From Lachnospiraceae bacterium (lineage in GTDB: Bacteria; Bacillota; Clostridia; Lachnospirales; Lachnospiraceae): 64,000 nucleotides of DNA. A program made the translations under genes and the position numbers. Where the stretch lies: the NCBI GenBank assembly GCA_017433725.1, contig JAFRGQ010000082.1:1-64000 (forward strand), read 5' to 3'. The notes under the pieces are model-generated. The model was given only the letters and a program-made list of their open reading frames with translations. It made no database searches and was not told the DNA's origin. This document shows positions 1 to 64,000 of this stretch, piece by piece (positions within the stretch are counted from its first letter, which is position 1; the number at the start of each line of letters is the position of its first letter).

Positions 1-35
1 GCGCGGCTGCGATCCGCCGTGCCTAAGCATGCGTA

Positions 36-58
36 ACAATGCTCCAGTGGAGCATTGT
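36..58. repeat. Perfect 10-bp hairpin with triloop
   Basis: Arms ACAATGCTCC (36-45) and GGAGCATTGT (49-58) are perfectly complementary around a three-base loop. There is no U-run after it, so it does not look like an intrinsic terminator. No gene is visible in the first 380 bases; the rest of the gap holds a family C repeat and two further hairpins. Confidence 0.5.
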
Positions 59-72
59 GTAGCTGAGGCTTT

Positions 73-170
73 TAATCTCTGACGCGGGTTTGTATCCCAT
101 GTCAGAGACAAGTATCATTTTGCGCATTCATCTCACGACTTGAGTCACGAGAATTCTGCGTCAGAGATTA
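73..170 (-). repeat. Family C structured repeat, copy C1
   Basis: The element is bounded by a 13-bp perfect inverted repeat, TAATCTCTGACGC (73-85) and GCGTCAGAGATTA (158-170). Read on the minus strand, positions 170 to 84 match positions 48356-48441 at roughly 90 percent by eye, so it is an interspersed repeat and not a one-off hairpin. It also shares the words TCGTGAC and AAGTC with family B. There is no ORF inside. The function is unknown; a MITE-like or REP-like element is the simplest reading. Confidence 0.6.
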
Positions 171-184
171 CAGCAAAATAAAAG

Positions 185-236
185 AAGGCCGCTATGAGGG
201 GTTGCGGCCTTCCGGGGATGCCGAATGAATCGGCAT
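185..236. other. Two consecutive hairpins
   Basis: Stem AAGGCCGC (185-192) pairs with GCGGCCTT (204-211), and stem ATGCCGA (218-224) pairs with TCGGCAT (230-236). Read leftward, the first stem is followed by a T-rich run, so it could act as a terminator on the minus strand. Read rightward it lacks a U-tract. It could be the end of a gene outside the window or part of the leader of the gene at 381. Confidence 0.4.
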
Positions 237-380
237 TGAAAAAGTGAGTGCTGTTTTCAGCACAGTAAATATATACCATACAAGTTTGAACAAACCATGA
301 ACAAAGCTAAAAAATTAAAAAGTTTGGCGTTTTAACGAAAAAATTAATGTAAAATTAACAATAATTGTGGAAAGGTTCTC

Positions 381-1688
381 ATGAAAGAATCAAGTGCTGA
401 AGTAGTCTTGAAAAAAGGGGAAGGGCGCCTGCTGAAATCGGGAGGAGCCTGGGTATTTGACAACGAAATAGCTGAGGTAAAAGGCAGTTTTCTGAACGGC
501 GATGTCATCCGGGTATCCGACTTTGACGGTTTTCCCATGGGAAAAGGTGTGATCAATACCAATTCCAAGATCCGTGTTCGTATGCTCACAAGAGACAGCG
601 GTAGGGAAATCGACAGGTTTTTCATCCGGGAGAGGGTACAGAATGCATGGAACTATCGAAAGGATACTGTCGATACATCCAGCTGCCGCATCGTGTTCGG
701 TGACGCTGATTTTCTTCCCGGTATTACGATTGATAAGTATGAGGATGTGCTCGTCATCGAGTCCCTGTCACTGGGGATGGACCGCATGAAGAGTATGATT
801 CTCGATGAACTTGTCGATGTGCTTGCCGGGGACGGCGTGAACATCAGGGGCATTTATGAGAGAAGTGATGCGAAAGAGCGGATGAAGGAAGGAATGGAGC
901 GGACGAAAGGATTTCTTTCGGAGCCCTTTGACACGCAGGTCCCGATTATCGAGAACGGCGTAAGATACCTTGTCGATGTCGCAGACGGTCAGAAGACAGG
1001 TTTTTTCCTCGATCAGAAGTATAACCGGGCAGCGATAGCCGGCATTTGCAAGGGTAAGAGAGTACTTGACTGTTTTACGCACACGGGTTCCTTCGCTCTG
1101 AATGCGGCACTCGCAGGGGCAGCGAGTGTTCTCGCAGTGGACGCTTCGGAGAGAGCAATCGTACAGGCGGAGAAAAATGCATATCTGAACGGCTTTACGG
1201 CAGATGTCTCATCCGGTGAGGGGGATGGAGGAAAATATATCATTAACCAGCCGGAACATCCGTGGATGAGAAATGAAGCCGGAACAAGACTGCGATTTGT
1301 CACGGCTGATCTTGTAGAGATGCTTCCTGAGATGGAGAAGGCCGGGGAGAAGTTCGATGTCGTGATACTGGATCCGCCGGCATTTGCAAAGTCCAGACAG
1401 AATGTGAAGAATGCGGAGAAGGGATACCGCAAGATTAATCGCGCCGGTATGCGGTTGGTGAAGAATGGGGGATACCTCGCGACGTGCACCTGCTCTCATT
1501 TTATGACGCGGGAGCTCTTTGAGGACATGCTGAGAAAGGCAGCCAGAGATGCTCACGTACGTCTCCGCCAGATCGAGGCGCGCACACAGGCACCGGACCA
1601 TCCGATCCTCTGGGCGGCGGAGGAGAGTTCATACCTGAAGTTTTATATTTTCCAGGTGGTGAGTGCGGAGTACGGAAGCGGAAAGTGA
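381..1688 (+). CDS. Class I SAM-dependent 23S rRNA methyltransferase (RlmI/YccW family)
   Basis: The 435-aa protein has an N-terminal PUA-like domain (about residues 5-80) followed by a Rossmann methyltransferase domain. The family signature GFFLDQKYNR precedes SAM motif I (VLDCFTHTGSFALNAA). The catalytic region has LDPPAFAKS and TCTCSH, the latter carrying the cysteine expected for m5C formation. RlmI methylates C1962 of 23S rRNA in E. coli. Bacterial paralogues with the same architecture can target other positions, so the exact base is inferred. Length is normal for the family. The ATG at 381 is preceded by GGAAAGG with suitable spacing. It stands alone, 125 bp before the next gene. Confidence 0.88.
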   Translation: MKESSAEVVLKKGEGRLLKSGGAWVFDNEIAEVKGSFLNGDVIRVSDFDGFPMGKGVINTNSKIRVRMLTRDSGREIDRFFIRERVQNAWNYRKDTVDTSSCRIVFGDADFLPGITIDKYEDVLVIESLSLGMDRMKSMILDELVDVLAGDGVNIRGIYERSDAKERMKEGMERTKGFLSEPFDTQVPIIENGVRYLVDVADGQKTGFFLDQKYNRAAIAGICKGKRVLDCFTHTGSFALNAALAGAASVLAVDASERAIVQAEKNAYLNGFTADVSSGEGDGGKYIINQPEHPWMRNEAGTRLRFVTADLVEMLPEMEKAGEKFDVVILDPPAFAKSRQNVKNAEKGYRKINRAGMRLVKNGGYLATCTCSHFMTRELFEDMLRKAARDAHVRLRQIEARTQAPDHPILWAAEESSYLKFYIFQVVSAEYGSGK

Positions 1689-1813
1689 CGGCGGAATAAT
1701 GGCTAACATAGCGAGCGATGCACACCGAAAACAATGCCGGGGAGAATCAAAAGCAGTGCGGTTACGTCGCAGTATGATAATGATAAATCGAGCAACCGAG
1801 AAAGGAAAATGAA

Positions 1814-3040
1814 ATGGTTTACGAAGAAGCTTTGAAGAAACTCAGCTCATACGGTCAGGAACATCTGCTTGCATTTTATGATTCGTTAAGCGATGAACAG
1901 CGCGCTTCATTGCTCGATCAAATCGAGGAGACTGATTTCTCCGTTATATCTGCACTGGCCAATGAGAAAGCCAACACAGCCCGCGGCGAGCTCTCACCGT
2001 TATCCGCGATGACTGTTGCACAGATCGAAGAGAGAAAAGAGGAGTTCACTCGCGTCGGTCTTCAGGCAATCCGCGAAGGAAAAGTCTGTGCCGTCCTTCT
2101 CGCAGGCGGGATGGGCACACGCCTCGGAAGCGCAGACCCGAAAGGTATGTACGATATCGGTCTGACAAAGCACGTTTACATTTTCCAGCGTCTGATCGAG
2201 AACCTTATGGATGTTGTGAAGGAATCCGGAACCTGGATCCGCCTCTTTGTCATGACGAGTGATGTCAATGATGCAAAGACGAGGGCTTTCTTCGCAGAGC
2301 ACGATTATTTCGGTTACAAAGCGGATAAGATTGCATTTTTCAAGCAGGACATGGCTCCTACGGTCAGCTTTGAGGGAAAAGTTCTTCTTGAAAATAAGGG
2401 CAGGATATCCACATCTCCCAACGGAAACGGCGGATGGTTCTCTTCTATGGTGCGCGCAGGTATCGGCGACATTCTGAAAAATGAGGGGATTGAGTGGCTT
2501 AATGTATTTGCCGTCGATAACGTACTGCAGAGAATCTGCGATCCGGCATTTGTCGGAGCAACGATCCTGTCCGGCTATGAGGCAGGTTCCAAGGTAATCC
2601 GGAAGGCTGATCCGGACGAGAAGGTGGGCGTCATTTGCAAGGAAGACGGGCGCACCGCTGTCGTTGAGTATTCGGAGATGACGGATGAGCTCAGGAACTC
2701 GGTTGACGAACATGGTGATTACCTGTATTATTTCGGAGTTATTCTGAATTACCTGTTCAGCGTAAAGGGACTTATGCGTGCGCTGGATGAGGAGCTTACG
2801 ATTCACATTGCGAGAAAGAAAATCAGTTGCATTGATGAGAAAGGCAACGAGGTGAAACCTGAGGAGCCGAACGGATGCAAGTTTGAGCTGTTCATATTTG
2901 ACTTGCTGAAGGCACTGGAGGGATGCCTGCCTTATGAGGTCGTGAGAGAATATGAATTTGCTCCGATCAAGAACAAAACGGGAGTGGATTCCGTGGAAAG
3001 TGCAAGGAAGCTTTGCGCGGAGAACGGAATCGAACTGTAA
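1814..3040 (+). CDS. UDPGP-family uridylyltransferase (UDP-N-acetylhexosamine / UDP-glucose pyrophosphorylase type)
   Basis: The 408-aa protein carries the nucleotide-binding signature LLAGGMGTRLG followed by DPKGMYDIG, which is typical of the UAP/AGX branch of the UDPGP type 1 family rather than bacterial GalU. Other family motifs are AVDNVL (uridine and sugar binding) and VVEYSEM. Enzymes of this family make UDP-sugars from UTP and a sugar 1-phosphate in the cytoplasm. Whether the substrate is GlcNAc-1-P, glucose-1-P or both cannot be read from sequence. The ATG at 1814 follows a GAAAGGAAAATGAA-type site. It is complete, with no frameshift seen. Confidence 0.85.
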   Translation: MVYEEALKKLSSYGQEHLLAFYDSLSDEQRASLLDQIEETDFSVISALANEKANTARGELSPLSAMTVAQIEERKEEFTRVGLQAIREGKVCAVLLAGGMGTRLGSADPKGMYDIGLTKHVYIFQRLIENLMDVVKESGTWIRLFVMTSDVNDAKTRAFFAEHDYFGYKADKIAFFKQDMAPTVSFEGKVLLENKGRISTSPNGNGGWFSSMVRAGIGDILKNEGIEWLNVFAVDNVLQRICDPAFVGATILSGYEAGSKVIRKADPDEKVGVICKEDGRTAVVEYSEMTDELRNSVDEHGDYLYYFGVILNYLFSVKGLMRALDEELTIHIARKKISCIDEKGNEVKPEEPNGCKFELFIFDLLKALEGCLPYEVVREYEFAPIKNKTGVDSVESARKLCAENGIEL

Positions 3041-3106
3041 AAGGGAAAATCCCGCGGGTGAGACTTGGACTCACTGCTGCGGGATGTGACCTTAAGAGAG
3101 GAGATT

Positions 3107-4030
3107 ATGGAAGAAAGAGAAAGAAAACTCGCCCTTCTGATTGATTCGGACAATGTGTCCGCAAAATATCTGAACGGAATTTTTGATGAGCTTGCCCAGT
3201 ACGGAATCATCACATACCGTCGAATTTACGGTGATTTCACAACGCAGGCCAACGCAAGATGGAGTGACAGACTGCTTGAGAAGTCTATCATTCCTATCCA
3301 GCAGTTCTCGAACACAACGGGAAAGAACGCGACAGATTCAGCGCTCATCATCGACGCGATGGACCTGCTCTACAATTCCAACGTGGACGGGTTCTGTATC
3401 GTCTCATCGGACAGCGACTTTACGCGTCTGGCGAGCCGGCTTCGCGAGTCCGGAAAGATCGTCATCGGGATGGGAGAAAAGAAGACGCCGGATTCTTTCA
3501 GAGCTGCCTGTACGGTATTTACCGAGCTTGAGAATCTGCTTGAGAATGAGAATGCCTCGAGCGGTACGGACAAGGAGGCAATCGAAAAGGATATCATCAA
3601 TATCATCACACAGAATGATAACAAGGGCAAGCTTACCGGCTCGGGCGAGATCGGTAGCAAGCTGCAGAACAAGTATCCTGATTTCGATATCCGTACATTC
3701 GGTTACAGCCAGCTGTCCAAGTTCCTGGAAGATATGGATGCTATCGAGGTGCTGAAGGAGAATAACGCGATCACGGTCAGGCTGAAGGACGAGGACAGCG
3801 AGGCGGATCAGGTGATACAGGACATCGTGGAGATCGTGAGGAGGCGGACGAAGCCGATCGCGCTTGCGACGCTGGGTCAGGAGATTCGCAGGAAGCACAG
3901 GAGTTTTAATGTGAAGCTGTATGGGTACAGTCAGCTGTATAAGTTCATTGACAGTATTCCGGAGCTGTCGGTGAAGGGGGATAAGAACGATAGGAAGGTG
4001 TCGTATAATCCGGGGAAAAAAAAGAAGTAG
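3107..4030 (+). CDS. NYN (PIN-like) domain protein with two OST-HTH/LOTUS domains
   Basis: The start is placed at ATG 3107 behind AGAGGAG; an upstream in-frame UUG at 3065 lacks a ribosome site. Of 307 aa, about the first 155 form a NYN domain with the acidic motifs LLIDSDNVS and SSDSDFTRL and the TDSALIIDAMD segment, the layout of metal-dependent PIN-like ribonucleases. Two tandem OST-HTH/LOTUS-like modules follow, each marked by a GYSQL(S/Y)KF core. The tail is basic (GKKKK). NYN-LOTUS proteins are thought to act on RNA, with LOTUS modules binding RNA or partner proteins, but substrates in bacteria are not established. The stop lies 1 bp before a family A repeat cluster. Confidence 0.82.
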   Translation: MEERERKLALLIDSDNVSAKYLNGIFDELAQYGIITYRRIYGDFTTQANARWSDRLLEKSIIPIQQFSNTTGKNATDSALIIDAMDLLYNSNVDGFCIVSSDSDFTRLASRLRESGKIVIGMGEKKTPDSFRAACTVFTELENLLENENASSGTDKEAIEKDIINIITQNDNKGKLTGSGEIGSKLQNKYPDFDIRTFGYSQLSKFLEDMDAIEVLKENNAITVRLKDEDSEADQVIQDIVEIVRRRTKPIALATLGQEIRRKHRSFNVKLYGYSQLYKFIDSIPELSVKGDKNDRKVSYNPGKKKK

Positions 4031-4031
4031 G

Positions 4032-4571
4032 GGAAACTTCTCGCAGTCAGGGGTTCTACCAGCCTCACCTAATAATACTGTAATGATTGAATTAGGAAAC
4101 TTTCCTCTTGAGTTCACGGACAGTCTCACCTTATAATACTGCATCGGCGGGACGCTTTCGCTCGGTCTCGCTGGCAACGGTACTAATAAATGAAGTAGGA
4201 AACTTTCCGTATTTTAGTACGCTACCAGTCTCACCTTATAATACTGCATCGGCGGGACGCTTTCGCTCGGTCTCGCTGGCAACGGTACTAATAAATTTTC
4301 GGCGTTTACGCTTGAAAATTTAAAGTACCGGCCGCTCGACGACGCCACGCCGATTGGCAGTATTATACGGTTCGACTGGTGGAGTACTGAAGCGGGAAGT
4401 TTTGTTATGTGGGGAAAAGCTCACCGCGTAAGTAATCGCCAGACATTATACGGTTCGACTGGTGGAGTACTGAAGCGGGAAGTTTTGTTATGTGGGGAAA
4501 GGCTCACCGCGTAAATAATCGACAGGTATAATATAGCTTTGACCGGTCGAAAACTGAAGTGGGAAGTTTTA
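4032..4571. repeat. Family A palindromic repeat cluster A1 (nested)
   Basis: This 540-bp non-coding block lies between convergent 3' ends. It has three left-arm modules beginning near 4032, 4094 and 4196 (each with a GGAAACTT-type start) and three right-arm modules ending in GGGAAGTTTT (near 4403, 4486 and 4570), around a central hairpin with arms AAATTTTC (4294-4301) and GAAAATTT (4314-4321). Positions 4121-4191 and 4226-4296 are identical 71-bp direct repeats. Positions 4362-4439 and 4445-4522 are near-identical. Left and right arms are broadly complementary, for example ATAATACTG against CAGTATTAT. No coding potential is seen. Confidence 0.8.
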
Positions 4572-4637
4572 AAAGCTCACCTCTAAAACTTCGGGATGAA
4601 TTATACTGTTTGGCTTGCGGGGGACTGCAAGAAGCCT

Positions 4638-5216
4638 TTAGTCTTGGTCACGAAATACCAGATTGTTATCCGACATACTCTCTATGATCGCGAGGGAACG
4701 CACATCCACCCCACTCTCCCGCAGCTCCCTGCCACCGTCCTGAAAGCCCTTTTCGATAACTATACCGACGCCCTCCAGCACAGCACCCGCCTGCTCGACG
4801 AGGTCGATGAGACCGCGGGCGGCGCAGCCATTTGCAAGAAAATCGTCGATGATAAGCACACGGTCATCGGACGTCAGGAATTTCTTTGATACGACCACGT
4901 CGTAGGTGGTCCGGTGCGTATAAGAGTTGACCTGAGTGGTATAGAGGCTGCCGTCGAGGTTTATAGTCTTTGTCTTTTTGGCGAATACGATCGGAACCTG
5001 AAAGTATTGGGCAGTGATGGACGCAATGGCGATACCGGATGCCTCTATCGTCAGGATTTTTGTGACATGCTTGTCAGCGAACACTCTTCTGAATTCTTTA
5101 CCCATTTCGTTCATGAACGAAATGTCGATCTGATGGTTGAGGAAACTGTCAACTTTCAAAATATTTCCCGGTCTTACATGTCCGTCTCTGAGAATTCTCT
5201 CTTCTAAAGTTTTCAT
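4638..5216 (-). CDS. xpt: Xanthine phosphoribosyltransferase
   Basis: The 192-aa protein begins [14 protein letters not shown] and continues with [12 protein letters not shown], the conserved N-terminus of Xpt. The PRPP-binding loop is [15 protein letters not shown], and the EASGIAIA segment is also characteristic. It converts xanthine and PRPP to XMP in purine salvage. Start 5216 was chosen over the longer frame because GGAG (complement of 5224-5227) lies 7 nt upstream and the family begins here. No purine riboswitch is recognisable in the leader, unlike Bacillus xpt. Its promoter overlaps that of the divergent helicase gene. Confidence 0.93.
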
Positions 5217-5330
5217 ATTATTGCTCCAAATATTTTCTAAGTTTATGTTTCGCAAATGTGTCTTTATGTGAGATCAAGGTCAGCAAAAGATAGATGGATC
5301 TGTGCAGAATGCAATATCACTGCTTCCTTA

Positions 5331-5360
5331 TTGTCTTAATATCATACATTCATGTATAAT
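5331..5360 (+). promoter_or_regulatory. Probable promoter of the nuclease-helicase gene
   Basis: TTGTCT (5331-5336) and a perfect TATAAT (5355-5360) with 18-nt spacing. The start point would be near 5367, giving a leader of about 90-160 nt depending on which start codon is used. Confidence 0.5.
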
Positions 5361-5364
5361 TCAA
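5336..5364 (-). promoter_or_regulatory. Probable xpt promoter
   Basis: On the minus strand TTGAAT (5364-5359) and TATTAA (5341-5336) are separated by 17 nt. It overlaps the divergent promoter for the helicase gene and a 14-bp palindrome, ATACAT-TC-ATGTAT (5344-5357), that could be a regulator site. This is a consensus match only. Confidence 0.45.
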
Positions 5365-5453
5365 GTTTGAACGGAATTATCTTAAGGTTTAGCCGGGTTT
5401 ATGCCGGCGAAGTATGCGTTTAAAGAGCAGGCGCATTCTTGTAAAGTTATTTG

Positions 5454-8369
5454 ATGAAAAAAGACAACTATACTGAGATACAGGAATTAAATAACGAAGC
5501 CGCTAATTCTTCGCTTAAGGAAGAAACCATGATGGATGGCAAAAGAGTAGAAGGTATGTATGATCAGAAAGAAGCCGATGCCCTTCCGCTCATCAGAATT
5601 TCTGTTCGGTCTCTTGTCGAATTCATTCTGCGAAGCGGAGACATCGATACCCGAAAGGGCGGCGGTTTTGATGTTGAGGCCATGCTGGCGGGCGGCCGCA
5701 TCCACCGCAAGATCCAGAAGGGAAAAGCCGGAGACTATCAGGCTGAGCTTTCACTTTTTGATGAGATCGACTGTGGGGGCTATACGCTCAGAATTGAGGG
5801 ACGGGCTGACGGCGTATTTACGGATGATGGAGATAAGGGACAAAGTAAGCGCAAGACATCTGCGAAATCCGGCAAAAAGGACAGGAGAAAGAAGAAGGCA
5901 GACTCTGGACCGACAGAGATTGAGCTGTTGATAGAGGAGGCGTCTCACAAGGCAATAATGAATCCCGGGTTGGATGAGAGTGCTCTTCGGGGAGAGGAGG
6001 CGTTTCAGAAGGCGTTAATAAATCCCGGGGTGGATGAGAGCTTATTGCCATCGGAGAGAAATAGTGACAATGACAGTAAGGCTGATTCTCTTACTACGTA
6101 CGCGTGCGATGATACAAAGGCTCTACCGGACGATAAAGCTGCAGACTCCCTGCCGCTCGTCATCGTAGATGAGATAAAAGGTATCTACATGGATCCTGAT
6201 GAACTGGATGAGCCTGTCGAAGTGCATCTGGCTCAGGCCAAGTGCTACGGAGCAATGTTTCTTCGTAAGTATTTGAAGGACGGATGGAACGATGCCCCGT
6301 GCCGAACGGATCGGATCGGCGTTCGCATGACGTATGTCAATCTGGAAGATGACAAGAAGATGCGGTATTTTACGAGCACGTATTCCCGCGAGGAAATCCT
6401 GTCATGGTATGATGAGATCTGTCTGGCTTATCGAAAGTGGACGGACTGGCAGGTAAAATGGCAGGATAGCCGCAACGCTTCTATGGGACCGCTCAGCTTT
6501 CCGTTCGAATACCGGAAAGGCCAGAAGAATCTTGTCTCCTCGGTGTACCACACCATACGGGAGGAGAAAGAGCTCTTTCTCATGGCACCGACCGGCGTCG
6601 GGAAAACGATGTCTGTTGTTTATCCTTCTGTGCGGGCGGTCGGTCAGGGTATGGCGGAGAAGATTTTTTATCTGACGGCTAAGAATCAGACCCTGACGGT
6701 CGGGGCGGAGGCATTTCAGACTCTGATGGAAAATGGACTTCGCCTGAAGACAGTCCAACTTACCTCAAAGGAGAAAATCTGTCCTTTAAATGAGCCTTCC
6801 TGTAACCCGGATGACTGTCCGTATGCGAGAGGGCATTTTGACAGGATCAATGATGCGGTATTTGAGTATCTCGAAAATGCCGACTTTTTCGACAGAGACA
6901 GCATTCGTGCGCAGGCGGAGAAGTGGAAGGTGTGTCCGTTTGAACTCGGGCTGGATACCTCTTCGTGGTGCGATGCGATTCTGTGCGATTACAATTATGC
7001 GTTCGACCCGAACGCTCATCTGCGTCGCTTCTTTGGAGAAGGGGCGAGAGGAAAGTACATTTTCCTTGTCGACGAGGCCCATAATCTGGTGGACCGCGCG
7101 CGGGAAATGTACAGTGCGGAGCTCATCAAGGAGGAAGTGCTGGCAGCGAAAAATGCAGTTAAAGGGAAGAGAACGAAAACTGCGAGACAACTCGAAAAGC
7201 TGAATAAACAGCTTCTTGCCATGAGGAAATCGCTGGAGGTGCTGGAAGAAGAGCAGCCCGGAAAGCTCAACGTGTATGAGGAAATCGAGAGACTTGAGGA
7301 GACATTTGTCAATGAAATGCTCGCAAGTTACGGAGAGTTGCAGGTATATTTTAAAGAAGAAAAAGATTCGGGCGATGCTGATGAGCAGGAGGCTCTGCGT
7401 GACTTTTATTTTCATCTGAGAGATTTCGTATCCACATATGAGGCGATGGATGACGATTATGTGATCTATGCATTTCGCGATGAGGATAAGCATTTTCATC
7501 TGAAGCTTTTCTGTGTGAATCCCGCAAGGCGGTTGCAGGAGATGGTGGATAAGGGAGTCTCCGCCGTGTTCTTTTCGGCGACGCTTCTGCCGGTGAATTA
7601 TTATAAGCAGCTCCTCAGCCGGAGAGATGATACATATGCTGTTTATGCGGAAACGCCTTTTCAGGATGATCAGAAAATAATACTGGTCGGTACGGATGTC
7701 AGCACGAGGTACCGGAGCCGCAACCGGAACATGTATCAGCGGATTGCGCGTTATATCCATGAGACGGTGACGGCGAGGAGAGGAAATTATATGGCATTTT
7801 TCCCGTCCTATAAGTTCATGAAGGACGTTCTCGATGTGTATCGGGAAGAGCTTGATGAGGAAGACGTGAATTATGTGGCCCAGAGCAGATATATGAGCGA
7901 AATCGACAGGGAGATATTCCTCGAAAACTTCTACGAAGATCCATCCATGACGATGGTGGGATTTTGTGTGATGGGCGGGATATTTGCAGAAGGAATTGAC
8001 CTTGTGGGCTCTCGGCTGATTGGGGCGATTGTCGTCGGCTGCGGACTGCCGCATGTCTCGGCTGAGACGGAGATTCTGCGCAGGTATTATGATGAAGACC
8101 ATGAGGACGCGGACGCGAAGGGCAGGGAGAAGAATGGATTTTCCTATGCGTATCTCATCCCGGGGATGAATAAGGTTCTTCAGTCGGCCGGCCGGGTCAT
8201 TCGGACGGCGTCAGACCGGGGAGTCATCGTGCTTCTTGATGACAGGTTCCTGACGAGAGAGTGTCAGAGTATGTTTCCGCGTGAGTGGAGCACCTACGTT
8301 CCGTGCAGGGCTGAGCAGGTACGAGGAGTGCTGGACGAGTTCTGGAGCGGGGTTGAAGGGGAAGAGTGA
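5454..8369 (+). CDS. PD-(D/E)XK (Cas4-like) nuclease fused to XPD/DinG-type Fe-S DNA helicase
   Basis: The 971-aa protein joins two activities. The N-terminal part has a RecB/Cas4-like nuclease layout: GGRIHRKIQ, RIEGRADGVF, IVDEIKG (the E-x-K pair) and HLAQAKCYG. The remainder is a superfamily 2 XPD/DinG helicase: Walker A APTGVGKTMS, a cysteine cluster (CPLNEPSCNPDDCPYA, later CPFE) for a 4Fe-4S centre, VDEAHNL, and motif VI QSAGRVIRT. It probably unwinds and processes DNA during repair. Between the nuclease strands is a basic, variable linker with a 20-aa in-frame duplication (residues about 161-200). An alternative start at 5529 has the better ribosome site (AAGGAAG). Confidence 0.85.
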   Translation: MKKDNYTEIQELNNEAANSSLKEETMMDGKRVEGMYDQKEADALPLIRISVRSLVEFILRSGDIDTRKGGGFDVEAMLAGGRIHRKIQKGKAGDYQAELSLFDEIDCGGYTLRIEGRADGVFTDDGDKGQSKRKTSAKSGKKDRRKKKADSGPTEIELLIEEASHKAIMNPGLDESALRGEEAFQKALINPGVDESLLPSERNSDNDSKADSLTTYACDDTKALPDDKAADSLPLVIVDEIKGIYMDPDELDEPVEVHLAQAKCYGAMFLRKYLKDGWNDAPCRTDRIGVRMTYVNLEDDKKMRYFTSTYSREEILSWYDEICLAYRKWTDWQVKWQDSRNASMGPLSFPFEYRKGQKNLVSSVYHTIREEKELFLMAPTGVGKTMSVVYPSVRAVGQGMAEKIFYLTAKNQTLTVGAEAFQTLMENGLRLKTVQLTSKEKICPLNEPSCNPDDCPYARGHFDRINDAVFEYLENADFFDRDSIRAQAEKWKVCPFELGLDTSSWCDAILCDYNYAFDPNAHLRRFFGEGARGKYIFLVDEAHNLVDRAREMYSAELIKEEVLAAKNAVKGKRTKTARQLEKLNKQLLAMRKSLEVLEEEQPGKLNVYEEIERLEETFVNEMLASYGELQVYFKEEKDSGDADEQEALRDFYFHLRDFVSTYEAMDDDYVIYAFRDEDKHFHLKLFCVNPARRLQEMVDKGVSAVFFSATLLPVNYYKQLLSRRDDTYAVYAETPFQDDQKIILVGTDVSTRYRSRNRNMYQRIARYIHETVTARRGNYMAFFPSYKFMKDVLDVYREELDEEDVNYVAQSRYMSEIDREIFLENFYEDPSMTMVGFCVMGGIFAEGIDLVGSRLIGAIVVGCGLPHVSAETEILRRYYDEDHEDADAKGREKNGFSYAYLIPGMNKVLQSAGRVIRTASDRGVIVLLDDRFLTRECQSMFPREWSTYVPCRAEQVRGVLDEFWSGVEGEE
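5934..6053 (+). repeat. In-frame 60-bp tandem duplication inside the nuclease-helicase gene
   Basis: Units 5934-5993 and 5994-6053 encode the pattern EEA-x-x-KA-x-x-NPG-x-DES-x-L twice. The copies differ at several third positions but keep reading frame. They lie in the linker splitting the nuclease domain, a place that should tolerate length change. Confidence 0.75.
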
Positions 8370-8522
8370 GATGGGATATTTCCGGCGCGGAATTCCCGAG
8401 GTTTTAGAAGTCAATATTCTGCTTTGAAGTTGGAGTGTCCGCGTACGTCACGGCAAAAATACTTGATATTCCTATCATTTATTTACGTGATATACAAACG
8501 AAAACCTGAGACAGGAGATCAT

Positions 8523-9053
8523 ATGAATATAACCGTATATCTGGGAGCGAACCCCGGAAAAGATGAAAAGTACAAAAAAGGAGTGTGGGAACTCGGATCC
8601 TGGATCGCAGCAGCCGGACACCGCCTGATCTATGGCGGAAGCGCGGTTGGCCTCATGGGCGTTCTTGCAGACGCTGTGCTTGCGGGCGGCGGTGAGGTGA
8701 TCGGTGTCGAGCCCGATTTTTTCGTACGTGACGCCCTTCAGCATGAGGGAATCACCCAGCTGATCGTGACCGAGACGATGCAGGAGCGGAAGAAAATCAT
8801 GTTGGAGCTGGGAGATGTGTATATCGCTTTTCCGGGAGGGACCGGAACGCTGGAGGAGATAGCGGAGGCCATATCCCAGACAAAGCTCGGGCTTTCTGAC
8901 AAGAAGAGCATACTCTTCAATCTGGACGGATACTATGATCCTCTCATCGAGATGATTGAGAGAATGACTGAGGAGGAGTTCCTGTTCCGCGAGGAGAGGC
9001 GCGGGCTGTTTTTTGCGCGTACGGTGGAAGAGATAGCGGATATAATTTCGTAA
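8523..9053 (+). CDS. LOG-family (TIGR00730) nucleotide phosphoribohydrolase-like protein
   Basis: The 176-aa Rossmann-fold protein has the two family motifs: GGSAVGLMGVLADA, and PGGTGTLEE, whose glutamate is the catalytic residue of the LOG/YvdD family. Plant and bacterial LOG proteins release bases from cytokinin-type nucleoside 5'-monophosphates; the bacterial housekeeping substrate is likely a purine nucleotide but is not settled. The start is ATG 8523 behind ACAGGAGATC, rather than the longer frame from 8424. It follows the helicase gene by about 150 bp and may be in the same transcript. Confidence 0.85.
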   Translation: MNITVYLGANPGKDEKYKKGVWELGSWIAAAGHRLIYGGSAVGLMGVLADAVLAGGGEVIGVEPDFFVRDALQHEGITQLIVTETMQERKKIMLELGDVYIAFPGGTGTLEEIAEAISQTKLGLSDKKSILFNLDGYYDPLIEMIERMTEEEFLFREERRGLFFARTVEEIADIIS

Positions 9054-9088
9054 ATCGTACAGAGGATTCAATGCCGGCAGTCAAGAAA

Positions 9089-9126
9089 TTACGGAGCAGA
9101 AATCAAACCTGCTTTTACTTCCGTAA
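9089..9126 (+). other. Hairpin after the LOG gene
   Basis: TTACGGA (9089-9095) pairs with TCCGTAA (9120-9126), and inside it GCAG (9096-9099) pairs with CTGC (9109-9112). No U-run follows, so terminator function is doubtful. A short direct repeat, CAGAGGAT, flanks it on both sides. Confidence 0.35.
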
Positions 9127-9218
9127 ATCCGGCAGAGGATCAATATGTGCATATTTTACATGGTTGAAATTGCACAATTTCAGATTGTATTTGAACGCAC
9201 AAACCCCCCTCCCGGTCT

Positions 9219-9248
9219 TATAATCTCACCATAAAGAAAGCGCTTACA
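9219..9248 (+). promoter_or_regulatory. -10 element and cre-like catabolite control site
   Basis: TATAAT at 9219-9224 has no good -35 at normal spacing (TTGAAC at 9191 is 22 nt away). Just downstream, AGAAAGCGCTTACA (9235-9248) matches the CcpA operator consensus TGWAANCGNTNWCA at 13 of 14 positions. Its position at or just after the expected transcription start fits CcpA repression of the gene at 9274. Confidence 0.6.
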
Positions 9249-9273
9249 TAATTGCTTTACGGAGGATAAGGTC

Positions 9274-11127
9274 ATGAGTGAATTCATTGTAAACATCATT
9301 CATCGCCCCGAAATGGTTCCGGAGTACTCCGCAACCGTTACAGGACAGGGTAAAGAAGGAGATCTCGGCGATGCGAGCCTTCTCGTAGAATCACTGGACA
9401 TCTTTAAAACACAGCAGAGACTGGCCCATGAAAATGGTCTCAAGGTCACGATCCAGATGACATACGCTTCTCTCTTCAACGAGGAAGCGGTAAAAATCGC
9501 GAAAGAAGATCACGAAAAATACGGTGATGAGATCGCGCTCTCTCTTCTCGGACTTCCCTGTGAAGAGTTCCGTGAAAAATACAAGACCAAGGATTTCTGC
9601 ATCTGGATGTTCTCCATGGAAGATAAGAAAGCCATCGTGAATGATGTCTTCGGAAAGTTCTACGATGCATTCGGATTCTATCCGGAATCCACCGGGTCCT
9701 ACTATATGGATGCCGAGCTCATCAACTACATAAAGGAGCAGTATCCATCCGTTAAATGTGCTGTCGCCACATGCTGGGAAGAAGGCCCGAAAGCATACCA
9801 CACCTGCAATAACAGCTGGTACACATTCATGGATGGCGGTCCGTGGGCTCCATGGATCCCGTCCAAAGTCAATACGCACGCTCCGGCTGCAAATGCCGCA
9901 GAGGACAGCGGAATTGTCGCCATCCCGCACCTCTCTCGAGACCTGATCGCATGCTATGACGGGAACGGTTCCAATTTCGGAACACATCCGCAGAACGTAC
10001 TTCGCGGTATGATTTATGATTCGAAGACATGGGAATATCCGTACCTCTACAATCTGATCGATCAGTACAGGAGCCTTGAGCAGTACAACAACGGTTACGC
10101 ATACAACATGATGTTCGTCGGTCCCGGCTGGATGAACAAGATGGGACGCTGGGAAGCTCCCTACGAACTTCTTTACAAGTCCTATTCGGACGGTTGTAAG
10201 TATTACGGCGATCTCAAGAAAAAAGGTCAGCTCATCGACATGACAATGTCAGAATTTGCGGATTATTACAGACAGAAGAAGCACTACACAGAGCCGGAAT
10301 GTGCACTCTGGAGAGACGTACTCTACGGAAGCGATAAACAGCTCTTCTGGTACTGCGATCCCTACATGCGTGCATGCGTCAACATGGATCAGGGCGGAGC
10401 AATCGTTGATCTTCGTCCGTATGCCGCAAAACTTGAGTGGCCGGTCGGAATCGGAACGCCGCATATTCAGGATGCGAGCTATCCTTTCCTGATTCAGGAG
10501 AAATACAGGGCAGGCTATTTCACACACTATGCGGGTGAGGGAACGATTCGTTCTGCCAAGATCTGCCACAACGGTGAGGAAGTTGACCTGTGCCTCTGCA
10601 GAACAAAAGCGCATTTCTCCGAGGAGAGAACGGAAGAAGGCGTCGGAACAAAGAGAGTGCTCACACTGGATCCGGTCGACATCGAGTTCACTGATCTGAC
10701 AGTGAAGATTCAGACGGTCATAACATTTGAAGAAGGATCTTCCGAGATCAAGATTGCACGGAAGATTCTCGAGATGAGCGATCCAAATGCCGACGTTACG
10801 ATCAATGAGTACATGGTCGCCTGCTATGGCACGACAGAATACACGGAAGATATGGCCGGCATCACACTGCAGGTAAGCGGCGATGAAGTAAAGACTATCA
10901 ATTATGAGTACAAGTGCCGTGAGGAATCTCTGCAAGGTGCAAATGAAGTCTCCGCTCTCATTCCCGCTATCAAGACCCGTGCGGCACTTCGCGCGGAGGA
11001 TAAAGATGCAGTCGGTTATGTGCGTGAGGGATACGCATTTTCACCGATGTTCACACTCGGATATACGGTTCGGATCACCGGAAAGGAGGAATTTGCAACA
11101 TGGCTCAATCTGGCAAGGGAAAACTGA
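9274..11127 (+). CDS. Unknown 617-aa protein, possibly a carbohydrate-active (beta/alpha) barrel enzyme
   Basis: I do not recognise the family with confidence. The first 300 residues resemble the barrel of glycoside hydrolase/polysaccharide deacetylase-type enzymes: the MTYASLFNEEAVKIA opening, many Trp/Tyr/Asp residues, and segments such as STGSYYMDAELINYIK and WAPWIPS. The C-terminal half is beta-rich, without a known motif. No signal peptide or membrane segment is seen, so it is probably cytoplasmic. It is complete, with GGAGG 9 nt before ATG 9274. The cre-like site directly upstream supports a role in carbon use. The zinc-ribbon gene overlaps its last 28 bp. Confidence 0.7.
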   Translation: MSEFIVNIIHRPEMVPEYSATVTGQGKEGDLGDASLLVESLDIFKTQQRLAHENGLKVTIQMTYASLFNEEAVKIAKEDHEKYGDEIALSLLGLPCEEFREKYKTKDFCIWMFSMEDKKAIVNDVFGKFYDAFGFYPESTGSYYMDAELINYIKEQYPSVKCAVATCWEEGPKAYHTCNNSWYTFMDGGPWAPWIPSKVNTHAPAANAAEDSGIVAIPHLSRDLIACYDGNGSNFGTHPQNVLRGMIYDSKTWEYPYLYNLIDQYRSLEQYNNGYAYNMMFVGPGWMNKMGRWEAPYELLYKSYSDGCKYYGDLKKKGQLIDMTMSEFADYYRQKKHYTEPECALWRDVLYGSDKQLFWYCDPYMRACVNMDQGGAIVDLRPYAAKLEWPVGIGTPHIQDASYPFLIQEKYRAGYFTHYAGEGTIRSAKICHNGEEVDLCLCRTKAHFSEERTEEGVGTKRVLTLDPVDIEFTDLTVKIQTVITFEEGSSEIKIARKILEMSDPNADVTINEYMVACYGTTEYTEDMAGITLQVSGDEVKTINYEYKCREESLQGANEVSALIPAIKTRAALRAEDKDAVGYVREGYAFSPMFTLGYTVRITGKEEFATWLNLAREN

Positions 11128-11324
11128 ATTTCAGATGCCCCTCCTGCTTTCAGAGGGATCTGGATATAGATATGTTCTATGATAAGGATAAAAAGGAATA
11201 TTACTGCATACGCTGCCAGTTCCACGGGACCGAGAAGGAAGTCCTCGCTGGAAACGAGATAATCCGCTGGAGATATAAGGATATGCATAAGCGCTATGCA
11301 ATGGAAGATTTTTACAAGAACTAA
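11100..11324 (+). CDS. Small zinc-ribbon protein
   Basis: The 74-aa protein has CPSC and CIRC pairs 22 residues apart, the spacing of a treble-clef or ribbon zinc site, followed by a short charged helix. The start codon lies inside the preceding gene, in another frame, and is served by AAAGGAGG (11082-11089), a near-perfect anti-16S match. That makes translation very likely despite the small size. The overlap implies translational coupling with the 617-aa protein. No function is known; a nucleic-acid-binding or chaperone-like accessory role is possible. Confidence 0.75.
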   Translation: MAQSGKGKLNFRCPSCFQRDLDIDMFYDKDKKEYYCIRCQFHGTEKEVLAGNEIIRWRYKDMHKRYAMEDFYKN

Positions 11325-11340
11325 ATAAAAAATAATAATA

Positions 11341-11368
11341 AAAATCCGACCGTCGAGGTCGGATTTTT
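11341..11368. terminator. Bidirectional intrinsic terminator
   Basis: An 11-bp stem, AAAATCCGACC (11341-11351) with GGTCGGATTTT (11357-11367), is flanked by A-rich sequence on the left and T-rich on the right, so it works on both strands. It sits between the zinc-ribbon gene and the convergent lipoprotein gene. Confidence 0.88.
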
Positions 11369-11448
11369 ACTATGTATGGGGAAGGCTGCAGCAACTGTCT
11401 GATGCGACAGCCTCCTTTTATTCTTGAATTTTTCGGATTTAGTCCCGG

Positions 11449-12213
11449 TCAGTCATTTACGCCTTCGATGAAGACCTGATTGCCGTCCTCGTCGTAGATC
11501 TCATACGAACCGTCGTAATACTTAAGATTTACCGGATCTCCATCACCATCGACGAGCTTGCCGTACTTGGAGTATTCGGAGTCTTCGTTGCTCTCCGAGG
11601 TGCTGTCGGAAGAGCCGGTTGAAGAACCGGTGGGAGCATCGGCAGACTTGAGATACTTGGAGTAGACGTAGCCCTTTTCACCGTCATACTCGACGATGTA
11701 CCACTCACCTTCGGCTCCTATGACAGTGATTTCATCTCCCTCATCGTATCCTCCGAGAATATCGCCTTCGAAATCAGCTTCCTCGCGGACATTGATATCC
11801 GCTGTCGTTATCATCTTCTGTGAATTTGTCGTGCCCTGGGTTCCGTCAACTGTTGCTCCGTCAGCTGTTGTGCCTGCAGCTGTTCCGGCAGTTCCGTCAG
11901 CAGTCGTGCCGGCAGCGGCTGTGCCGTCTGTAATTTCCTGGGCCGGGATCGGCGTAATGACATCGCTCTGACCGCTCTCTGTTGTGGAAGCGGAATCGGT
12001 TGCAGCAGGTTTTGTGACCTGAGAAGCGGTCGTGTCGCCGGCAGTTGTTTTACTGTCAGTCGCAGCCTTTGTTACAGTCGGCGCTGTGCTAATGTCGGAT
12101 ATGCTTTGATCTGCGACAGTGGCTGTCTCAGCCCCTTCTTTGGAGCCGCCGCACGCCATGAATGTGCCTGCGAGAGTGAGCGACAGAAGAACTGCGAGAA
12201 GTCGTCTTTTCAT
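11449..12213 (-). CDS. SH3b-domain lipoprotein
   Basis: The 254-aa protein has a lipoprotein signal peptide (MKRRLLAVLLSLTLAG) with lipobox ending in Cys21, so it should be anchored outside the membrane. A long Thr/Ala/Ser-rich low-complexity spacer (about 25-130) leads to a bacterial SH3 domain (about 133-190: ADINVREEADFEGDILG ... GYVYSKYLK), a fold that binds cell-wall peptide or glycan. A Ser/Glu-rich stretch and a short beta-rich tail follow. AAAGGAGG lies just upstream of ATG 12213. It is monocistronic and terminated by the hairpin at 11341. Confidence 0.85.
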   Translation of the reverse strand: MKRRLLAVLLSLTLAGTFMACGGSKEGAETATVADQSISDISTAPTVTKAATDSKTTAGDTTASQVTKPAATDSASTTESGQSDVITPIPAQEITDGTAAAGTTADGTAGTAAGTTADGATVDGTQGTTNSQKMITTADINVREEADFEGDILGGYDEGDEITVIGAEGEWYIVEYDGEKGYVYSKYLKSADAPTGSSTGSSDSTSESNEDSEYSKYGKLVDGDGDPVNLKYYDGSYEIYDEDGNQVFIEGVND

Positions 12214-12352
12214 AATGTATCCTCCTTTAAGTAAATGGATTTATCTTATCTGCTCGACTGATATGTCGTGGATATCTGATTTAAGTGACAAACCCTATTT
12301 TACTATAGATTTCCGAATCCTGCGATAGTGAGTTTTGCTAAACAATCAATTT

Positions 12353-12401
12353 ATTCTTCATCGCGCAATACTCGTGACGTAAGTCTATGAGACGCGCGTA
12401 A
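12353..12401 (+). repeat. Family B repeat, copy B1
   Basis: It begins ATTCTTCATCGCGCAATAC and contains CTCGTGACGTAAGTC and GACGCGCG. The same 48-49 bp unit recurs at 37826-37874 (minus) and 43110-43157 (plus), with degraded copies at 33154-33175 and 30567-30604. It lies between two minus-strand genes. Confidence 0.65.
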
Positions 12402-12434
12402 GGTGATATTTGTTTTCATCGTAAGTACAATCTC

Positions 12435-13166
12435 TTATATCTTTTTCATGCGAATCCGGAAGCAGCTTCTGTCAGTTACACCTTCGAACAGGCGGGCATC
12501 GTCCGTTTGATACGCCCTGACGGTGATTGTATCACCGGGACGTACCTCCGTCAGATACTCCGCTTCAATCAATGTGTTATCATATCCGATGTATTCTTCC
12601 GTCGGAATCATATCCTCGACCACATCGAAATACCTGCAGTTGTTGACATGCCCATTAATGTCAATGTGACTGAAGCGTGCTGTGTAAAGATTCTCGGAGA
12701 CAAGCCGGAGGTCATCAGTATTTCTGAACCAAATCGCAAGAGAGCGCGGTTCGGGAATCTCGTTTCCCGTGAGAAATCCTTCTATCTCGATTCCGTACTC
12801 ATCGGGGAAGATAAAGTTCCTGGTCTCCTCGTCAATCAGCATCCACATGGCACATCCCCTGACAATGGTTTCGTCTCCCGACGAGACCTCATAATATCTC
12901 GGGAAAAATACCCGCATAGTCGGACCGGGCCATGACCTGAACGTTACTTCCTCATCGTAGCGGGGCATTCTGATGATTTCAGCAGACTGTCTGGCAATGA
13001 TCCAGAGAAGACCTTTGTCCAATGTCTTATCACGTCCGACTCCGAGAGCTTCCGTGTGTGATATGGATGCTTCCTGAAAGAAACCGAGCATGTTGGATAG
13101 CCTGAGCTCGCGATGCCGCGTTACATCACGGCTGTGTATAGTAAATGTTTTTTCGAAATAATCCAT
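12435..13166 (-). CDS. Acyl-ACP thioesterase (FatA/FatB-like double hotdog)
   Basis: The 243-aa protein has two hotdog halves typical of bacterial acyl-ACP thioesterases. The first half carries HRELRLSNMLGFFQEAS. The second carries the catalytic block FSHIDINGHVNNCRYFD, with the Asp-x-Asn-x-His and NN-x-x-Y residues of the plant FatA/FatB family. It should release a free acid from acyl-ACP in the cytoplasm. It is last in a three-gene minus-strand operon (ligase, ACP, thioesterase) with gaps of 11-13 bp. Its own ribosome site is weak, consistent with coupling. Chain length preference cannot be inferred. Confidence 0.85.
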   Translation of the reverse strand: MDYFEKTFTIHSRDVTRHRELRLSNMLGFFQEASISHTEALGVGRDKTLDKGLLWIIARQSAEIIRMPRYDEEVTFRSWPGPTMRVFFPRYYEVSSGDETIVRGCAMWMLIDEETRNFIFPDEYGIEIEGFLTGNEIPEPRSLAIWFRNTDDLRLVSENLYTARFSHIDINGHVNNCRYFDVVEDMIPTEEYIGYDNTLIEAEYLTEVRPGDTITVRAYQTDDARLFEGVTDRSCFRIRMKKI

Positions 13167-13177
13167 AGTTAATTTCT

Positions 13178-13432
13178 TTATTTTGAATACTTTTCTATTG
13201 CATCAATGAGTTGCCCGAGCGTCTTCAGACGGTTCCATTTACGGTTTGGGATCTTAACATCGAATTCTGCCTCAATCTTGCAGATAACAAGAATGAAGTT
13301 CATGGAATCCATAGCCATGTCCGTGTTCACAACAGAATCTTCATCGAGCGGGACTCCGTTCAATTCCGGAACACAATTGTAAATGATTTTCAATGTCCGC
13401 TCCTTAATTTCATCTCTTGACAGTTTTGCCAT
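13178..13432 (-). CDS. Dedicated acyl carrier protein
   Basis: The 84-aa acidic protein has the 4'-phosphopantetheine site MAMDSMNF, with Ser43 in the DS motif, followed by ICKIEAEFDVKIP, the usual ACP helix. GGGAG lies 7 nt before ATG 13432. Being sandwiched between an acyl-activating ligase and a thioesterase suggests a pathway-specific carrier, not the housekeeping AcpP of fatty-acid synthesis. The DSM instead of DSL motif also differs from the usual AcpP. Confidence 0.85.
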   Translation of the reverse strand: MAKLSRDEIKERTLKIIYNCVPELNGVPLDEDSVVNTDMAMDSMNFILVICKIEAEFDVKIPNRKWNRLKTLGQLIDAIEKYSK

Positions 13433-13445
13433 TTTAAATCTCCCT

Positions 13446-14996
13446 TCAGACTAAATGTCTTTCAATTTCCCATCGTCGTATCTTGCCCGTTGCAGTTCTC
13501 GGAAGCGGTTCGCCATAGCTGAGGACACCGCAGATACGGAGCCCCATCGCTCTCTTCTCGTTGAACCTTGCAAGCAGATTATCTATGTTTTCGGGTATGC
13601 TTCCTTCAGACTCACCGATGACCAGGAACGGTCTGTTTTCTTTCAGAATGACGGTGAGATCCGATAATCCAATAAGTTCCGAAAGCTCCTCTTCATATTC
13701 CGGACAAAATACCTTCGTGCCGTCCGGCAGCACGAGCATGTCTTTTTTTCGTCCTGTAAGATGCAGTGCACCTTGCGCATCCAGAGATCCGAGATCCCCC
13801 GTGTAGAGCCGTTCGCTCTGAACCGGGATGATCGGATGGCCGAGCACGTACGCAGAATTGTCATTGTTTTCTGCTTTATCGCTTCCTGCATCTTCTCTGA
13901 CTGTCTCCGAAAAATCCAGATAACCTTGCATCATGCAAGGCGTCGCAACAGAGATCTCACCGTCCGGTTCGATGCGAATATCCGCACCGGGACATGGATA
14001 GAGCGCGAACGGATCCTTTTGGTCCTGAGTGATAGCAATCCCGCTGGATGTCTCTGTCAGTCCGTATCCAAGATAGACCTTCATCCCCATTTTCTGCAGT
14101 GCTTTCACCGAAACGGAATCGAGCGGCGCCGCACCGATAAGCACGACCTTGAGGCTGTCGGGGAGCGCATGCTGCTGCATGAGCATTCTAAGCAGGGAAG
14201 GTACGACCGGAAGAATAGTGGGTTTAAAGAATTCGCAGTCACTTAAGAGATACCTTGTGCCTCTGCCGAGCGCAATGGTCGCACCGTAAGTCAGTCCCCA
14301 CAGCATTGTACAGACAAAACCGAAGACATGGGAGAACGGGAGCAGTGACAGAATGATATCACCCGGTCCGCACGGCAGCATACTCTGTCCGGAGTAGCTG
14401 CTGCAAAGAAGGCTCTCTGACGTGAGAACGACGGCTTTGGAGCTGTCGGTCGTTCCCGATGTGAAGAAAATGAGGCGGCCCTCACGATTCTCAACTGCGC
14501 CGGAAGAGTAACGCCGGCTTTCCTCATCGGTCTGATGATCTGTAACAGAACATTGGCTGCTTTCTTCATCGGCGTGAAGTTCCGCAGCAGAATCCGTCAA
14601 TTTCATGTTGCATGTCGGTTCAAAGGTTTGAGGCGCGCATCCGCACTCTTCACATAACTCCTCAAGCAGGTCGGGATCGGAAGCGTAAACGCTCTCCGCG
14701 CCTGCCATACGGGCCAGCGCAAACAGTGTCTCATCGGGCGTATTCTCATCGATCAGGGTGACATCGCAACCGGATATCACACAGGCGAATATGCGGATAA
14801 TCGTTGCCGGCTCGTGATCGGTCACAATCAGTTCGTTTCGGATGCCGGACTGCCGTATCTCGCTTGCCGCGCTGCGGATCATGTCCGACAGTTCTGCGTA
14901 TGATATGGCTTTCGAATCATCTCCGTAGATAATTGCCGTACCGGAATCGGCACTCCATACTTTGTGTATATTCTTGAATAAATGATACATTTGCAT
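13446..14996 (-). CDS. AMP-dependent acyl ligase (acyl-CoA/acyl-ACP synthetase family)
   Basis: The 516-aa ANL-superfamily enzyme has the ATP loop FFTSGTTDSSKAVVLT, the acyl-site motif GYGLTETSSG, the hinge region YTGDLGSLDAQG with LTGRKKDM, and the C-terminal catalytic-lysine segment PRTATGKIRRWE. It activates a carboxylic acid as acyl-AMP and probably loads it on the adjacent ACP; that acceptor is inferred from gene order. Start 14996 has GGAG 7 nt upstream; a longer UUG-start frame to 15032 lacks one. A divergent operon begins about 110 bp away. Confidence 0.82.
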   Translation of the reverse strand: MQMYHLFKNIHKVWSADSGTAIIYGDDSKAISYAELSDMIRSAASEIRQSGIRNELIVTDHEPATIIRIFACVISGCDVTLIDENTPDETLFALARMAGAESVYASDPDLLEELCEECGCAPQTFEPTCNMKLTDSAAELHADEESSQCSVTDHQTDEESRRYSSGAVENREGRLIFFTSGTTDSSKAVVLTSESLLCSSYSGQSMLPCGPGDIILSLLPFSHVFGFVCTMLWGLTYGATIALGRGTRYLLSDCEFFKPTILPVVPSLLRMLMQQHALPDSLKVVLIGAAPLDSVSVKALQKMGMKVYLGYGLTETSSGIAITQDQKDPFALYPCPGADIRIEPDGEISVATPCMMQGYLDFSETVREDAGSDKAENNDNSAYVLGHPIIPVQSERLYTGDLGSLDAQGALHLTGRKKDMLVLPDGTKVFCPEYEEELSELIGLSDLTVILKENRPFLVIGESEGSIPENIDNLLARFNEKRAMGLRICGVLSYGEPLPRTATGKIRRWEIERHLV

Positions 14997-15023
14997 AAAA
15001 TTACTCCGTTTATTGCAAATATC

Positions 15024-15052
15024 TTGTGACAATTATATAATTAACTTATGAT
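15024..15052 (+). promoter_or_regulatory. Promoter of the flavoprotein operon
   Basis: TTGTGA (15024-15029) and TATGAT (15047-15052) are 17 nt apart, with a very AT-rich spacer. The start would fall near 15059, 46 nt before the ATG. The divergent ligase gene starts at 14996, so the two arms share about 110 bp of regulatory DNA. Confidence 0.6.
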
Positions 15053-15104
15053 AATTTCTACATAAAAAGGCAAATATTAATTCAAAACAATAAAGGAGAG
15101 ACAC

Positions 15105-16463
15105 ATGGCAAATATTAATGAGAAGATATGCATTATAGGTGCAGGACCGGCTGGTCTTTCAGCGGCAATGTATCTTGAACAGAAAGGTTACTTCAATTAC
15201 ACGATCCTTGAGAAAGAGGATCATGTCGGTGGAAAATGTCATTCACCTCACTACAACGGCAGAAGATATGAGATGGGAGCAATCATGGGCGTGCCGTCCT
15301 ATTATGCCGTTCACGATGTGGAGGAATTCTGCGGTATTACACACGACGGGCCGAAACTGAATCGTAATTATAAGAATCTGAAGGGCAAGGTCATCGAGCC
15401 GTTCGAGCCGAAGAAAAATCCGCTCAAGATTCCTCGTCTGCTCAAGATGAGAAAGCAGTTGAAGAAGTTCGGTGAACTCCTTGAGACAAAGTATAAGGGA
15501 TATGATGTCAACGGACACCGCGGCGTGGCGGAAGGCCGCTATGACGGATATGCCGTAACACCGGGACGCGAGAAGATTTCCGGCGAGAACCCGAATCTGA
15601 AGGAGCTGGCTCTCCCGTTCAAGGAGTTCTGTGAACTCAACGGCGTTGAACTCATTCAGGACATCTGGATCGGACCGTTCACTTCTTTCGGCTACGGATA
15701 CTTTGATGAGATTCCGGCAGCGTATGTCCTGAAATACCTTGATTTCCAGACGACCATGAATTTCGTCAAGGTCAATCTCTGGACATGGAAAGAGGGCACA
15801 CAGTATATCTGGGAATGCCTGAATGACAAGCTTCGCAACCAGGCAAGACTGAATTCCGATATCACATCCGTCGAGCGTCATGACGGAAAAGTATTCGTGA
15901 CTGTGAATGACGAAGTCGAAGTATATGACAAGATTATTGTGACGGCACCGCTTCAGTTCCTGCCGAAATATTTTGACGCGACAGAGGAAGAGAAGGAGCT
16001 CTTCTCGAAGATCGATTATGAGAGATATGACGTTCTCGCAGTCGAGACAAAACCGGAGAATCATCCTGAAATTTCCTATTATATCTTTGACAACATGACT
16101 CCGGAGAGATATGGTCATCTGATGGTTTACTACCGCCGTTGGAAAGACAGCGTGGATCAGGTCATTACGACCTACGCACTGCGCAATCACAGAGGGAAGA
16201 GAACGTACAAGACAACCGCATGCAAGAAGATAGTTCTTCAGGATCTTGAGGCTATGGGAAATGCAGCATCCAAGGTCGTCAATGAGAAGAACTGGTACTA
16301 TTTCCCGCACGTTTTCACCGAAGACTATGCAGCAGGCTGGTATGACAAGGTCGAGGCTATGCAGGGTATGAACGGGACCTACTATGCCGGTGAGATCATG
16401 TCCTTCGGCGACATGGATGAGACAGCTGAGTATTCACGTGAACTTGTGGACAGATTCTTCTGA
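15105..16463 (+). CDS. FAD-dependent amine-oxidase/protoporphyrinogen-oxidase-like oxidoreductase
   Basis: The 452-aa protein opens with a dinucleotide-binding fold, [17 protein letters not shown], and the second flavin motif EKEDHVGGKCHS. It is a member of the large NAD(P)-binding/flavin-monooxygenase-like clan. No signal peptide or membrane helix is visible. AAAGGAG lies 6 nt before ATG 15105. The substrate is unknown. As first gene of a three-gene operon with a CrtI-like enzyme and a ferredoxin reductase, it may act on an acyl or polyene substrate held on the ACP coded by the divergent operon. That is inference from context only. Confidence 0.75.
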   Translation: MANINEKICIIGAGPAGLSAAMYLEQKGYFNYTILEKEDHVGGKCHSPHYNGRRYEMGAIMGVPSYYAVHDVEEFCGITHDGPKLNRNYKNLKGKVIEPFEPKKNPLKIPRLLKMRKQLKKFGELLETKYKGYDVNGHRGVAEGRYDGYAVTPGREKISGENPNLKELALPFKEFCELNGVELIQDIWIGPFTSFGYGYFDEIPAAYVLKYLDFQTTMNFVKVNLWTWKEGTQYIWECLNDKLRNQARLNSDITSVERHDGKVFVTVNDEVEVYDKIIVTAPLQFLPKYFDATEEEKELFSKIDYERYDVLAVETKPENHPEISYYIFDNMTPERYGHLMVYYRRWKDSVDQVITTYALRNHRGKRTYKTTACKKIVLQDLEAMGNAASKVVNEKNWYYFPHVFTEDYAAGWYDKVEAMQGMNGTYYAGEIMSFGDMDETAEYSRELVDRFF

Positions 16464-16532
16464 TGACAAACAGTCAGGGGCTGTCGCACTGAGGCAAATA
16501 ACCGCTGTTCATAGCTGACATTTTCTGCAAAT

Positions 16533-16561
16533 AATATCTGCAGACGTTAACCGCAGATATT
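16533..16561 (+). other. Hairpin between the two flavoprotein genes
   Basis: AATATCTGC (16533-16541) pairs perfectly with GCAGATATT (16553-16561). No U-run follows; it may be a transcript-processing or attenuating structure inside the operon. The remaining 195-bp gap shows nothing else clear. Confidence 0.4.
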
Positions 16562-16657
16562 GACTGCAAATGTATGCTATAGATTTCGGTGATGTTTCCT
16601 GTTGCGGCAACCCCTCTCTTTATCTGCATGTGAGCACGAGCTTAAACAGGAGTAAAT

Positions 16658-18262
16658 ATGAAGTTTTATAAAGAGCATTATGATGTGATTATTATGGGCG
16701 CAGGTCTCGCAGGTCTGTCCGCAGCCCTGCAGCTTCAGGCCAGAGGCATCACAGACATTCTGATCCTGGAAAAGCATAACCTCCCAGGCGGTCTCGCCAC
16801 GAGTTATGTCAGGAACGGAATCGAGATCGAGGCAACACTCCATGAGATGATGTCGATCGGTTCTAAGGAGGATCGGCTGAAGGTCGGCACGTTCTTTGAC
16901 GAGATGGGAATTGATATTGACTGGCTGAAGGTACCGGAAGCGTATCGTTTTATTGAGAAGACGAAGAAGATCGACATCACCCTGCATTCAGGTTTCAAGA
17001 CCATGTCGGATGAAATCGACGCGCAGTATCCGGGATGGGGTGACAAAGTTTATGATTTTATGAATCTGTGCAACCGGGTCTACAATTCCATGAATACCCT
17101 TTCTGTCACGCCTATGAGTAAGCCGGAGATGCTGAAGAAACATCCTGATTTCGTCAAGACAGTCGGATATTCTGCAAAGCAGGTCATGGAAACGTATGAA
17201 TTCCCGCAGGATATAGTAGATATACTGACGCCGTACTGGATCTATGTCGGCAACCCGATGAGTTCACTTCCGTTCACGATCTACGCTTTCCTTATGGCGG
17301 ATTACTTCCGCGGAGGAAGTTATGTCTGCCGCAATTTCTCACACGAGATGAGTATGAAGCTGCAGGCTAAGGTGGAGGAGAACGGTGCGCAGATCGAGTT
17401 CCGTCAGGAAGTCGAGAAGATTCTTGTCCGCAATAAGAAAGTATACGGGGTGCGCACGAAGAGAGGGGACGAGATATTTTCCGATTATGTCATCAGCGCC
17501 GCATACCCGAACAAGGTCTACACGCAGATGATCGAGCCGCTGTCGGAAGTTCCGGTTAAAGCGATAAAGATGGTCAATGCAAGGAAGCTGTCCGTCTGCC
17601 CGGTCTCGGTCATGATGGTCCTGGACGGAACGCCGGAGGAACTCGGGATTCGGGATTATAATGTCTTCTCGGGAGATACGATGGATACGGACAAGATCTG
17701 GGAGAATTACCACACGCTCGGCCCGTACGGATACCTGACATCGATTTGCCTCAATCTGGCCAATCCGGGTTGCACGCCGGAGGGATATACACAGTTCTCC
17801 ATTACCGCTCTTCCTCTGGTCGATCCGTTCCTCGAAGTGAAGGAGACGGAGTATCATGCGCTGAAGCGTCGTCTGGCCTCGGAGATGATAGCGAATTACG
17901 AGGAGACAACAGGGGTGAACATTCACGACCATATCGTTGAGATCGAGGTGGAGACGCCGGTCACGGTTGCACATTATGTCGGTGCATGGAAGGGAAGCAT
18001 TTACGGATACTCCCATTCGCTGGATGACCACGCAGTCGCACGCCTTCAGATGAAGGAGGAAGATCATTTTATTGAAGGTCTGGAATTTGCCGGTGCGCAC
18101 GGCATGTCAGGGAACGGTATGGGACCCGCTGTGACGAACGGCCGGGCAGCCGCCAAAGGGGTACTGGATTCGCGCAAAGAACAGAAAGAAGATTACAGAC
18201 TGGTATCAGGCTATATGAAACTGGCTGCAATGATGAACAGGAGAAAGGGGGCCGACAAATGA
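16658..18262 (+). CDS. Phytoene-desaturase/carotenoid-isomerase-like FAD oxidoreductase
   Basis: The 534-aa protein has FAD motif VIIMGAGLAGLSAALQLQ, the second motif EKHNLPGGLATSYVRNG, and the C-terminal FAD-site pattern GLEFAGAHGMSGNGMGPAVTNGR, a layout close to CrtI/CrtN desaturases and CRTISO isomerases. These enzymes remove or move hydrogens on long hydrophobic chains. No carotenoid synthase (CrtB/CrtM) is present nearby, so a non-carotenoid lipid substrate is likely. The last 4 bp overlap the ferredoxin-reductase start (ATGA), a sign of coupling. Confidence 0.78.
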   Translation: MKFYKEHYDVIIMGAGLAGLSAALQLQARGITDILILEKHNLPGGLATSYVRNGIEIEATLHEMMSIGSKEDRLKVGTFFDEMGIDIDWLKVPEAYRFIEKTKKIDITLHSGFKTMSDEIDAQYPGWGDKVYDFMNLCNRVYNSMNTLSVTPMSKPEMLKKHPDFVKTVGYSAKQVMETYEFPQDIVDILTPYWIYVGNPMSSLPFTIYAFLMADYFRGGSYVCRNFSHEMSMKLQAKVEENGAQIEFRQEVEKILVRNKKVYGVRTKRGDEIFSDYVISAAYPNKVYTQMIEPLSEVPVKAIKMVNARKLSVCPVSVMMVLDGTPEELGIRDYNVFSGDTMDTDKIWENYHTLGPYGYLTSICLNLANPGCTPEGYTQFSITALPLVDPFLEVKETEYHALKRRLASEMIANYEETTGVNIHDHIVEIEVETPVTVAHYVGAWKGSIYGYSHSLDDHAVARLQMKEEDHFIEGLEFAGAHGMSGNGMGPAVTNGRAAAKGVLDSRKEQKEDYRLVSGYMKLAAMMNRRKGADK

Positions 18263-19437
18263 AAATAGAAAGCTTTTTGAAAGATGTCGGCGGAGCTTCA
18301 AGGGTGACCTCCGCACGCCGCGAAAAGTTCAGGAAAGGCTCCCCTATACCGGAACCTGAAGATCCGATCCGCGAGCTGTCCGATGCTTTGCATCCGGAAA
18401 AGATGCGCTTTATCGTGACGGATGTGAGGGATGTTTCCCCGACATCTAAGACGTGGAGGCTCAGGTCAACCGACGGACACATTCCGATCTTCCAGTCCGG
18501 ACAGTACGTATGCTTCCACCTGCAGATCGGTGACAGTGTCCTGAACCGTCCCTATTCCATCTCATCGGCTCCGTTTGAATCAAAGTGTGACAATCCTTTT
18601 ATTGAGGTGACAATACGCAGGAACAGACCTTATTTTGTTCCGGACTATTTCTTCGATCATGTAAAGGTCGGGGAGGTCCTTTGGGGCTCGATGCCGTTCG
18701 GAACATTCTATTATGAACCGCTCCGCGATTCAAAGAATGTCGTTGCGATAGCCGGCGGCAGCGGTATCACGCCGTTCCTCTCGATGGCCAGGGAAATCGC
18801 AGCAGGGTGGCTCGATGTCAATCTCACGATCATCTACGGTTCCGTTCACTCGTCGGATATAGTGTGCGGCAGAGAACTGGATGAAATCGACGGAAAATGC
18901 GATAAAGTCAAAGTCGTTCACGTGATGTCCGACGATCCGGATTGGCAGGGCGAGAAAGGCTTTGTTAACCGGGAGATAATAGAGAAGTATTCCGGGGAAG
19001 ATACGACGTATATGTTTTGCGGTCCGTACGCCATGTATACATTTGTCGAAAAAATTATGAAAGAGATGGGTGTACCGGCAGGAAGATTTCGCAAGGATGC
19101 GATCGCTCAGCCCGATGTGAGCCTGATTCCCGGTTATCCCTCGGATAAAAAAGACGAGGTCTATATGATCAAGGTCGTGAGAGGTATTCACGAGGATATC
19201 ATACAGGCAGCAGCTTCGGAACCTGTTGCGGTCGCGGTCGAGAGGGCGGGCATAGCACTCGATACGCACTGCCGCGGAGGTGAATGCGGAATGTGCAGAA
19301 GCCAGTTGCTTGAAGGTGAGATTTTCGTATCGCCGATCGGGGACGGAAGACGCCGCATGGATAAGGAGCTCGGATGGTTCCACGCATGTTCGGCGTATCC
19401 GATGTCCGACCTTGTGATCAAGATTCCGATTCTGTAA
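18259..19437 (+). CDS. Flavin reductase fused to 2Fe-2S ferredoxin domain
   Basis: The 392-aa protein has an FNR-type FAD domain (NRPYSISSAP), an NAD(P)H domain (IAGGSGITPFLSMARE, then MFCGPYAMY), and a C-terminal plant-type ferredoxin domain with cluster cysteines in HCRGGECGMCRSQ and HACSAYP. It moves electrons from NAD(P)H through flavin to a 2Fe-2S centre, as in phenol hydroxylase or CDP-6-deoxyglucose reductase components. A roughly 45-residue N-terminal extension precedes the reductase. In this operon it is the obvious electron partner for the two upstream flavoproteins. Confidence 0.85.
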   Translation: MKIESFLKDVGGASRVTSARREKFRKGSPIPEPEDPIRELSDALHPEKMRFIVTDVRDVSPTSKTWRLRSTDGHIPIFQSGQYVCFHLQIGDSVLNRPYSISSAPFESKCDNPFIEVTIRRNRPYFVPDYFFDHVKVGEVLWGSMPFGTFYYEPLRDSKNVVAIAGGSGITPFLSMAREIAAGWLDVNLTIIYGSVHSSDIVCGRELDEIDGKCDKVKVVHVMSDDPDWQGEKGFVNREIIEKYSGEDTTYMFCGPYAMYTFVEKIMKEMGVPAGRFRKDAIAQPDVSLIPGYPSDKKDEVYMIKVVRGIHEDIIQAAASEPVAVAVERAGIALDTHCRGGECGMCRSQLLEGEIFVSPIGDGRRRMDKELGWFHACSAYPMSDLVIKIPIL

Positions 19438-19442
19438 ATACC

Positions 19443-19479
19443 GTTCACGTGCAAGCACGATATGTGAATATACTTTTTT
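19443..19479 (+). terminator. Weak terminator-like hairpin after the flavoprotein operon
   Basis: TTCAC (19444-19448) pairs with GTGAA (19464-19468), with an inner CGTG/CACG pairing. Six T residues follow at 19474-19479. It is imperfect, so confidence is modest. Confidence 0.4.
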
Positions 19480-19487
19480 CGCTCTAA

Positions 19488-19580
19488 TCATAATATGATA
19501 AGGTCGCCAAAAGTCGATTACGGGTTGTTTCGTGCTTACGCACTAATGATACATTTGCCACTATAACCATAATATTGGTG
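19488..19580 (+). repeat. Family D repeat, copy D1
   Basis: It contains ATATGATAAGGTCGCCAAAA, GTCGATTACGG and TTTCGTGCTTACGCACT, words that recur at 30632-30725 (plus), 37882-37967 (minus) and 62671-62744 (minus). D1 and D2 also share the downstream words GATACATTTG/CATACATTCG and ATTGGTG. It lies upstream of purL. Confidence 0.65.
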
Positions 19581-19597
19581 CACACGAAAGATTTCTG

Positions 19598-19658
19598 TGC
19601 TATACTTTGTTCGGCTTTGGGTGACCGCCGGGAAAAATGCGGTGTCCTGAAGCCGAAC
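19598..19658 (+). promoter_or_regulatory. Extended -10 and leader hairpin of purL
   Basis: TGCTATACT (19598-19606) is an extended -10. A hairpin with a 9-bp perfect outer stem, GTTCGGCTT (19609-19617) with AAGCCGAAC (19650-19658), and an inner ACCGC/GCGGT pairing lies between it and the purL ribosome site. I could not match it to a known riboswitch. If transcription starts at the predicted point near 19613, part of the stem would be missing, so either the start is elsewhere or the hairpin acts in DNA. Confidence 0.4.
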
Positions 19659-19698
19659 TGTGAATTTTCAGATGTTCAAATCGTATCAGGAGGAATTA

Positions 19699-22600
19699 AT
19701 GGTCAGAAGAGTATACGTTGAAAAGAAACCCGCATTCGCAATCGCAGCTAAGGACCTACTGCATGAGGCAAAGTACTACCTGCATGTTGAGGGGATTGAG
19801 GATATTCGCGTATTCATTCGTTATGATGTTGAGAACATAACAGATGAGACCTATGAGAAAGCGACGAGAACGGTTTTCGCAGAACCGCCGGTTGATGATC
19901 TCTACGAAGAGCAGCTTCCGGAAGCAGAGGGCACATACCGTGTCTTCTCAGTGGAGTATCTGCCCGGACAGTTCGATCAGAGAGCCGATTCCGCCGAGCA
20001 GTGCATCCGCTTCCTCAATGAGAAGGAAACGCCGACTGTTCACTCCGCTACCACATATATGGTCATCGGAGACATTTCCGATGAAGATTTTGCAAAAATA
20101 CAGAACGACTGCATCAACCCGGTAGACTCCCGCATCACCGATGAAGTAAAGCCGGAAACACTGGCTGCGGATTATCCGGAACCGGCAGATGTCGCTGAAC
20201 TCAAGGGCTTCAGATCCATGCCGCTGGAAGATTTTGAAGTACTCTACAACTCTCTGAATCTGGCCATGACATACGAGGATTTCCTGTTCATCCGCAAGTA
20301 CTATCGGAACGAGGAGAAGAGAAATCCGTCCATCACGGAGATCCGTGTGCTCGATACGTACTGGTCCGATCATTGCCGTCACACGACATTCCAGACAGAG
20401 CTGAAAGAGGTCAACTTCGAAGAAGGCGATATGAGAAAGCCTCTGGAGGATACCTTTAAGATGTACCTCGCGCACCGCGACGAAATGTACAAGGGACGCG
20501 ATGACAAATATGTATCTCTCTGGGATCTGGCAACGCTCAGCGTCAAGAAGCTGAAGGCCGAGGGCAAACTGAACGATCAGGAAGAGTCCGACGAAATCAA
20601 CGCATGCTCCATCGTGGTTCCGGTTGATGTGAACGGGGTAGAGGAAGAGTGGCTCATCAATTTCAAGAATGAGACGCACAACCATCCGACGGAAATCGAG
20701 CCGTTCGGCGGTGCCGCCACATGCCTCGGCGGTGCGATCCGCGATCCGCTTTCCGGACGTACTTATGTATATCAGGCTATGCGCGTGACAGGTGCTGCGG
20801 ACCCGACGAGACCGCAAAGCGAGACTCTGAAGGGAAAATTACCGCAGAAGAAGATCGTTCGCCAGGCTGCGCACGGTTACAGTTCCTACGGCAATCAGAT
20901 CGGTCTTGCCACCGGTCTTGTAAAAGAAATCTATCATCCGGATTACGTTGCAAAGCGTATGGAGATCGGCGCAGTCATCGCTGCGGCTCCGAGAAGCGCT
21001 GTGATCCGTGAGAATTCCGATCCGGGCGATATCATCATTCTTCTCGGCGGACGGACAGGTCGTGACGGTATCGGCGGTGCGACCGGATCTTCCAAGGTCC
21101 ACACGGAAAAGTCGACGGAGGAGTGCGGCGCTGAAGTCCAGAAGGGTAACGCTCCGACGGAGAGAAAGCTGCAGAGGCTTTTCAGGAGACGCGAGGCTGC
21201 GCATCTGATCAAAAAGTGCAACGATTTCGGTGCAGGCGGAGTGTCTGTTGCGATCGGAGAACTTGCACGCGGTCTTGATATCGATCTCGATAAGGTTCCG
21301 AAGAAGTACGCCGGCCTCGACGGCACGGAGATCGCTATCTCCGAATCCCAGGAGAGAATGGCAGTCGTCGTTGACCCGAAAGATGTCGAGGAGTTCATGC
21401 AGTATGCGCATGAGGAGAATCTGGAATCCACGGTTGTCGCGACTGTTACGGAGAATCCGAGACTTGTCATGCACTGGAGAGGAAATAAGATTGTCGATAT
21501 CTCAAGAGATTTCCTTGATACGAACGGCGCCCACCAGGAGGCTTCCGTGCTGGTCGATGTCCCGAATTTTGCGGACTCTGAGCTGAATGTCTCACCGTTT
21601 GCACCGACAGATGTCAATGATTCCGAGAATATCCGTAACCAGTGGCTGTCCACGATGGCTGATCTCAATGTCTGCTCGCAGCGCGGCCTTGTCGAGATGT
21701 TCGACTCATCAATCGGTGCTGGTACGGTCACAATGCCTTACGGCGGAAAATATCAGCTCACCGAGACACAGGCAATGGCTGCCAAAGTACCGGTACTCGG
21801 TGCAAATACAGAGACCGTTACCCTGATGAGCTACGGATTCGATCCGTATCTCTCCAAATGGAGCCCGTACCACGGTGCAGTCTGGGCTGTCACGGATTCC
21901 ATGGCCAAGATTGCAGCGGCAGGCGGCGACGTGACAAAGATCCGCTTTACATTCCAGGAATATTTCCGCAGGATGACGGAGGATCCGACACGTTGGAGCC
22001 AGCCGTTCGCAGCATTGCTCGGCGCATATGCAGCTCAGATCGGATACGGCCTTCCGTCGATCGGCGGGAAGGATTCAATGTCGGGAACATTTGAACACAT
22101 CGATGTTCCGCCGACACTGGTCTCTTTCGCAGTCGACGTCGCAAAGGAAAAAGACATCATCACATCGGAATTCAAGTACCCGGGCAGCAAGCTCGTCTGG
22201 ATACGTGTTCCGAGAAACGAGTATCAGCTCCCGGTTTACGAGGGCGTACTCGAAACATATAGAAAACTCCGCGAGGATATGCAGGCAGGACGTATCGTCT
22301 CAGCTTATGCTCTTGAGCGCCACGGCATCGCTGCGGCAGCTGCGAAGATGGCGTTCGGCAACCGCCTCGGCGTAAAAATCGAGCATGATCTCGATCCGCG
22401 CGATTTCTTCTCCCCGGCGTACGGCGATCTGCTGGTCGAGGTGAAGGACGGACAGGTCGGAAACCTCGTGTCCACATACAGAGTGATCGGCGAGGTGACG
22501 GACGACAACACATTCAGCTACGGCAACGCGAGAATTTCGCTCGACGATATGCTCGGTGCATGGACCGGAACGCTGGAGAAAGTCTTCCGCACACACGCGG

Positions 22601-23475
22601 GCGTGGATGCTCCGATCGACGCCGACAGGGGAATCTATCACGCCGACAGTATATACGTCTGCAAGAACAAGATCGCAAAGCCGCATGTATTTATACCGGT
22701 CATGCCGGGCACGAACTGCGAGTACGATACGACGAAGGCATTTGAAAATGCCGGCGCCACTGTGACCGCTACCGTCTTCCGCAACCTGACGGCGGAGGAT
22801 ATAAGAGAGTCTGTAGATGAATTTGCAAAACAGATCGCAAACGCCCAGATCATCATGTTCCCGGGCGGCTTCTCGGCAGGCGACGAGCCGGACGGCTCCG
22901 CAAAGTTCTTCGCAACGGCCTTCCAGAATGCGAAGATCAGAGAAGAGGTGGAAAAGCTCCTCAATGAGCGCGATGGTCTCGCACTCGGTATCTGCAACGG
23001 CTTCCAGGCACTGATCAAGCTCGGACTTGTTCCGAACGGCAAGATCACGGGACAGGATGCAGAAGCACCGACGCTGACTTTCAACACGATCGGTCGTCAT
23101 ATCTCCCGCATGGTCTATACGAAGGTCGTGACCAATAAGAGCCCATGGCTCATGAATGCGCAACCGGGCGGCGTATATGTAAATCCGGCATCCCACGGCG
23201 AGGGACGTTTCGTCGCTTCTCCGGAGTGGCTCGATAAGCTCTTTGCGAACGGTCAGGTCGCTACGCAGTATTGCGATCCGTTCGGAAATGTCTCTCTCAA
23301 TGAGGAGTGGAACGTGAACGGTTCATACAATGCCATCGAGGGTATTACATCGCCGGACGGCCGCGTCTTCGGAAAGATGGCGCATGTGGAGCGCCGCGGG
23401 GACGGCGTTGCAGTGAATATTTACGGCGAGCAGGATTTGAAGATATTTGAGTCGGGTGTGGAGTATTTTAAGTAA
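19699..23475 (+). CDS. purL: Phosphoribosylformylglycinamidine synthase, single-chain
   Basis: The 1258-aa enzyme carries all parts of the large FGAM synthase. It opens MVRRVYVEKKPAFA, the known clostridial start. The synthetase core has DTYWSDHCRHTTF, NHPTEIEPFGGAATC and RTGRDGIGGATGSSK. The C-terminal glutaminase has MPGTNCEYDT, PGGFSAGDEPDGSAKF, GICNGFQ with the nucleophilic Cys (about residue 1099) and HGEGRF. It converts FGAR, ATP and glutamine to FGAM in purine synthesis. Start 19699 has CAGGAGGA upstream; an upstream in-frame start at 19660 lacks one. It stands alone, away from other pur genes, and a family A repeat starts 8 bp after the stop. Confidence 0.96.
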   Translation: MVRRVYVEKKPAFAIAAKDLLHEAKYYLHVEGIEDIRVFIRYDVENITDETYEKATRTVFAEPPVDDLYEEQLPEAEGTYRVFSVEYLPGQFDQRADSAEQCIRFLNEKETPTVHSATTYMVIGDISDEDFAKIQNDCINPVDSRITDEVKPETLAADYPEPADVAELKGFRSMPLEDFEVLYNSLNLAMTYEDFLFIRKYYRNEEKRNPSITEIRVLDTYWSDHCRHTTFQTELKEVNFEEGDMRKPLEDTFKMYLAHRDEMYKGRDDKYVSLWDLATLSVKKLKAEGKLNDQEESDEINACSIVVPVDVNGVEEEWLINFKNETHNHPTEIEPFGGAATCLGGAIRDPLSGRTYVYQAMRVTGAADPTRPQSETLKGKLPQKKIVRQAAHGYSSYGNQIGLATGLVKEIYHPDYVAKRMEIGAVIAAAPRSAVIRENSDPGDIIILLGGRTGRDGIGGATGSSKVHTEKSTEECGAEVQKGNAPTERKLQRLFRRREAAHLIKKCNDFGAGGVSVAIGELARGLDIDLDKVPKKYAGLDGTEIAISESQERMAVVVDPKDVEEFMQYAHEENLESTVVATVTENPRLVMHWRGNKIVDISRDFLDTNGAHQEASVLVDVPNFADSELNVSPFAPTDVNDSENIRNQWLSTMADLNVCSQRGLVEMFDSSIGAGTVTMPYGGKYQLTETQAMAAKVPVLGANTETVTLMSYGFDPYLSKWSPYHGAVWAVTDSMAKIAAAGGDVTKIRFTFQEYFRRMTEDPTRWSQPFAALLGAYAAQIGYGLPSIGGKDSMSGTFEHIDVPPTLVSFAVDVAKEKDIITSEFKYPGSKLVWIRVPRNEYQLPVYEGVLETYRKLREDMQAGRIVSAYALERHGIAAAAAKMAFGNRLGVKIEHDLDPRDFFSPAYGDLLVEVKDGQVGNLVSTYRVIGEVTDDNTFSYGNARISLDDMLGAWTGTLEKVFRTHAGVDAPIDADRGIYHADSIYVCKNKIAKPHVFIPVMPGTNCEYDTTKAFENAGATVTATVFRNLTAEDIRESVDEFAKQIANAQIIMFPGGFSAGDEPDGSAKFFATAFQNAKIREEVEKLLNERDGLALGICNGFQALIKLGLVPNGKITGQDAEAPTLTFNTIGRHISRMVYTKVVTNKSPWLMNAQPGGVYVNPASHGEGRFVASPEWLDKLFANGQVATQYCDPFGNVSLNEEWNVNGSYNAIEGITSPDGRVFGKMAHVERRGDGVAVNIYGEQDLKIFESGVEYFK

Positions 23476-23479
23476 AGGG

Positions 23480-23738
23480 CTCAAACTTCCCACACGAGTA
23501 GGTATCCGAGCTGTCTCACCATTAAATAATGCATCGTCGGGACGCTGCACAGCATAAGTTCGATCACGGAAATCGAAGATTTCCTATCTCACTTATTTCG
23601 CTCGGTCTCGCTGGCAGCGGTACTAAAAAATTTTGTACGCTGACGCTTGAAAATTTAAAGTACCGGCCGCCAGGCGACGCCCTCCGATTGCATTATTTAT
23701 GGTTTCGACAGCAATTTAGACACAAGGTGGGAAGTTTT
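23480..23738. repeat. Family A palindromic repeat, copy A2
   Basis: Termini AAACTTCCCAC (23483-23493) and GTGGGAAGTTT (23727-23737) are an 11-bp perfect inverted repeat. Inside are ATGCATCGTCGGGACGC, CGCTCGGTCTCGCTGGC, the central hairpin AAATTTT/AAAATTT, AAGTACCGGCCGCCAGGCG and CTCCGATTGCATTATT, in the same order as in copy A1. Nine bases, AGTAAAGGG, occur on both sides (23471-23479 and 23739-23747), the left one spanning the purL stop codon. This looks like a target-site duplication, though part of the word also follows copy A3. Confidence 0.78.
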
Positions 23739-23794
23739 AGTAAAGGGGGATATCTACGGTATAGGGCATAAGTTGTAGCTGAGGAAAATTGAGG

Positions 23795-23851
23795 AGGCTG
23801 CTGCTTTGATACAGGGCATGGAGGCGATGTATCAAGGCTGCAGCCTTTTTT
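23795..23851 (+). terminator. Strong intrinsic terminator
   Basis: An 18-bp stem with two mismatches, AGGCTGCTGCTTTGATAC (23795-23812) against its partner ending GCTGCAGCCT (23837-23846), is followed by seven T residues. It ends transcription after purL and repeat A2. Confidence 0.85.
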
Positions 23852-23902
23852 CGCTTACGACCGTCCCCCCGAGGGCAAAGTTCACAGGTTTTTCACAGAA
23901 AC

Positions 23903-23929
23903 TTGACATCCATAGTATAATAATAGAAT
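23903..23929 (+). promoter_or_regulatory. Possible promoter and long leader of the PBP gene
   Basis: TTGACA (23903-23908) is a perfect -35; the best -10 is TAGAAT (23924-23929), spacing only 15 nt. The leader of about 185 nt holds a near-perfect inverted repeat, GTAACTGCTCAG (24004-24015) with CTGAACAGTTAC (24051-24062). Confidence 0.4.
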
Positions 23930-24120
23930 GGCGGTAACCGTTCATCTGACGTGTCGCCGCCAAGGCGCACCGTTCTCTGAACGTGTGCAGACCATAAACG
24001 CAGGTAACTGCTCAGAACCCCATTTGCAGGCGCTTTGTACCTTGCCCATGCTGAACAGTTACAACCACAGTTTCGAATACTTCTGTGCGGACCGGATCCT
24101 GCACAGACACAGGGGGGAAA

Positions 24121-26886
24121 ATGGCAGAAGTAAACAAGAAGGCAGTCCTAAGCAAAAAGAAAAGGAAAGTTCTTAAAACTTTTCTCTGGGTAACAGGCGT
24201 GCTTTTCCTGGTGTGCATGATATACGGTCTCGTGCGGCTCCGTCCGCTTTACATAGAAGCCAGGGAACGCATCTATGACATCCTCGCTGATATGGATACC
24301 GGAAGCTTCCGAAGACAGACCAACACCATGATTTACGCCCGTGACGGAGAGCTGATCGGCAAGCTTGGTTACGAACATTACGATTATGTCGACATCTCAG
24401 ATATCTCACACTATATTCAGCAGGGCTACATTGATGTCGAGGATAAGAGCTTTAAGTCTCACCACGGCGTCGATTTCAAGGCTACGATCCGCGCAGCGAT
24501 CGCACTTGTGACACATCGAGGAAGGATCACACAGGGCGGAAGTACCATCACACAGCAGGTCATCAAGAATAACCTGCTTTCGACGGAACGTTCATTTGAG
24601 AGGAAAGCGCTTGAGATTCTGATCGCTTTTCAGCTTGAGAAAGAATACACCAAAGCGGATATCATGGAGTTCTACTGCAACAGCTGCTACTACGGCAACA
24701 GCTGTTACGGCGTCGAGGGTGCTGCGAAGTATTATTTTGGCGTTGATGCGAAGAGTGTCGATCTCGCGCAGGCTGCGATGATCGTAGGGACGAGCAATTC
24801 GCCGAACAATTATAATCCTGTAGCCAACTATGAGCTCTGTATGCAGAAGAAGGAGAGAGTACTCGGGCAGATGTTAAAGGAAGGCTCGATCTCCGAGCAG
24901 GAGTACGCAGCCGCAGTCGCCGAGCGTCCCGAAGTACATGAGATCAGCGATAACATCGGCAGTGAGAGCTATGAATCCAGCTATGCGGTCTACTGTGCCG
25001 CCATCAAATTGATGGAGCATGATGGGTTTGAATTCCAGTACACATTTTCTTCGGAGGAAGATTACGACGCGTATCAGGAAAAATACAGCGAAGCATATAC
25101 GGAAGCGACCTCAAGAATCAGGAGCGGCGGATTCAAAATCAACACATCCTATGATCAGGATGTACAGGAAAAGCTGCAGAATGCACTCGACACGACACTG
25201 GAGGAGCAGACGGACCAGCAGGAAGACGGCCGTTACGACATGCAGGGTGCTGCTATCTGTATTGATAATGATAACGGACAGGTCATAGCAGTTGTCGGCG
25301 GAAGAGGCACGGACGATGCATTTAACCGTGCATATATGGCGAAGCGACAGACAGGATCCGCAATCAAGCCGCTTCTGGTCTACGGACCGGCGCTGAATGA
25401 AGGAATCGTCACGGCTTCTACGATCTACAATGACAGTGAGATCAATATAAACGGTTACTCGCCGAAGAACTCGGACGGCCAGTACCTCGGGGATATGACC
25501 GTGCGGGAAGCTCTGGCAAGGTCTGTTAACACGATTGCTGTTCAAATCTATAATGATGTCGGGACCGAGACCGCTATGTCTTACCTTGACAAGATGAAAT
25601 TCGGAAATATGTCGTTCGGTGATGCATATAACTCAGCTCTTGCTCTGGGAGCGTTTACGAACGGAGAGACGGTCAGCGACATGGCGCGCGGCTTTGCTGC
25701 CATAGCGAACGGCGGTGTGATGCGTGAGAGTACTTGCATTTTCTCATTGATATCGGAGGCGGACGGGACTATTTATTCGTACGACCCGAAAGACGGAGAA
25801 AAAGTGTTCAGTGAGGATACCGCATTTATTCTGACCGATATGATGGTGGGAGCAATCGAGGAAGAGTACGGTTCTGCCGTGTCCATCAAGAATGAGGATC
25901 AGTGCTTTGCGGGTAAGACCGGAACGACAAATGAAAACAGGGACGCCTGGTTCGCCGGTTTCAGCCGGTATTATACAACGGTGACCTGGATAGGCTGCGA
26001 TATGCCGAGATCGGATGACCACCTGCAAGGTAACGGATATCCGGCTCAGGTCTGGTCTGCATTCATGAATGAGATGCATGAGGATCTGGAAAGAAAAGAA
26101 TTTGAAATTCCGGAGACTATCATTTTGTCAGGACCGGACGGCTCTGAGCAGAGACCTGATTATCATGAAAACATTTACGCAAGCAGACCGGATGGTATGG
26201 ATTATACTTCCGGTGAGCTGAAAAAGAAGATCGCGGACAATGAGCGCGAACGCAGAATCGTTCAGGAAATGGCTGAGGCGGAAGCGACTGTAAGTGAATT
26301 TGAACAGTATCAGGTCGCCAACGTGGACGAAGCGATCGCCATCGATGACAAGTTCAATGCAGTCATGGAAGTCATCGGCAGGATTGAAGATGACCAGAGG
26401 CAGGCGGATCTTCGCGAGCGAGCAGAGTATAAGTATTCGCTGCTCGCGGGAGACGTTAAGAACAACTGGATAGACGCTATGAACGCCGAAAATGAGGCTC
26501 AGGCACAGGCTGACCGAATCTGGAACGAGGAGCAGGCGGCCCAGTCCTCCGAATCGGCCCTTCAAATTACGCATGACAGTTGGGTCAACACGGTGTGGTA
26601 TTACGTCTCTGCGTTGAATGACAGGACCATTTATTCCTCGTCGGTCGATACACTGATTGCGGGGGCCGAGGAGGCAATCACGCACTGTGAAGGCTACGGC
26701 GAGTACGATGATCTTCGCTATGAACTTGACCAGGCTACGAAGAAGGCAAGAAATCTTCCGACGGAGGCCGAAGTTGAGAGACAGAGAGCGGCAGCAGAGG
26801 CAGCGGCGGCAGCAGCTGCAGCACAGATCGAAGCTTCACGCGATCCGGTGGTCGGTACCGGACCGAGTAATGTGACCATTCAATAA
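24121..26886 (+). CDS. Class A penicillin-binding protein (transglycosylase/transpeptidase)
   Basis: The 921-aa protein has a basic cytoplasmic start, one membrane anchor (about 18-40: FLWVTGVLFLVCMIYG), a GT51 glycosyltransferase domain with catalytic Glu in DVEDKSF (about residue 107) and GGSTITQQ, and a transpeptidase domain with SxxK at TGSAIKP (Ser about 413), SVNT and KTGTT (Lys about 599). It polymerises and cross-links peptidoglycan outside the membrane. The long C-terminus is charged, predicted helical, and ends in an alanine run, perhaps wall- or partner-binding. Start 24121 has AGGGGGGAAA just before it; an in-frame ATG at 24085 has none. Confidence 0.92.
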   Translation: MAEVNKKAVLSKKKRKVLKTFLWVTGVLFLVCMIYGLVRLRPLYIEARERIYDILADMDTGSFRRQTNTMIYARDGELIGKLGYEHYDYVDISDISHYIQQGYIDVEDKSFKSHHGVDFKATIRAAIALVTHRGRITQGGSTITQQVIKNNLLSTERSFERKALEILIAFQLEKEYTKADIMEFYCNSCYYGNSCYGVEGAAKYYFGVDAKSVDLAQAAMIVGTSNSPNNYNPVANYELCMQKKERVLGQMLKEGSISEQEYAAAVAERPEVHEISDNIGSESYESSYAVYCAAIKLMEHDGFEFQYTFSSEEDYDAYQEKYSEAYTEATSRIRSGGFKINTSYDQDVQEKLQNALDTTLEEQTDQQEDGRYDMQGAAICIDNDNGQVIAVVGGRGTDDAFNRAYMAKRQTGSAIKPLLVYGPALNEGIVTASTIYNDSEININGYSPKNSDGQYLGDMTVREALARSVNTIAVQIYNDVGTETAMSYLDKMKFGNMSFGDAYNSALALGAFTNGETVSDMARGFAAIANGGVMRESTCIFSLISEADGTIYSYDPKDGEKVFSEDTAFILTDMMVGAIEEEYGSAVSIKNEDQCFAGKTGTTNENRDAWFAGFSRYYTTVTWIGCDMPRSDDHLQGNGYPAQVWSAFMNEMHEDLERKEFEIPETIILSGPDGSEQRPDYHENIYASRPDGMDYTSGELKKKIADNERERRIVQEMAEAEATVSEFEQYQVANVDEAIAIDDKFNAVMEVIGRIEDDQRQADLRERAEYKYSLLAGDVKNNWIDAMNAENEAQAQADRIWNEEQAAQSSESALQITHDSWVNTVWYYVSALNDRTIYSSSVDTLIAGAEEAITHCEGYGEYDDLRYELDQATKKARNLPTEAEVERQRAAAEAAAAAAAAQIEASRDPVVGTGPSNVTIQ

Positions 26887-26891
26887 CAAGT

Positions 26892-26920
26892 TTGTTTTCA
26901 TAAAGACTATGTGATATAGT
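26892..26920 (+). promoter_or_regulatory. Possible promoter of the duplicated-domain lipoprotein
   Basis: TTGTTT (26892-26897) and TATAGT (26915-26920), 17-nt spacing, about 125 nt before the start codon. Confidence 0.4.
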
Positions 26921-27043
26921 ATAAACCGGTCGGGAGCACGATAGGTTAACGGGCATACTGACCGGAGTATACCGAAACATGTAAATCCGGCAGCACAGAA
27001 CTTTGTTAACAGTTCAGAAGCCGGTACGATAAAGGAGATGTGT

Positions 27044-28093
27044 ATGAAGAGAGGCATTGCAGCATTTGCAGTATTTTTGTCAGTCAGCCTGCTCAGCGCC
27101 TGTAATTCGGCGGGAATTCTCGGAATAGAAGAGAAAAAACCGGAGACAGCTGTCGAATCCACAGCGGATCAGTCAGAGGCGAGTAAGGCAGAGAGTGTTA
27201 AGGAAGTTGTAGTTGAGGAGAAGGTCCCGGAATTCAAAAACGGTGAGACCTGGACCGTCGACGGGCAGTGGTCCATGACGATTCTGGGTGCAACGATGAC
27301 AGAGGAGCGCAACGAGTTCAGTGACCTGAATCCGGCAGTGATCTATGTTGTGGATTACACCTACACGAATCTCGGATATGAGGATACTATTCTGGATGGT
27401 CTTTATATCCCACTGGATCAGGAAATCGTTGATTCGACCGGAGCCGAGGGCTGTTTCTATCCCGGTCTGATAACCTATCTGCCGGAAAATGTACCGGTCG
27501 GAGCTACCTGCCGTGCACAGGCATGGATCGGTGTGGAGAATCCCGGCGCATTCAAGTTAAATATGTCAATGTATGATGTAAAAATGAAGCAGAACAAGGC
27601 GTCGTTTATCGTTGATCCCGATGCGGAACACGTGGAAATGGCAATACCGCCTGTAGAAGCTGAAACTGCCGGTACGCTGGGAATCGGCGAGCCCTGGACG
27701 GTGGACGGACAGTGGTCACTGACGATTACCGGAGTAAGACCGACGGATGAGCGAAACGAGTTCGAGTACAGAAATCCTGCAGCACTTTATGTCGTAGATT
27801 ACGAGTATACGAATTTGGGATATCAGGAAGAAGCATCCGATGTGAGCGGGGATTCCGAGGACGTCGGTCTGTTCATGACTGTAGATTCTCAGATCGTCGA
27901 CAGTGCGGGACTCATGGGATACTCGTATGCAGGTTCAGTCGAGAGCTCTCCGGAAACTATACCTGTTGGTGCGACATGCCATGCACAGGAATGTATCGGC
28001 GTGGATAATCCCGGAGATTTCAGACTTACAGTAAGCATGTATGATACAACAGGCACCAAGCAGAGACAGACATTCCTTATTAAGGTCGGCTGA
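27044..28093 (+). CDS. Lipoprotein with two tandem copies of a beta-rich domain
   Basis: The 349-aa protein has a lipoprotein signal (MKRGIAAFAVFLSVSLLSAC, Cys20) and then an acidic spacer. Two homologous domains follow, each opening with WTVDGQWS(M/L)TI and continuing with ERNEF, YVVDY-x-YTNLGY, QIVDS/EIVDS, VGATC-x-AQ-x-IGV-NPG and SMYD. The fold resembles the extracytoplasmic DUF4352-like/telokin-like domains of Gram-positive lipoproteins, but I cannot assign a family surely. It is surface-exposed and of unknown function. AAAGGAG lies 6 nt before ATG 27044. Confidence 0.8.
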   Translation: MKRGIAAFAVFLSVSLLSACNSAGILGIEEKKPETAVESTADQSEASKAESVKEVVVEEKVPEFKNGETWTVDGQWSMTILGATMTEERNEFSDLNPAVIYVVDYTYTNLGYEDTILDGLYIPLDQEIVDSTGAEGCFYPGLITYLPENVPVGATCRAQAWIGVENPGAFKLNMSMYDVKMKQNKASFIVDPDAEHVEMAIPPVEAETAGTLGIGEPWTVDGQWSLTITGVRPTDERNEFEYRNPAALYVVDYEYTNLGYQEEASDVSGDSEDVGLFMTVDSQIVDSAGLMGYSYAGSVESSPETIPVGATCHAQECIGVDNPGDFRLTVSMYDTTGTKQRQTFLIKVG

Positions 28094-28196
28094 CTTGTTT
28101 AAAACTGAATAGAATCACCTTGATTTTGCTTATGCCTGAGCTAATCACAGGCAAGGCAATGAATATTCAGGTGAACTAAAAAGAGGCGATGCGCGT

Positions 28197-30536
28197 ATGA
28201 CCAGACGTCCGCTGGCTTTCCTGTGCGTCCTCTGTATTGTGATCTTTGCAGTCCTTACATTTTTCGGTCTGCCCCCGGAGAGGGGACAGGCCGAAAGGAG
28301 GGCTGTTTACAGATTGCTGGAAGTTCCCCGGGACGTTACTGTGACCGGTGAGGTCCTCCGATCGGAGGAGCAGGAAGACTTTTCTTATCTTTTTCTCAAA
28401 CAGGCAGTTCTGTCTGTTCATTCTCAAACATACAATATAAGCAATGTAAGAATTACACTGAAGGTACCCGCTCATTATGCGGTCGGGATACATGTCAGTG
28501 CTTTTGGCATGCTGAAACCTATTGAAGAGCCTACAAATCCGGGCCAGTTCGACAGGGCATTCTATTATCGCCTGCGTGGAATCGGATACACTATGTCCGA
28601 TCCGCAGATTCAGGTACTGTCTTCCCGTATACATCCGGTGCCTGAGGGTCTTGCAATCGTCCGGGAAGCGCTGCGAGAACGCATCCGACATGCTTTTTCG
28701 GAGGAGGCAGCCGGAATAATATCCGCCATGATTCTCGGAGATAAATCGCTGCTGACCGAAGATGTGCGGACCGGTTTTTCCATGGGCGGCGTGTCCCATA
28801 TGCTCGCAATATCGGGGCTTCACATATCTCTGTTCGGTGAGGGCATTTACCGTCTGCTTCTTCTTATTCCGTTCTTTAACAGAGACAGAAAAAAGGGCGC
28901 AGGTGCTCTGGCAATTGTGATTCTTATCTCATATGCAATCCTAACCGGTCTGTCGGTCGCGACGATTCGCGCAGTGATCATGTTTGTGGTCATGAGAGGT
29001 GCAGATTTTGCGGGGAGGACGTATGATCCGCCGACAGCGATCGCATTTGCGGCACTTCTCATTGTCATAGAGCAACCTCTATATGTCTTCTACAGCGGTT
29101 TCATTCTTTCCTTCCTGGCAGTCACGGTGTTCACTGTCTTTTATGACCGCAGCGGTCTAGTAACAGGTCTTATATTATTTCTTGTCACGCTGCCGGTCAT
29201 CCTCTGGTCATTTTACGAGTTCTCATCCTACACAGTTCTGATTAATATTATCGTGGTTCCGCTCGTTCCCTTCGTGCTGTTGTTCGGTCTTTTCGGGACG
29301 ATATTCGGCGGTGTATGTTCGGGTCTTTTTTCCCTGCCGGCAGTGGTCCTGCTGAAGGCAATCATGGCGATTCTGGCATTTTTCCGACGTCTTCCCTATG
29401 CAAATTTTATATTCGGGCGACCTGAGGTGTGGCAGATTGTGCTCTACTACCTGCTGCTTGTCGGATTTCTATATTTTCTGGACAAATGGCGAGCGAGGAT
29501 CCGCAGGTTCCTTTTGTATCCGCTCGTGATTCCGCTTGTCGCGATATTTGCTATTCATGTCCGCACGGGTCTGACGCTGCATTTTCTGGATATCGGACAG
29601 GGCGACTGCTGCGTGATGGAGATGCCCGGCGGGCAGAATGTGATGGTTGATGGCGGCTCTTCGACCGTTTATGATGTCGGTTCATATCGGATCATGCCCT
29701 TTTTAAAGCATGAGGGAATTCAGAGACTTGATTATGTGTTCCTCACACATATGGATTCGGACCACACGTGCGGGGTGATTGAACTGCTTGAGGCTGTGCG
29801 GGACGGTGAGACGGCAATCAGGGTCGAAAAGCTGGTCCTGCCGGTGCTGAGGGAGCACGGCGAGGCTTACAGGCAGATGGAGGAGCTGGCAGGGGAAGCC
29901 GGCGTGCAGGTTTTGTATGTGGAGAAGGGGGATGCATTTGCATTTGAGGGGATTAAAAGCGGGAAGGCGGATACATTGGCATCCGGGGGAATCAAAGGCG
30001 GGAAGCCGTATACATTGGCATCCGGGGGGATCAAAAGCGGGAAGGCGGATACAATTGCATCCGAGGGGATCAAAAACGGGAAGCCGGATGGGAACCGAAC
30101 CGTACATTTTGAAATACTCGGACCGGACGTGAGCGTGGAGACGGTGCCGGTGGATGAGAACGGGCAGTGTATTACATTTGCACTGCGATGCGGCGGCTTT
30201 GACTGCCTCATGACGGGGGACGTGCAGAATGCCGGGGAGGAGAGAATGGTGGAATGCCTGAGGAAGGTGGGATATAGGGCGGAGATTCTGAAAGTTGCGC
30301 ACCACGGCTCGAAATACTCGACGCCGCAGGAGTTTCTTGATTTCCTGCGGCCTGAGATCAGTGTGATTTCCTGCGGGAAGGACAACTGGTACGGGCACCC
30401 GCACGCAGCCCTGCTGCGCAGGCTCATGAAAGTCAACACGGAGATACTTCGAACGGACGAGTGCGGGGAGGTGAGTTTGTGGACGGATGGGGAGAAGTAT
30501 AGGGTGGGGTCGTTTATCAGAGGTCAGAAGATATGA
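28197..30536 (+). CDS. comEC: DNA internalisation competence protein ComEC/Rec2
   Basis: The 779-aa protein follows the ComEC plan: an N-terminal soluble region, a multi-helix competence domain (about 170-450) with MLAISGLHISLFG, and a metallo-beta-lactamase-like domain (FLDIGQGDCCVMEM, LTHMDSDHTCGVIE, VAHHGSKYSTPQ, ISCGKDNWYGHPH). ComEC forms the channel for single-stranded DNA uptake. The beta-lactamase domain is interrupted at about residues 585-632 by a 13-aa tandem repeat. With comF at 47 kb it suggests that at least part of a DNA-uptake system is kept; pilus genes are not in the window. Confidence 0.92.
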   Translation: MTRRPLAFLCVLCIVIFAVLTFFGLPPERGQAERRAVYRLLEVPRDVTVTGEVLRSEEQEDFSYLFLKQAVLSVHSQTYNISNVRITLKVPAHYAVGIHVSAFGMLKPIEEPTNPGQFDRAFYYRLRGIGYTMSDPQIQVLSSRIHPVPEGLAIVREALRERIRHAFSEEAAGIISAMILGDKSLLTEDVRTGFSMGGVSHMLAISGLHISLFGEGIYRLLLLIPFFNRDRKKGAGALAIVILISYAILTGLSVATIRAVIMFVVMRGADFAGRTYDPPTAIAFAALLIVIEQPLYVFYSGFILSFLAVTVFTVFYDRSGLVTGLILFLVTLPVILWSFYEFSSYTVLINIIVVPLVPFVLLFGLFGTIFGGVCSGLFSLPAVVLLKAIMAILAFFRRLPYANFIFGRPEVWQIVLYYLLLVGFLYFLDKWRARIRRFLLYPLVIPLVAIFAIHVRTGLTLHFLDIGQGDCCVMEMPGGQNVMVDGGSSTVYDVGSYRIMPFLKHEGIQRLDYVFLTHMDSDHTCGVIELLEAVRDGETAIRVEKLVLPVLREHGEAYRQMEELAGEAGVQVLYVEKGDAFAFEGIKSGKADTLASGGIKGGKPYTLASGGIKSGKADTIASEGIKNGKPDGNRTVHFEILGPDVSVETVPVDENGQCITFALRCGGFDCLMTGDVQNAGEERMVECLRKVGYRAEILKVAHHGSKYSTPQEFLDFLRPEISVISCGKDNWYGHPHAALLRRLMKVNTEILRTDECGEVSLWTDGEKYRVGSFIRGQKI
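29949..30095 (+). repeat. In-frame 39-bp tandem repeat inside comEC
   Basis: Three full units (29949-29987, 29988-30026, 30027-30065) and a partial fourth encode GIK(S/G)GK(A/P)(D/Y)T(L/I)AS(G/E). Nucleotide identity between units is high, which suggests recent expansion. The repeat sits in a loop of the beta-lactamase-like domain. Confidence 0.85.
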
Positions 30537-30566
30537 GATGGATGGGAGTCGAAAACAGACTATTAT

Positions 30567-30604
30567 CTCATAGTCAAAGTAGTGGGTATTGTGCTATGAA
30601 GAAT
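30567..30604 (-). repeat. Degenerate family B repeat, copy B5
   Basis: CTCATAGTC, GTATTG and ATGAAGAAT align, in order, with the minus-orientation copy at 37826-37874. It is the most diverged copy, immediately after comEC and 28 bp before a family D copy. Confidence 0.4.
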
Positions 30605-30631
30605 AAATACAGACAGGGGTCTTCGGAATGT

Positions 30632-30725
30632 GATATTATATGACTAAGCGCCAAAAGCTGGTTGAGGATTGCTTCGTGCTTACGTACTTCTGCAATCCTG
30701 TCATACATTCGCAATTGGTGGGACG
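30632..30725 (+). repeat. Family D repeat, copy D2
   Basis: GCGCCAAAAGCTGGTTGAGG, TTCGTGCTTACGTACTTC and ATTGGTG align with copy D1. Here the hairpin is perfect: AGGATTGC (30665-30672) and GCAATCCT (30692-30699). The rest of the 338-bp gap to the Nudix gene (30726-30874) shows no gene or clear signal. Confidence 0.65.
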
Positions 30726-30874
30726 CTTTTCTCACTTTTTGCTCATGTAGGGCGTGGCCCAGGTATTATTCTTGCCACTTGATAAACACGGTGTCGGAAG
30801 GATACTTTTGGAACTGTAATCATCATATACTTTAAGGTAATGATTCAACGATATAAAAGATAGCCGGTGAGAAA

Positions 30875-31528
30875 ATGGAAAAAAGAGAAATCAAGGATAA
30901 CGAGACCTGTCTGAAGAAAGATGCTGCAGGCGCAGACGATGTAGCGCTGATGTGGGAAGAAGTAAAACGGGAACATATCATACAGGATGAGTGGTTGGAT
31001 TTTCGCAGGCTGGCCTATCGGCTTCCCGATGGGACTGTCTCGGAACCCTATTATACATACAGTCGTAGAGACTACGTGGTAATTGTTGCGTCGGATGAGA
31101 ACGGACGATATATCTGCGTGCGGCAATACAGGCAGGGAGTAGACCATGTCACGACGGAATTCCCGGCGGGTGGAATCGAGCGGTCAGGAGCGTTTGATTA
31201 CCGGACAGACAGCGCACGGGAAGACATCGCCGAGGATTCTCTGGAGAGTGCGAAGCGCGAGCTGCTCGAGGAGACAGGGTACGAGGCTGATGAGTGGGAG
31301 CACCTGCTCACCATTCCTTCCAATGCGACAATTGCCGATAATTATGCTTACATATACCGCGCAAAGAATTGCAGGAGAGTGTCGGGTCAGCATCTGGATG
31401 ATATCGAGTTTCTTCATTCAAAGCTTCTTACAGCGGAGGAGATTGAGCGCCTGATACATGGCGGGGATTTCCTGCAGGCAGTACATGTCATGGCGTGGCT
31501 GCTTGCAAAGGAGAGCGACGATAGATAA
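30875..31528 (+). CDS. Nudix hydrolase (ADP-ribose pyrophosphatase-like)
   Basis: The 217-aa protein has the Nudix catalytic core in ESAKRELLEETGYEA, preceded by FPAGGIE, which places it near the ADP-ribose/ADP-sugar pyrophosphatases; VVIVASDENGRYICVRQYR is also typical. These cytoplasmic enzymes cleave nucleoside diphosphate sugars. Unusually, about 20 acidic residues separate the GGIE segment from the core, where the family normally has only a few, so the first glycine/glutamate spacing of the Nudix box is stretched. The start has a modest GGTGAG site. Confidence 0.82.
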   Translation: MEKREIKDNETCLKKDAAGADDVALMWEEVKREHIIQDEWLDFRRLAYRLPDGTVSEPYYTYSRRDYVVIVASDENGRYICVRQYRQGVDHVTTEFPAGGIERSGAFDYRTDSAREDIAEDSLESAKRELLEETGYEADEWEHLLTIPSNATIADNYAYIYRAKNCRRVSGQHLDDIEFLHSKLLTAEEIERLIHGGDFLQAVHVMAWLLAKESDDR

Positions 31529-31603
31529 GTTCAAAACGACACAGCCGGAGCGTTGAGATGCATAGGAGCGTAAGTATTCCTTCCGGATGGGAGATGATTA
31601 CCT

Positions 31604-32941
31604 GTGAAGAAGCCGCTTGGATTATATATACATATACCGTTTTGCGTACGTAAATGCGAATACTGCGATTTTCTCTCGTGGAGTGGGGTGAGCTGTGCGG
31701 ACAGGACTGCGTATGCGGCTTCTTTGTGCAGGGAGATTAGTGCAGCTGCGGAGGTATTTCCGAAAGCTGACGTTGACACGATCTTCATCGGAGGTGGAAC
31801 GCCTACCACTCTGAGCCCTGAAGATCTTTCTATGATTATGAATCATGTCCGCGGGGCATTTCATGTTTTGCCGGAAGCAGAGATCACCATGGAGATGAAT
31901 CCGGGGACGTATTCAGAGGGGATGCTTGCATTTGTCAAAGAGCATCTGACCCGAATCAGCATCGGGCTTCAGTCAGCTCGGAATGAAGAATTGAGACGAC
32001 TGGGCCGCATCCACACGTATGAGGAGTTCGAGAACTGCTACCGGTCTCTGCGAAATGCAGGCGTAGACAATATCAATATCGATCTTATGTCAGCGTTGCC
32101 GGGGCAGTCTCTTCAAAGCTGGGAATATACTTTGCGGAAGGTGATTGGCTTGGATCCCGAGCACATCAGCGCATACAGTTTAATCATTGAAGAAGGAACG
32201 CCGTTTCATGACTTGTATGAGAGTGGCAAGCTCGATCTTCCTGAGGAGGATGAGGAGAGGGAGATGTATCATTTGACGAAAACGATCCTCTCCGGAGCCG
32301 GTTACCAAAGGTATGAGATTAGCAATTATGCAAAGCCCGGTTTTGCATGCAGACACAATATCCGGTACTGGAGGCGGGAGCCGTATCTGGGATTCGGAGT
32401 GGGGGCTGCATCGATGTACGGCGAGATAGTGCCGTTACCTGTGAATTCGGCTGCGATGAATTGCGAGCAAAGCGGAAATGCCCGGAATGCGGGTGATAGT
32501 GCGTTTCTTTTTTCGGATGTAGTCGGAAACAGGTGTGTTTTCCGGAATAACGGAGACGGCGTGAAAGAGTTCATGTGCTGCAGCGGGACATTCTCGGGGC
32601 AGTATCGGCGAACCAACGTCACAGATATTAGCTGCTATATCAGGCACTATGATTCGAGAAAGTCCGAAGGCAGGAGGGTATGGGATGGTGAAAACACTAC
32701 ATCGAACCTGAGCCTGAAAGACGCCATGGAGGAGTTCATGTTCCTCGGGCTTCGGATGACGGATGGGGTTTCAATCCGCGAATTTTATGATGCATTCAGT
32801 TTTTCAATGGATGATATCTATGGAGATGTGATCAGAAAATACATTGGAAACGGGCTCCTCGAACGGGGGGAAGACCGCATTGCGTTGACGGAGCGCGGTT
32901 TGGATGTGAGTAATGTTGTGATGGAAGAGTTTTTGCTTTAA
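31604..32941 (+). CDS. hemW: HemW-like radical SAM heme chaperone / coproporphyrinogen dehydrogenase homologue
   Basis: The 445-aa protein has the radical SAM cluster motif IPFCVRKCEYCDF (Cys14, Cys18, Cys21) and family motifs GGGTPTTL, EMNPGT, RISIGLQS, NIDLMSALPGQ and ISAYSLIIEEGTPF. The C-terminal helical domain has EEFMFLGLRMTDGVS. HemW inserts heme into respiratory enzymes; close relatives were long called HemN. Typical HemW is near 380 aa; here about 60 extra Cys- and Asn-rich residues (about 280-345) lie between FGVGAASM and the HemN C-terminal region. It starts with GUG behind GGGAG at 31589. Confidence 0.85.
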   Translation: MKKPLGLYIHIPFCVRKCEYCDFLSWSGVSCADRTAYAASLCREISAAAEVFPKADVDTIFIGGGTPTTLSPEDLSMIMNHVRGAFHVLPEAEITMEMNPGTYSEGMLAFVKEHLTRISIGLQSARNEELRRLGRIHTYEEFENCYRSLRNAGVDNINIDLMSALPGQSLQSWEYTLRKVIGLDPEHISAYSLIIEEGTPFHDLYESGKLDLPEEDEEREMYHLTKTILSGAGYQRYEISNYAKPGFACRHNIRYWRREPYLGFGVGAASMYGEIVPLPVNSAAMNCEQSGNARNAGDSAFLFSDVVGNRCVFRNNGDGVKEFMCCSGTFSGQYRRTNVTDISCYIRHYDSRKSEGRRVWDGENTTSNLSLKDAMEEFMFLGLRMTDGVSIREFYDAFSFSMDDIYGDVIRKYIGNGLLERGEDRIALTERGLDVSNVVMEEFLL

Positions 32942-32952
32942 GGATGTAAAAA

Positions 32953-33141
32953 ATGAAAGACAAAGCGAAATTGTATCTGACAGTCGGCATAGTATTTCTT
33001 GTTATTGGAATTATACTTCTGATAACCGGCGCTGTATCGAGAACAATAGCATATGGTGATTTCGTGCTTGCGTTCGTGTTCCTTGGGATGTATACCAGGG
33101 AAAAGAAGAAGGCAGACGGAGATAAAAAAGACGAAGGTTGA
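32953..33141 (+). CDS. Small membrane protein
   Basis: The 62-aa protein has one or two hydrophobic segments (LTVGIVFLVIGIILLITGAV and FVLAFVFLGMY) and a highly charged C-terminal tail. AAGGATG at the stop of hemW supplies a weak ribosome site, and the gap is only 11 bp, so it is probably in the same transcript. No family is recognised. Confidence 0.6.
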   Translation: MKDKAKLYLTVGIVFLVIGIILLITGAVSRTIAYGDFVLAFVFLGMYTREKKKADGDKKDEG

Positions 33142-33153
33142 CTTCTGATATAA

Positions 33154-33175
33154 CGAGTATTGCGCGATGAAGAAT
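33154..33175 (-). repeat. Partial family B repeat, copy B4
   Basis: CGAGTATTGCGCGATGAAG, continuing to AAT, is an exact match to the end of the copy at 37826-37874. Only about half of the unit is present. Confidence 0.55.
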
Positions 33176-33201
33176 AGACCGGAAAGACGTAGGTGACGTG
33201 A

Positions 33202-33378
33202 ATGAGCAGGGATGAAAATCAAAATATACTTGAGCAAAATACAGGCTTTTGTGGCGGCTGCCGCAGCAACTGTCCTCTCTCTGATCCGAATTGTCCCACT
33301 GGAATGGAAAGGGCAGGTTGGAGTTCTGAGGAGATAGAAAAGGCAATGGTTGAGCGGGCAGTGCCAATTAAGAGATAA
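33202..33378 (+). CDS. Cys-rich 58-aa protein
   Basis: An open frame from ATG 33202 to TAA 33378 begins MSRDENQNILEQ and has the compact cysteine cluster CGGCRSNCPLSDPNCPTG, followed by a predicted helix (EEIEKAMVER). AGGTGA lies about 8 nt upstream. The spaced CxxC and CP motifs would suit a small zinc or iron-sulphur site. Its reality rests on composition and position (75 bp before the next start); no homology was tested. Confidence 0.55.
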   Translation: MSRDENQNILEQNTGFCGGCRSNCPLSDPNCPTGMERAGWSSEEIEKAMVERAVPIKR

Positions 33379-33453
33379 ATCGGGTGAATTAAACAAGCTG
33401 AGTGCCGAGGATATCGGTATTCAGCTTTTATAAAGTAATCCAGGAGGTATCCG

Positions 33454-33900
33454 TTGAGCATTACATTACAGGAAGTAATAGACGCATTGACTCTTACAAA
33501 TGACCACACCCGCTATTTCTATGACCGGGAGAAGGATGAGATTGTTATGCTCCTCGATCAGACTTTTGCCGTTCCGGATCCGGAAATGAAGAAACTTGCC
33601 CGTGCAATAAAACGCACACCGGATCGTTTTGCGGAAATCCCGGTACTCTCGCCGGGTGAGCAGTATCAGGCCATGCAGGCTTTCATCTCGACGATGGAGG
33701 ATGAAAAAGTACGCGGCATGTTCCGGCGGCAGACACAGGGACCGGAGTGTTTTCAGCGTTTCTACATTATGGTCGAGGGATTCGGATATTCGAAGGCATG
33801 GGAGCTGTTTCAGAGTCTGATTTATGAGGGCGTTGCTCGTGAGTGGTGCAGAGAGAATGGAGTCGGGGTAGCAGAAGACGAAGGTTCTTTTGGCAGCTAA
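33454..33900 (+). CDS. UPF0158-family protein
   Basis: The 148-aa protein matches the plan of UPF0158: an N-terminal segment with YFYDREKDEIV, then RFAEIPVLSPGEQYQAMQAF, and the C-terminal signature FQRFYIMVEGFGYSKAWELF. Function is unknown in all bacteria I know of. UUG start at 33454 has AGGAGG 6 nt upstream, which decides the start. It is a soluble cytoplasmic protein. Confidence 0.8.
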   Translation: MSITLQEVIDALTLTNDHTRYFYDREKDEIVMLLDQTFAVPDPEMKKLARAIKRTPDRFAEIPVLSPGEQYQAMQAFISTMEDEKVRGMFRRQTQGPECFQRFYIMVEGFGYSKAWELFQSLIYEGVAREWCRENGVGVAEDEGSFGS

Positions 33901-33963
33901 ATAACGGGAGCTGTGAAGTGCAAAATTTTATATCTCTCATACTAAACTTGGCACTGCCATATG

Positions 33964-33995
33964 TGCTTGCGTTTCGCAAGCATATCGCATATAAT
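33964..33995 (+). promoter_or_regulatory. Autoregulated promoter of the toxin-antitoxin operon
   Basis: TTGCGT (33967-33972) and TATAAT (33990-33995) have 17-nt spacing. A palindrome, TGCTTGCG (33964-33971) with CGCAAGCA (33975-33982), further flanked by ATAT on both sides, covers the -35. That is where a RelB/DinJ-type antitoxin would bind to repress. Confidence 0.72.
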
Positions 33996-34015
33996 ATCAT
34001 CAGGAGGAGTTAATT

Positions 34016-34321
34016 ATGGCAAGAACAGCAAATGTATTTGCTCGAGTAGAGCCCGAAATCAAAGAACAGGCTGAAAGCATACTTGATCAGCTTGGCATTC
34101 CGATGTCGAATGCTGTTGGTATGTTTTTGCGACAGATTGTTATCCACCGAGGTATTCCATTTGAAATAAAGCTTCCTTCGAAGCATCCACTGGTTATGGG
34201 TGAGCTAAGCAAGGAGCAATTTGATGCTGAGCTTCTCAAGGGAATGAATGAAATTGAGAACGGTAAGGTCTTTTCTGCTGACGATGTTGAATCTGAAATG
34301 AGAAAGATGTACAGTGTATGA
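34016..34321 (+). CDS. RelB/DinJ-family antitoxin
   Basis: The 101-aa protein begins MARTANVFARVEPEIKEQAE and continues to LGIPMSNAVGMFLRQIV, the ribbon-helix-helix signature of RelB/DinJ antitoxins. The acidic C-terminal half should wrap the toxin. AGGAGG lies just upstream. The last four bases, ATGA, overlap the toxin start. Base composition appears AT-richer than the neighbours, suggesting acquisition by transfer. Confidence 0.88.
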   Translation: MARTANVFARVEPEIKEQAESILDQLGIPMSNAVGMFLRQIVIHRGIPFEIKLPSKHPLVMGELSKEQFDAELLKGMNEIENGKVFSADDVESEMRKMYSV

Positions 34322-34650
34322 ACTGGAAAATAAAATATTCTGCAAGTTCTAGAGAGGACTTAAAATCAATATTTGATTATATTGCCTATGAGCTTCTCTC
34401 TCCGGAGTATGCGGCAGGTCAGATTGAACGCATATTGAAGGCTGTGCGTTCTCTTGAAAATATGCCGAAACGGTGTTCGGTATATAGTGAAGAACCTTGG
34501 AAAACTAAGCAGGTCAGATTTCTTCCTGTTGATAATTATATTGTCTTTTATTTACCGAAGGATGATTCCGGCACTGTTAACATCATAAGGATTATTTATG
34601 GTGGTCGTGATATGAAGCGTCAGATCATGGAAACGAAAGTGGAATTGTAA
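34318..34650 (+). CDS. RelE/ParE-superfamily toxin
   Basis: The 110-aa protein has the ParE/RelE plan: WKIKYSASSREDLKSIFDYIA at the start, LENMPKRC in the middle, and VRFLPVDNYIVFYL followed by IIRIIYGGRD at the end. Members either cleave ribosome-bound mRNA or poison gyrase. The helix-rich N-terminus and YGGRD ending favour the ParE side, but the target cannot be settled by sequence. It is translated by ATGA coupling with the antitoxin. Confidence 0.87.
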   Translation: MNWKIKYSASSREDLKSIFDYIAYELLSPEYAAGQIERILKAVRSLENMPKRCSVYSEEPWKTKQVRFLPVDNYIVFYLPKDDSGTVNIIRIIYGGRDMKRQIMETKVEL

Positions 34651-34663
34651 AAGGAGTAGAATA

Positions 34664-34693
34664 ATGTCGTTTAAAGCATTTATCGAAAGGTAA
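34664..34693 (+). other. Nine-codon reading frame overlapping a terminator
   Basis: AAGGAG (34651-34656) precedes ATG 34664, which opens MSFKAFIER and stops at 34691-34693. The last seven codons lie inside the terminator stem at 34673-34700. It may be the remnant of a gene or a leader-peptide-like arrangement. Evidence is only the good ribosome site. Confidence 0.25.
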
Positions 34694-34703
34694 GTGCTTT
34701 TTT
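34673..34703 (+). terminator. Terminator of the toxin-antitoxin operon
   Basis: AAAGCATTTA (34673-34682) pairs with TAAGTGCTTT (34691-34700) with one G-U pair and an eight-base loop; T residues continue to 34703. Confidence 0.75.
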
Positions 34704-34750
34704 ATGGTGGAAATTAGGAACAACATTTGTGATTTAGAAAAGAATAGCAG

Positions 34751-35500
34751 ATGAAAAGCATGGAGAAAAAACAGATGCCGAAGAAAGAAAATGCGAAACA
34801 CGGCGTGTTCTACGGCGTTGGGATAGGTCCCGGGGATCCCGAGCTGATTACCCTGAAAGCTATCCGGACAATAGAGCGTTGCCCGGTCATAGCTGCCCCA
34901 AGGACAAATGGCGGCGACATGATCGCCCTTAATATTGTCCGAAAAGTAGTTGACTTGGGAGATAAGCTGGTTATGCCCATGGATTTTACTATGGAACGGG
35001 ATGTTGCCAGAAGGCAGGAGAGTTATCGCAGAAATGCCGATGCGGCCGCCGCTTATCTCGAGAAGGGGATGGATATTGCCATGGTCAATCTCGGTGATGT
35101 CTCAATCTACTCAACGTTCCATTATGTGGCGGAGGAAGTAGAAAAAAGAGGATATGAGACCAAGATGATACCGGGCATCACAAGCTTCTCAGCTATCGCT
35201 GCGTCGCTCAATATGAGCCTCACGGAGATGAATCAGCCGCTTCACATAATACCTGCGGTAGGTGAGAAGACGGGAGAGAGCTTTGATCTACCCGGAACGA
35301 AAGTGATGATGAAAGCAGGAAGACGCCTGCCTAATTTACAGAAGGAACTTGAACGTCGGGGATTGCTTGATGTGACATCGGTAGCAATTAATTGCGGGAT
35401 GGAAGATGAAATTCTGATAAAAGCGCTTGAAAAAGAAACCGACATTTCGGAAAATGCCGGTTACTTCACAACAGTTATCGTCAGAGATAAAAAAATATAA
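34751..35500 (+). CDS. Precorrin-2/cobalt-factor-2 C20-methyltransferase
   Basis: The 249-aa tetrapyrrole methylase has the motifs GVGIGPGDPELITLKA, DVSIYSTFHYVAEEVE and MIPGITSFSAIAA of CbiL/CobI, which adds the C20 methyl group in corrin ring synthesis. No other cobalamin gene lies within the window, so it is an orphan here. The start is uncertain: ATG 34751 lacks a clear ribosome site, while in-frame ATG 34775 has GGAG upstream. It is convergent with the carbonic anhydrase gene; no clear terminator between them. Confidence 0.85.
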   Translation: MKSMEKKQMPKKENAKHGVFYGVGIGPGDPELITLKAIRTIERCPVIAAPRTNGGDMIALNIVRKVVDLGDKLVMPMDFTMERDVARRQESYRRNADAAAAYLEKGMDIAMVNLGDVSIYSTFHYVAEEVEKRGYETKMIPGITSFSAIAASLNMSLTEMNQPLHIIPAVGEKTGESFDLPGTKVMMKAGRRLPNLQKELERRGLLDVTSVAINCGMEDEILIKALEKETDISENAGYFTTVIVRDKKI

Positions 35501-35556
35501 GATACTCTCAATTCTCGATTTATACCTGCAGTACAGTCGCGATTATTATGACGGTA

Positions 35557-36036
35557 TCAGTCCATCAGGTTTTCTTTGGCTTCCTTTACATATAGATCGG
35601 CACTTCTGTGGATGCTCTCGATTTCCTCATCGGTAAGCTTACGCAGTGCCCTGGCCGGAGAACCGAGGATAAGGCTTCCCTCCGGAAACTCTTTATTTTG
35701 AGTGACGAGGGATCCTGCACCTACAATGCAGTTCTTACCTATATGAGCACCGTTGAGTACGATGGAGCCCATGCCGATCAGGGTATTGTCGTCCACCGTG
35801 CAGCCATGCAGGATTGCACTGTGACCGACGACGACACTGTTCCCGATGCTTGTGGGATAGCCTTTTGCAACATGGACCATGGAAAGATCCTGGATGTTGG
35901 TGCCTTTTCCGATAGAAATGGGTGCAACATCGCCGCGGATTACGGCGTTGTACCAGACGCTGCTGTTTTCATCGATGGTGACTTCGCCGACGACATGAGC
36001 GCCGGGAGCTATATAGACGGTTGAATGTATATCCAT
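35557..36036 (-). CDS. Gamma-carbonic anhydrase-family protein
   Basis: The 159-aa left-handed beta-helix protein has hexapeptide repeats and the metal histidines in MVHVAKG and VVVGHSAILHGC. The fold matches YrdA/CaiE/Cam relatives. Many short members such as this one lack the acidic loop of Methanosarcina Cam and their activity is unproven. GAGAGGAA precedes the ATG. It is a trimer-type cytoplasmic enzyme by family. Confidence 0.88.
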   Translation of the reverse strand: MDIHSTVYIAPGAHVVGEVTIDENSSVWYNAVIRGDVAPISIGKGTNIQDLSMVHVAKGYPTSIGNSVVVGHSAILHGCTVDDNTLIGMGSIVLNGAHIGKNCIVGAGSLVTQNKEFPEGSLILGSPARALRKLTDEEIESIHRSADLYVKEAKENLMD

Positions 36037-36160
36037 GTTATTCCTCTCTTATATGGATCAAATGCTGTTCTAAAGACCAAAAGTGAATTGGGTCAGCGTC
36101 AGCTGACATGGTTGCAAAATGAATTCTGCACATTATCCTATCAAATCAAATACGTATCTC

Positions 36161-36195
36161 AAAGAAAAAGGATCACCGCATATGCGATGATCCTT
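36161..36195 (-). terminator. rpsT terminator
   Basis: On the minus strand AAGGATCATCGC (36195-36184) pairs with GCGGTGATCCTT (36179-36168), with one G-U pair, followed by a T-rich run. It lies 17 bp after the rpsT stop. Confidence 0.85.
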
Positions 36196-36211
36196 GCTTT
36201 TCTCACTTTGA

Positions 36212-36475
36212 TCAGCCGATAGAGTTAACTCTCTTTGCCATACGGGAGATCTTTCTTGCGTTCGTGTTTTTCTTATAAACACCCTTGGAAGTAGCGCGTC
36301 CCATTTCAGCTTTAAGAGCATCAAGGGCCTCGACTGCTGCTGCCTTATCACCGGCTGCGACTGCTGCGTCAACTTTCTTGATTGCAGTCTTTACACCTGA
36401 ACGAATAGCTTTGTTTCTTGCTGCTCTCTTTGCATTGACAAGAATTCTTTTCTTAGCAGATTTGATGTTAGCCAA
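36212..36475 (-). CDS. rpsT: 30S ribosomal protein S20
   Basis: The 87-aa basic helical protein begins (M)ANIKSAKKRILVNAKRAARN, the S20 signature, and binds 16S rRNA in 30S assembly. It starts with UUG at 36475, decided by TAGGAGGAAAC eight bases upstream. E. coli rpsT also uses UUG, where it contributes to autoregulation, so the rare start may have a purpose here too. A strong promoter lies about 100 bp upstream. Confidence 0.96.
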   Translation of the reverse strand: MANIKSAKKRILVNAKRAARNKAIRSGVKTAIKKVDAAVAAGDKAAAVEALDALKAEMGRATSKGVYKKNTNARKISRMAKRVNSIG

Positions 36476-36575
36476 ATCAGTTTCCTCCTAAATGATACAT
36501 ACAATCTAAGTTCTCAGCTGTCCTGCCTTTAGCCAAGAGACACGAGATTGCGGCATGGGCGGAACACACTTTGTT

Positions 36576-36604
36576 ATTGTATGCAAAACGTCTATCCGTG
36601 TCAA
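36576..36604 (-). promoter_or_regulatory. Strong rpsT promoter
   Basis: On the minus strand TTGACA (36604-36599) and TACAAT (36581-36576) with exactly 17 nt between. The predicted leader is about 95 nt. The rest of the 327-bp gap to holA (36605-36802) holds no gene or other clear signal. Confidence 0.78.
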
Positions 36605-36802
36605 GATGTAAAATTAACTTTTTTATACGATTTTCAGCGCGTTTTACGGAAGCGTCCCACTGACTTTAGAAGACGTCTCATTGCTTTTTTTATTGAGATG
36701 ATTCGTTTCATTATCACAGGTGTCTATAACTTCTTTTCAATGTTTCGTATCCGTTTTCAGGCACTTTATTGCCAATTAACATTCTTCCGCTAATACCTTG
36801 AT

Positions 36803-37783
36803 TTACTCTCCCGCCGCCCCCAGAAGAATCAGCTCGACGGAGAGCCGGTCGCCTATTTGCCCCGTCTTGACCGCCTCCTCCATAGCTACACATGCGTTGA
36901 TCGATCTCTCCAGATCATCCCGCGAGAACTTGCGAGTGATACCGGTTAGTTTCTGGACTGCAAAGGGGTGGATTCCGGATTTCTGTGCAATCAGTGATGG
37001 TGAGTTTCCCTCCCCAAGGAGTTCCTTTATTATAAGAAGCTGGTTGTACTGGCGGCCTATCAGGTAGAGAATCCGCATCGGAGGTTCTTTGAGCGCAAGA
37101 AGATCCGCATAGAGATCCAGCGCTTTCCCCTGATTACCGGTAGTGACAGCTTCAATCATGTCAAATATATGGCTCTCGATCTGTGTTCCCGTCACCGCCT
37201 CGATGTCATCGCGCTCTACGGCGCCCTTGCCGTGACAGTAATTCACGAGTTTGTCGATTTCAAGGGACAGATGACTCATATCCGGTCCCGTTCTGGAGAG
37301 AAGATATCTCATGTTGTTAACAGAAATTCGAAGGCCAGATTTCCCGAGTAGTCCTGCACCCCATTTCATGAGAGCCGCTTCCTTCTGTTCGGCAAATTCC
37401 GAGATGTATCCGGCATTTTTGATGGCTTTGAAAAGGCGGCTGCGTTTGTCGACTTCCGTCTCGGAGAAGACGATAACAGCGTGGTCGGGGATATTTTTCA
37501 TATAGTCCGGAAGTAGCTCCGCCCCGCTTTTTAAGAGTCCGCTGTCTTTGATCCGTATTAGTCTATAGTCAGCAAAAAATGGCATCGTCTCCGCGAAGTC
37601 GATGACTTCGCTCTCACGCACTTTGTCTCCGTCGAGGCTCAAGCGATTCATCGTGTCGGATTCCGGAACGATTGCATCACAAAGACGCTTCGTATAGAGA
37701 AGACGAAGGTAGCTTTCCGGGCCGTACAGGAGATAGACGCGGCCGAATGTTTTGTTGTCGATATCGTTCTTGATGCGTTTCAT
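36803..37783 (-). CDS. holA: DNA polymerase III delta subunit
   Basis: The 326-aa protein matches HolA: the start MKRIKNDIDNKTFGRVYLLYGPESYL, then LIRIKDSGLLKSG, and the conserved MRYLLSRTGPDMSHLSLEIDKL region and a helical C-terminal collar domain. It opens the beta clamp during loading. In Clostridia holA commonly precedes rpsT on the same strand, as here. A family B and a family D repeat lie just upstream of its start. Confidence 0.88.
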   Translation of the reverse strand: MKRIKNDIDNKTFGRVYLLYGPESYLRLLYTKRLCDAIVPESDTMNRLSLDGDKVRESEVIDFAETMPFFADYRLIRIKDSGLLKSGAELLPDYMKNIPDHAVIVFSETEVDKRSRLFKAIKNAGYISEFAEQKEAALMKWGAGLLGKSGLRISVNNMRYLLSRTGPDMSHLSLEIDKLVNYCHGKGAVERDDIEAVTGTQIESHIFDMIEAVTTGNQGKALDLYADLLALKEPPMRILYLIGRQYNQLLIIKELLGEGNSPSLIAQKSGIHPFAVQKLTGITRKFSRDDLERSINACVAMEEAVKTGQIGDRLSVELILLGAAGE

Positions 37784-37825
37784 GGGAACCTGCCATATGT
37801 TCTGCCGGAGGCAGAAGATTTCACT

Positions 37826-37874
37826 TTACGCGCGTATCATAGACTCGCGTCACGAGTATTGCGCGATGAAGAAT
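37826..37874 (-). repeat. Family B repeat, copy B2
   Basis: It reads TTACGCGCGTATCATAGAC, then CGCGTCACGAGTATTGCGCG and ATGAAGAAT. It is the reverse complement of the copy at 12353 with few changes. The unit contains ACTCG/CGAGT and CGCGC/GCGCG complementary words and can fold. Confidence 0.7.
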
Positions 37875-37881
37875 AATACAT

Positions 37882-37967
37882 GATTACAGGATTATCGAAC
37901 TGCAGGAGTGCGTAATCACAAACAATTCGTAATCGAATTTTGGCGACTTAATCATATCATAGATTCC
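37882..37967 (-). repeat. Family D repeat, copy D3
   Basis: GATTACAGGATT, GGAGTGCGTAATCAC, CGTAATCGAATTTTGGCGAC and TTAATCATATCAT match copy D4 in order and the complement of D1. It starts 8 bp after copy B2. Confidence 0.65.
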
Positions 37968-38129
37968 TATGTCGTGCCAGAAAATCAAAAGTTAACCGGA
38001 AATCAAGAATTATCAAGGATCGTGAGCGAAGAATACTTTAACGGTTACAGTCGTTTTTCGGCTCCGGAAATACAGAACCTTAATGCGGTATTTATACAGT
38101 ATATCGAATCAACCCGATTTAACTATTAA
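37908..38129 (+). other. Doubtful 73-codon frame in the holA-lepA gap
   Basis: The frame starts inside repeat D3 without a ribosome site, so about 20 N-terminal codons are repeat-derived. The remainder (SEEYFNGYSRFSAPEIQNL) has plausible protein composition and could be the end of a decayed gene. I do not call it a gene. The rest of this 615-bp gap holds repeats B2 and D3, a promoter and a small hairpin. Confidence 0.25.
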
Positions 38130-38192
38130 TCAGGAGCGCCTCAATCCACGAGAATTCCTCACCGGAGGTTTAAAAACAAATGTTCGACACTA

Positions 38193-38221
38193 TTGCATTT
38201 AGCGCACTCTTTTGGTAGAAT
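38193..38221 (+). promoter_or_regulatory. Probable lepA-uvrA promoter
   Basis: TTGCAT (38193-38198) and TAGAAT (38216-38221), 17-nt spacing. The leader of about 170 nt includes a hairpin, CCGCTTC (38312-38318) with GAAGCGG (38336-38342). Confidence 0.5.
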
Positions 38222-38398
38222 AATCAATACTGAATTTTCAGGAAAATACCAATACTTCCCGAATATTGCTCACGAGCAGACTTTACACATAAAATGCATA
38301 GTCAGGACGATTCCGCTTCTACTGCACTTCAGATGTGAAGCGGGAAGTATAATCAAATGTATATGTCTCAATGTTACATCCCGAAAAAAGGAGCCTTC

Positions 38399-40204
38399 AT
38401 GGATCAGAGCAAAATCCGCAATTTCTGTATAATAGCCCACATCGACCACGGCAAGTCCACCCTCGCCGACCGCATCATTCAGATGACAGGTCTTCTCACG
38501 GAGCGTGAGATGCAGAACCAGGTTCTCGACAACATGGACCTGGAGAGGGAGCGAGGCATTACGATCAAAGCCCAGACAGTCCGCACGGTTTATCGTGCGG
38601 ATGACGGGGAAGAGTATATTTTCAACCTGATCGATACCCCCGGCCATGTTGACTTTAATTATGAAGTTTCGCGTTCGCTCGCTGCCTGCGACGGGGCGGT
38701 GCTCGTTGTCGACGCGACGCAGGGCGTGGAAGCTCAGACTCTGGGAAATGTCTATCTTGCACTCGACCACGATCTGGAAATCGTGTCCGTCATCAACAAG
38801 ATTGACCTGCCGAGCGCAATTCCCGATGAAGTCGCGCAGGAAATAGAAGATATCGTCGGCGTGGAAGCTATGGATGCACCACGCATCTCCGCCAAGACCG
38901 GCCTCAATGTGCACGATGTTCTCGAGGAGATCGTGACAAAGCTGCCTGCTCCGACCGGTGATGCGGACGCGCCGCTGAAAGCGCTCATATTTGATTCACT
39001 CTATGACTCCTACAGAGGCGTCATAGTATTCTGTCGTCTCTTCGACGGAACTATGAAAAAAGGAAGCCGCGTGAAGATGTGTGCCACGGGTGCCGAGTTC
39101 GAGGTAGTCGAAGTCGGATACTTCGGCCCGGGACGGTTCATTCCGTGTGAGGAGCTGAGAGCCGGTGAAGTCGGTTATATGACTGCCAGCATCAAGGAGA
39201 TCCGTGAAACTCGGGTCGGCGATACGATCACAGATAAGGATAACCCCTGTGAGGAAGCGCTCCCCGGCTATAAGGAGCCGCAGCCGATGGTGTACTGCGG
39301 TATTTACCCCGCGGATTCCGCCAAGTATCCGGATCTTAGGGATGCGCTGGAGAAACTGCAGCTTAACGACGCAGCCCTTCAGTATGAACCGGAGACGAGT
39401 CAGGCGCTCGGTTTCGGATTCCGCTGCGGATTCCTGGGACTGCTTCATCTGGATGTAGTTATCCAGAGACTGGAACGCGAGTATGATATGGACCTTGTCA
39501 CCACGGCACCTTCCGTTATCTATAAAGTACACAAGACGGACGGAACACTGATCGAGCTCACTAATCCTTCGAATCTGCCGGCTCCCTCTGAGATTGAGTA
39601 CATGGAGGAGCCGATGGTCCGGGCGGAAATCATGGTCACGACCGAGTATATCGGATCGATCATGACGCTCTGCCAGGAGAGGCGCGGCGTATACGAAGGG
39701 ACAGAGTATATTGAGACGACGCGCGCTGTATTAAAATACAAACTGCCGCTCAACGAAATCATTTACGATTTCTTTGACGCGCTGAAGAGCAGGTCGAGGG
39801 GATATGCTTCATTTGACTATGAACCCATCGGCTATGAGCAGAGCGAACTGGTCAAGATGGATATTCTGGTCAATCATGAGGCGGTCGATGCGCTTTCCTT
39901 CATCGTATATGCACCGTCAGCCTATGAGCGCGGCTCAAAGATGTGCGAGAAACTGAAGAAAGAGATACCGAGACAACTCTTTTACATCCCGATCCAGGCG
40001 GCGATCGGTTCCAAAATCATTGCCCGTGAAACGGTCCGTCAGCTGCGCAAGGATGTTCTGGCCAAGTGTTACGGCGGTGACATCTCCCGCAAGAGGAAGC
40101 TGCTCGAGAAACAGAAGGAAGGCAAGAAAAAGATGCGTCAGATCGGTAATGTTGAGATCCCGAAAGACGCGTTCCTCAACGTGCTCAAGTTGGATGAGGA
40201 GTGA
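38399..40204 (+). CDS. lepA: Elongation factor 4
   Basis: The 601-aa translational GTPase has [15 protein letters not shown] (P-loop), [30 protein letters not shown] and the LepA-specific C-terminal domain ([22 protein letters not shown]). It acts on stalled or mistranslocated ribosomes. ATG 38399 has AAGGAG 5 nt upstream; a frame from 38357 adds only non-conserved residues. uvrA follows after 11 bp. Confidence 0.96.
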
Positions 40205-40215
40205 TTGGCTGATAT

Positions 40216-43086
40216 ATGAGAGAAATGAAATTTATATCGATTCGCGGGGCAAATGTCAACAACCTGAAAAATCTCAGTGTTGAAATTCCGCGCGATCAAA
40301 TGGTCGTTCTCACCGGACTATCGGGTTCCGGCAAGAGTTCGCTGGCATTTGATACGATTTATGCAGAAGGACAGAGACGCTATATGGAGTCTCTGTCTTC
40401 TTATGCCCGCCAGTTCCTCGGTCAGATGGAGAAGCCGGATGTGGAGAGTATTGAAGGTCTTCCGCCCGCCATTTCCATCGACCAGAAATCGACGAACCGG
40501 AATCCGAGGTCCACGGTCGGAACTGTAACGGAGATTTACGATTACCTGCGTCTTCTTTACGCGAGAATCGGTATCCCGCACTGCCCGAACTGCGGCCGTG
40601 TGATCGAAAGACAGACTGTCGATCAGATGGTCGACCGGATCATGGAACTCCCCGAGAGAAGCAGGATTCAGCTTCTGGCACCGGTCGTGAGGGGCAGAAA
40701 AGGCCGTCATGAGAAGATCTTTGAGCAGGCCAAGAAGAGCGGCTATGTTCGCGTCATGGTCGACGGAAATATGTACGAGCTGTCGGAGGAGATCACGCTC
40801 GATAAGAATATCAAGCATAATATAGAAATCGTGGTCGACAGACTGGTCGTCAAGCCGGGCATCGAGAAGCGTCTCACGGACTCGATTGAGACGGTCCTGG
40901 GGCTCGCGGAAGGCCTGGTCATGGTCGATACCATGGACGGCAATGTGATGACGCTCAGCTCGAGCTTTGCCTGCCCGGACTGCGGTATTTCGATTGACGA
41001 GATCGAGCCGCGAAGCTTTTCGTTTAATAATCCGTTCGGTGCATGCCCCGTGTGCGCGGGACTCGGCTACAAGATGGAGTTCGACCTGAATCTTATCATT
41101 CCGGACAGAACGATCTCCATTAATGAGGGGGCTATCATTGTTCCGGGATGGCAGAGCGCCATGGATGAAGGTTCCTTTACCCACGCTATTCTGGCCGCAC
41201 TGTGCGAAGAGTACGGATTTGACCTCGATACGCCGTACAACAAGTATCCTCCTAAGGTTCGCAAGATTCTCGAGTACGGAACCGACGGCCACGAGGTCAA
41301 GGTACGCTACAAGGGACAGCGGGGAGAGGGCGTGTATGATGTGGCGTTTGAAGGACTTCTTGCCAATGTCGCACGCCGTTATCGCGAAACGTTCAGCGAA
41401 TCATCGAAGGCTGAATATGAGAAGTACATGCAGATATCACCCTGCACGGCCTGCGGCGGTCAGAGGCTGAAGCCGTCAGCCCTCGCAGTCACGGTCGGGA
41501 CGAAGAACATTACGGAGGTCACGAACCTCTCTGTCACAAAGTTCCTCAGATATTTTGAAAAGCTGGATCTCAACGAGACGCAGCTGGCGATCGGAAGACA
41601 GATCCTCAAGGAAATCAACGCCCGTGTCACGTTTCTGAGGGACGTCGGTCTCGAGTATCTGACACTCAGCCGCGCGACCGGAACACTCTCCGGTGGCGAA
41701 GCGCAGAGAATCCGGCTCGCAACACAGATCGGTTCAGGTCTGGTAGGGGTCGCTTATATTCTGGATGAGCCGAGTATCGGTCTGCATCAGAAAGATAATG
41801 ACAAATTGCTGGCGACTCTCAAATCTCTTCGCGATCTGGGAAATACTCTGATCGTCGTAGAGCACGATGAGGACACGATGCGGGCATCGGACTACATAGT
41901 TGATATCGGTCCCGGAGCGGGTGAGCACGGCGGACAGCTGGTAGCGGCAGGAACCGCAGAGGATATCATGAACTGTCCGGAATCGATCACCGGTCAGTAC
42001 CTGAGCGGCAGAAGATACATACCTGTTCCGAAAGTCCGCAGAGAGCCGAAGGATTGGCTTAAAGTGAGAGGCGCAAATGTCCATAACCTGAAGAATCTCG
42101 ATGTGGATATACCGCTCGGCGTCTTTACCTGTGTCACAGGCGTGTCCGGATCGGGCAAGAGCTCTCTGGTGAACGAGATCCTGTTCAAGAGGTTATCCAG
42201 AGACCTGAACAGGTCGCATGAAGTGCCGGGTGAGCATAAAGAAATATTAGGTATAAAGAAGCTCGATAAAGTCATCAACATAGACCAGTCACCAATAGGC
42301 CGCACGCCGAGATCGAACCCCGCCACCTATACCGGAGTATTTGACATGATCCGCGATCTGTTCGCGGGCACGGTCGATGCGAAGATGCGTGGTTATAAGA
42401 AAGGAAGATTTTCCTTTAATGTGAAGGGCGGCCGCTGCGAGGCGTGTCAGGGAGACGGTATCCGGAAGATCGAGATGCATTTTCTGCCTGATGTCTATGT
42501 TCCGTGCGAAGTCTGCCACGGCAAGCGCTATAACCGCGAGACGCTGGATGTCCACTATAAGGGCAAGAGTATCTATGACGTTCTGAATATGACCGTGGAG
42601 GAGGCTCTGACATTTTTTGAAAATGTTCCGAGAATCCGGTCTAAGATCCAGACACTGTACGATGTAGGTCTTTCCTACATACGTCTCGGTCAGCCATCCA
42701 CAGAGCTTTCCGGCGGCGAGGCGCAGAGAATAAAGCTCGCAACTGAGCTCTCAAAGAGATCCACGGGCAAGACGATCTATATTCTTGATGAGCCGACAAC
42801 AGGCCTTCATTTTGCGGATGTCCACAAGCTTGTCGATATTCTGCAGCGTTTTACGGAGGACGGGAACACCGTCGTGGTCATTGAGCACAACCTTGACGTC
42901 ATCAAGACGGCTGATTACATCATCGATCTCGGACCGGACGGCGGAGACCGCGGAGGAACCGTCGTGGTGCAGGGTACGCCGGAGGAGGTCGCTGCGTGCG
43001 AAGCATCTTACACAGGCATTTACATCAGGAAGGAACTCAAGAAGGCTATGCAGCTGGAAGCGGCAGGAGCTGAGTCGAGTACTTGA
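40216..43086 (+). CDS. uvrA: UvrABC excinuclease subunit A
   Basis: The 956-aa protein has two ABC ATPase modules: Walker [13 protein letters not shown] and [12 protein letters not shown], and two LSGGEAQRI(R/K)LAT signatures with [10 protein letters not shown] and [10 protein letters not shown]. Zinc-binding pairs CPNCG...CPDCG and CEACQ...[10 protein letters not shown] are intact. The sequence is full length. It recognises bulky DNA lesions with UvrB. The start may be ATG 40216 or in-frame ATG 40225; neither has a strong ribosome site, in keeping with an operon position close behind lepA. Confidence 0.96.
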
Positions 43087-43109
43087 GAAGCACTTGTACA
43101 TGTGTATTC

Positions 43110-43157
43110 ATTCTTCATCGCGTAATGCCTGTGACGCGAGTCTATGATACGCGCGCA
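43110..43157 (+). repeat. Family B repeat, copy B3
   Basis: ATTCTTCATCGCGTAATGCC, then GTGACGCGAGTCTATGATAC and GCGCGC, matches copies B1 and B2. It lies 23 bp after uvrA. Confidence 0.68.
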
Positions 43158-43298
43158 GTGGAGGGCGTTTACGCGCCTTGAACGTCGCGGCAAGAACGCC
43201 GAGGCATTCTTGAATCCGAACTTCATATGACATACAATCGGTCACAAGGCACAAGGTATTATATTCAATCGGGAAACATTCGCAGTCCTGCTGAGAAA

Positions 43299-43377
43299 CG
43301 AAATCCATTGCACTTTGTGTGACCAAGTGTATGCAGGATGCGACACGCGGGAACACAAAGTGCAGATATGGATTTCG
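43299..43377. repeat. Long imperfect palindrome in the uvrA-mreB gap
   Basis: CGAAATCCA (43299-43307) and TGCACTTTGTGT (43309-43320) pair with ACACAAAGTGCA (43353-43364) and TGGATTTCG (43369-43377): 21 bp of stem with a small internal loop. No ORF or terminator tail is present. The word GAAATCCATTGC recurs at 43641-43652, just before mreB. Confidence 0.65.
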
Positions 43378-43414
43378 ATTCGCAAGAAAGGACAAGAGTT
43401 TCCCGATGAATATA

Positions 43415-43501
43415 ATAACCGGTGCCGTAGGCTATGTAAGCCGATAACCGGTGCCGTAAGCTATGTAAGCCGATAACCGGTGCCGTAGGATATGCATGCC
43501 G
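43415..43501 (+). repeat. Three 29-bp tandem repeats
   Basis: Units 43415-43443, 43444-43472 and 43473-43501 share ATAACCGGTGCCGTA followed by GCTATGTAAGCCG; the third has diverged (GGATATGCATGCCG). There is no spacer between units, so it is not a CRISPR array. Each unit has internal dyads, GGCT-ATGTA-AGCC and CGG-TG-CCG. Confidence 0.8.
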
Positions 43502-43561
43502 TAAAGGCAGTTATATCTGTGATGCCGCTTATTAAGGCTACAAAAAAACACAATCTCAGCA

Positions 43562-43619
43562 TTGAACTGACAATTAGGTTCGTGTATTATTATCTCAGCG
43601 GGTCGTGTGACCCGCTGAG
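43562..43619 (+). promoter_or_regulatory. mreB promoter and 5' hairpin
   Basis: TTGAAC (43562-43567) and TATTAT (43585-43590), 17-nt spacing. A perfect 11-bp hairpin, CTCAGCGGGTC (43594-43604) with GACCCGCTGAG (43609-43619), begins at the expected start point and ends with three T residues. It could protect the 5' end of the mRNA or be a weak terminator. Confidence 0.6.
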
Positions 43620-43675
43620 TTTGTCATTACAGACAAGAAATCCATTGCTTTGAATGTTACAGACGGGAGGGAAAC

Positions 43676-44671
43676 ATGCCTGCAACAGATATAGGAATCG
43701 ATCTCGGGTCATCCAACGTCGTCATCTACGCAAAACAGAAAGGTATAACCATACTTGAACCTTCTGTCGTCGCTTATGATAAAGATACAGAAAAGATCCT
43801 GGCATACGGCGAGGAAGCGCAGAGGCTCATCGACCGTACCCAGGGCAACATAGTCGCAATCAGACCGCTCCGCAACGGAGTGATTTCCGATTACCGCATG
43901 ACGGAGCTTCTCCTGAAACATTTCATCCAGAAGGCTTTGGGAAGACGCGCCTTCAGAAAACCGTATATCAGCATCTGCGTACCGAGCGGTGTCACGGAAG
44001 TAGAAAAACGCGCCGTTGAGGAGGCATCTTACCAGGCCGGGGCCCGCGATGTTACGATCGTCGAGGAGACAGTCGCGGCGGCGATCGGTGCCGGCATCGA
44101 TATCACCAAGCCGGTCGGTAACCTTGTCGTAGACATCGGAGGCGCGACGACAAAATGTGCAGTTATCTCTCTCGGAGCACCTGTCGTTCTTCAGACACTT
44201 CGCATCGGAGGAGATACATTCAGCGAGGCCATCGTACGCTATGTGCGCAGAAACCATAACCTTTTCATTGGCGAAGGACAGGCCGAAGCAATCAAGATAA
44301 AGATAGGAACGGTCTATCCGAAGCCGAACTCCGAGTCCATGCAGATCAGCGGCAGGAACGTCATCACAGGACTTCCGAGGACCATTTCCATAACGTCGGA
44401 TGAAGTCAGACAGGCCTGCGGTGAAGCGGCCAATGAAATCGTAGAGGTCGTGCACGGCGTTCTTGAGAAAACTCCGCCTGAACTGTCACAGGATATCGTT
44501 GAGCGAGGTATTATCCTGACCGGAGGCGGTGCACTGCTCGACGGTTTTGAGGAAATGATCGAAGAGCGTACCGGCATCAACGCCATGACTGCGGAGCATC
44601 CCGAGTGTGCGGTGGCAGAGGGAACCGGTCTCTATAATGAAAAAATCGCCATGCTGAGCCGCATGGATTGA
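43676..44671 (+). CDS. mreB: Rod-shape determining protein, MreB/Mbl family
   Basis: The 331-aa actin-fold protein has GIDLGSSNVVIYAK, VPSGVTEVEKRAV, VVDIGGATTKCAV (phosphate 2) and ILTGGGALLDG (adenosine motif). It polymerises at the membrane and guides lateral wall synthesis. Length is typical. No mreCD follow, so it may be an additional paralogue such as Mbl. GGGAGG precedes ATG 43676. Confidence 0.92.
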   Translation: MPATDIGIDLGSSNVVIYAKQKGITILEPSVVAYDKDTEKILAYGEEAQRLIDRTQGNIVAIRPLRNGVISDYRMTELLLKHFIQKALGRRAFRKPYISICVPSGVTEVEKRAVEEASYQAGARDVTIVEETVAAAIGAGIDITKPVGNLVVDIGGATTKCAVISLGAPVVLQTLRIGGDTFSEAIVRYVRRNHNLFIGEGQAEAIKIKIGTVYPKPNSESMQISGRNVITGLPRTISITSDEVRQACGEAANEIVEVVHGVLEKTPPELSQDIVERGIILTGGGALLDGFEEMIEERTGINAMTAEHPECAVAEGTGLYNEKIAMLSRMD

Positions 44672-44756
44672 TTTCCACAGATAGAATTAAGGCCCGATCT
44701 CAAGAGAGGACGGTCCTGATTTTGCTGAGTACGCGGATTGAATAAAGGACATTAGC

Positions 44757-47051
44757 ATGCAGGAATCTGTAAAAGGGATCATAGAACACATCATATTCAG
44801 GAATGAGGAGAACGGATATACCGTTCTGAGTCTCAGGTCCAAAGGAAAAGAGCTGACACTGGTCGGCTTTTTTCAGTCTGTGAACGAAGGCGAGAGCATA
44901 GAGGCGTTCGGTCGTTTTACTTCCCATGTCTCCTACGGGGAGCAGTTCAAGGTGGAAAGTTACGAGATCCGTGAACCTGAAGGCAAGGAAGCCGTTGAGA
45001 GGTATCTCGGGTCGGGAGCCATCAAAGGGATAGGAAAAGCCCTCGCCGCGAGGATCGTCAGGAAGTTCGGTGAGGATACGCTGAGAATTCTTGAGGAGGA
45101 GCCGGAAAGACTGGCAGAGATCAAGGGAATCAGCATGAAAAAGGCCAGAGACATAGCGAGACAGGCTGACGCGCAGCGCAGCCAGCGGGCCGCTATGTTG
45201 TTTCTCCAGCAATACGGTGTGACACTTGCTCTCGGCGTGAAGATTTACACGAAATACGGCGAGGATATGTACAATATTCTCCGCGAGAATCCTTACCGCC
45301 TGGCAGAGGATATCGACGGGGTCGGATTCAAGACGGCAGACGCTATCGCCGCAAAAATCGGTATAGCCGCAGACTCGGAGTATCGTATACGTTGCGGAAT
45401 ACTTTACGTTCTCGGGCTTGCCTCGGGAGAGGGCAGCGTCTATCTGCCCGAATGGGATCTGACCGCAAAGACAGCAGATCTTCTGGGCGTTTCCGACGAT
45501 GATGTTGAGAGGCAGATTATGTCCCTTGCGATCGAGAGGAAAATCATCATTCGTAATCATACATCTATGGAGGGAATGCCGGAGGAGAGCCTCTCGGAGG
45601 GAAAGAACAGGATCGTATATCTTGCCAGATACTATTATCTTGAGCTTAATGCCGCGCGAATGCTGTGCGATCTCAATGTGCGCGTCACCGCGGACGAGGA
45701 CGCGGATATTGAGCGAAGGCTCATGCATGTGCTCGCACGCGGCGAGAACAGGAACATTATTCTCGAGGAGGAACAGAAACAGGCAATCCTGAGCGCCGCC
45801 AAATACGGTCTGTTCATCCTGACCGGCGGACCCGGTACAGGCAAGACCACTACAATTAATCAGATGCTCCGGTTCTTTGAATCCGAAAATATGGATATCC
45901 GACTTGCAGCCCCCACCGGCCGTGCGGCAAAGCGGATGACCGAGACGACGGGATATGAAGCCTCCACGATCCACAGGCTGCTGGAAATCAGTTCCATGTC
46001 TGATGAGATGGGGGAGAGCGTACGCTTTGAGAGAAATGAACAGAATCCGCTGGAGACGGACGTTGTTATCATCGATGAGATGTCCATGGTGGATATATTT
46101 TTGATGTATTCCCTTCTGTCTGCGCTGCCCGTGGGCACCCGTCTGGTGCTAGTAGGTGACGTGGATCAGCTACCGTCCGTGGGACCCGGCGCGGTCCTTG
46201 GAGATATGCTGAAGTCGGGTGCATTTCCGAGTATCCGCCTGTCCAGGATCTTTCGACAGGCCGCATCCTCGGATATTATCGTTAACGCGCACAAGATTAA
46301 TTCCGGACAACAGATTGTGCTCGGAAACAAGAGTCAAGACTTCTTTTTCCTGCGCAGATCCGATCCGAATCTGATCATCAGCAACATCATAGAGCTGGTC
46401 CGGGATAAGCTGCCCGGGTATGTGGATGCAAAGCCGTTTGACATACAGGTCCTCTCCCCGATGCGCAAGGGTGCGTTAGGTGTGGAGCGCCTGAACCGTA
46501 TTCTTCAGGAATACCTCAATCCACCTTCCGAAGAGAAAGCAGAGAGGATGTTCGGCGATAACAAGTTTCGGGTCGGCGACAAGGTCATGCAGATCAAGAA
46601 TAATTATCAGATCGAGTGGGAGGTAAAGAGAGGCAGATACGGGATTGTCGTTGACCATGGTCAGGGCATTTTCAACGGAGATATGGGAACGATACGGGAG
46701 ATTAATGAATTTGCAAATATCCTGACCATCGAATTCGACGAAGGCCGTTTCGTTGACTACCCGTTCTCAAACATCGAGGAACTCGAACTTGCCTATGCCG
46801 TAACGATCCATAAATCGCAGGGAAGCGAATATCCCGCGGTTATCCTTCCGCTCCTTACCGGCCCGCGCATGCTGTTCTCGCGGAATCTGCTATATACAGC
46901 CGTGACACGCGCGAGAAAGTGCGTGATGATCCTGGGAAGCGAGGAGACCGTGAGAGGAATGATTGAAAATGTAACGCAGCAGCTGCGATATACTTCCCTG
47001 GATGAAAGAATCCTTGAGATGAAGAAGCTCAATGAGGAGGAATTTACGTGA
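44757..47051 (+). CDS. recD2: RecD2-type ATP-dependent 5'-3' DNA helicase
   Basis: The 764-aa protein has the RecD2 N-terminal region with helix-hairpin-helix pieces (GSGAIKGIGKALAARIV, IKGISMKKARDIA, DGVGFKTADAIA), then SF1B helicase motifs: Walker A GGPGTGKTTTINQ, IDEMSMVD, GDVDQLPSVGPG and the C-terminal VTIHKSQGSEYPAV. It works without RecBC partners in replication-fork and repair processes. AAAGGA lies 6 nt before ATG 44757. The comF start overlaps the stop (GTGA). Confidence 0.94.
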   Translation: MQESVKGIIEHIIFRNEENGYTVLSLRSKGKELTLVGFFQSVNEGESIEAFGRFTSHVSYGEQFKVESYEIREPEGKEAVERYLGSGAIKGIGKALAARIVRKFGEDTLRILEEEPERLAEIKGISMKKARDIARQADAQRSQRAAMLFLQQYGVTLALGVKIYTKYGEDMYNILRENPYRLAEDIDGVGFKTADAIAAKIGIAADSEYRIRCGILYVLGLASGEGSVYLPEWDLTAKTADLLGVSDDDVERQIMSLAIERKIIIRNHTSMEGMPEESLSEGKNRIVYLARYYYLELNAARMLCDLNVRVTADEDADIERRLMHVLARGENRNIILEEEQKQAILSAAKYGLFILTGGPGTGKTTTINQMLRFFESENMDIRLAAPTGRAAKRMTETTGYEASTIHRLLEISSMSDEMGESVRFERNEQNPLETDVVIIDEMSMVDIFLMYSLLSALPVGTRLVLVGDVDQLPSVGPGAVLGDMLKSGAFPSIRLSRIFRQAASSDIIVNAHKINSGQQIVLGNKSQDFFFLRRSDPNLIISNIIELVRDKLPGYVDAKPFDIQVLSPMRKGALGVERLNRILQEYLNPPSEEKAERMFGDNKFRVGDKVMQIKNNYQIEWEVKRGRYGIVVDHGQGIFNGDMGTIREINEFANILTIEFDEGRFVDYPFSNIEELELAYAVTIHKSQGSEYPAVILPLLTGPRMLFSRNLLYTAVTRARKCVMILGSEETVRGMIENVTQQLRYTSLDERILEMKKLNEEEFT

Positions 47052-47800
47052 ACAGCCGTGGAAGGACCGGAACCTTGAAGTCTGCCCTTAAGAGGACTGC
47101 AATTGATCTTTTGTATCCGCGCCGCTGTATGATCTGCCACGGTCCTGCGCCCTGGGGTGAGTACATCTGTCCGGAATGTGAACCGAAGCTTCCGGTCATC
47201 GAGAGCAGAAGATGCAGAAAATGCGGAAAACCTGTCGAAGACTTCGAAACGATCTGCCCTGACTGTGAAAAGAACCCGCATCAGTATGACAAGGGAATCG
47301 GGATCTATCGATATGATTCTGTTATGCGGGAGGCGGTCAGTTACCTTAAGTACAAGGGGCGCAGGGAGTATGGGGAGACCATGGGCGTCTATGCAGCCGT
47401 TTCTGCGCGGGGCGAACTTGCGGCCTGGAATCCGGAGATCATTGTGCCGATTCCCATACATCCGGCCAGACTTCGTGAAAGGGGCTACAATCAGGCAGAA
47501 GTCATTGCGAGGGCGGTCTCGGAAGAGAGCGGTATCAGGATCAAACCGGATGCTCTGCGAAGAAAAGACACCACATCAGCCATGAAGAATCTGTCAGTCA
47601 GAGAACGCTACAGTAATCTTTCAAAGGTCCTGGAGGCCGGACCCGGGCTATCCGGTATTCGCAGCGCGCTCATCGTCGATGATATTTACACGACGGGAGC
47701 GACGATCGATGCGGGAGCGCGGGTACTTCGGGATGCCGGAATATCCCGAATCTATTTCCTGTCGGTTTGCATTGGCGGTGGTTTTATGGTATCATACTAA
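47048..47800 (+). CDS. comF: ComF-family phosphoribosyltransferase-like protein
   Basis: The 250-aa protein has an N-terminal treble-clef zinc module (CMIC...CPEC...CRKCGKP...CPDC) and a C-terminal PRTase domain with ALIVDDIYTTGATIDA. ComF is needed for handling transforming single-stranded DNA inside the cell and interacts with DprA and PriA in studied bacteria. GUG start overlaps recD2 by 4 bp, a coupling that fits the recombination theme. Confidence 0.9.
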   Translation: MNSRGRTGTLKSALKRTAIDLLYPRRCMICHGPAPWGEYICPECEPKLPVIESRRCRKCGKPVEDFETICPDCEKNPHQYDKGIGIYRYDSVMREAVSYLKYKGRREYGETMGVYAAVSARGELAAWNPEIIVPIPIHPARLRERGYNQAEVIARAVSEESGIRIKPDALRRKDTTSAMKNLSVRERYSNLSKVLEAGPGLSGIRSALIVDDIYTTGATIDAGARVLRDAGISRIYFLSVCIGGGFMVSY

Positions 47801-47833
47801 TAATTACGCCAACTTATAAGTAAAGGCGCTGGA

Positions 47834-47858
47834 ACCGTTCAGGAGGATGGACGGTTAC
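47834..47858 (+). other. Hairpin presenting AGGAGG in its loop
   Basis: AACCGTTC pairs with GGACGGTT (one G-U pair) with AGGAGGAT in the loop. The ribosome-binding sequence is followed directly by an ATG (47847) that opens only a 16-codon frame. It may be a leader feature of the following membrane-protein gene, or chance. Confidence 0.3.
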
Positions 47859-47886
47859 TTGGCGTATTTTCAGAATGGAGTGTATT

Positions 47887-48267
47887 ATGCCGGATGAGAG
47901 AAAAGTGAGAGCCATGATCGATCTCTGCCGTTATGAGAACGGGGAAGGCCGCGAGGATGTCCGCATCAGAAGATATTATCGGGCGGATTATATGGCTCTG
48001 CAGTTAATAAAATCGTGGATATTTACAAGCATTGGGTATATTCTGATCCTTGCCCTGATTGTTGCCGGCAATCTTGAATACCTGCTAAATAATATTGACT
48101 CGATCAATCTTAAAGTTCTCGGTTCATGGCTTTTGATCGGGTATATACTGTTTGTGGGAATATATCTCGCGATTGCGTATATTTCGTCGCTTGTCAGATA
48201 CAACAGAGCCAGGAGAAATGTTCAGGAGTACCTGACAAAACTCAGAAGATTGCTTCGTATGGAGTAA
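47887..48267 (+). CDS. Unknown two-helix membrane protein
   Basis: The 126-aa protein has a charged N-terminal 40 residues (MPDERKVRAMIDLCRYENGE), two transmembrane helices (about SWIFTSIGYILILALIVAG and WLLIGYILFVGIYLAIAYIS) and a basic C-terminal helix (RYNRARRNVQEYLTKLRRLL). Start 47887 has GGAG 6 nt upstream. No family is recognised. Basic, amphipathic ends suggest an interaction partner in the cytoplasm. Confidence 0.65.
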   Translation: MPDERKVRAMIDLCRYENGEGREDVRIRRYYRADYMALQLIKSWIFTSIGYILILALIVAGNLEYLLNNIDSINLKVLGSWLLIGYILFVGIYLAIAYISSLVRYNRARRNVQEYLTKLRRLLRME

Positions 48268-48355
48268 AGCAGTGCCGGGAGTGCATATAATGCATGCCGT
48301 TTCTTGCCGGCGACCTGAGCAATCATAGCAGGCCGGATTTCGAAAAATCCGTTTT

Positions 48356-48441
48356 TAATCTATGACGCAGAATTCTCATGACTTTAGACGTGAGATGAAT
48401 GCGCAAAATGAAATTATCTCTGACATGGGATACTAACCCGC
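48356..48441 (+). repeat. Family C structured repeat, copy C2
   Basis: TAATCTATGACGCAGAATTC, GTGAGATGAATGCGCAAAAT and TCTCTGACATGGGATAC match the minus-strand copy at 84-170. It ends just before the ribosome site of the next gene, and an ATG at 48399 inside it gives a false N-terminal extension to that gene. Confidence 0.65.
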
Positions 48442-48461
48442 TAGGAAGGATTTATTACGTT

Positions 48462-49487
48462 ATGACAATGATGCTGGAACTGAAGGAAAAACTGAAAGCT
48501 GCATATGCAAAACAGACCATCTATATTGATATTGTTCTCAAGGCTTTGCTTGCATTCATATGCTTTTACTGGATAAGCGTGGCATTTGCAACGGATAGTG
48601 TATTTTCAAATGTCTTTATAATGCTCATCGCAGCTCTTCTGTGTTCGGTGCTTCCCCTTCGCGTCATCCCGATGTGCTCCGCCGGTTTTATTATCGGTCA
48701 TGCGTTTATGATGGGAATCGATGCGGGTGCGGTCACTCTGGTAGTGCTTCTCGTTCTGCTGTTCCTTTTTCTGAGATTTGTCCCGGACGATTCTTTGGGC
48801 CTCATCCTCATGCCGATCGGAATGTACTTCGGAATGCCGGCGCTTATACCAATCTGTTTCGGTCTGAGAAGGCGTCCTGTTTCACTCGTTGCTGTAGGCA
48901 GCGGTTGTGTTACATATTATATGATTGATTCGCTCACGAGAAATAAGGATCAGCTGGCTATGCTGGAGCAGACAGAGTATATGGAAAGACTTACCCTCCT
49001 TCTGGGAGGTCTGGTTTCAGATAGCGGAATGATCGTAAATCTGCTTGCAATCTCGGCTGTAATTGTTATCGTTTACGCAATCAGACGACTGGGATTTGCC
49101 CATTCGTTCACGGTGGCTACTCTTGTCGGCGCGGTGACATATGTATTTTTCATAATGCTCGGCAATGCCGTTGTGGAAACGCATTTCAATATTTCGATGA
49201 TTATGATCGGAGCAATGTTCACCGTCGTGATAGCTTTGATCGTTCAATTTTTCTTCCTGTCTGTGGACTACAGCAGGACGGAGACCATGGAGTTCGAGGA
49301 CGACGATTATTATTATTTCATCAAGGCTGTGCCGAAGCAGTATGCCTATAAGAACAGAGTAAGAGAAATTGAGAGCGGCAACCAGTATAGAGACCTTGAT
49401 GAGGAAGAACCTCAGCAGGTAACGCCGGCTGAACCGTCCAACGTCGACTTTGAACAGAGACTCGAGGAGTCTTTAAGGAATCTGTAA
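48462..49487 (+). CDS. Unknown polytopic membrane protein upstream of cdaA
   Basis: The 341-aa protein has eight or more hydrophobic helices (for example DIVLKALLAFICFYWISVAF, AVTLVVLLVLLFLFLRFV, IVNLLAISAVIVIVYAI) and a soluble acidic C-terminal tail (EFEDDDYYYFIKAVPKQYAY to the end). I place the start at ATG 48462 with GGAAGG 11 nt upstream; an in-frame ATG at 48399 lies within repeat C2. Its position before cdaA-cdaR suggests a link to envelope or cyclic-di-AMP physiology, but this is only context. Confidence 0.7.
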   Translation: MTMMLELKEKLKAAYAKQTIYIDIVLKALLAFICFYWISVAFATDSVFSNVFIMLIAALLCSVLPLRVIPMCSAGFIIGHAFMMGIDAGAVTLVVLLVLLFLFLRFVPDDSLGLILMPIGMYFGMPALIPICFGLRRRPVSLVAVGSGCVTYYMIDSLTRNKDQLAMLEQTEYMERLTLLLGGLVSDSGMIVNLLAISAVIVIVYAIRRLGFAHSFTVATLVGAVTYVFFIMLGNAVVETHFNISMIMIGAMFTVVIALIVQFFFLSVDYSRTETMEFEDDDYYYFIKAVPKQYAYKNRVREIESGNQYRDLDEEEPQQVTPAEPSNVDFEQRLEESLRNL

Positions 49488-49506
49488 TATCCCGCTAACG
49501 AGATGC

Positions 49507-49525
49507 CCCGCCTCTAAAAGGCGGG
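49507..49525 (+). other. Hairpin between membrane protein and cdaA
   Basis: CCCGCCT (49507-49513) pairs with AGGCGGG (49519-49525). No U-tract, so it is more likely an intra-operon processing or stability element than a terminator. Confidence 0.4.
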
Positions 49526-49605
49526 CTTCGAATGAGTTTACGTTACACGCCATTTGTAACAGTCAGCTTCTGCAGACCCGGATTATGCATCATTAGGAGG
49601 TTGCT

Positions 49606-50472
49606 GTGTCCGCATTTCTTCAACAAATCGCCAATTTCTTTTCAGGCCTGTACTTTCCGAGGGTACATGCCAATGATGTTGTGGAAATCCTCATCCTCGC
49701 CGTGCTGCTCTACATGTTCATGGAGTGGGTACAGAGGACAAGGGCGTACACGCTTCTGAAAGGCTTTGTAATAGTTATTATATTCATCGTGTTCGCATGG
49801 CTGTTTCAGCTCGCTACGATCCTATGGCTCGTATCGCGACTGGCATCCATTGCCCTCTTATCTCTGATCATCATATTTCAGCCTGAACTGCGCAAAGCGC
49901 TGGAATCACTGGGCAGGCGTACATTTACGTCTATTCTCCCGTTCGACAGCGGCAGGGAAGTTCTGAGGTATTCCGACGCTACAATCAATGAGATCATTCG
50001 TGCGGTAAACGAGATGGCCGAGGTCAGAACAGGCGCGCTGATCGTCATTGAACAGAATATATTTCTGACTGAGTATATTAATACAGGTATCGCCATGGAT
50101 TCCCTGGTCTCTTCACAGCTGATCGTAAATATATTTGAGCATAACACTCCTCTTCATGACGGAGCCGTTATTATGAGAGGAGACCGGATCGTCGCAGCGA
50201 CCTGTTACCTCCCACTCTCCGAGAATGTGTCGATCAGCAAAAAATACGGTACGAGACACAGAGCCGCGCTCGGAATCAGCGAGGAGAGCGACGCCTTCAC
50301 AATCGTCGTATCGGAGGAGACCGGACGTGTTTCCTATTCCTATATGGGACATCTTGAGACAGGCGTCACGCCAAGCGAATTACGTGAACAGCTGCATCTG
50401 GTTCAGAAAGACACTATGCACGACAGAGAGGAAAAGAAATTCCATATCTGGAAAGGACAGGCGCGATCATGA
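49606..50472 (+). CDS. cdaA: Diadenylate cyclase
   Basis: The 288-aa protein has three N-terminal membrane helices (within 25-90) and a DAC domain with the catalytic motifs DGAVI (Asp185) and RHRAALG (Arg217-Gly223). It makes c-di-AMP from two ATP at the membrane, the messenger for potassium and osmotic balance and wall integrity. GUG start has AGGAGG 6-7 nt upstream. The stop overlaps cdaR by ATGA. Confidence 0.94.
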   Translation: MSAFLQQIANFFSGLYFPRVHANDVVEILILAVLLYMFMEWVQRTRAYTLLKGFVIVIIFIVFAWLFQLATILWLVSRLASIALLSLIIIFQPELRKALESLGRRTFTSILPFDSGREVLRYSDATINEIIRAVNEMAEVRTGALIVIEQNIFLTEYINTGIAMDSLVSSQLIVNIFEHNTPLHDGAVIMRGDRIVAATCYLPLSENVSISKKYGTRHRAALGISEESDAFTIVVSEETGRVSYSYMGHLETGVTPSELREQLHLVQKDTMHDREEKKFHIWKGQARS

Positions 50473-51758
50473 AGAAAAAGCTGCTTGAGCATCCCGGTCT
50501 GAAGCTGGGGGCACTTGCCGGTGCCATCCTGATGTGGCTGATTATTACGAACTTTAACGATCCCATTGTGACCATGACCTTCTCAGATATACCGGTCATG
50601 GTCGTAAATTCGTCTTATGTCGAATCCATGGGACAGTCCTATAAGATTTCAGAAAACTATGATACCGTAGATGTTACGGTGAGGGCTAACCGGTCCACGG
50701 TGGATCGTCTTGCCCCGACATCAATCACAGCGACTGCTGATCTTACACAGATCATCAGCTTTGAGACAGACCCTGTCATGGTGCCGACAAGCATTAGCAT
50801 TCCGGGCGTTTCGCCTGCCAATGTGACGTCTTCTCCGAAAAATATCAGCATTGAGCTGGAGGATATGGTCAGCAGCGAATTCGTGATTGCGGCAACAGTC
50901 GGAACCACCAGACCTGCGAACGGATATGAAGTCGGAAAACTGGAAGTCAGTCCGGAAACTCTTACAATCAGAGGCCCCGGCTCCCTGGTAAATATTATTG
51001 AGCGTGTTACAGCCAATGTAGATGTTACACTTCTGAAAAAAGACAGTGATATCAGAGCGCAGCTCAAGATTTTCGACCGCAACGGCATGGAATTCACGGA
51101 TGCGCAGATGTCATACCTGACATTTAACGTCGATGAGAGAGACGTCATTGTACATGTAACTCTTTATAAAGTCGTCAGCGGCGTTACGATCCAGGTAGAA
51201 ACGAGCGGCGAGCCGGTCCCGGGATATCAGGTAGGCAGAGTTACTGTGACACCTTCCACGGTCTCTGTGGTAGGAAGCGAGGAAGCACTGGAACAGCTGA
51301 CTGCAAACGGAAATATTATCACGATTACATCAGACTCCGGTCTGATCAACATAGAGGGGGCAACCTCCGATCAGGAATTCCGGCTTGATATCAGCAAACT
51401 GATGCCGGACGGCATATCGCTTGCACAGGATGTCAGCAGTATGGCCCTCGTCAATGTCCAGTTACTGCCTTACAACAGTAAGTCTGTTCCCGTCGCGACA
51501 AAGAATATCCAGACGACGGGCCTTGCAGAAGGAATGAACTGTGTATTCGGTGTAAATCGACTGGAAATAAAAGTGCAGGCAACAGATGAGAATCTTGAAT
51601 CGCTTGATGCCAATTCGATCGGTATGAGCGTAGATCTCACCGGGCTTCCGGCAGGTACTCATAAGGTGCCGGTGGCGATCACTTTGCCTGAAGGTTGTGA
51701 ACTTGTGGAAGAAGTAACAGTGGATGCCGTGTTGTCAGCGACGGAAATCAATCAGTGA
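50469..51758 (+). CDS. cdaR: YbbR-domain protein CdaR, regulator of CdaA
   Basis: The 429-aa protein has a single N-terminal membrane helix (LGALAGAILMWLIITNF) and four YbbR-type repeats outside the membrane, visible as recurring V-x-V-x-GP-x-S/E-x-L-like strands (for example TLTIRGPGSLVNIIERV and TVSVVGSEEALEQL). CdaR binds CdaA and tunes its activity. In many Firmicutes glmM follows; here an HPr gene follows instead. Confidence 0.9.
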   Translation: MKKKLLEHPGLKLGALAGAILMWLIITNFNDPIVTMTFSDIPVMVVNSSYVESMGQSYKISENYDTVDVTVRANRSTVDRLAPTSITATADLTQIISFETDPVMVPTSISIPGVSPANVTSSPKNISIELEDMVSSEFVIAATVGTTRPANGYEVGKLEVSPETLTIRGPGSLVNIIERVTANVDVTLLKKDSDIRAQLKIFDRNGMEFTDAQMSYLTFNVDERDVIVHVTLYKVVSGVTIQVETSGEPVPGYQVGRVTVTPSTVSVVGSEEALEQLTANGNIITITSDSGLINIEGATSDQEFRLDISKLMPDGISLAQDVSSMALVNVQLLPYNSKSVPVATKNIQTTGLAEGMNCVFGVNRLEIKVQATDENLESLDANSIGMSVDLTGLPAGTHKVPVAITLPEGCELVEEVTVDAVLSATEINQ

Positions 51759-51771
51759 CGGGAGGTTAGCT

Positions 51772-52041
51772 ATGGTCAGTAGAAAGGTTGTCGTGATAAA
51801 TCCGGAAGGACTTCATCTGAAGCCGGCTGCCTGCTTCTGTAAGGAGGCTTTGAACTTTAAGAGTCTTATAACATTTACGTTTGACGGTACGACTGCAAAT
51901 GCAAAGAGCGTACTCTCCGTTCTGGGAGCCTGCGTGAGAGCAGGCGATGAGATAGAGATCGTCTGTGACGGAGAAGACGAGGCTGAGGCGCTCGAAGCCA
52001 TCTGCAGGGCAGTAGAAAACGGTCTCGGTGAATCTCTTTGA
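51772..52041 (+). CDS. HPr-family phosphocarrier protein
   Basis: The 89-aa protein has the PTS phosphorylation site NPEGLHLKPAA with His15 and the regulatory Ser46 in NAKSVLSV, so both the transport and the HprK/CcpA functions look possible. Position 17 is Lys in place of the usual Arg, an unusual change next to the active histidine. GGAGG lies 6 nt before ATG 51772, which decides the start. It sits inside the c-di-AMP/wall operon and not with ptsI. Confidence 0.88.
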   Translation: MVSRKVVVINPEGLHLKPAACFCKEALNFKSLITFTFDGTTANAKSVLSVLGACVRAGDEIEIVCDGEDEAEALEAICRAVENGLGESL

Positions 52042-52072
52042 GCATCGGGATGATAGTGAGGAGTTTTAGCAA

Positions 52073-53593
52073 ATGAAGGATATGTTTTATAAAAAGACCG
52101 TAATTGGGAAGGTTATGCGCTCATTTGCAGTCTCATTCCTTGTCTGCGCACTGGTTCTCGGAAACGCACGGCCAATCTACGCTGCCGAGGCAGCGCCCGA
52201 AGCCGAGGCAACACCCGCACCGGCTGATCCAAGCATAGTCTCGACCAACGGAATTGCGGGATGGCCACAGGCGCGGGATATCTTTTCCGATTCGGCTGTC
52301 CTTATGGATGCGGACACGGGAACGATCCTCTTTGATAAATCCATGGACAGGCAGATGTATCCTGCGTCGGTCACAAAGCTGATGACGATCCTTCTTGCTC
52401 TGGAGAACGGAAACCTTGACGACCCGGTGGCTATGACGGAAACCGGAACGGCTTACTGCGTGGACGGAAGCTCCAACCTCTATACGCAGGTCGGGGAGGT
52501 GTTCACGCTTGAGCAGTTGCTATACGGGACCATGCTCAAATCCGCAAACGATATGGCAACGCAGGTAGGAGAATACATCGGCGGTACGCTCGATAATTTC
52601 ATACAGATGATGAATGACCGGGCTGCGTCTCTCGGATGTACGGGAAGCCATTTTGAAAATGCGTGCGGCATGCCGAATGATGCGCATATGACGACCGCAC
52701 ACGATCTCGCCCTGATCGCCCAACAGGATCTCAAGTATCCGAAGTTCAGAGAAATCGTCAATACGGCTTCATACACCTTGCCGCCGACCAATATGACTTC
52801 GACGGAGCGATCCATGACGAACCACAATGCACTGCTGGTCGTTCCCGAATTTTTCTATCCCGGAATTATCGGAGGAAAGACAGGATACACGGATGCGGCA
52901 CAGTCCTGCCTCAGCAATTTCGCATCGCGGAACGGCATGACGCTGATCGTCATCACACTGCACGCCATGGACGGAAGCTACGCGGCACAGGATAACGTGG
53001 ACCTGCTTGACTACGGTTACAATAACTTTAAACTTGTCGATATCGGCGTTGCGGATTATATTACATCTGGTGGAAAAGTTATCATTCCATCCACGGCAGA
53101 TGTAAAAGACTGTACGGTCGAAGTTGAGGAGTATGAAGACCCGACGACCGGTAAGATGGTCAACTGGGTATATTATTATTCGGGACACAGAGTCGGCAAC
53201 ATTCTGATGACTGCTGAAAACGCCGACGCCTACGAGAAATACCTGCTCAAGGAAAAAGAGAAAGCCGAAAAGAAGGACGATTCAAAAGCGGATAAGAAGA
53301 ATAACAACAAGAATAACAATACGACGAAAACAGACGAGTCTTCGGCAGACTCCGGTAAGAACAGTTCTGTGAGTGACGGGAAGGAGAATGCCGGAACAGA
53401 AAAGAACAACGAAATTCTTCCCGATGAAGTCAAAGCCGAAAAGGATCATGACGGCAATCTGAGAAGTATTCTTAAGAAAATAATTATCGGACTCGTCATC
53501 TTTATAATCGTCTTTGTTGTTGTCATGAGCACTGCTCTGAACATAATCAGGAATAAGAAAAGACGAAGAAAGAAAAGAAAGAGAAGAAAGTAG
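52073..53593 (+). CDS. D-alanyl-D-alanine carboxypeptidase (PBP5-like, S11)
   Basis: The 506-aa protein has a signal peptide (about 1-38, ending PIYAAEA), the S11 motifs SVTK (Ser99), SAN (Ser157) and KTGYT (Lys269), and a C-terminal Lys/Asn/Ser-rich linker. It ends in one membrane helix ([20 protein letters not shown]) and a strongly basic tail ([12 protein letters not shown]). Most PBP5-type enzymes end in an amphipathic anchor, so this true helix plus basic tail is unusual. It trims the terminal D-Ala of wall pentapeptides. Confidence 0.92.
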
Positions 53594-53607
53594 GTGTTAA
53601 GCTGCGT

Positions 53608-55164
53608 ATGCGAGTCTTAATAATTGGCGCCGGTCCGGCCGGTATAACAGCCGGCTATGAACTTAAAAAGAGAGCTCCCGAGACAGATGTTACGATTCTT
53701 GAGGAGAGCGGAAAAGTCGGCGGGATATCAAAGACTGTGAAGTATAAAGGCAATCGGATGGATATCGGCGGGCACAGGTTCTTCTCCAAGGACACGAGAG
53801 TGACTGATTGGTGGGAGAGCATCATGAAGACACAGGGAGCGCCCGCGTATGATTATAAAATGCTCGGAAGAGATTCGACCGTTGTGCCGGGGGGACCGGA
53901 TCCTGAAAAAGAAGACCGGGTCATGCTCATAAGGAACAGAGTATCCCGTATTTATTATCGAAAAAAGTTTTTTGACTATCCTGTCAAAATGAATACCAAT
54001 ACGATCCGTAACATGGGTCTTGCAACGACTGCGGAGGCGGGGGTTTCCTATCTCACCTCTATGGTCAAAAAGCTTCCGGAGGATTCACTGGAGAATTTCT
54101 ACATCAACCGGTTCGGGAAAAAACTGTACTCCATGTTTTTTGAAGGGTATACCGAGAAGCTCTGGGGCAGACATCCGCGTGAAATCTCGGCTGACTGGGG
54201 ATCCCAGCGTGTCAAAGGTCTTTCTATCCTTGCCATCATCCGGGATATGGTCATGAAGATGAAACCCGGCAAAGTTGATGCGAAAAAAGTGGAGACATCT
54301 CTGATCGAGGAGTTTTCCTACCCGAAATACGGACCCGGACAGCTTTGGGAAACGGCCGCATCCGATTTCGAAGCGATGGGCGGCACCATCATAAAGCATG
54401 CCCGCGTATGCGGAATCAGTAATATTGAAGGTCATGTGAACGGTCTTACGTGGATGGATGAGACGGGGCTGACCCATGATGAGCAGTCTGATATTATCAT
54501 CTCATCGATGCCGCTCAAGGATCTTGTCGCGGATATGCGTGATGTACCGGAAGAAATCGCAGCAATCGCGGAAGGACTCCCGTACAGAGATTTTGTTACG
54601 GTAGGTCTGCTGGTGAAAAAACTCAATCTGAAAAATGAGACAGATATACCGACTCTCGGGAATATTGTTCCGGACAACTGGATCTACGTGCAGGATACGG
54701 GCGTGAAACTCGGTCGAATTCAGGTCTTCAATAACTGGTCGCCTTACATGGTTAAAGATCCGGAACATACCGTCTGGATCGGACTTGAATACTTCTGCTC
54801 CGAGGGAGACGAATACTGGTCGATGCCGGGCAGAAAGTGGAAAGCCCTCGGCGTGCGTGAGCTCAAGAAGATGGGCGTCATAACAGGTATAGAAGATGTG
54901 CTTGACGCGCATTGTGAGAGAATCAAAAAAGCTTATCCTGCATATTTTGATACTTACCAGAGAATCGATGAGCTGATTGAATACCTTGATACATATGACA
55001 ATCTTTACTGCATCGGAAGGAACGGGCAGCACAGATACAATAATATGGATCATTCGATGGAAACAGCGTTCCAGACTGTTGACAATATTCTGGCCGGCAG
55101 AAAGGACAGGAGCAATATCTGGAACGTTAACACTGAAAAAGAGTATCATGAGGAAAAATCGTAA
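53608..55164 (+). CDS. FAD-dependent oxidoreductase, UDP-galactopyranose mutase-like
   Basis: The 518-aa protein has [17 protein letters not shown], the second flavin motif [24 protein letters not shown] and the characteristic [24 protein letters not shown], followed by [14 protein letters not shown]. Proteins of this group accompany polysaccharide glycosyltransferases and resemble UDP-galactopyranose mutase and protoporphyrinogen oxidase, but their substrate is not settled. It begins the surface-polysaccharide locus, 14 bp after the carboxypeptidase gene. The GT-C gene follows after 2 bp. Confidence 0.8.
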
Positions 55165-55166
55165 AA

Positions 55167-56708
55167 ATGGGTAATGCATCGCGTGTTCGAAGCAAACTGC
55201 AGTCTATACGGAATGACCAGGAGGTTATTCCGTATGTTTTGTTTTTTGTAATACTGATTGTTTTTAATTTTATCCTGATGTTCAGACACGAGGCGTGGCG
55301 GGATGAGGCGCAGGCCTGGCTTATGGCGAAAGAGCTGAGCCCTTTATCCCTGCTGAATGAGCTCTCCTACGAGGGACATCCGTTTCTGTGGTTTTACGTC
55401 CTGATGCCGTTTGCTAAGGCCGGACTGCCCTATATTACGCTGAATATTGTAAGCTGCGTGGTTATGACAGCCGTTATGATCCTGATTGCGGTCTTTGCGC
55501 CGTTTGACAGAATTTCCAGGATGCTCCTCGCAGCGAGCCCCTTATGCATTTATGCGTTCTCTGCTATAAGCCGGAGCTACTGTCTGGTTGCACTCCTCAT
55601 GGTCCTCCTTGCTATGGCGGACTATGACCGCTACAGGCATCCGTTCCGGTTCTGTATACTGATCGCTTTGCTCGTTCAGACGCATATTGTCATGATCGGT
55701 ATGTGCTTCGCGTTATGTGCCTGCCACTTCTTCGGCACGATCATACGCTACAGGAAGATGGTGAAGGTGCATCACGAGGATTCGAAGAAGAGTCTCTGGA
55801 CAAATATGGGTGCCCTCGCGATCCCCCTCGCCAGCGCGTTGTTCCTGCTTTATGAGTTCCGTGATGTGGGAAATGCCGCTTCCGTAAATGTGGGCGGAGC
55901 GGTCACTGTCTCAAAGCTGATTACTGAATTCGTCGGTACATCAAAGACCTGCCTGGTACTCCTGTTCACCAACTTCCGCTACGGTACGGTGATATTTATA
56001 GGCCTTTTTGTCCTCGGTGCAGTATTATGTGATTACATACTCCTCAGAGGAGTGTTTGTCTGTGCAGTCACTATGGCTTTCCAGCTTTATGTGTATGCCG
56101 AGATCTGGGGACTCAGCAACTACCGGCATCTTCTGTGGCTTTGGCAGATTTTCTGGTTCATGTGGATCGCTAAGGACTACATTGATGAGAAGGAAGATCA
56201 TTTCCTGCATATTCCGGTAAATATTCTTCTGAGTCTTGCGATTCTCACATCCAGCCTGGCTTCCTCATGGTCACTGATCGATGATATCAAGCTGGATTAT
56301 GACGGGCTGTACACGGATGCACAGAGTGTTGCGGATGCTCTCGAAGCGCTTCCGAAGGATGCGGTGATCTTTGAGGGATCCGGTGAGTTCTGCAACTCAG
56401 TCATTGCGCGTCTGAAAACGAAAAAAGTATATTCCGCTTTCTATGAGCAGGAAGCCGGATTTTGTATCAGGAATTCGACCAGATTTAAGGATCTCGATTA
56501 TTCGGGATTTGAGAATATAGTTAAAAAGATGTTTCCGGATGCGGAAGGCGTGTATGTATTTTTCTCGGACACATCCCCTGAAGGTTTTATGGGCAATATT
56601 AACGGATATCCGAAAGAGTACGAAGAAGTATACGCTACCGCAGTCGACACGATCCGTGACGAAGGATATAAGATTGTCTATATCCCGTTCAAAGCGAAGA
56701 AAAAGTGA
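55167..56708 (+). CDS. GT-C-fold membrane glycosyltransferase-like protein
   Basis: The 513-aa protein has about ten membrane helices. The first extracellular loop carries WRDEAQAWLMAKELS, the acidic motif by which GT-C enzymes using polyprenyl-phosphate sugars are recognised. A soluble C-terminal domain (about 390-513) follows. It probably adds a sugar to a glycan or protein outside the membrane. The donor is unknown. Confidence 0.75.
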   Translation: MGNASRVRSKLQSIRNDQEVIPYVLFFVILIVFNFILMFRHEAWRDEAQAWLMAKELSPLSLLNELSYEGHPFLWFYVLMPFAKAGLPYITLNIVSCVVMTAVMILIAVFAPFDRISRMLLAASPLCIYAFSAISRSYCLVALLMVLLAMADYDRYRHPFRFCILIALLVQTHIVMIGMCFALCACHFFGTIIRYRKMVKVHHEDSKKSLWTNMGALAIPLASALFLLYEFRDVGNAASVNVGGAVTVSKLITEFVGTSKTCLVLLFTNFRYGTVIFIGLFVLGAVLCDYILLRGVFVCAVTMAFQLYVYAEIWGLSNYRHLLWLWQIFWFMWIAKDYIDEKEDHFLHIPVNILLSLAILTSSLASSWSLIDDIKLDYDGLYTDAQSVADALEALPKDAVIFEGSGEFCNSVIARLKTKKVYSAFYEQEAGFCIRNSTRFKDLDYSGFENIVKKMFPDAEGVYVFFSDTSPEGFMGNINGYPKEYEEVYATAVDTIRDEGYKIVYIPFKAKKK

Positions 56709-56732
56709 GCAGAGAGCTGTACGGAGGTTTTT

Positions 56733-57512
56733 ATGAAAGTTGTAATTCTTGCCGGCGGATTCGGTACGAGAATCAGTGAGGAGAGCCATTTAAAGCCGAA
56801 GCCAATGATCGAGATCGGAGACAAGCCGATCCTCTGGCATATTATGAAAATGTATTCATACTACGGCTACAATGAATTTGTCATATGCTGCGGTTACAAG
56901 CAGCACGTGATCAAGGAGTGGTTCGCGGACTATTATCTGCATAACAGCGATATAACATTTGACTTTACCGCCGGTAAAAATGAGATGATCGTCCACAATA
57001 ACACCCTTGAGCCGTGGAAAGTCACTCTGGTCGATACCGGGCTGCGTACCATGACGGGTGGACGTGTAAAAAGGGTCAGGGAATACCTGAATAATGAGAC
57101 GTTCCTGCTCACATACGGTGACGGAGTGGCTGACATCGATGTGCCGCAGCTCGTTGATTTTCACAGAAAAGCCGGAAAAATGGTCACTATCACCTCTGTC
57201 CATCCGAGCGGACGTTTCGGAATCCTTGATATACAGGATGACGGGACAATCACAAGCTTCCGGGAGAAGCGGAAGGAAGAAGGTGGTTGGATCAATGCCG
57301 GCTTCATGGTCGTCGAACCGGACATCTTTGACTTTATTGACGGCGATAATGTCGTTCTCGAGAGATATCCGCTGGAGGAAATTTCCCGCCGCGGACAGAT
57401 GAACGGATATAAGCACCACGGTTTCTGGCAGTGTATGGATACTATGCGCGAGAAGGCGCTTTTGGAAGAGCTCTGGGAGAGCGGAAAGGCACCCTGGAAA
57501 ATATGGGACTGA
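56733..57512 (+). CDS. rfbF: Glucose-1-phosphate cytidylyltransferase
   Basis: The 259-aa protein starts MKVVILAGGFGTRISEES and continues with LKPKPMIEIGDKPILWHIMK, the RfbF signature. It makes CDP-glucose from CTP and glucose 1-phosphate. VTSVHPSGRFG and NAGFMVVEPDIFDFI are also family markers. It overlaps rfbG by 10 bp. Confidence 0.94.
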   Translation: MKVVILAGGFGTRISEESHLKPKPMIEIGDKPILWHIMKMYSYYGYNEFVICCGYKQHVIKEWFADYYLHNSDITFDFTAGKNEMIVHNNTLEPWKVTLVDTGLRTMTGGRVKRVREYLNNETFLLTYGDGVADIDVPQLVDFHRKAGKMVTITSVHPSGRFGILDIQDDGTITSFREKRKEEGGWINAGFMVVEPDIFDFIDGDNVVLERYPLEEISRRGQMNGYKHHGFWQCMDTMREKALLEELWESGKAPWKIWD

Positions 57513-58573
57513 GTTTGGAAGAGTTTTATAAAGGCAGGAGAGTATTTGTGACAGGACATACCGGGTTCAAGGGGAGCTGGCTGTGTCATCTGCTCCTCTA
57601 TCTCGGTGCGGAGGTGACAGGCTATGCGACCATGCCACCGACAGACCCGAGCATATATGAACTCACAGGCTTGTCCGACAGGATACATTCTGTGATCGGA
57701 GACGTAAGAGATGGGGAGAAGCTGAAGAACGCAATGCGCGAAGCTGCTCCGGAGATTGTTCTCCATCTGGCAGCGCAGCCGATCGTGCGCGAGTCTTACA
57801 GAAATCCTGTCTATACCTATGAGACCAATGTCATGGGAACCGTGCATGTCCTTGAGGCAGTTCGGGCTGTGGAATCTGTGCGTTCCTTCCTGAATGTAAC
57901 GACCGATAAAGTCTATCAGAACAATGAATGGGAATGGGGATACCGAGAGACAGATCCCCTTGACGGCTACGATCCGTATTCGAACAGCAAATCCTGTTCT
58001 GAGCTCGTGACCCACAGCTATCAGAAGTCTTTCTTTACGGACGGACGATGCGCCATATCGACAGCTCGTGCCGGCAATGTAATAGGCGGCGGCGACTTTG
58101 CGGCGGACCGCATTATACCGGATTGTGTGCGGGCTGCACTGACGGATCAGGATATCATCGTAAGGAATCCTTTCTCTACGAGGCCTTATCAGCATGTCCT
58201 TGAGCCGCTCTGCGCTTACCTGATGATCGCTATGAGACAGTATGAGGATAGTAGATTCTCCGGCAGCTACAATGTGGGTCCCGATGACCGGGATTGTGTG
58301 ACGACCGGAGAGCTTGCAGATCTTTTCTGCACATCCTGGGGGGAAGGCGTGAGGTGGATCAACAAGTATGACGGAGGACCTCATGAGGCGAATTTCCTCA
58401 AGTTGGACTGTTCCAGAATGAAATCCGTGTTCGGGTGGAAGAGTGTCTGGCGCGTTTCCGAGGCTGTGGAGAGAACCGTTGCATGGAGCCGTGCTTATGC
58501 GGCCGGAGAGGATGTGACGGGGGTGATGGGGCGGCAAATAGGGGAGTATTTGCAGGCTTTTGTTTATAATTGA
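57503..58573 (+). CDS. rfbG: CDP-glucose 4,6-dehydratase
   Basis: The 356-aa SDR enzyme has VFVTGHTGFKGSWL (NAD motif), HLAAQPIVRESYRNP and the catalytic Y-x-x-x-K in DPYSNSKSCSE. It converts CDP-glucose to CDP-4-keto-6-deoxyglucose, the branch point to 3,6-dideoxyhexoses and branched sugars. Start 57503 fits the family; a longer frame from 57431 lies inside rfbF. No rfbH is in view; it may lie beyond the window. Confidence 0.94.
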   Translation: MGLSLEEFYKGRRVFVTGHTGFKGSWLCHLLLYLGAEVTGYATMPPTDPSIYELTGLSDRIHSVIGDVRDGEKLKNAMREAAPEIVLHLAAQPIVRESYRNPVYTYETNVMGTVHVLEAVRAVESVRSFLNVTTDKVYQNNEWEWGYRETDPLDGYDPYSNSKSCSELVTHSYQKSFFTDGRCAISTARAGNVIGGGDFAADRIIPDCVRAALTDQDIIVRNPFSTRPYQHVLEPLCAYLMIAMRQYEDSRFSGSYNVGPDDRDCVTTGELADLFCTSWGEGVRWINKYDGGPHEANFLKLDCSRMKSVFGWKSVWRVSEAVERTVAWSRAYAAGEDVTGVMGRQIGEYLQAFVYN

Positions 58574-58576
58574 TTA

Positions 58577-58708
58577 AAACTTCCCACGGGCAGTTTATCA
58601 TCAGTCTCATCATAAAAAAATGCATCGTCGGGACACTTTCGCCAGGCGACGCCCTCCGATTGCATTTTTAATGATTTCGACAGCAACCAAGCATGAAACG
58701 GGAAGTTT
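58577..58708. repeat. Family A palindromic repeat, copy A3 (short form)
   Basis: Termini AAACTTCCC (58577-58585) and GGGAAGTTT (58700-58708). The interior keeps ATGCATCGTCGGGAC, TTTCGCCAGGCGACGCC and CTCCGATTGCATTTTT, but lacks the 100-130 bp middle segment of copies A1 and A2. It starts 3 bp after the rfbG stop, inside an otherwise co-directional operon. Confidence 0.78.
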
Positions 58709-58739
58709 GAGTAAATAATTCTAACGGAAGGACAGTATC

Positions 58740-60053
58740 ATGGTAATAGATGAGAGAGCACGATGGTTCGGATTCTGGCTCCTTGACCGCAAAAACGGCG
58801 GGGTCATCCGCAAAGCATACGATGAGATCCGCTACGCATACCGGAACGGTACGTCCGTCGCGGAGACGGAGGAGAAGATCGCTAAGCTGATCGACCATGC
58901 CAGAAGGACAACGAAGTTTTACAGCGATATTCCCGAGGGAGCCGGGCTCAGCGACATGCCAATCGTCAATAAGGACACCTACAGGGCTGATTACGATGCG
59001 TTTCTCTCGTCCGAATACCTGAATGAAAAAGGCAGCCGCATAATGTCGACGAGCGGCTCGACCGGAACCCCGCTGCGCATCGTGCAGAATCTGGACAAGG
59101 TTCGCCATGATACAGCGGACGGGATCTTTTTCGGCGCCATGGCAGATTATTATATCGGCATGAAGATGGGATTCATACGGGTATGGGTCCACAATGTCAC
59201 GAAGAGTCCGCTGCGTCTTTTGGCTGAAAATATGATCATGGTCGACAGCTCGGATCTCGGAGAAGAGGCGTTGACGGAGATGCTTGACATGATCCGTAAG
59301 AAGAAGGTCAAATGCCTTCTCGGCTACGCATCCGCTCTTGCAGAGATGAGTCGTTTCATTGAAACTCATGATGTCGATACGTCAAAATTCTCTGTCACGT
59401 CAATCATCCCGATTTCGGAGAGCATGCCGACTGTCGTCAAAGAGAAATTGAAGGAACAGTTCCATTGTCCTGTTCAGCAATGGTACTCCAACGAGGAGAA
59501 CGGTATCATAGGCATCCAGGGCAGGGATAACGATGTCTATTATATCGATTCGGAGAATTTCTATTTCGAAATTCTGAAGCTTGACAGTGATGAACCCGCC
59601 GAGCCCGGTGAACTGGGCAGAATCGTCATTACGGACCTTCGCAATTACGCTATGCCGATCATCCGATATGATAACGGTGATCTTGCAGTTTATAAGAGAG
59701 TTGAAAAGGACGGCAGATTCAAGCTCTATCTGACAGAACTGTACGGAAGGCGGAGCGACACGATTTACGATACGGCGGGCAATGCGCTGACTCCGTTCAT
59801 TATCACGAACAATCTCTGGGACGTGGAGGGTGTGCGCCAGTACAGATTCTTACAGGATACAAAAGATACGTATACGCTTGAGCTGAACGGCGACCCGGAT
59901 GTGATGGATGAGGAGGATATCCTCGGCAGGATCCTTCCCTATTTCGGCGAAGGCGCAAAGATCAATATAGTCTATGTCGATGAGATTCCGGTCCTTAATT
60001 CCGGCAAGAGAAAATATATCGAGAACCGCTGCCCGGAGTATGTAGGCAGGTAG
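58740..60053 (+). CDS. CapK/PaaK-like adenylate-forming enzyme 1
   Basis: The 437-aa protein has the ANL P-loop SGSTGTPLRI, the mid-region LGYASALAEMSRF, YSNEENG and the C-terminal PIIRYDNGD. It resembles phenylacetate-CoA ligase and the CapK proteins of capsule loci. Such enzymes likely activate a carboxylic acid for decoration of a sugar; the substrate is not known. It is clearly paralogous to the gene at 61342: both have NFYFEILKLDSDEPAEPGE-type blocks. GGAAGGA precedes ATG 58740. Confidence 0.82.
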   Translation: MVIDERARWFGFWLLDRKNGGVIRKAYDEIRYAYRNGTSVAETEEKIAKLIDHARRTTKFYSDIPEGAGLSDMPIVNKDTYRADYDAFLSSEYLNEKGSRIMSTSGSTGTPLRIVQNLDKVRHDTADGIFFGAMADYYIGMKMGFIRVWVHNVTKSPLRLLAENMIMVDSSDLGEEALTEMLDMIRKKKVKCLLGYASALAEMSRFIETHDVDTSKFSVTSIIPISESMPTVVKEKLKEQFHCPVQQWYSNEENGIIGIQGRDNDVYYIDSENFYFEILKLDSDEPAEPGELGRIVITDLRNYAMPIIRYDNGDLAVYKRVEKDGRFKLYLTELYGRRSDTIYDTAGNALTPFIITNNLWDVEGVRQYRFLQDTKDTYTLELNGDPDVMDEEDILGRILPYFGEGAKINIVYVDEIPVLNSGKRKYIENRCPEYVGR

Positions 60054-60079
60054 ACGGGCATGTCAGGAGGAGTATTTAC

Positions 60080-61297
60080 TTGAATCCTAATACACAGAAA
60101 AAAGTCATAGCGGGAAATACCGTCTATACGATCGGAGCAGGCCTCCTTATGAACGGAGTCCTGCAGATCATCGTGTATCCTCTCCTCAATCGGCATATGG
60201 GAAGTGAGCCTCTGGGAAATCTCCTGTTCATTATGGGATTGACTGCCATAATTACTCCGTCCATCGGTCAGGCTCTGAATACGAGCCGGCTGGTCGTGAG
60301 GAGAACGGAGCCGGTCAGCAACGGCGACTACAACGCGATGCTCCTCGTTTACGGCTCGATCGGCGCGGTCATAGCACTTCTCATAGCTGCAGCGATGGGA
60401 CAGGGGACGCTGGGAGGCATTTTCGGAGCGGCAGCGACATTTGCATTGATCCTTCTGATGGTCTTCCGCTATTACGGAGACGTCGAGTTTCGACTGAACC
60501 TGAATTACCGGAATTATTTTATTTATTATGCAATTCTGACCGCGGGATATCTGATCGGATTCGGTCTGTATTTTGTCACAGGAATCTGGTATCTGATCTT
60601 TGTCACGGGCGAAGCGATGGCAATCTTCTATCTGGTCCTCAGAGGAACGATATTTAAGAATTTCCTGAAGACCAGCAATGCTTTCCGCGTTGCGGTGACA
60701 CGAGGAACTTTCCTGATATTTTCATACGTCATCACGAACCTGACGCTGAATATCGATCGTCTTGTGCTTAAGATGCTGATCGACGATCTTGCTGTCACGC
60801 AGTATTATGTCGTATCATTGATCGGAAAGACAATGGTGCTTCTTGTGGCACCGATCAACACGATCATAATTTCCTACCTGACGAAGCGGAAGGAGAATCT
60901 GGATAGAAAGCAGTACATGATGTTCGTAGGTGGCGGACTTCTCGTGAGTCTTGTCTTCTTTCTGGGAGCGGAAATCGCAACCCCGCTATTCCTTATGCTT
61001 TTCTACGGAAACCTGTATGAATCGGTGCGCGGTCTCATCACGATTGTCAACGCAAGTCAGATCCTCGGCCTTTTGTCGGCCTACATATTTATCGTGGTTC
61101 TGACGTTCACAGAGGAGAAATGGCAGATGATACTGCAGACGATTCATCTGATTATCATTTCCCTGCTTGTCTTCTTTATGACGCGGGGCGGTGATCTTCA
61201 CGGGTTCTCGATTGCGGTTCTTATGGCAAATACGATCCGCGTTATTACAGTCATCACATTCGGTCTGTTCCGGGTGGGGAAGAGACAGACGGAATAA
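60080..61297 (+). CDS. Wzx-like polysaccharide flippase
   Basis: The 405-aa protein has about eleven or twelve hydrophobic helices and the MATE/Wzx opening TIGAGLLMNGVLQIIVYPLL. It moves undecaprenyl-linked repeat units across the membrane. UUG start at 60080 has AGGAGG 9 nt upstream. It is somewhat short for the family. It is placed between the two CapK-like genes. Confidence 0.85.
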   Translation: MNPNTQKKVIAGNTVYTIGAGLLMNGVLQIIVYPLLNRHMGSEPLGNLLFIMGLTAIITPSIGQALNTSRLVVRRTEPVSNGDYNAMLLVYGSIGAVIALLIAAAMGQGTLGGIFGAAATFALILLMVFRYYGDVEFRLNLNYRNYFIYYAILTAGYLIGFGLYFVTGIWYLIFVTGEAMAIFYLVLRGTIFKNFLKTSNAFRVAVTRGTFLIFSYVITNLTLNIDRLVLKMLIDDLAVTQYYVVSLIGKTMVLLVAPINTIIISYLTKRKENLDRKQYMMFVGGGLLVSLVFFLGAEIATPLFLMLFYGNLYESVRGLITIVNASQILGLLSAYIFIVVLTFTEEKWQMILQTIHLIIISLLVFFMTRGGDLHGFSIAVLMANTIRVITVITFGLFRVGKRQTE

Positions 61298-61341
61298 AAA
61301 TGGTTTGCAGTCGCAAGAACGGCTGCTTTGAAAGGAGTATT

Positions 61342-62664
61342 ATGCAGGCTGGAGAAGTCTTAAGAAGAGTTGCGTTCAATACGCTTGACATGATCAAAGG
61401 CGGTAAAATGAATCGCATCATGGAAGTGAACGAGAGCGAGATCGTCAGAGGCATCACGCCTGAATATGAGGAGAGACGGCTCCGCGCGATCACGGATTAT
61501 GCGAGATATAACTGTGCATTTTATAAGGATATTCCGGAAGATCACACCCTCACGGATTTCCCGGTCATGCGCAAGATGGACTACAACGAGCATCGGCAGG
61601 AAATCCTTGCGGATGAGTATCAGGGGAAAGAGGATACTCTGCATCAGCTGAACACGAGCGGTTCGACTGGCGTTCCGTTCACGGTCTACGCAGACGATGA
61701 GAAGATGACGCGAGTTCTCATGAATACAATGGCTGTCTATGAGCTGAACGGATTCCGTATGGGCATGAAGCGCGGTGAATTCCGTGTGTGGATAGAAGGA
61801 AAAAATGTCATCACACCCTGGAAATCGTTCAAGAATAATCTCCAGATGATTGATATCTCCAATATGGGCGACGACTATCTCGCGACGGTCTGCGAGCGCA
61901 TACGCAGGGAGAAAATGCAGTGCCTTGTCGCTTATTCCAGTGCGCTCACTGCGCTGACAGAATACATTAAACGCGAAAATGTGGATGTCAGTCAGTGGAA
62001 GGTGGAGATGATATTCTCCATGGGAGAGGGACTGCCGAATTCTACCTACTCGCTTATCGAGGAAATTTTCGGTTTCTCGCCGGTCCGTTCCTACGGAAAC
62101 AATGAGAACGGCTTTATTGCGGTCTCACTGCCGAGCGATGACCGCTATGTCGCCGACCTTTACAATTTTTATGTCGAAATCCTGAAACTTGATTCCGACG
62201 AGCCGGCTGTTCCCGGTGAGGTCGGAAGAATCGTGGTCACGGACTATTATAACAGGGCTTTTCCGATGATTCGCTACGATACCGGTGATACGGGAGTCTA
62301 CTGCACGGAAATCGACAAGCTCGGAAGAAAGCACGGCTATTTCACAGAGATCTACGGCAGACGAGGGTCGCTCCTCTACAATACCAAGGGAGAGCCTCTG
62401 TCGATCCATGTATTCATGAACGTGCTGCTGAAGATGGAGGGCGTCGTCCACCAGTCCAAGTGCATTCAGTGGGAGAAAACGCGCTACGAACTGTTAATCA
62501 ATGCGGACAGGGAAAAACTGGACGAGGAGAAGCTTGTCGGACTGTACAGAAGATACCTCGGTGATGATGCCCGGATCGATGTGACGTATGTGGATGAGAT
62601 TCCGGTACAGGCTTCCGGAAAGAGGATGGTGTGCGAGAACCGCTGTCCGGATTATGTAAAATAA
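61342..62664 (+). CDS. CapK/PaaK-like adenylate-forming enzyme 2
   Basis: The 440-aa protein has the P-loop SGSTGVPFTV, LVAYSSALTALTEYI, YGNNENGF and PMIRYDTGDTG. Start 61342 has AAAGGAG upstream; the frame is open further to 61300 without a site. It is related to the enzyme at 58740 along its whole length but clearly diverged, so the two probably activate different acids or act in order. Confidence 0.82.
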   Translation: MQAGEVLRRVAFNTLDMIKGGKMNRIMEVNESEIVRGITPEYEERRLRAITDYARYNCAFYKDIPEDHTLTDFPVMRKMDYNEHRQEILADEYQGKEDTLHQLNTSGSTGVPFTVYADDEKMTRVLMNTMAVYELNGFRMGMKRGEFRVWIEGKNVITPWKSFKNNLQMIDISNMGDDYLATVCERIRREKMQCLVAYSSALTALTEYIKRENVDVSQWKVEMIFSMGEGLPNSTYSLIEEIFGFSPVRSYGNNENGFIAVSLPSDDRYVADLYNFYVEILKLDSDEPAVPGEVGRIVVTDYYNRAFPMIRYDTGDTGVYCTEIDKLGRKHGYFTEIYGRRGSLLYNTKGEPLSIHVFMNVLLKMEGVVHQSKCIQWEKTRYELLINADREKLDEEKLVGLYRRYLGDDARIDVTYVDEIPVQASGKRMVCENRCPDYVK

Positions 62665-62670
62665 TACTAT

Positions 62671-62744
62671 GATTACAGGATTGTGGGAGTGCGTAAGCAC
62701 GGAATAATCCGCAATCGACCTTTGGTGACTTTATCATATTATTC
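62671..62744 (-). repeat. Family D repeat, copy D4
   Basis: GATTACAGGATT, GGAGTGCGTAAGCACG, GCAATCGACCTTTGGTGAC and TTATCATATTAT match copies D1 and D3. It fills the gap between CapK-like 2 and the ThDP gene, ending 3 bp before that gene's ribosome site. Confidence 0.7.
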
Positions 62745-62762
62745 TGCGGAGGATGAACAGAC

Positions 62763-64000
62763 TTGAGACAGAAGGTTTCGGATTATATAGCTGATTTTTT
62801 AGCCGGTGCCGGAGTTACCGATATATTTACGGTACCGGGCGGTCTTGCAATGCACATGAATGACTCTTTCGGTCATCACCCGAAGATCCACTGCACGTAT
62901 CAGCACCACGAGCAGGCCTGCGGTATGGCAGCGGAAGCCTACGCAAGGTATTCCGGTAAAATGGCCGGCGTCTGTGTCACGGCCGGTCCAGCTGCGACCA
63001 ACGCGGTCACAGGCGTTCTCGGATGCTGGATGAGCTCCATACCCATGATCGTACTCTCAGGCCAGACCAGAACGGCTACGTCTATTGAGAGCACGGGATT
63101 GCCGATCAGATGCCGCGGCATTCAGGAATGTGAGATAGTCGATGTTGTGAAACCGATCACTAAGTATGCGGTGAAGATTCGTGAGGCGGAGTCGATTCGC
63201 TACCATCTGGAGAGGGCATTGCATCTTGCCGTAAACGGCAGACCGGGTCCTGTCTGGATCGATGTTCCGCTTGATATCCAGGGCGGGAGTATTGAGACGG
63301 ATGAACTGAAGACTTACGATCCGGCGGAAGATCCGGAAGCGATGAGACCGGAGATTCCGGCTGAGATTATATCAGAAATTCTGAAGCGGATCGCAAATGC
63401 CGAGCGGCCGGTACTCTTCCCCGGTTTCGGCGTAAGAATGGCCGGGGCACATGACTCCTTTATTGAGATGGCGGAGATTCTCGGCGTACCGGTCGCGGAC
63501 GGAGTAAGCTCAGTAGACGCGATTGCTTACGACCATCCGCTCTATACCGGCAGATGCGGCGGAACGGGTGATCGTGCCGGAAACTTTGCTGTGCAGAACA
63601 GTGATCTCTTCTTCTCAATCGGATGTCGTCTCAGCTATTCACAGACCGGCTTTAAGACCGAGAGTTGGGCGAGAGAAGCGTTTAAAATCATCGCCGATAT
63701 CGATCGCAATGAGATCATGAAAGCAGATCTTCGCGTGGATCTCCCTGTCGTTTCTGATGCGAAGGATCTTATAGAAAAAGTCATTGCAGGTGCAAAAGCG
63801 CTCGGAGCGACAAATGAAGAGCCGCTTAACAAATCATCGGCGTGGCGGGATAAATGCAGATACTGGAAGGAAACCTATCGTCCAATCTCCGCAGAGCATT
63901 ACAGAGTGCTCGAGGAGGGGCGTACGAACATTTATGCATTTTACAATGAACTATCAGATGCCCTTCCGGAAGATGCAATCCTGATGGTCAGTGTCGGAAC
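62763..64000 (+). CDS. Thiamine diphosphate-dependent enzyme, acetolactate synthase-like (truncated by window)
   Basis: About 412 codons are visible; the frame runs off the end. It starts with UUG 62763 behind GGAGGA. The N-terminal ThDP domain has the catalytic glutamate (Glu50) in YQHHEQACGMAAEAYAR and GPAATNAVTGVLG; the central domain has RPVLFPGFGVRMAG-like and DRAGNFA segments. It belongs to the acetolactate synthase/pyruvate decarboxylase group. In CDP-sugar loci a homologue, YerE, adds a two-carbon branch from pyruvate to a 4-keto sugar, which fits rfbF-rfbG upstream. A plain acetolactate synthase is possible but unlikely in this setting. Confidence 0.8.
   Translation, partial: MRQKVSDYIADFLAGAGVTDIFTVPGGLAMHMNDSFGHHPKIHCTYQHHEQACGMAAEAYARYSGKMAGVCVTAGPAATNAVTGVLGCWMSSIPMIVLSGQTRTATSIESTGLPIRCRGIQECEIVDVVKPITKYAVKIREAESIRYHLERALHLAVNGRPGPVWIDVPLDIQGGSIETDELKTYDPAEDPEAMRPEIPAEIISEILKRIANAERPVLFPGFGVRMAGAHDSFIEMAEILGVPVADGVSSVDAIAYDHPLYTGRCGGTGDRAGNFAVQNSDLFFSIGCRLSYSQTGFKTESWAREAFKIIADIDRNEIMKADLRVDLPVVSDAKDLIEKVIAGAKALGATNEEPLNKSSAWRDKCRYWKETYRPISAEHYRVLEEGRTNIYAFYNELSDALPEDAILMVSVG

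Follow-up and report, generated by a model that had tools for sequence, protein, structure and literature searches.

A six-gene cluster with a linoleate isomerase-like flavoprotein: a candidate module for the biohydrogenation of polyunsaturated fatty acids

Results and discussion

We studied a 64,000-nucleotide stretch of DNA from a Lachnospiraceae bacterium ("the window"). It contains six genes that recur together in other genomes and that we consider reasonably likely to form a module for the biohydrogenation of polyunsaturated fatty acids (PUFAs). We propose that one flavoprotein (PAI) isomerizes the fatty acid, that a second flavoprotein and its reductase (CRT and FNR) reduce it, and that a ligase, an acyl carrier protein, and a thioesterase (LIG, ACP, and TE) carry and release it. 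The six genes lie at positions 12435–19437 in two divergent arms. An ORF check and domain profiles agreed with an earlier note on this DNA as to where the ORFs are and which domains they encode:

12435–13166, − strand: TE, FatA/B-type acyl-ACP thioesterase (PF01643, 75 bits, and PF20791, 47 bits, both above the cut-off)
13178–13432, − strand: ACP, an extra acyl carrier protein (PF00550; phosphopantetheine serine in DS(M/L))
13446–15032 (ORF), − strand: LIG, AMP-forming acyl ligase (PF00501, 153 bits)
14997–15104, no strand: intergenic region between the divergent arms; each strand has sigma-70-like sites (consensus matches alone)
15105–16463, + strand: PAI, predicted FAD-dependent PUFA double-bond isomerase of the Cutibacterium acnes PAI family, with an amine-oxidase fold (homology to PDB 2b9w)
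16658–18262, + strand: CRT, flavoprotein of the CrtI/CrtISO superfamily and proposed conjugated-diene reductase (TIGR02734 and TIGR02730 below cut-off; profile of relatives)
18259–19437, + strand: FNR, reductase with FAD, NAD(P), and 2Fe-2S domains and proposed electron donor to CRT (PF00175 and PF00111 above cut-off)

The CRT and FNR ORFs share 4 bases. The LIG ORF starts with TTG at 15032, within promoter-like sequence, and the alignment of LIG's relatives begins near an ATG at 14990–14996. This ATG is probably the true start, so the divergent region would be about 110 bp.

PAI is related to a linoleate isomerase

The earlier note described the first flavoprotein as amine-oxidase-like, which is correct for the fold but misses a relative whose structure has been solved. 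PAI is 54.1% identical to the crystallized linoleate isomerase of C. acnes (PDB 2b9w, E = 8.1e-143), so the first step of our proposed pathway has a named biochemical precedent. The homology spans nearly all of PAI in two stretches (query residues 5–139 and 166–452); the window's protein is longer by about 22 residues, between C. acnes residues 134 and 139. Liavonchanka reportedly described, in 2006, the roles of Arg88 and Phe193 in the C. acnes enzyme. Both residues are kept in the window's PAI, and among the 22 aligned rows (counting C. acnes), Arg88 is present in all and Phe193 in 21. We take Arg88 to be the residue that binds the substrate's carboxylate, and its conservation argues that PAI acts on the free acid rather than on acyl-ACP. 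Strong homology thus backs a C. acnes-type isomerase step. According to PMC2885616, the C. acnes enzyme converts linoleate to t10,c12-CLA in heterologous hosts. A sequence scan of viral contigs found no relatives of PAI.

The six genes recur together

The earlier note proposed that the six genes are one unit and that their conservation should be checked. The same whole set is present in seven other genomes, and four more have a partial set (three of these are cut by contig ends). Among the matches listed in a contig scan, the gene set is also found in metagenome-assembled genomes (MAGs) titled Clostridiaceae and Ruminococcaceae. The genes take four arrangements: divergent, two collinear, and one split. 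Such recurrence is as would be expected of a functional module, which bears out the note's proposal. Patterns of pairwise identity show only partial agreement among the six genes (Spearman correlations of 0.08–0.82 across 15 gene pairs).

Across 397 sampled genomes from the family, we found clade-A PAI in 9, close relatives of CRT in 9, and both in 8 (hypergeometric P = 6e-15, uncorrected for relatedness). In all 8 genomes with both, PAI adjoins CRT. Given this rarity and linkage, we rejected a chance neighborhood of common genes. LIG follows the same pattern: it is found in 11 of 12 genomes with clade-A PAI, but in none of the 7 genomes with clade-B PAI, neither of the 2 genomes with a close CRT and no clade-A PAI, and none of the 6 genomes with a remote CRT alone. 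(One of these six, G170, also has remote PAI-like genes, as does G197, in which a PAI-like protein with 26% identity is in tandem with CRT and FNR.) Five genomes of the family sample with clade-B isomerases have neither LIG nor a close CRT.

The earlier note also held that finding the arms independently in other genomes would count against a single unit, and this was found in part. In genome G420, the right arm (PAI-CRT-FNR) is apart from the left arm: LIG, ACP, and TE are on another contig, with OXR and a HypA-like stretch. In G555, no left arm was found; the contig ends inside PAI and the genome is 82% complete. Also, relatives of the right arm, namely clade-B isomerases and CRT-FNR pairs, occur outside the cluster. 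Conversely, we saw no left arm without a right arm, with the caveat that a ligase in G289 (33% identity, E = 1.5e-40, with no adjoining ACP or TE) comes close in strength to the weakest LIG from a cluster (G400, E = 1.1e-46).

CRT and FNR look like a single enzyme

By profile, CRT belongs to the superfamily of CrtI, CrtISO, and retinol saturase. Its reaction is not fixed by homology because CRT falls below the curated cut-offs of all of the best 25 of 69 families. The highest-scoring were TIGR02734 (107 bits, cut-off 238) and, second, the carotenoid isomerase family TIGR02730 (102 bits, cut-off 587). A profile that we built from nine relatives of CRT best matched the structures 4rep and 4dgk. 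Besides these low scores, CRT differs from the CrtI and CrtISO families in having a partner gene, FNR.

FNR matches PF00175 and PF00111 above their cut-offs and PF00970 slightly below its cut-off, and it contains the motifs C-x4-C-x2-C-xn-C, RPYS, and GGSGITP. FNR lies immediately 3' of CRT at 33 of 34 distinct places (with CRT of at least 26% identity and over 1 kb of room), so CRT and FNR appear to make up a single enzyme driven by NAD(P)H. This count omits second copies of one place, as well as loci with under 1 kb of sequence 3' of CRT (L003, L004, L011, L094, L098–L102, and L108); it includes the near-identical relatives L019 and L020. One close CRT, at G368:C2, is without FNR. At the nine loci with more distant relatives of CRT (at most 25% identity and at least 60 bits; L030–L037 and L047), none has FNR immediately 3' of CRT. 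Matches of under 60 bits or under 230 residues were not counted; an example is L040, with an FNR-like stretch about 5.6 kb away. CRT-FNR pairs are also widespread without PAI and in varied contexts, so their substrate need not be conjugated linoleate (CLA).

Among the nine proteins that we scanned (the six and three flanking proteins), there are no carotenoid-synthesis families; given this and the low scores of CRT, we rejected carotenoid biosynthesis. The same nine proteins include no ketosynthase families, as the earlier note had claimed, so we also rejected polyketide or fatty acid synthesis; this supports the note's view of an acyl pathway that alters a chain but does not build one.

The ligase, ACP, and thioesterase

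TE has both acyl-ACP thioesterase domains above their cut-offs as well as the D-x-N-x-H motif, so it can be classified as an acyl-ACP thioesterase. It has a PDB relative, 2own (E = 1.5e-16). In TE the motif reads D-x-N-G-H, which is presumably catalytic; the D and NGH columns are invariant across all 10 aligned TEs from clusters (one of them truncated). Similarly, the DS of ACP is invariant in 11 of 11 aligned ACPs. The window's genome, which is 77% complete, has five ACP-like places, this ACP among them. It scores 34 bits against TIGR00517 (cut-off 70), which would mark a housekeeping ACP; this test discriminates poorly, as even the best ACP of this genome scores 66.6 bits and none passes.

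The LIG motifs FFTSGTT, GYGLTET, GDL, GRK, and PRTxTGK are kept in all nine aligned sequences. Besides the ligase in G289, relatives of LIG outside the cluster include those in G052, G199, and G158 (26–32% identity). The window's genome itself has a second relative (G000:C73; 32% identity, E = 3e-27), with OXR about 3 kb away and no ACP or TE beside it. G297 has a second LIG-ACP-TE set, which is perhaps an artefact of the MAG.

The proposed pathway and its alternatives

The gene content, conservation, homology, and linkage are observed; the reaction of CRT, the flow of electrons, the ACP-bound step, and the substrate we infer as follows. In a cis,cis fatty acid such as linoleate, PAI would shift one double bond to give a conjugated diene; by analogy with the C. 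acnes enzyme, this would be trans-10,cis-12 CLA. LIG would put the acid on the dedicated ACP. Electrons would pass from NAD(P)H through the FAD and 2Fe-2S cluster of FNR to the FAD of CRT, which would use them to reduce the conjugated diene; the monoene formed would be trans-10 18:1 in the case of a 10,12 isomer. TE would free the product. The reduction, and perhaps not the isomerization, would most likely take place on ACP; the full cycle on ACP in the earlier note is likewise a proposal. The cell would gain by detoxifying PUFAs and by disposing of reducing equivalents. The proposal in full is that uncultured gut and rumen bacteria hydrogenate PUFAs on a dedicated ACP, with a free-acid isomerase, loading by a ligase, a CrtI-fold saturase that an NAD(P)H/2Fe-2S reductase of its own supplies with electrons, and release by a thioesterase. 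If it is true, then CRT-FNR would found a family of diene reductases, and trans-10 fatty acids would be made by the uncultured lineages that have the cluster. In this full form the proposal is tentative, and we would give it somewhat below even chances.

We also considered that the two arms might do separate things: PAI, CRT, and FNR would hydrogenate free fatty acids, while LIG, ACP, and TE would form a loop for the salvage or release of acyl-ACP, with only regulation in common. The separation of the arms in G420, where the left arm has other neighbors, is consistent with this, as is the conserved Arg88 of PAI. However, none of the nine genomes with clade-B PAI alone or a close CRT alone has LIG, and where the arms are joined, they take three different orders, so we think that separate roles are unlikely. 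Or the logic of an isomerase and a saturase might be right and linoleate wrong: the module might act on a different polyene (a conjugated linolenic, an arachidonic, a hydroxy-, or an isoprenoid acid), or it might make a signaling lipid. The many relatives of CRT-FNR in varied contexts without PAI suggest that the family may take more than one substrate, and an oleate hydratase (MCRA) elsewhere in the window's genome suggests that this bacterium may have several routes for processing fatty acids. But the similarity of PAI to a linoleate isomerase, including Arg88 and Phe193, makes another substrate distinctly unlikely.

Finally, PAI and CRT might both be redox-neutral isomerases, with FNR keeping their flavins reduced, and the products would be conjugated or trans fatty acids without any net hydrogenation. 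CrtISO is an isomerase that requires reduced FAD, and the carotenoid isomerase family is the second-best curated match of CRT. This seems improbable, and the least probable of the three, as the nearly strict pairing of CRT with FNR suggests that electrons are used stoichiometrically, and two successive isomerases would be redundant.

Relation to known hydrogenation systems

Hughes in 1982 and Fukuda in 2007 are said to have described a CLA (rumenate) reductase from Butyrivibrio fibrisolvens. The reaction and the NAD(P)H dependence that we propose for CRT-FNR would resemble the reaction and NADH dependence of this enzyme (PMC4478896; a comparison by published description). Passages of the same article state that the rumenate reductase could not be traced in genomes. 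For this gene, which is missing from the picture of fat hydrogenation in the rumen and gut, CRT-FNR offers a concrete candidate family. The overall outcome, saturation of linoleate, would also resemble that of the CLA-HY/DH/DC/ER pathway of Lactobacillus plantarum, but the six proteins include no hydratase, SDR, decarboxylase, or enone-reductase families, and the oleate hydratase of the window's genome lies outside the cluster. Among the literature matches listed, no titles or abstract openings tied CrtI-like or ACP genes to biohydrogenation, in a source whose coverage mostly excludes subscription journals and preprints.

According to passages of PMC7339423, no unambiguous identification exists for the rumen bacteria behind the trans-10 intermediates. 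These passages name C. acnes as the sole maker among 28 pure cultures but question it as the source in the rumen, since its abundance is very low; they also state that it ends at t10,c12-CLA, without forming t10-18:1. In contrast, the isomerase in the window is linked to a candidate reductase pair, a ligase, an ACP, and a thioesterase. Genomes bearing rumen-type names link a C. acnes-type isomerase to a candidate reductase, and these genes can be tested for a part in the trans-10 shift (milk fat depression). Conjugated fatty acids also influence host immunity, according to passages of PMC11271093.

The GC content of the cluster (0.493) is close to that of the window (0.495), so its composition does not support recent acquisition of foreign DNA. 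Against this GC result, we noticed that a genome from the same genus (G491), which has no close match to CRT or LIG, has an isomerase of clade B.

A putative pathway for the biohydrogenation of polyunsaturated fatty acids

The earlier note described a divergent six-gene cluster of acyl enzymes and flavoenzymes, possibly for a lipid pathway that modifies an acyl chain instead of building one. An ORF check and domain searches bore out the six ORFs and their domains at 12435-19437:

12435-13166, minus strand: FatA/B-type acyl-ACP thioesterase (TE)
13178-13432, minus strand: acyl carrier protein (ACP)
13446-15032, minus strand: ORF of the AMP-forming acyl ligase (LIG)
15105-16463, plus strand: polyunsaturated fatty acid (PUFA) isomerase family protein (PAI)
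16658-18262, plus strand: CrtI/CrtISO-superfamily flavoprotein (CRT)
18259-19437, plus strand: FAD/NAD(P)/2Fe-2S reductase (FNR)

The true start of LIG is probably 36–42 bases inside its ORF; given this internal start, the region between the arms has promoter-like sites (consensus matches only). The cluster is real and conserved, and it is most likely a module for PUFA biohydrogenation. A relative of its first enzyme has been solved structurally, and its putative reductase and ACP steps would be new. Among the literature matches listed, we found no description of the six-gene set.

In a PDB search, PAI (15105-16463) matched the PUFA isomerase of C. acnes (2b9w) with E = 8.1e-143, while the second-best match was only E = 1.3e-8. 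In a 22-row alignment, PAI from the window is 54.1% identical to the C. acnes row. We sorted the other rows by identity to C. acnes, not from a tree: clade A (the window's PAI plus eight more rows) at 52–56%, clade B (seven rows) at 45–48%, and the remote groups C and D (five rows) at 25–31%. Counting the C. acnes row, Arg88 is conserved in 22/22 rows and Phe193 in 21/22; these residues reportedly grip the fatty acid (Liavonchanka 2006). In heterologous hosts, the C. acnes enzyme converts linoleate to t10,c12-conjugated linoleate (CLA), according to an excerpt of PMC2885616. The window encodes another FAD/NAD-binding protein (53608-55164), of which only the N-terminal part resembles PAI; by eye, a membrane protein and then a sugar nucleotidyltransferase-like ORF lie downstream of it.

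CRT matches models for the CrtI family and carotenoid isomerases over their span, with scores under half of the cut-offs, and the best PDB matches of a profile of nine relatives were 4rep and 4dgk. FNR carries FAD, NAD, and 2Fe-2S signatures. Of 34 distinct CRT places with at least 26% identity and more than 1 kb of downstream sequence, all but G368:C2 (33 of 34) carry FNR immediately downstream. None of the nine loci whose CRT relatives share 25% identity or less do, so we consider CRT-FNR to be a two-gene unit. Among the matches listed, the pair occurs within the window's taxonomic order, in metagenome-assembled genomes (MAGs) whose titles name Clostridia groups, in one Treponema MAG, and in another titled Alcanivoracaceae. 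CRT-FNR would be an NAD(P)H-driven flavoenzyme, and its predicted reaction is most likely the reduction of a C=C bond.

In the other arm, the adenylation motifs of LIG are conserved in 9/9 aligned sequences, the DS attachment site of ACP in 11/11, and the D and NGH residues of TE in 10/10 (one truncated). With four ACP-like places elsewhere in the genome, the cluster's ACP is an extra one, and it is probably a dedicated carrier.

We propose that PAI isomerizes free PUFA to a conjugated diene, a step for which homology is strong. The conserved Arg88 suggests that PAI acts on the free acid, so we place ACP tethering after it: LIG would charge ACP; CRT, receiving electrons from NAD(P)H through FNR, would saturate one double bond of the diene; and TE would release the acid. 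The cell would thereby rid itself of toxic PUFA and have an electron sink. Elsewhere, the genome encodes an oleate hydratase (G000:C19:78232-79728; PF06100, E = 2.9e-206), perhaps another hint that the cell encounters unsaturated fatty acids.

Conservation of the cluster

Of all the evidence in this analysis, the joining of the two arms in several orders argues most strongly that both belong to one process. The window's divergent order is complete in L019 (a locus from genome G295) and in G337. Other divergent loci are cut by contig edges: L020 inside LIG, L021 after ACP, and G656 in PAI, with LIG-ACP-TE complete; G238 fits this order, with both arms ending at contig edges. The genes are collinear as LIG-ACP-TE-PAI-CRT-FNR in G493 and G520 and as PAI-CRT-FNR-LIG-ACP-TE in G400. 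G420 has split arms, with LIG, another ORF, ACP, TE, and OXR (described below) on a separate contig, and G555 has PAI, CRT, and FNR only. By eye, flanking genes differ among most cluster genomes (those of L019 and L020 are the same), and OXR follows FNR in three. The MAG with L021 carries another LIG-ACP-TE set, after which come HypB and OXR (L072, G297:C173); a PAI fragment, 86% identical, lies at that contig's end.

Among 397 genomes sampled from the family, 17 match CRT with an E-value of 1e-30 or better (9 of them close, with at least 45% identity), and 14 have PAI matches (9 from clade A and 5 from clade B). Close CRT and clade-A PAI are both present in 8 genomes (hypergeometric P = 6e-15, uncorrected for relatedness), and they adjoin in all 8. 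Outside these, the contig of G656 ends inside PAI, and G368 has CRT and no PAI match.

Checking for conservation of the gene set, as the earlier note had proposed, turned up all six genes in G295, G238, G337, G400, G420, G493, and G520 besides the window. Across 12 genomes with clade-A PAI (the window's G000, G238, G337, G400, G420, G493, G520, G555, G656, and G295-G297, which hold L019, L020, and L021), CRT and FNR follow PAI in 11 (G656 is cut) and LIG is present in 11. LIG was not found in G555, which is 82% complete and has a contig ending inside PAI. Nor was LIG found in seven genomes with clade-B PAI (G111, G181, G362, G374, G491, G497, G516), two with close CRT and without clade-A PAI (G119, G368), or six with remote CRT relatives only (G060, G170, G197, G234, and those behind L023 and L025); these 27 genomes were picked for holding PAI or CRT and are not a random sample. 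An order-level sample of 295 genomes gave LIG matches at E = 1e-20 in six. Two are the window's genome and G238; the other four have weaker LIG matches and none to PAI or CRT. The strongest of the four (G289, 1.5e-40) is near the weakest cluster LIG (1.1e-46), and no ACP or TE adjoins it.

In G491, which belongs to the same genus as the window, a clade-B isomerase lies beside OXR (L123, G491:C45). Neither CRT nor LIG had a match in this genome, so the cluster seems to be an accessory trait.

OXR, a possible further partner

OXR is a Fer4/Fer4_20/Pyr_redox protein of ~940 residues whose C-terminal part resembles NfnB/GltD; its N-terminal ~310 residues matched no Pfam family. Four copies are:

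L112:4703-7516, OXR
L117:9445-12375, OXR
L073:8639-11311, OXR
G000:C73:52863-55679, OXR of the window's genome

OXR adjoins or nearly adjoins PAI, CRT, FNR, or LIG-ACP-TE in 11 loci (L005, L072, L073, L111, L112, L115, L117, L119, L121, L123, L149), and in several loci a HypA- or HypB-like (nickel chaperone) gene is beside it. In the window, L110, L113, and L114, the cluster has no OXR nearby, and in L122 the isomerase has none. At E = 1e-100 or better, OXR matched 26 genomes in a family sample of 120. It was also in all 21 genomes selected for having PAI or close CRT, a set that overlaps the 120. Where a locus lacks CRT-FNR, the partner may be OXR.

Known systems and habitat

The sequence of the B. 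fibrisolvens reductase was reportedly described by Fukuda in 2007. In 2015, the authors of PMC4478896 were unable to trace that reductase in databases. C. acnes carries the isomerase and goes no further than t10,c12-CLA, and t10-18:1 appears in its co-culture with B. fibrisolvens (both from an excerpt of PMC7339423). The L. plantarum route uses enzyme families other than the cluster's six.

Among the matches listed, cluster-bearing relatives are titled Clostridiaceae S12M_St_41, Clostridiaceae Tb.RUG.426, and Ruminococcaceae RUG14835, where "RUG" presumably means rumen uncultured genome; the wider CRT-FNR loci listed include MAGs from horse feces and goat rectum.

Similar membrane proteins are encoded at L071:9544-10470, adjoining CRT-FNR in G060, and at L069:9495-10427, near a PAI-like gene in G170; the L069 copy is DUF5692 (Pfam), and the L071 copy was judged by eye. 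A transposase-like HTH protein of ~353–355 amino acids is directly upstream of a remote PAI-like gene in 3/3 loci (the Pfam assignment to HTH families covers the L073 copy alone):

L069:8153-9211, HTH protein
L070:4990-6054, HTH protein
L073:5230-6294, HTH protein
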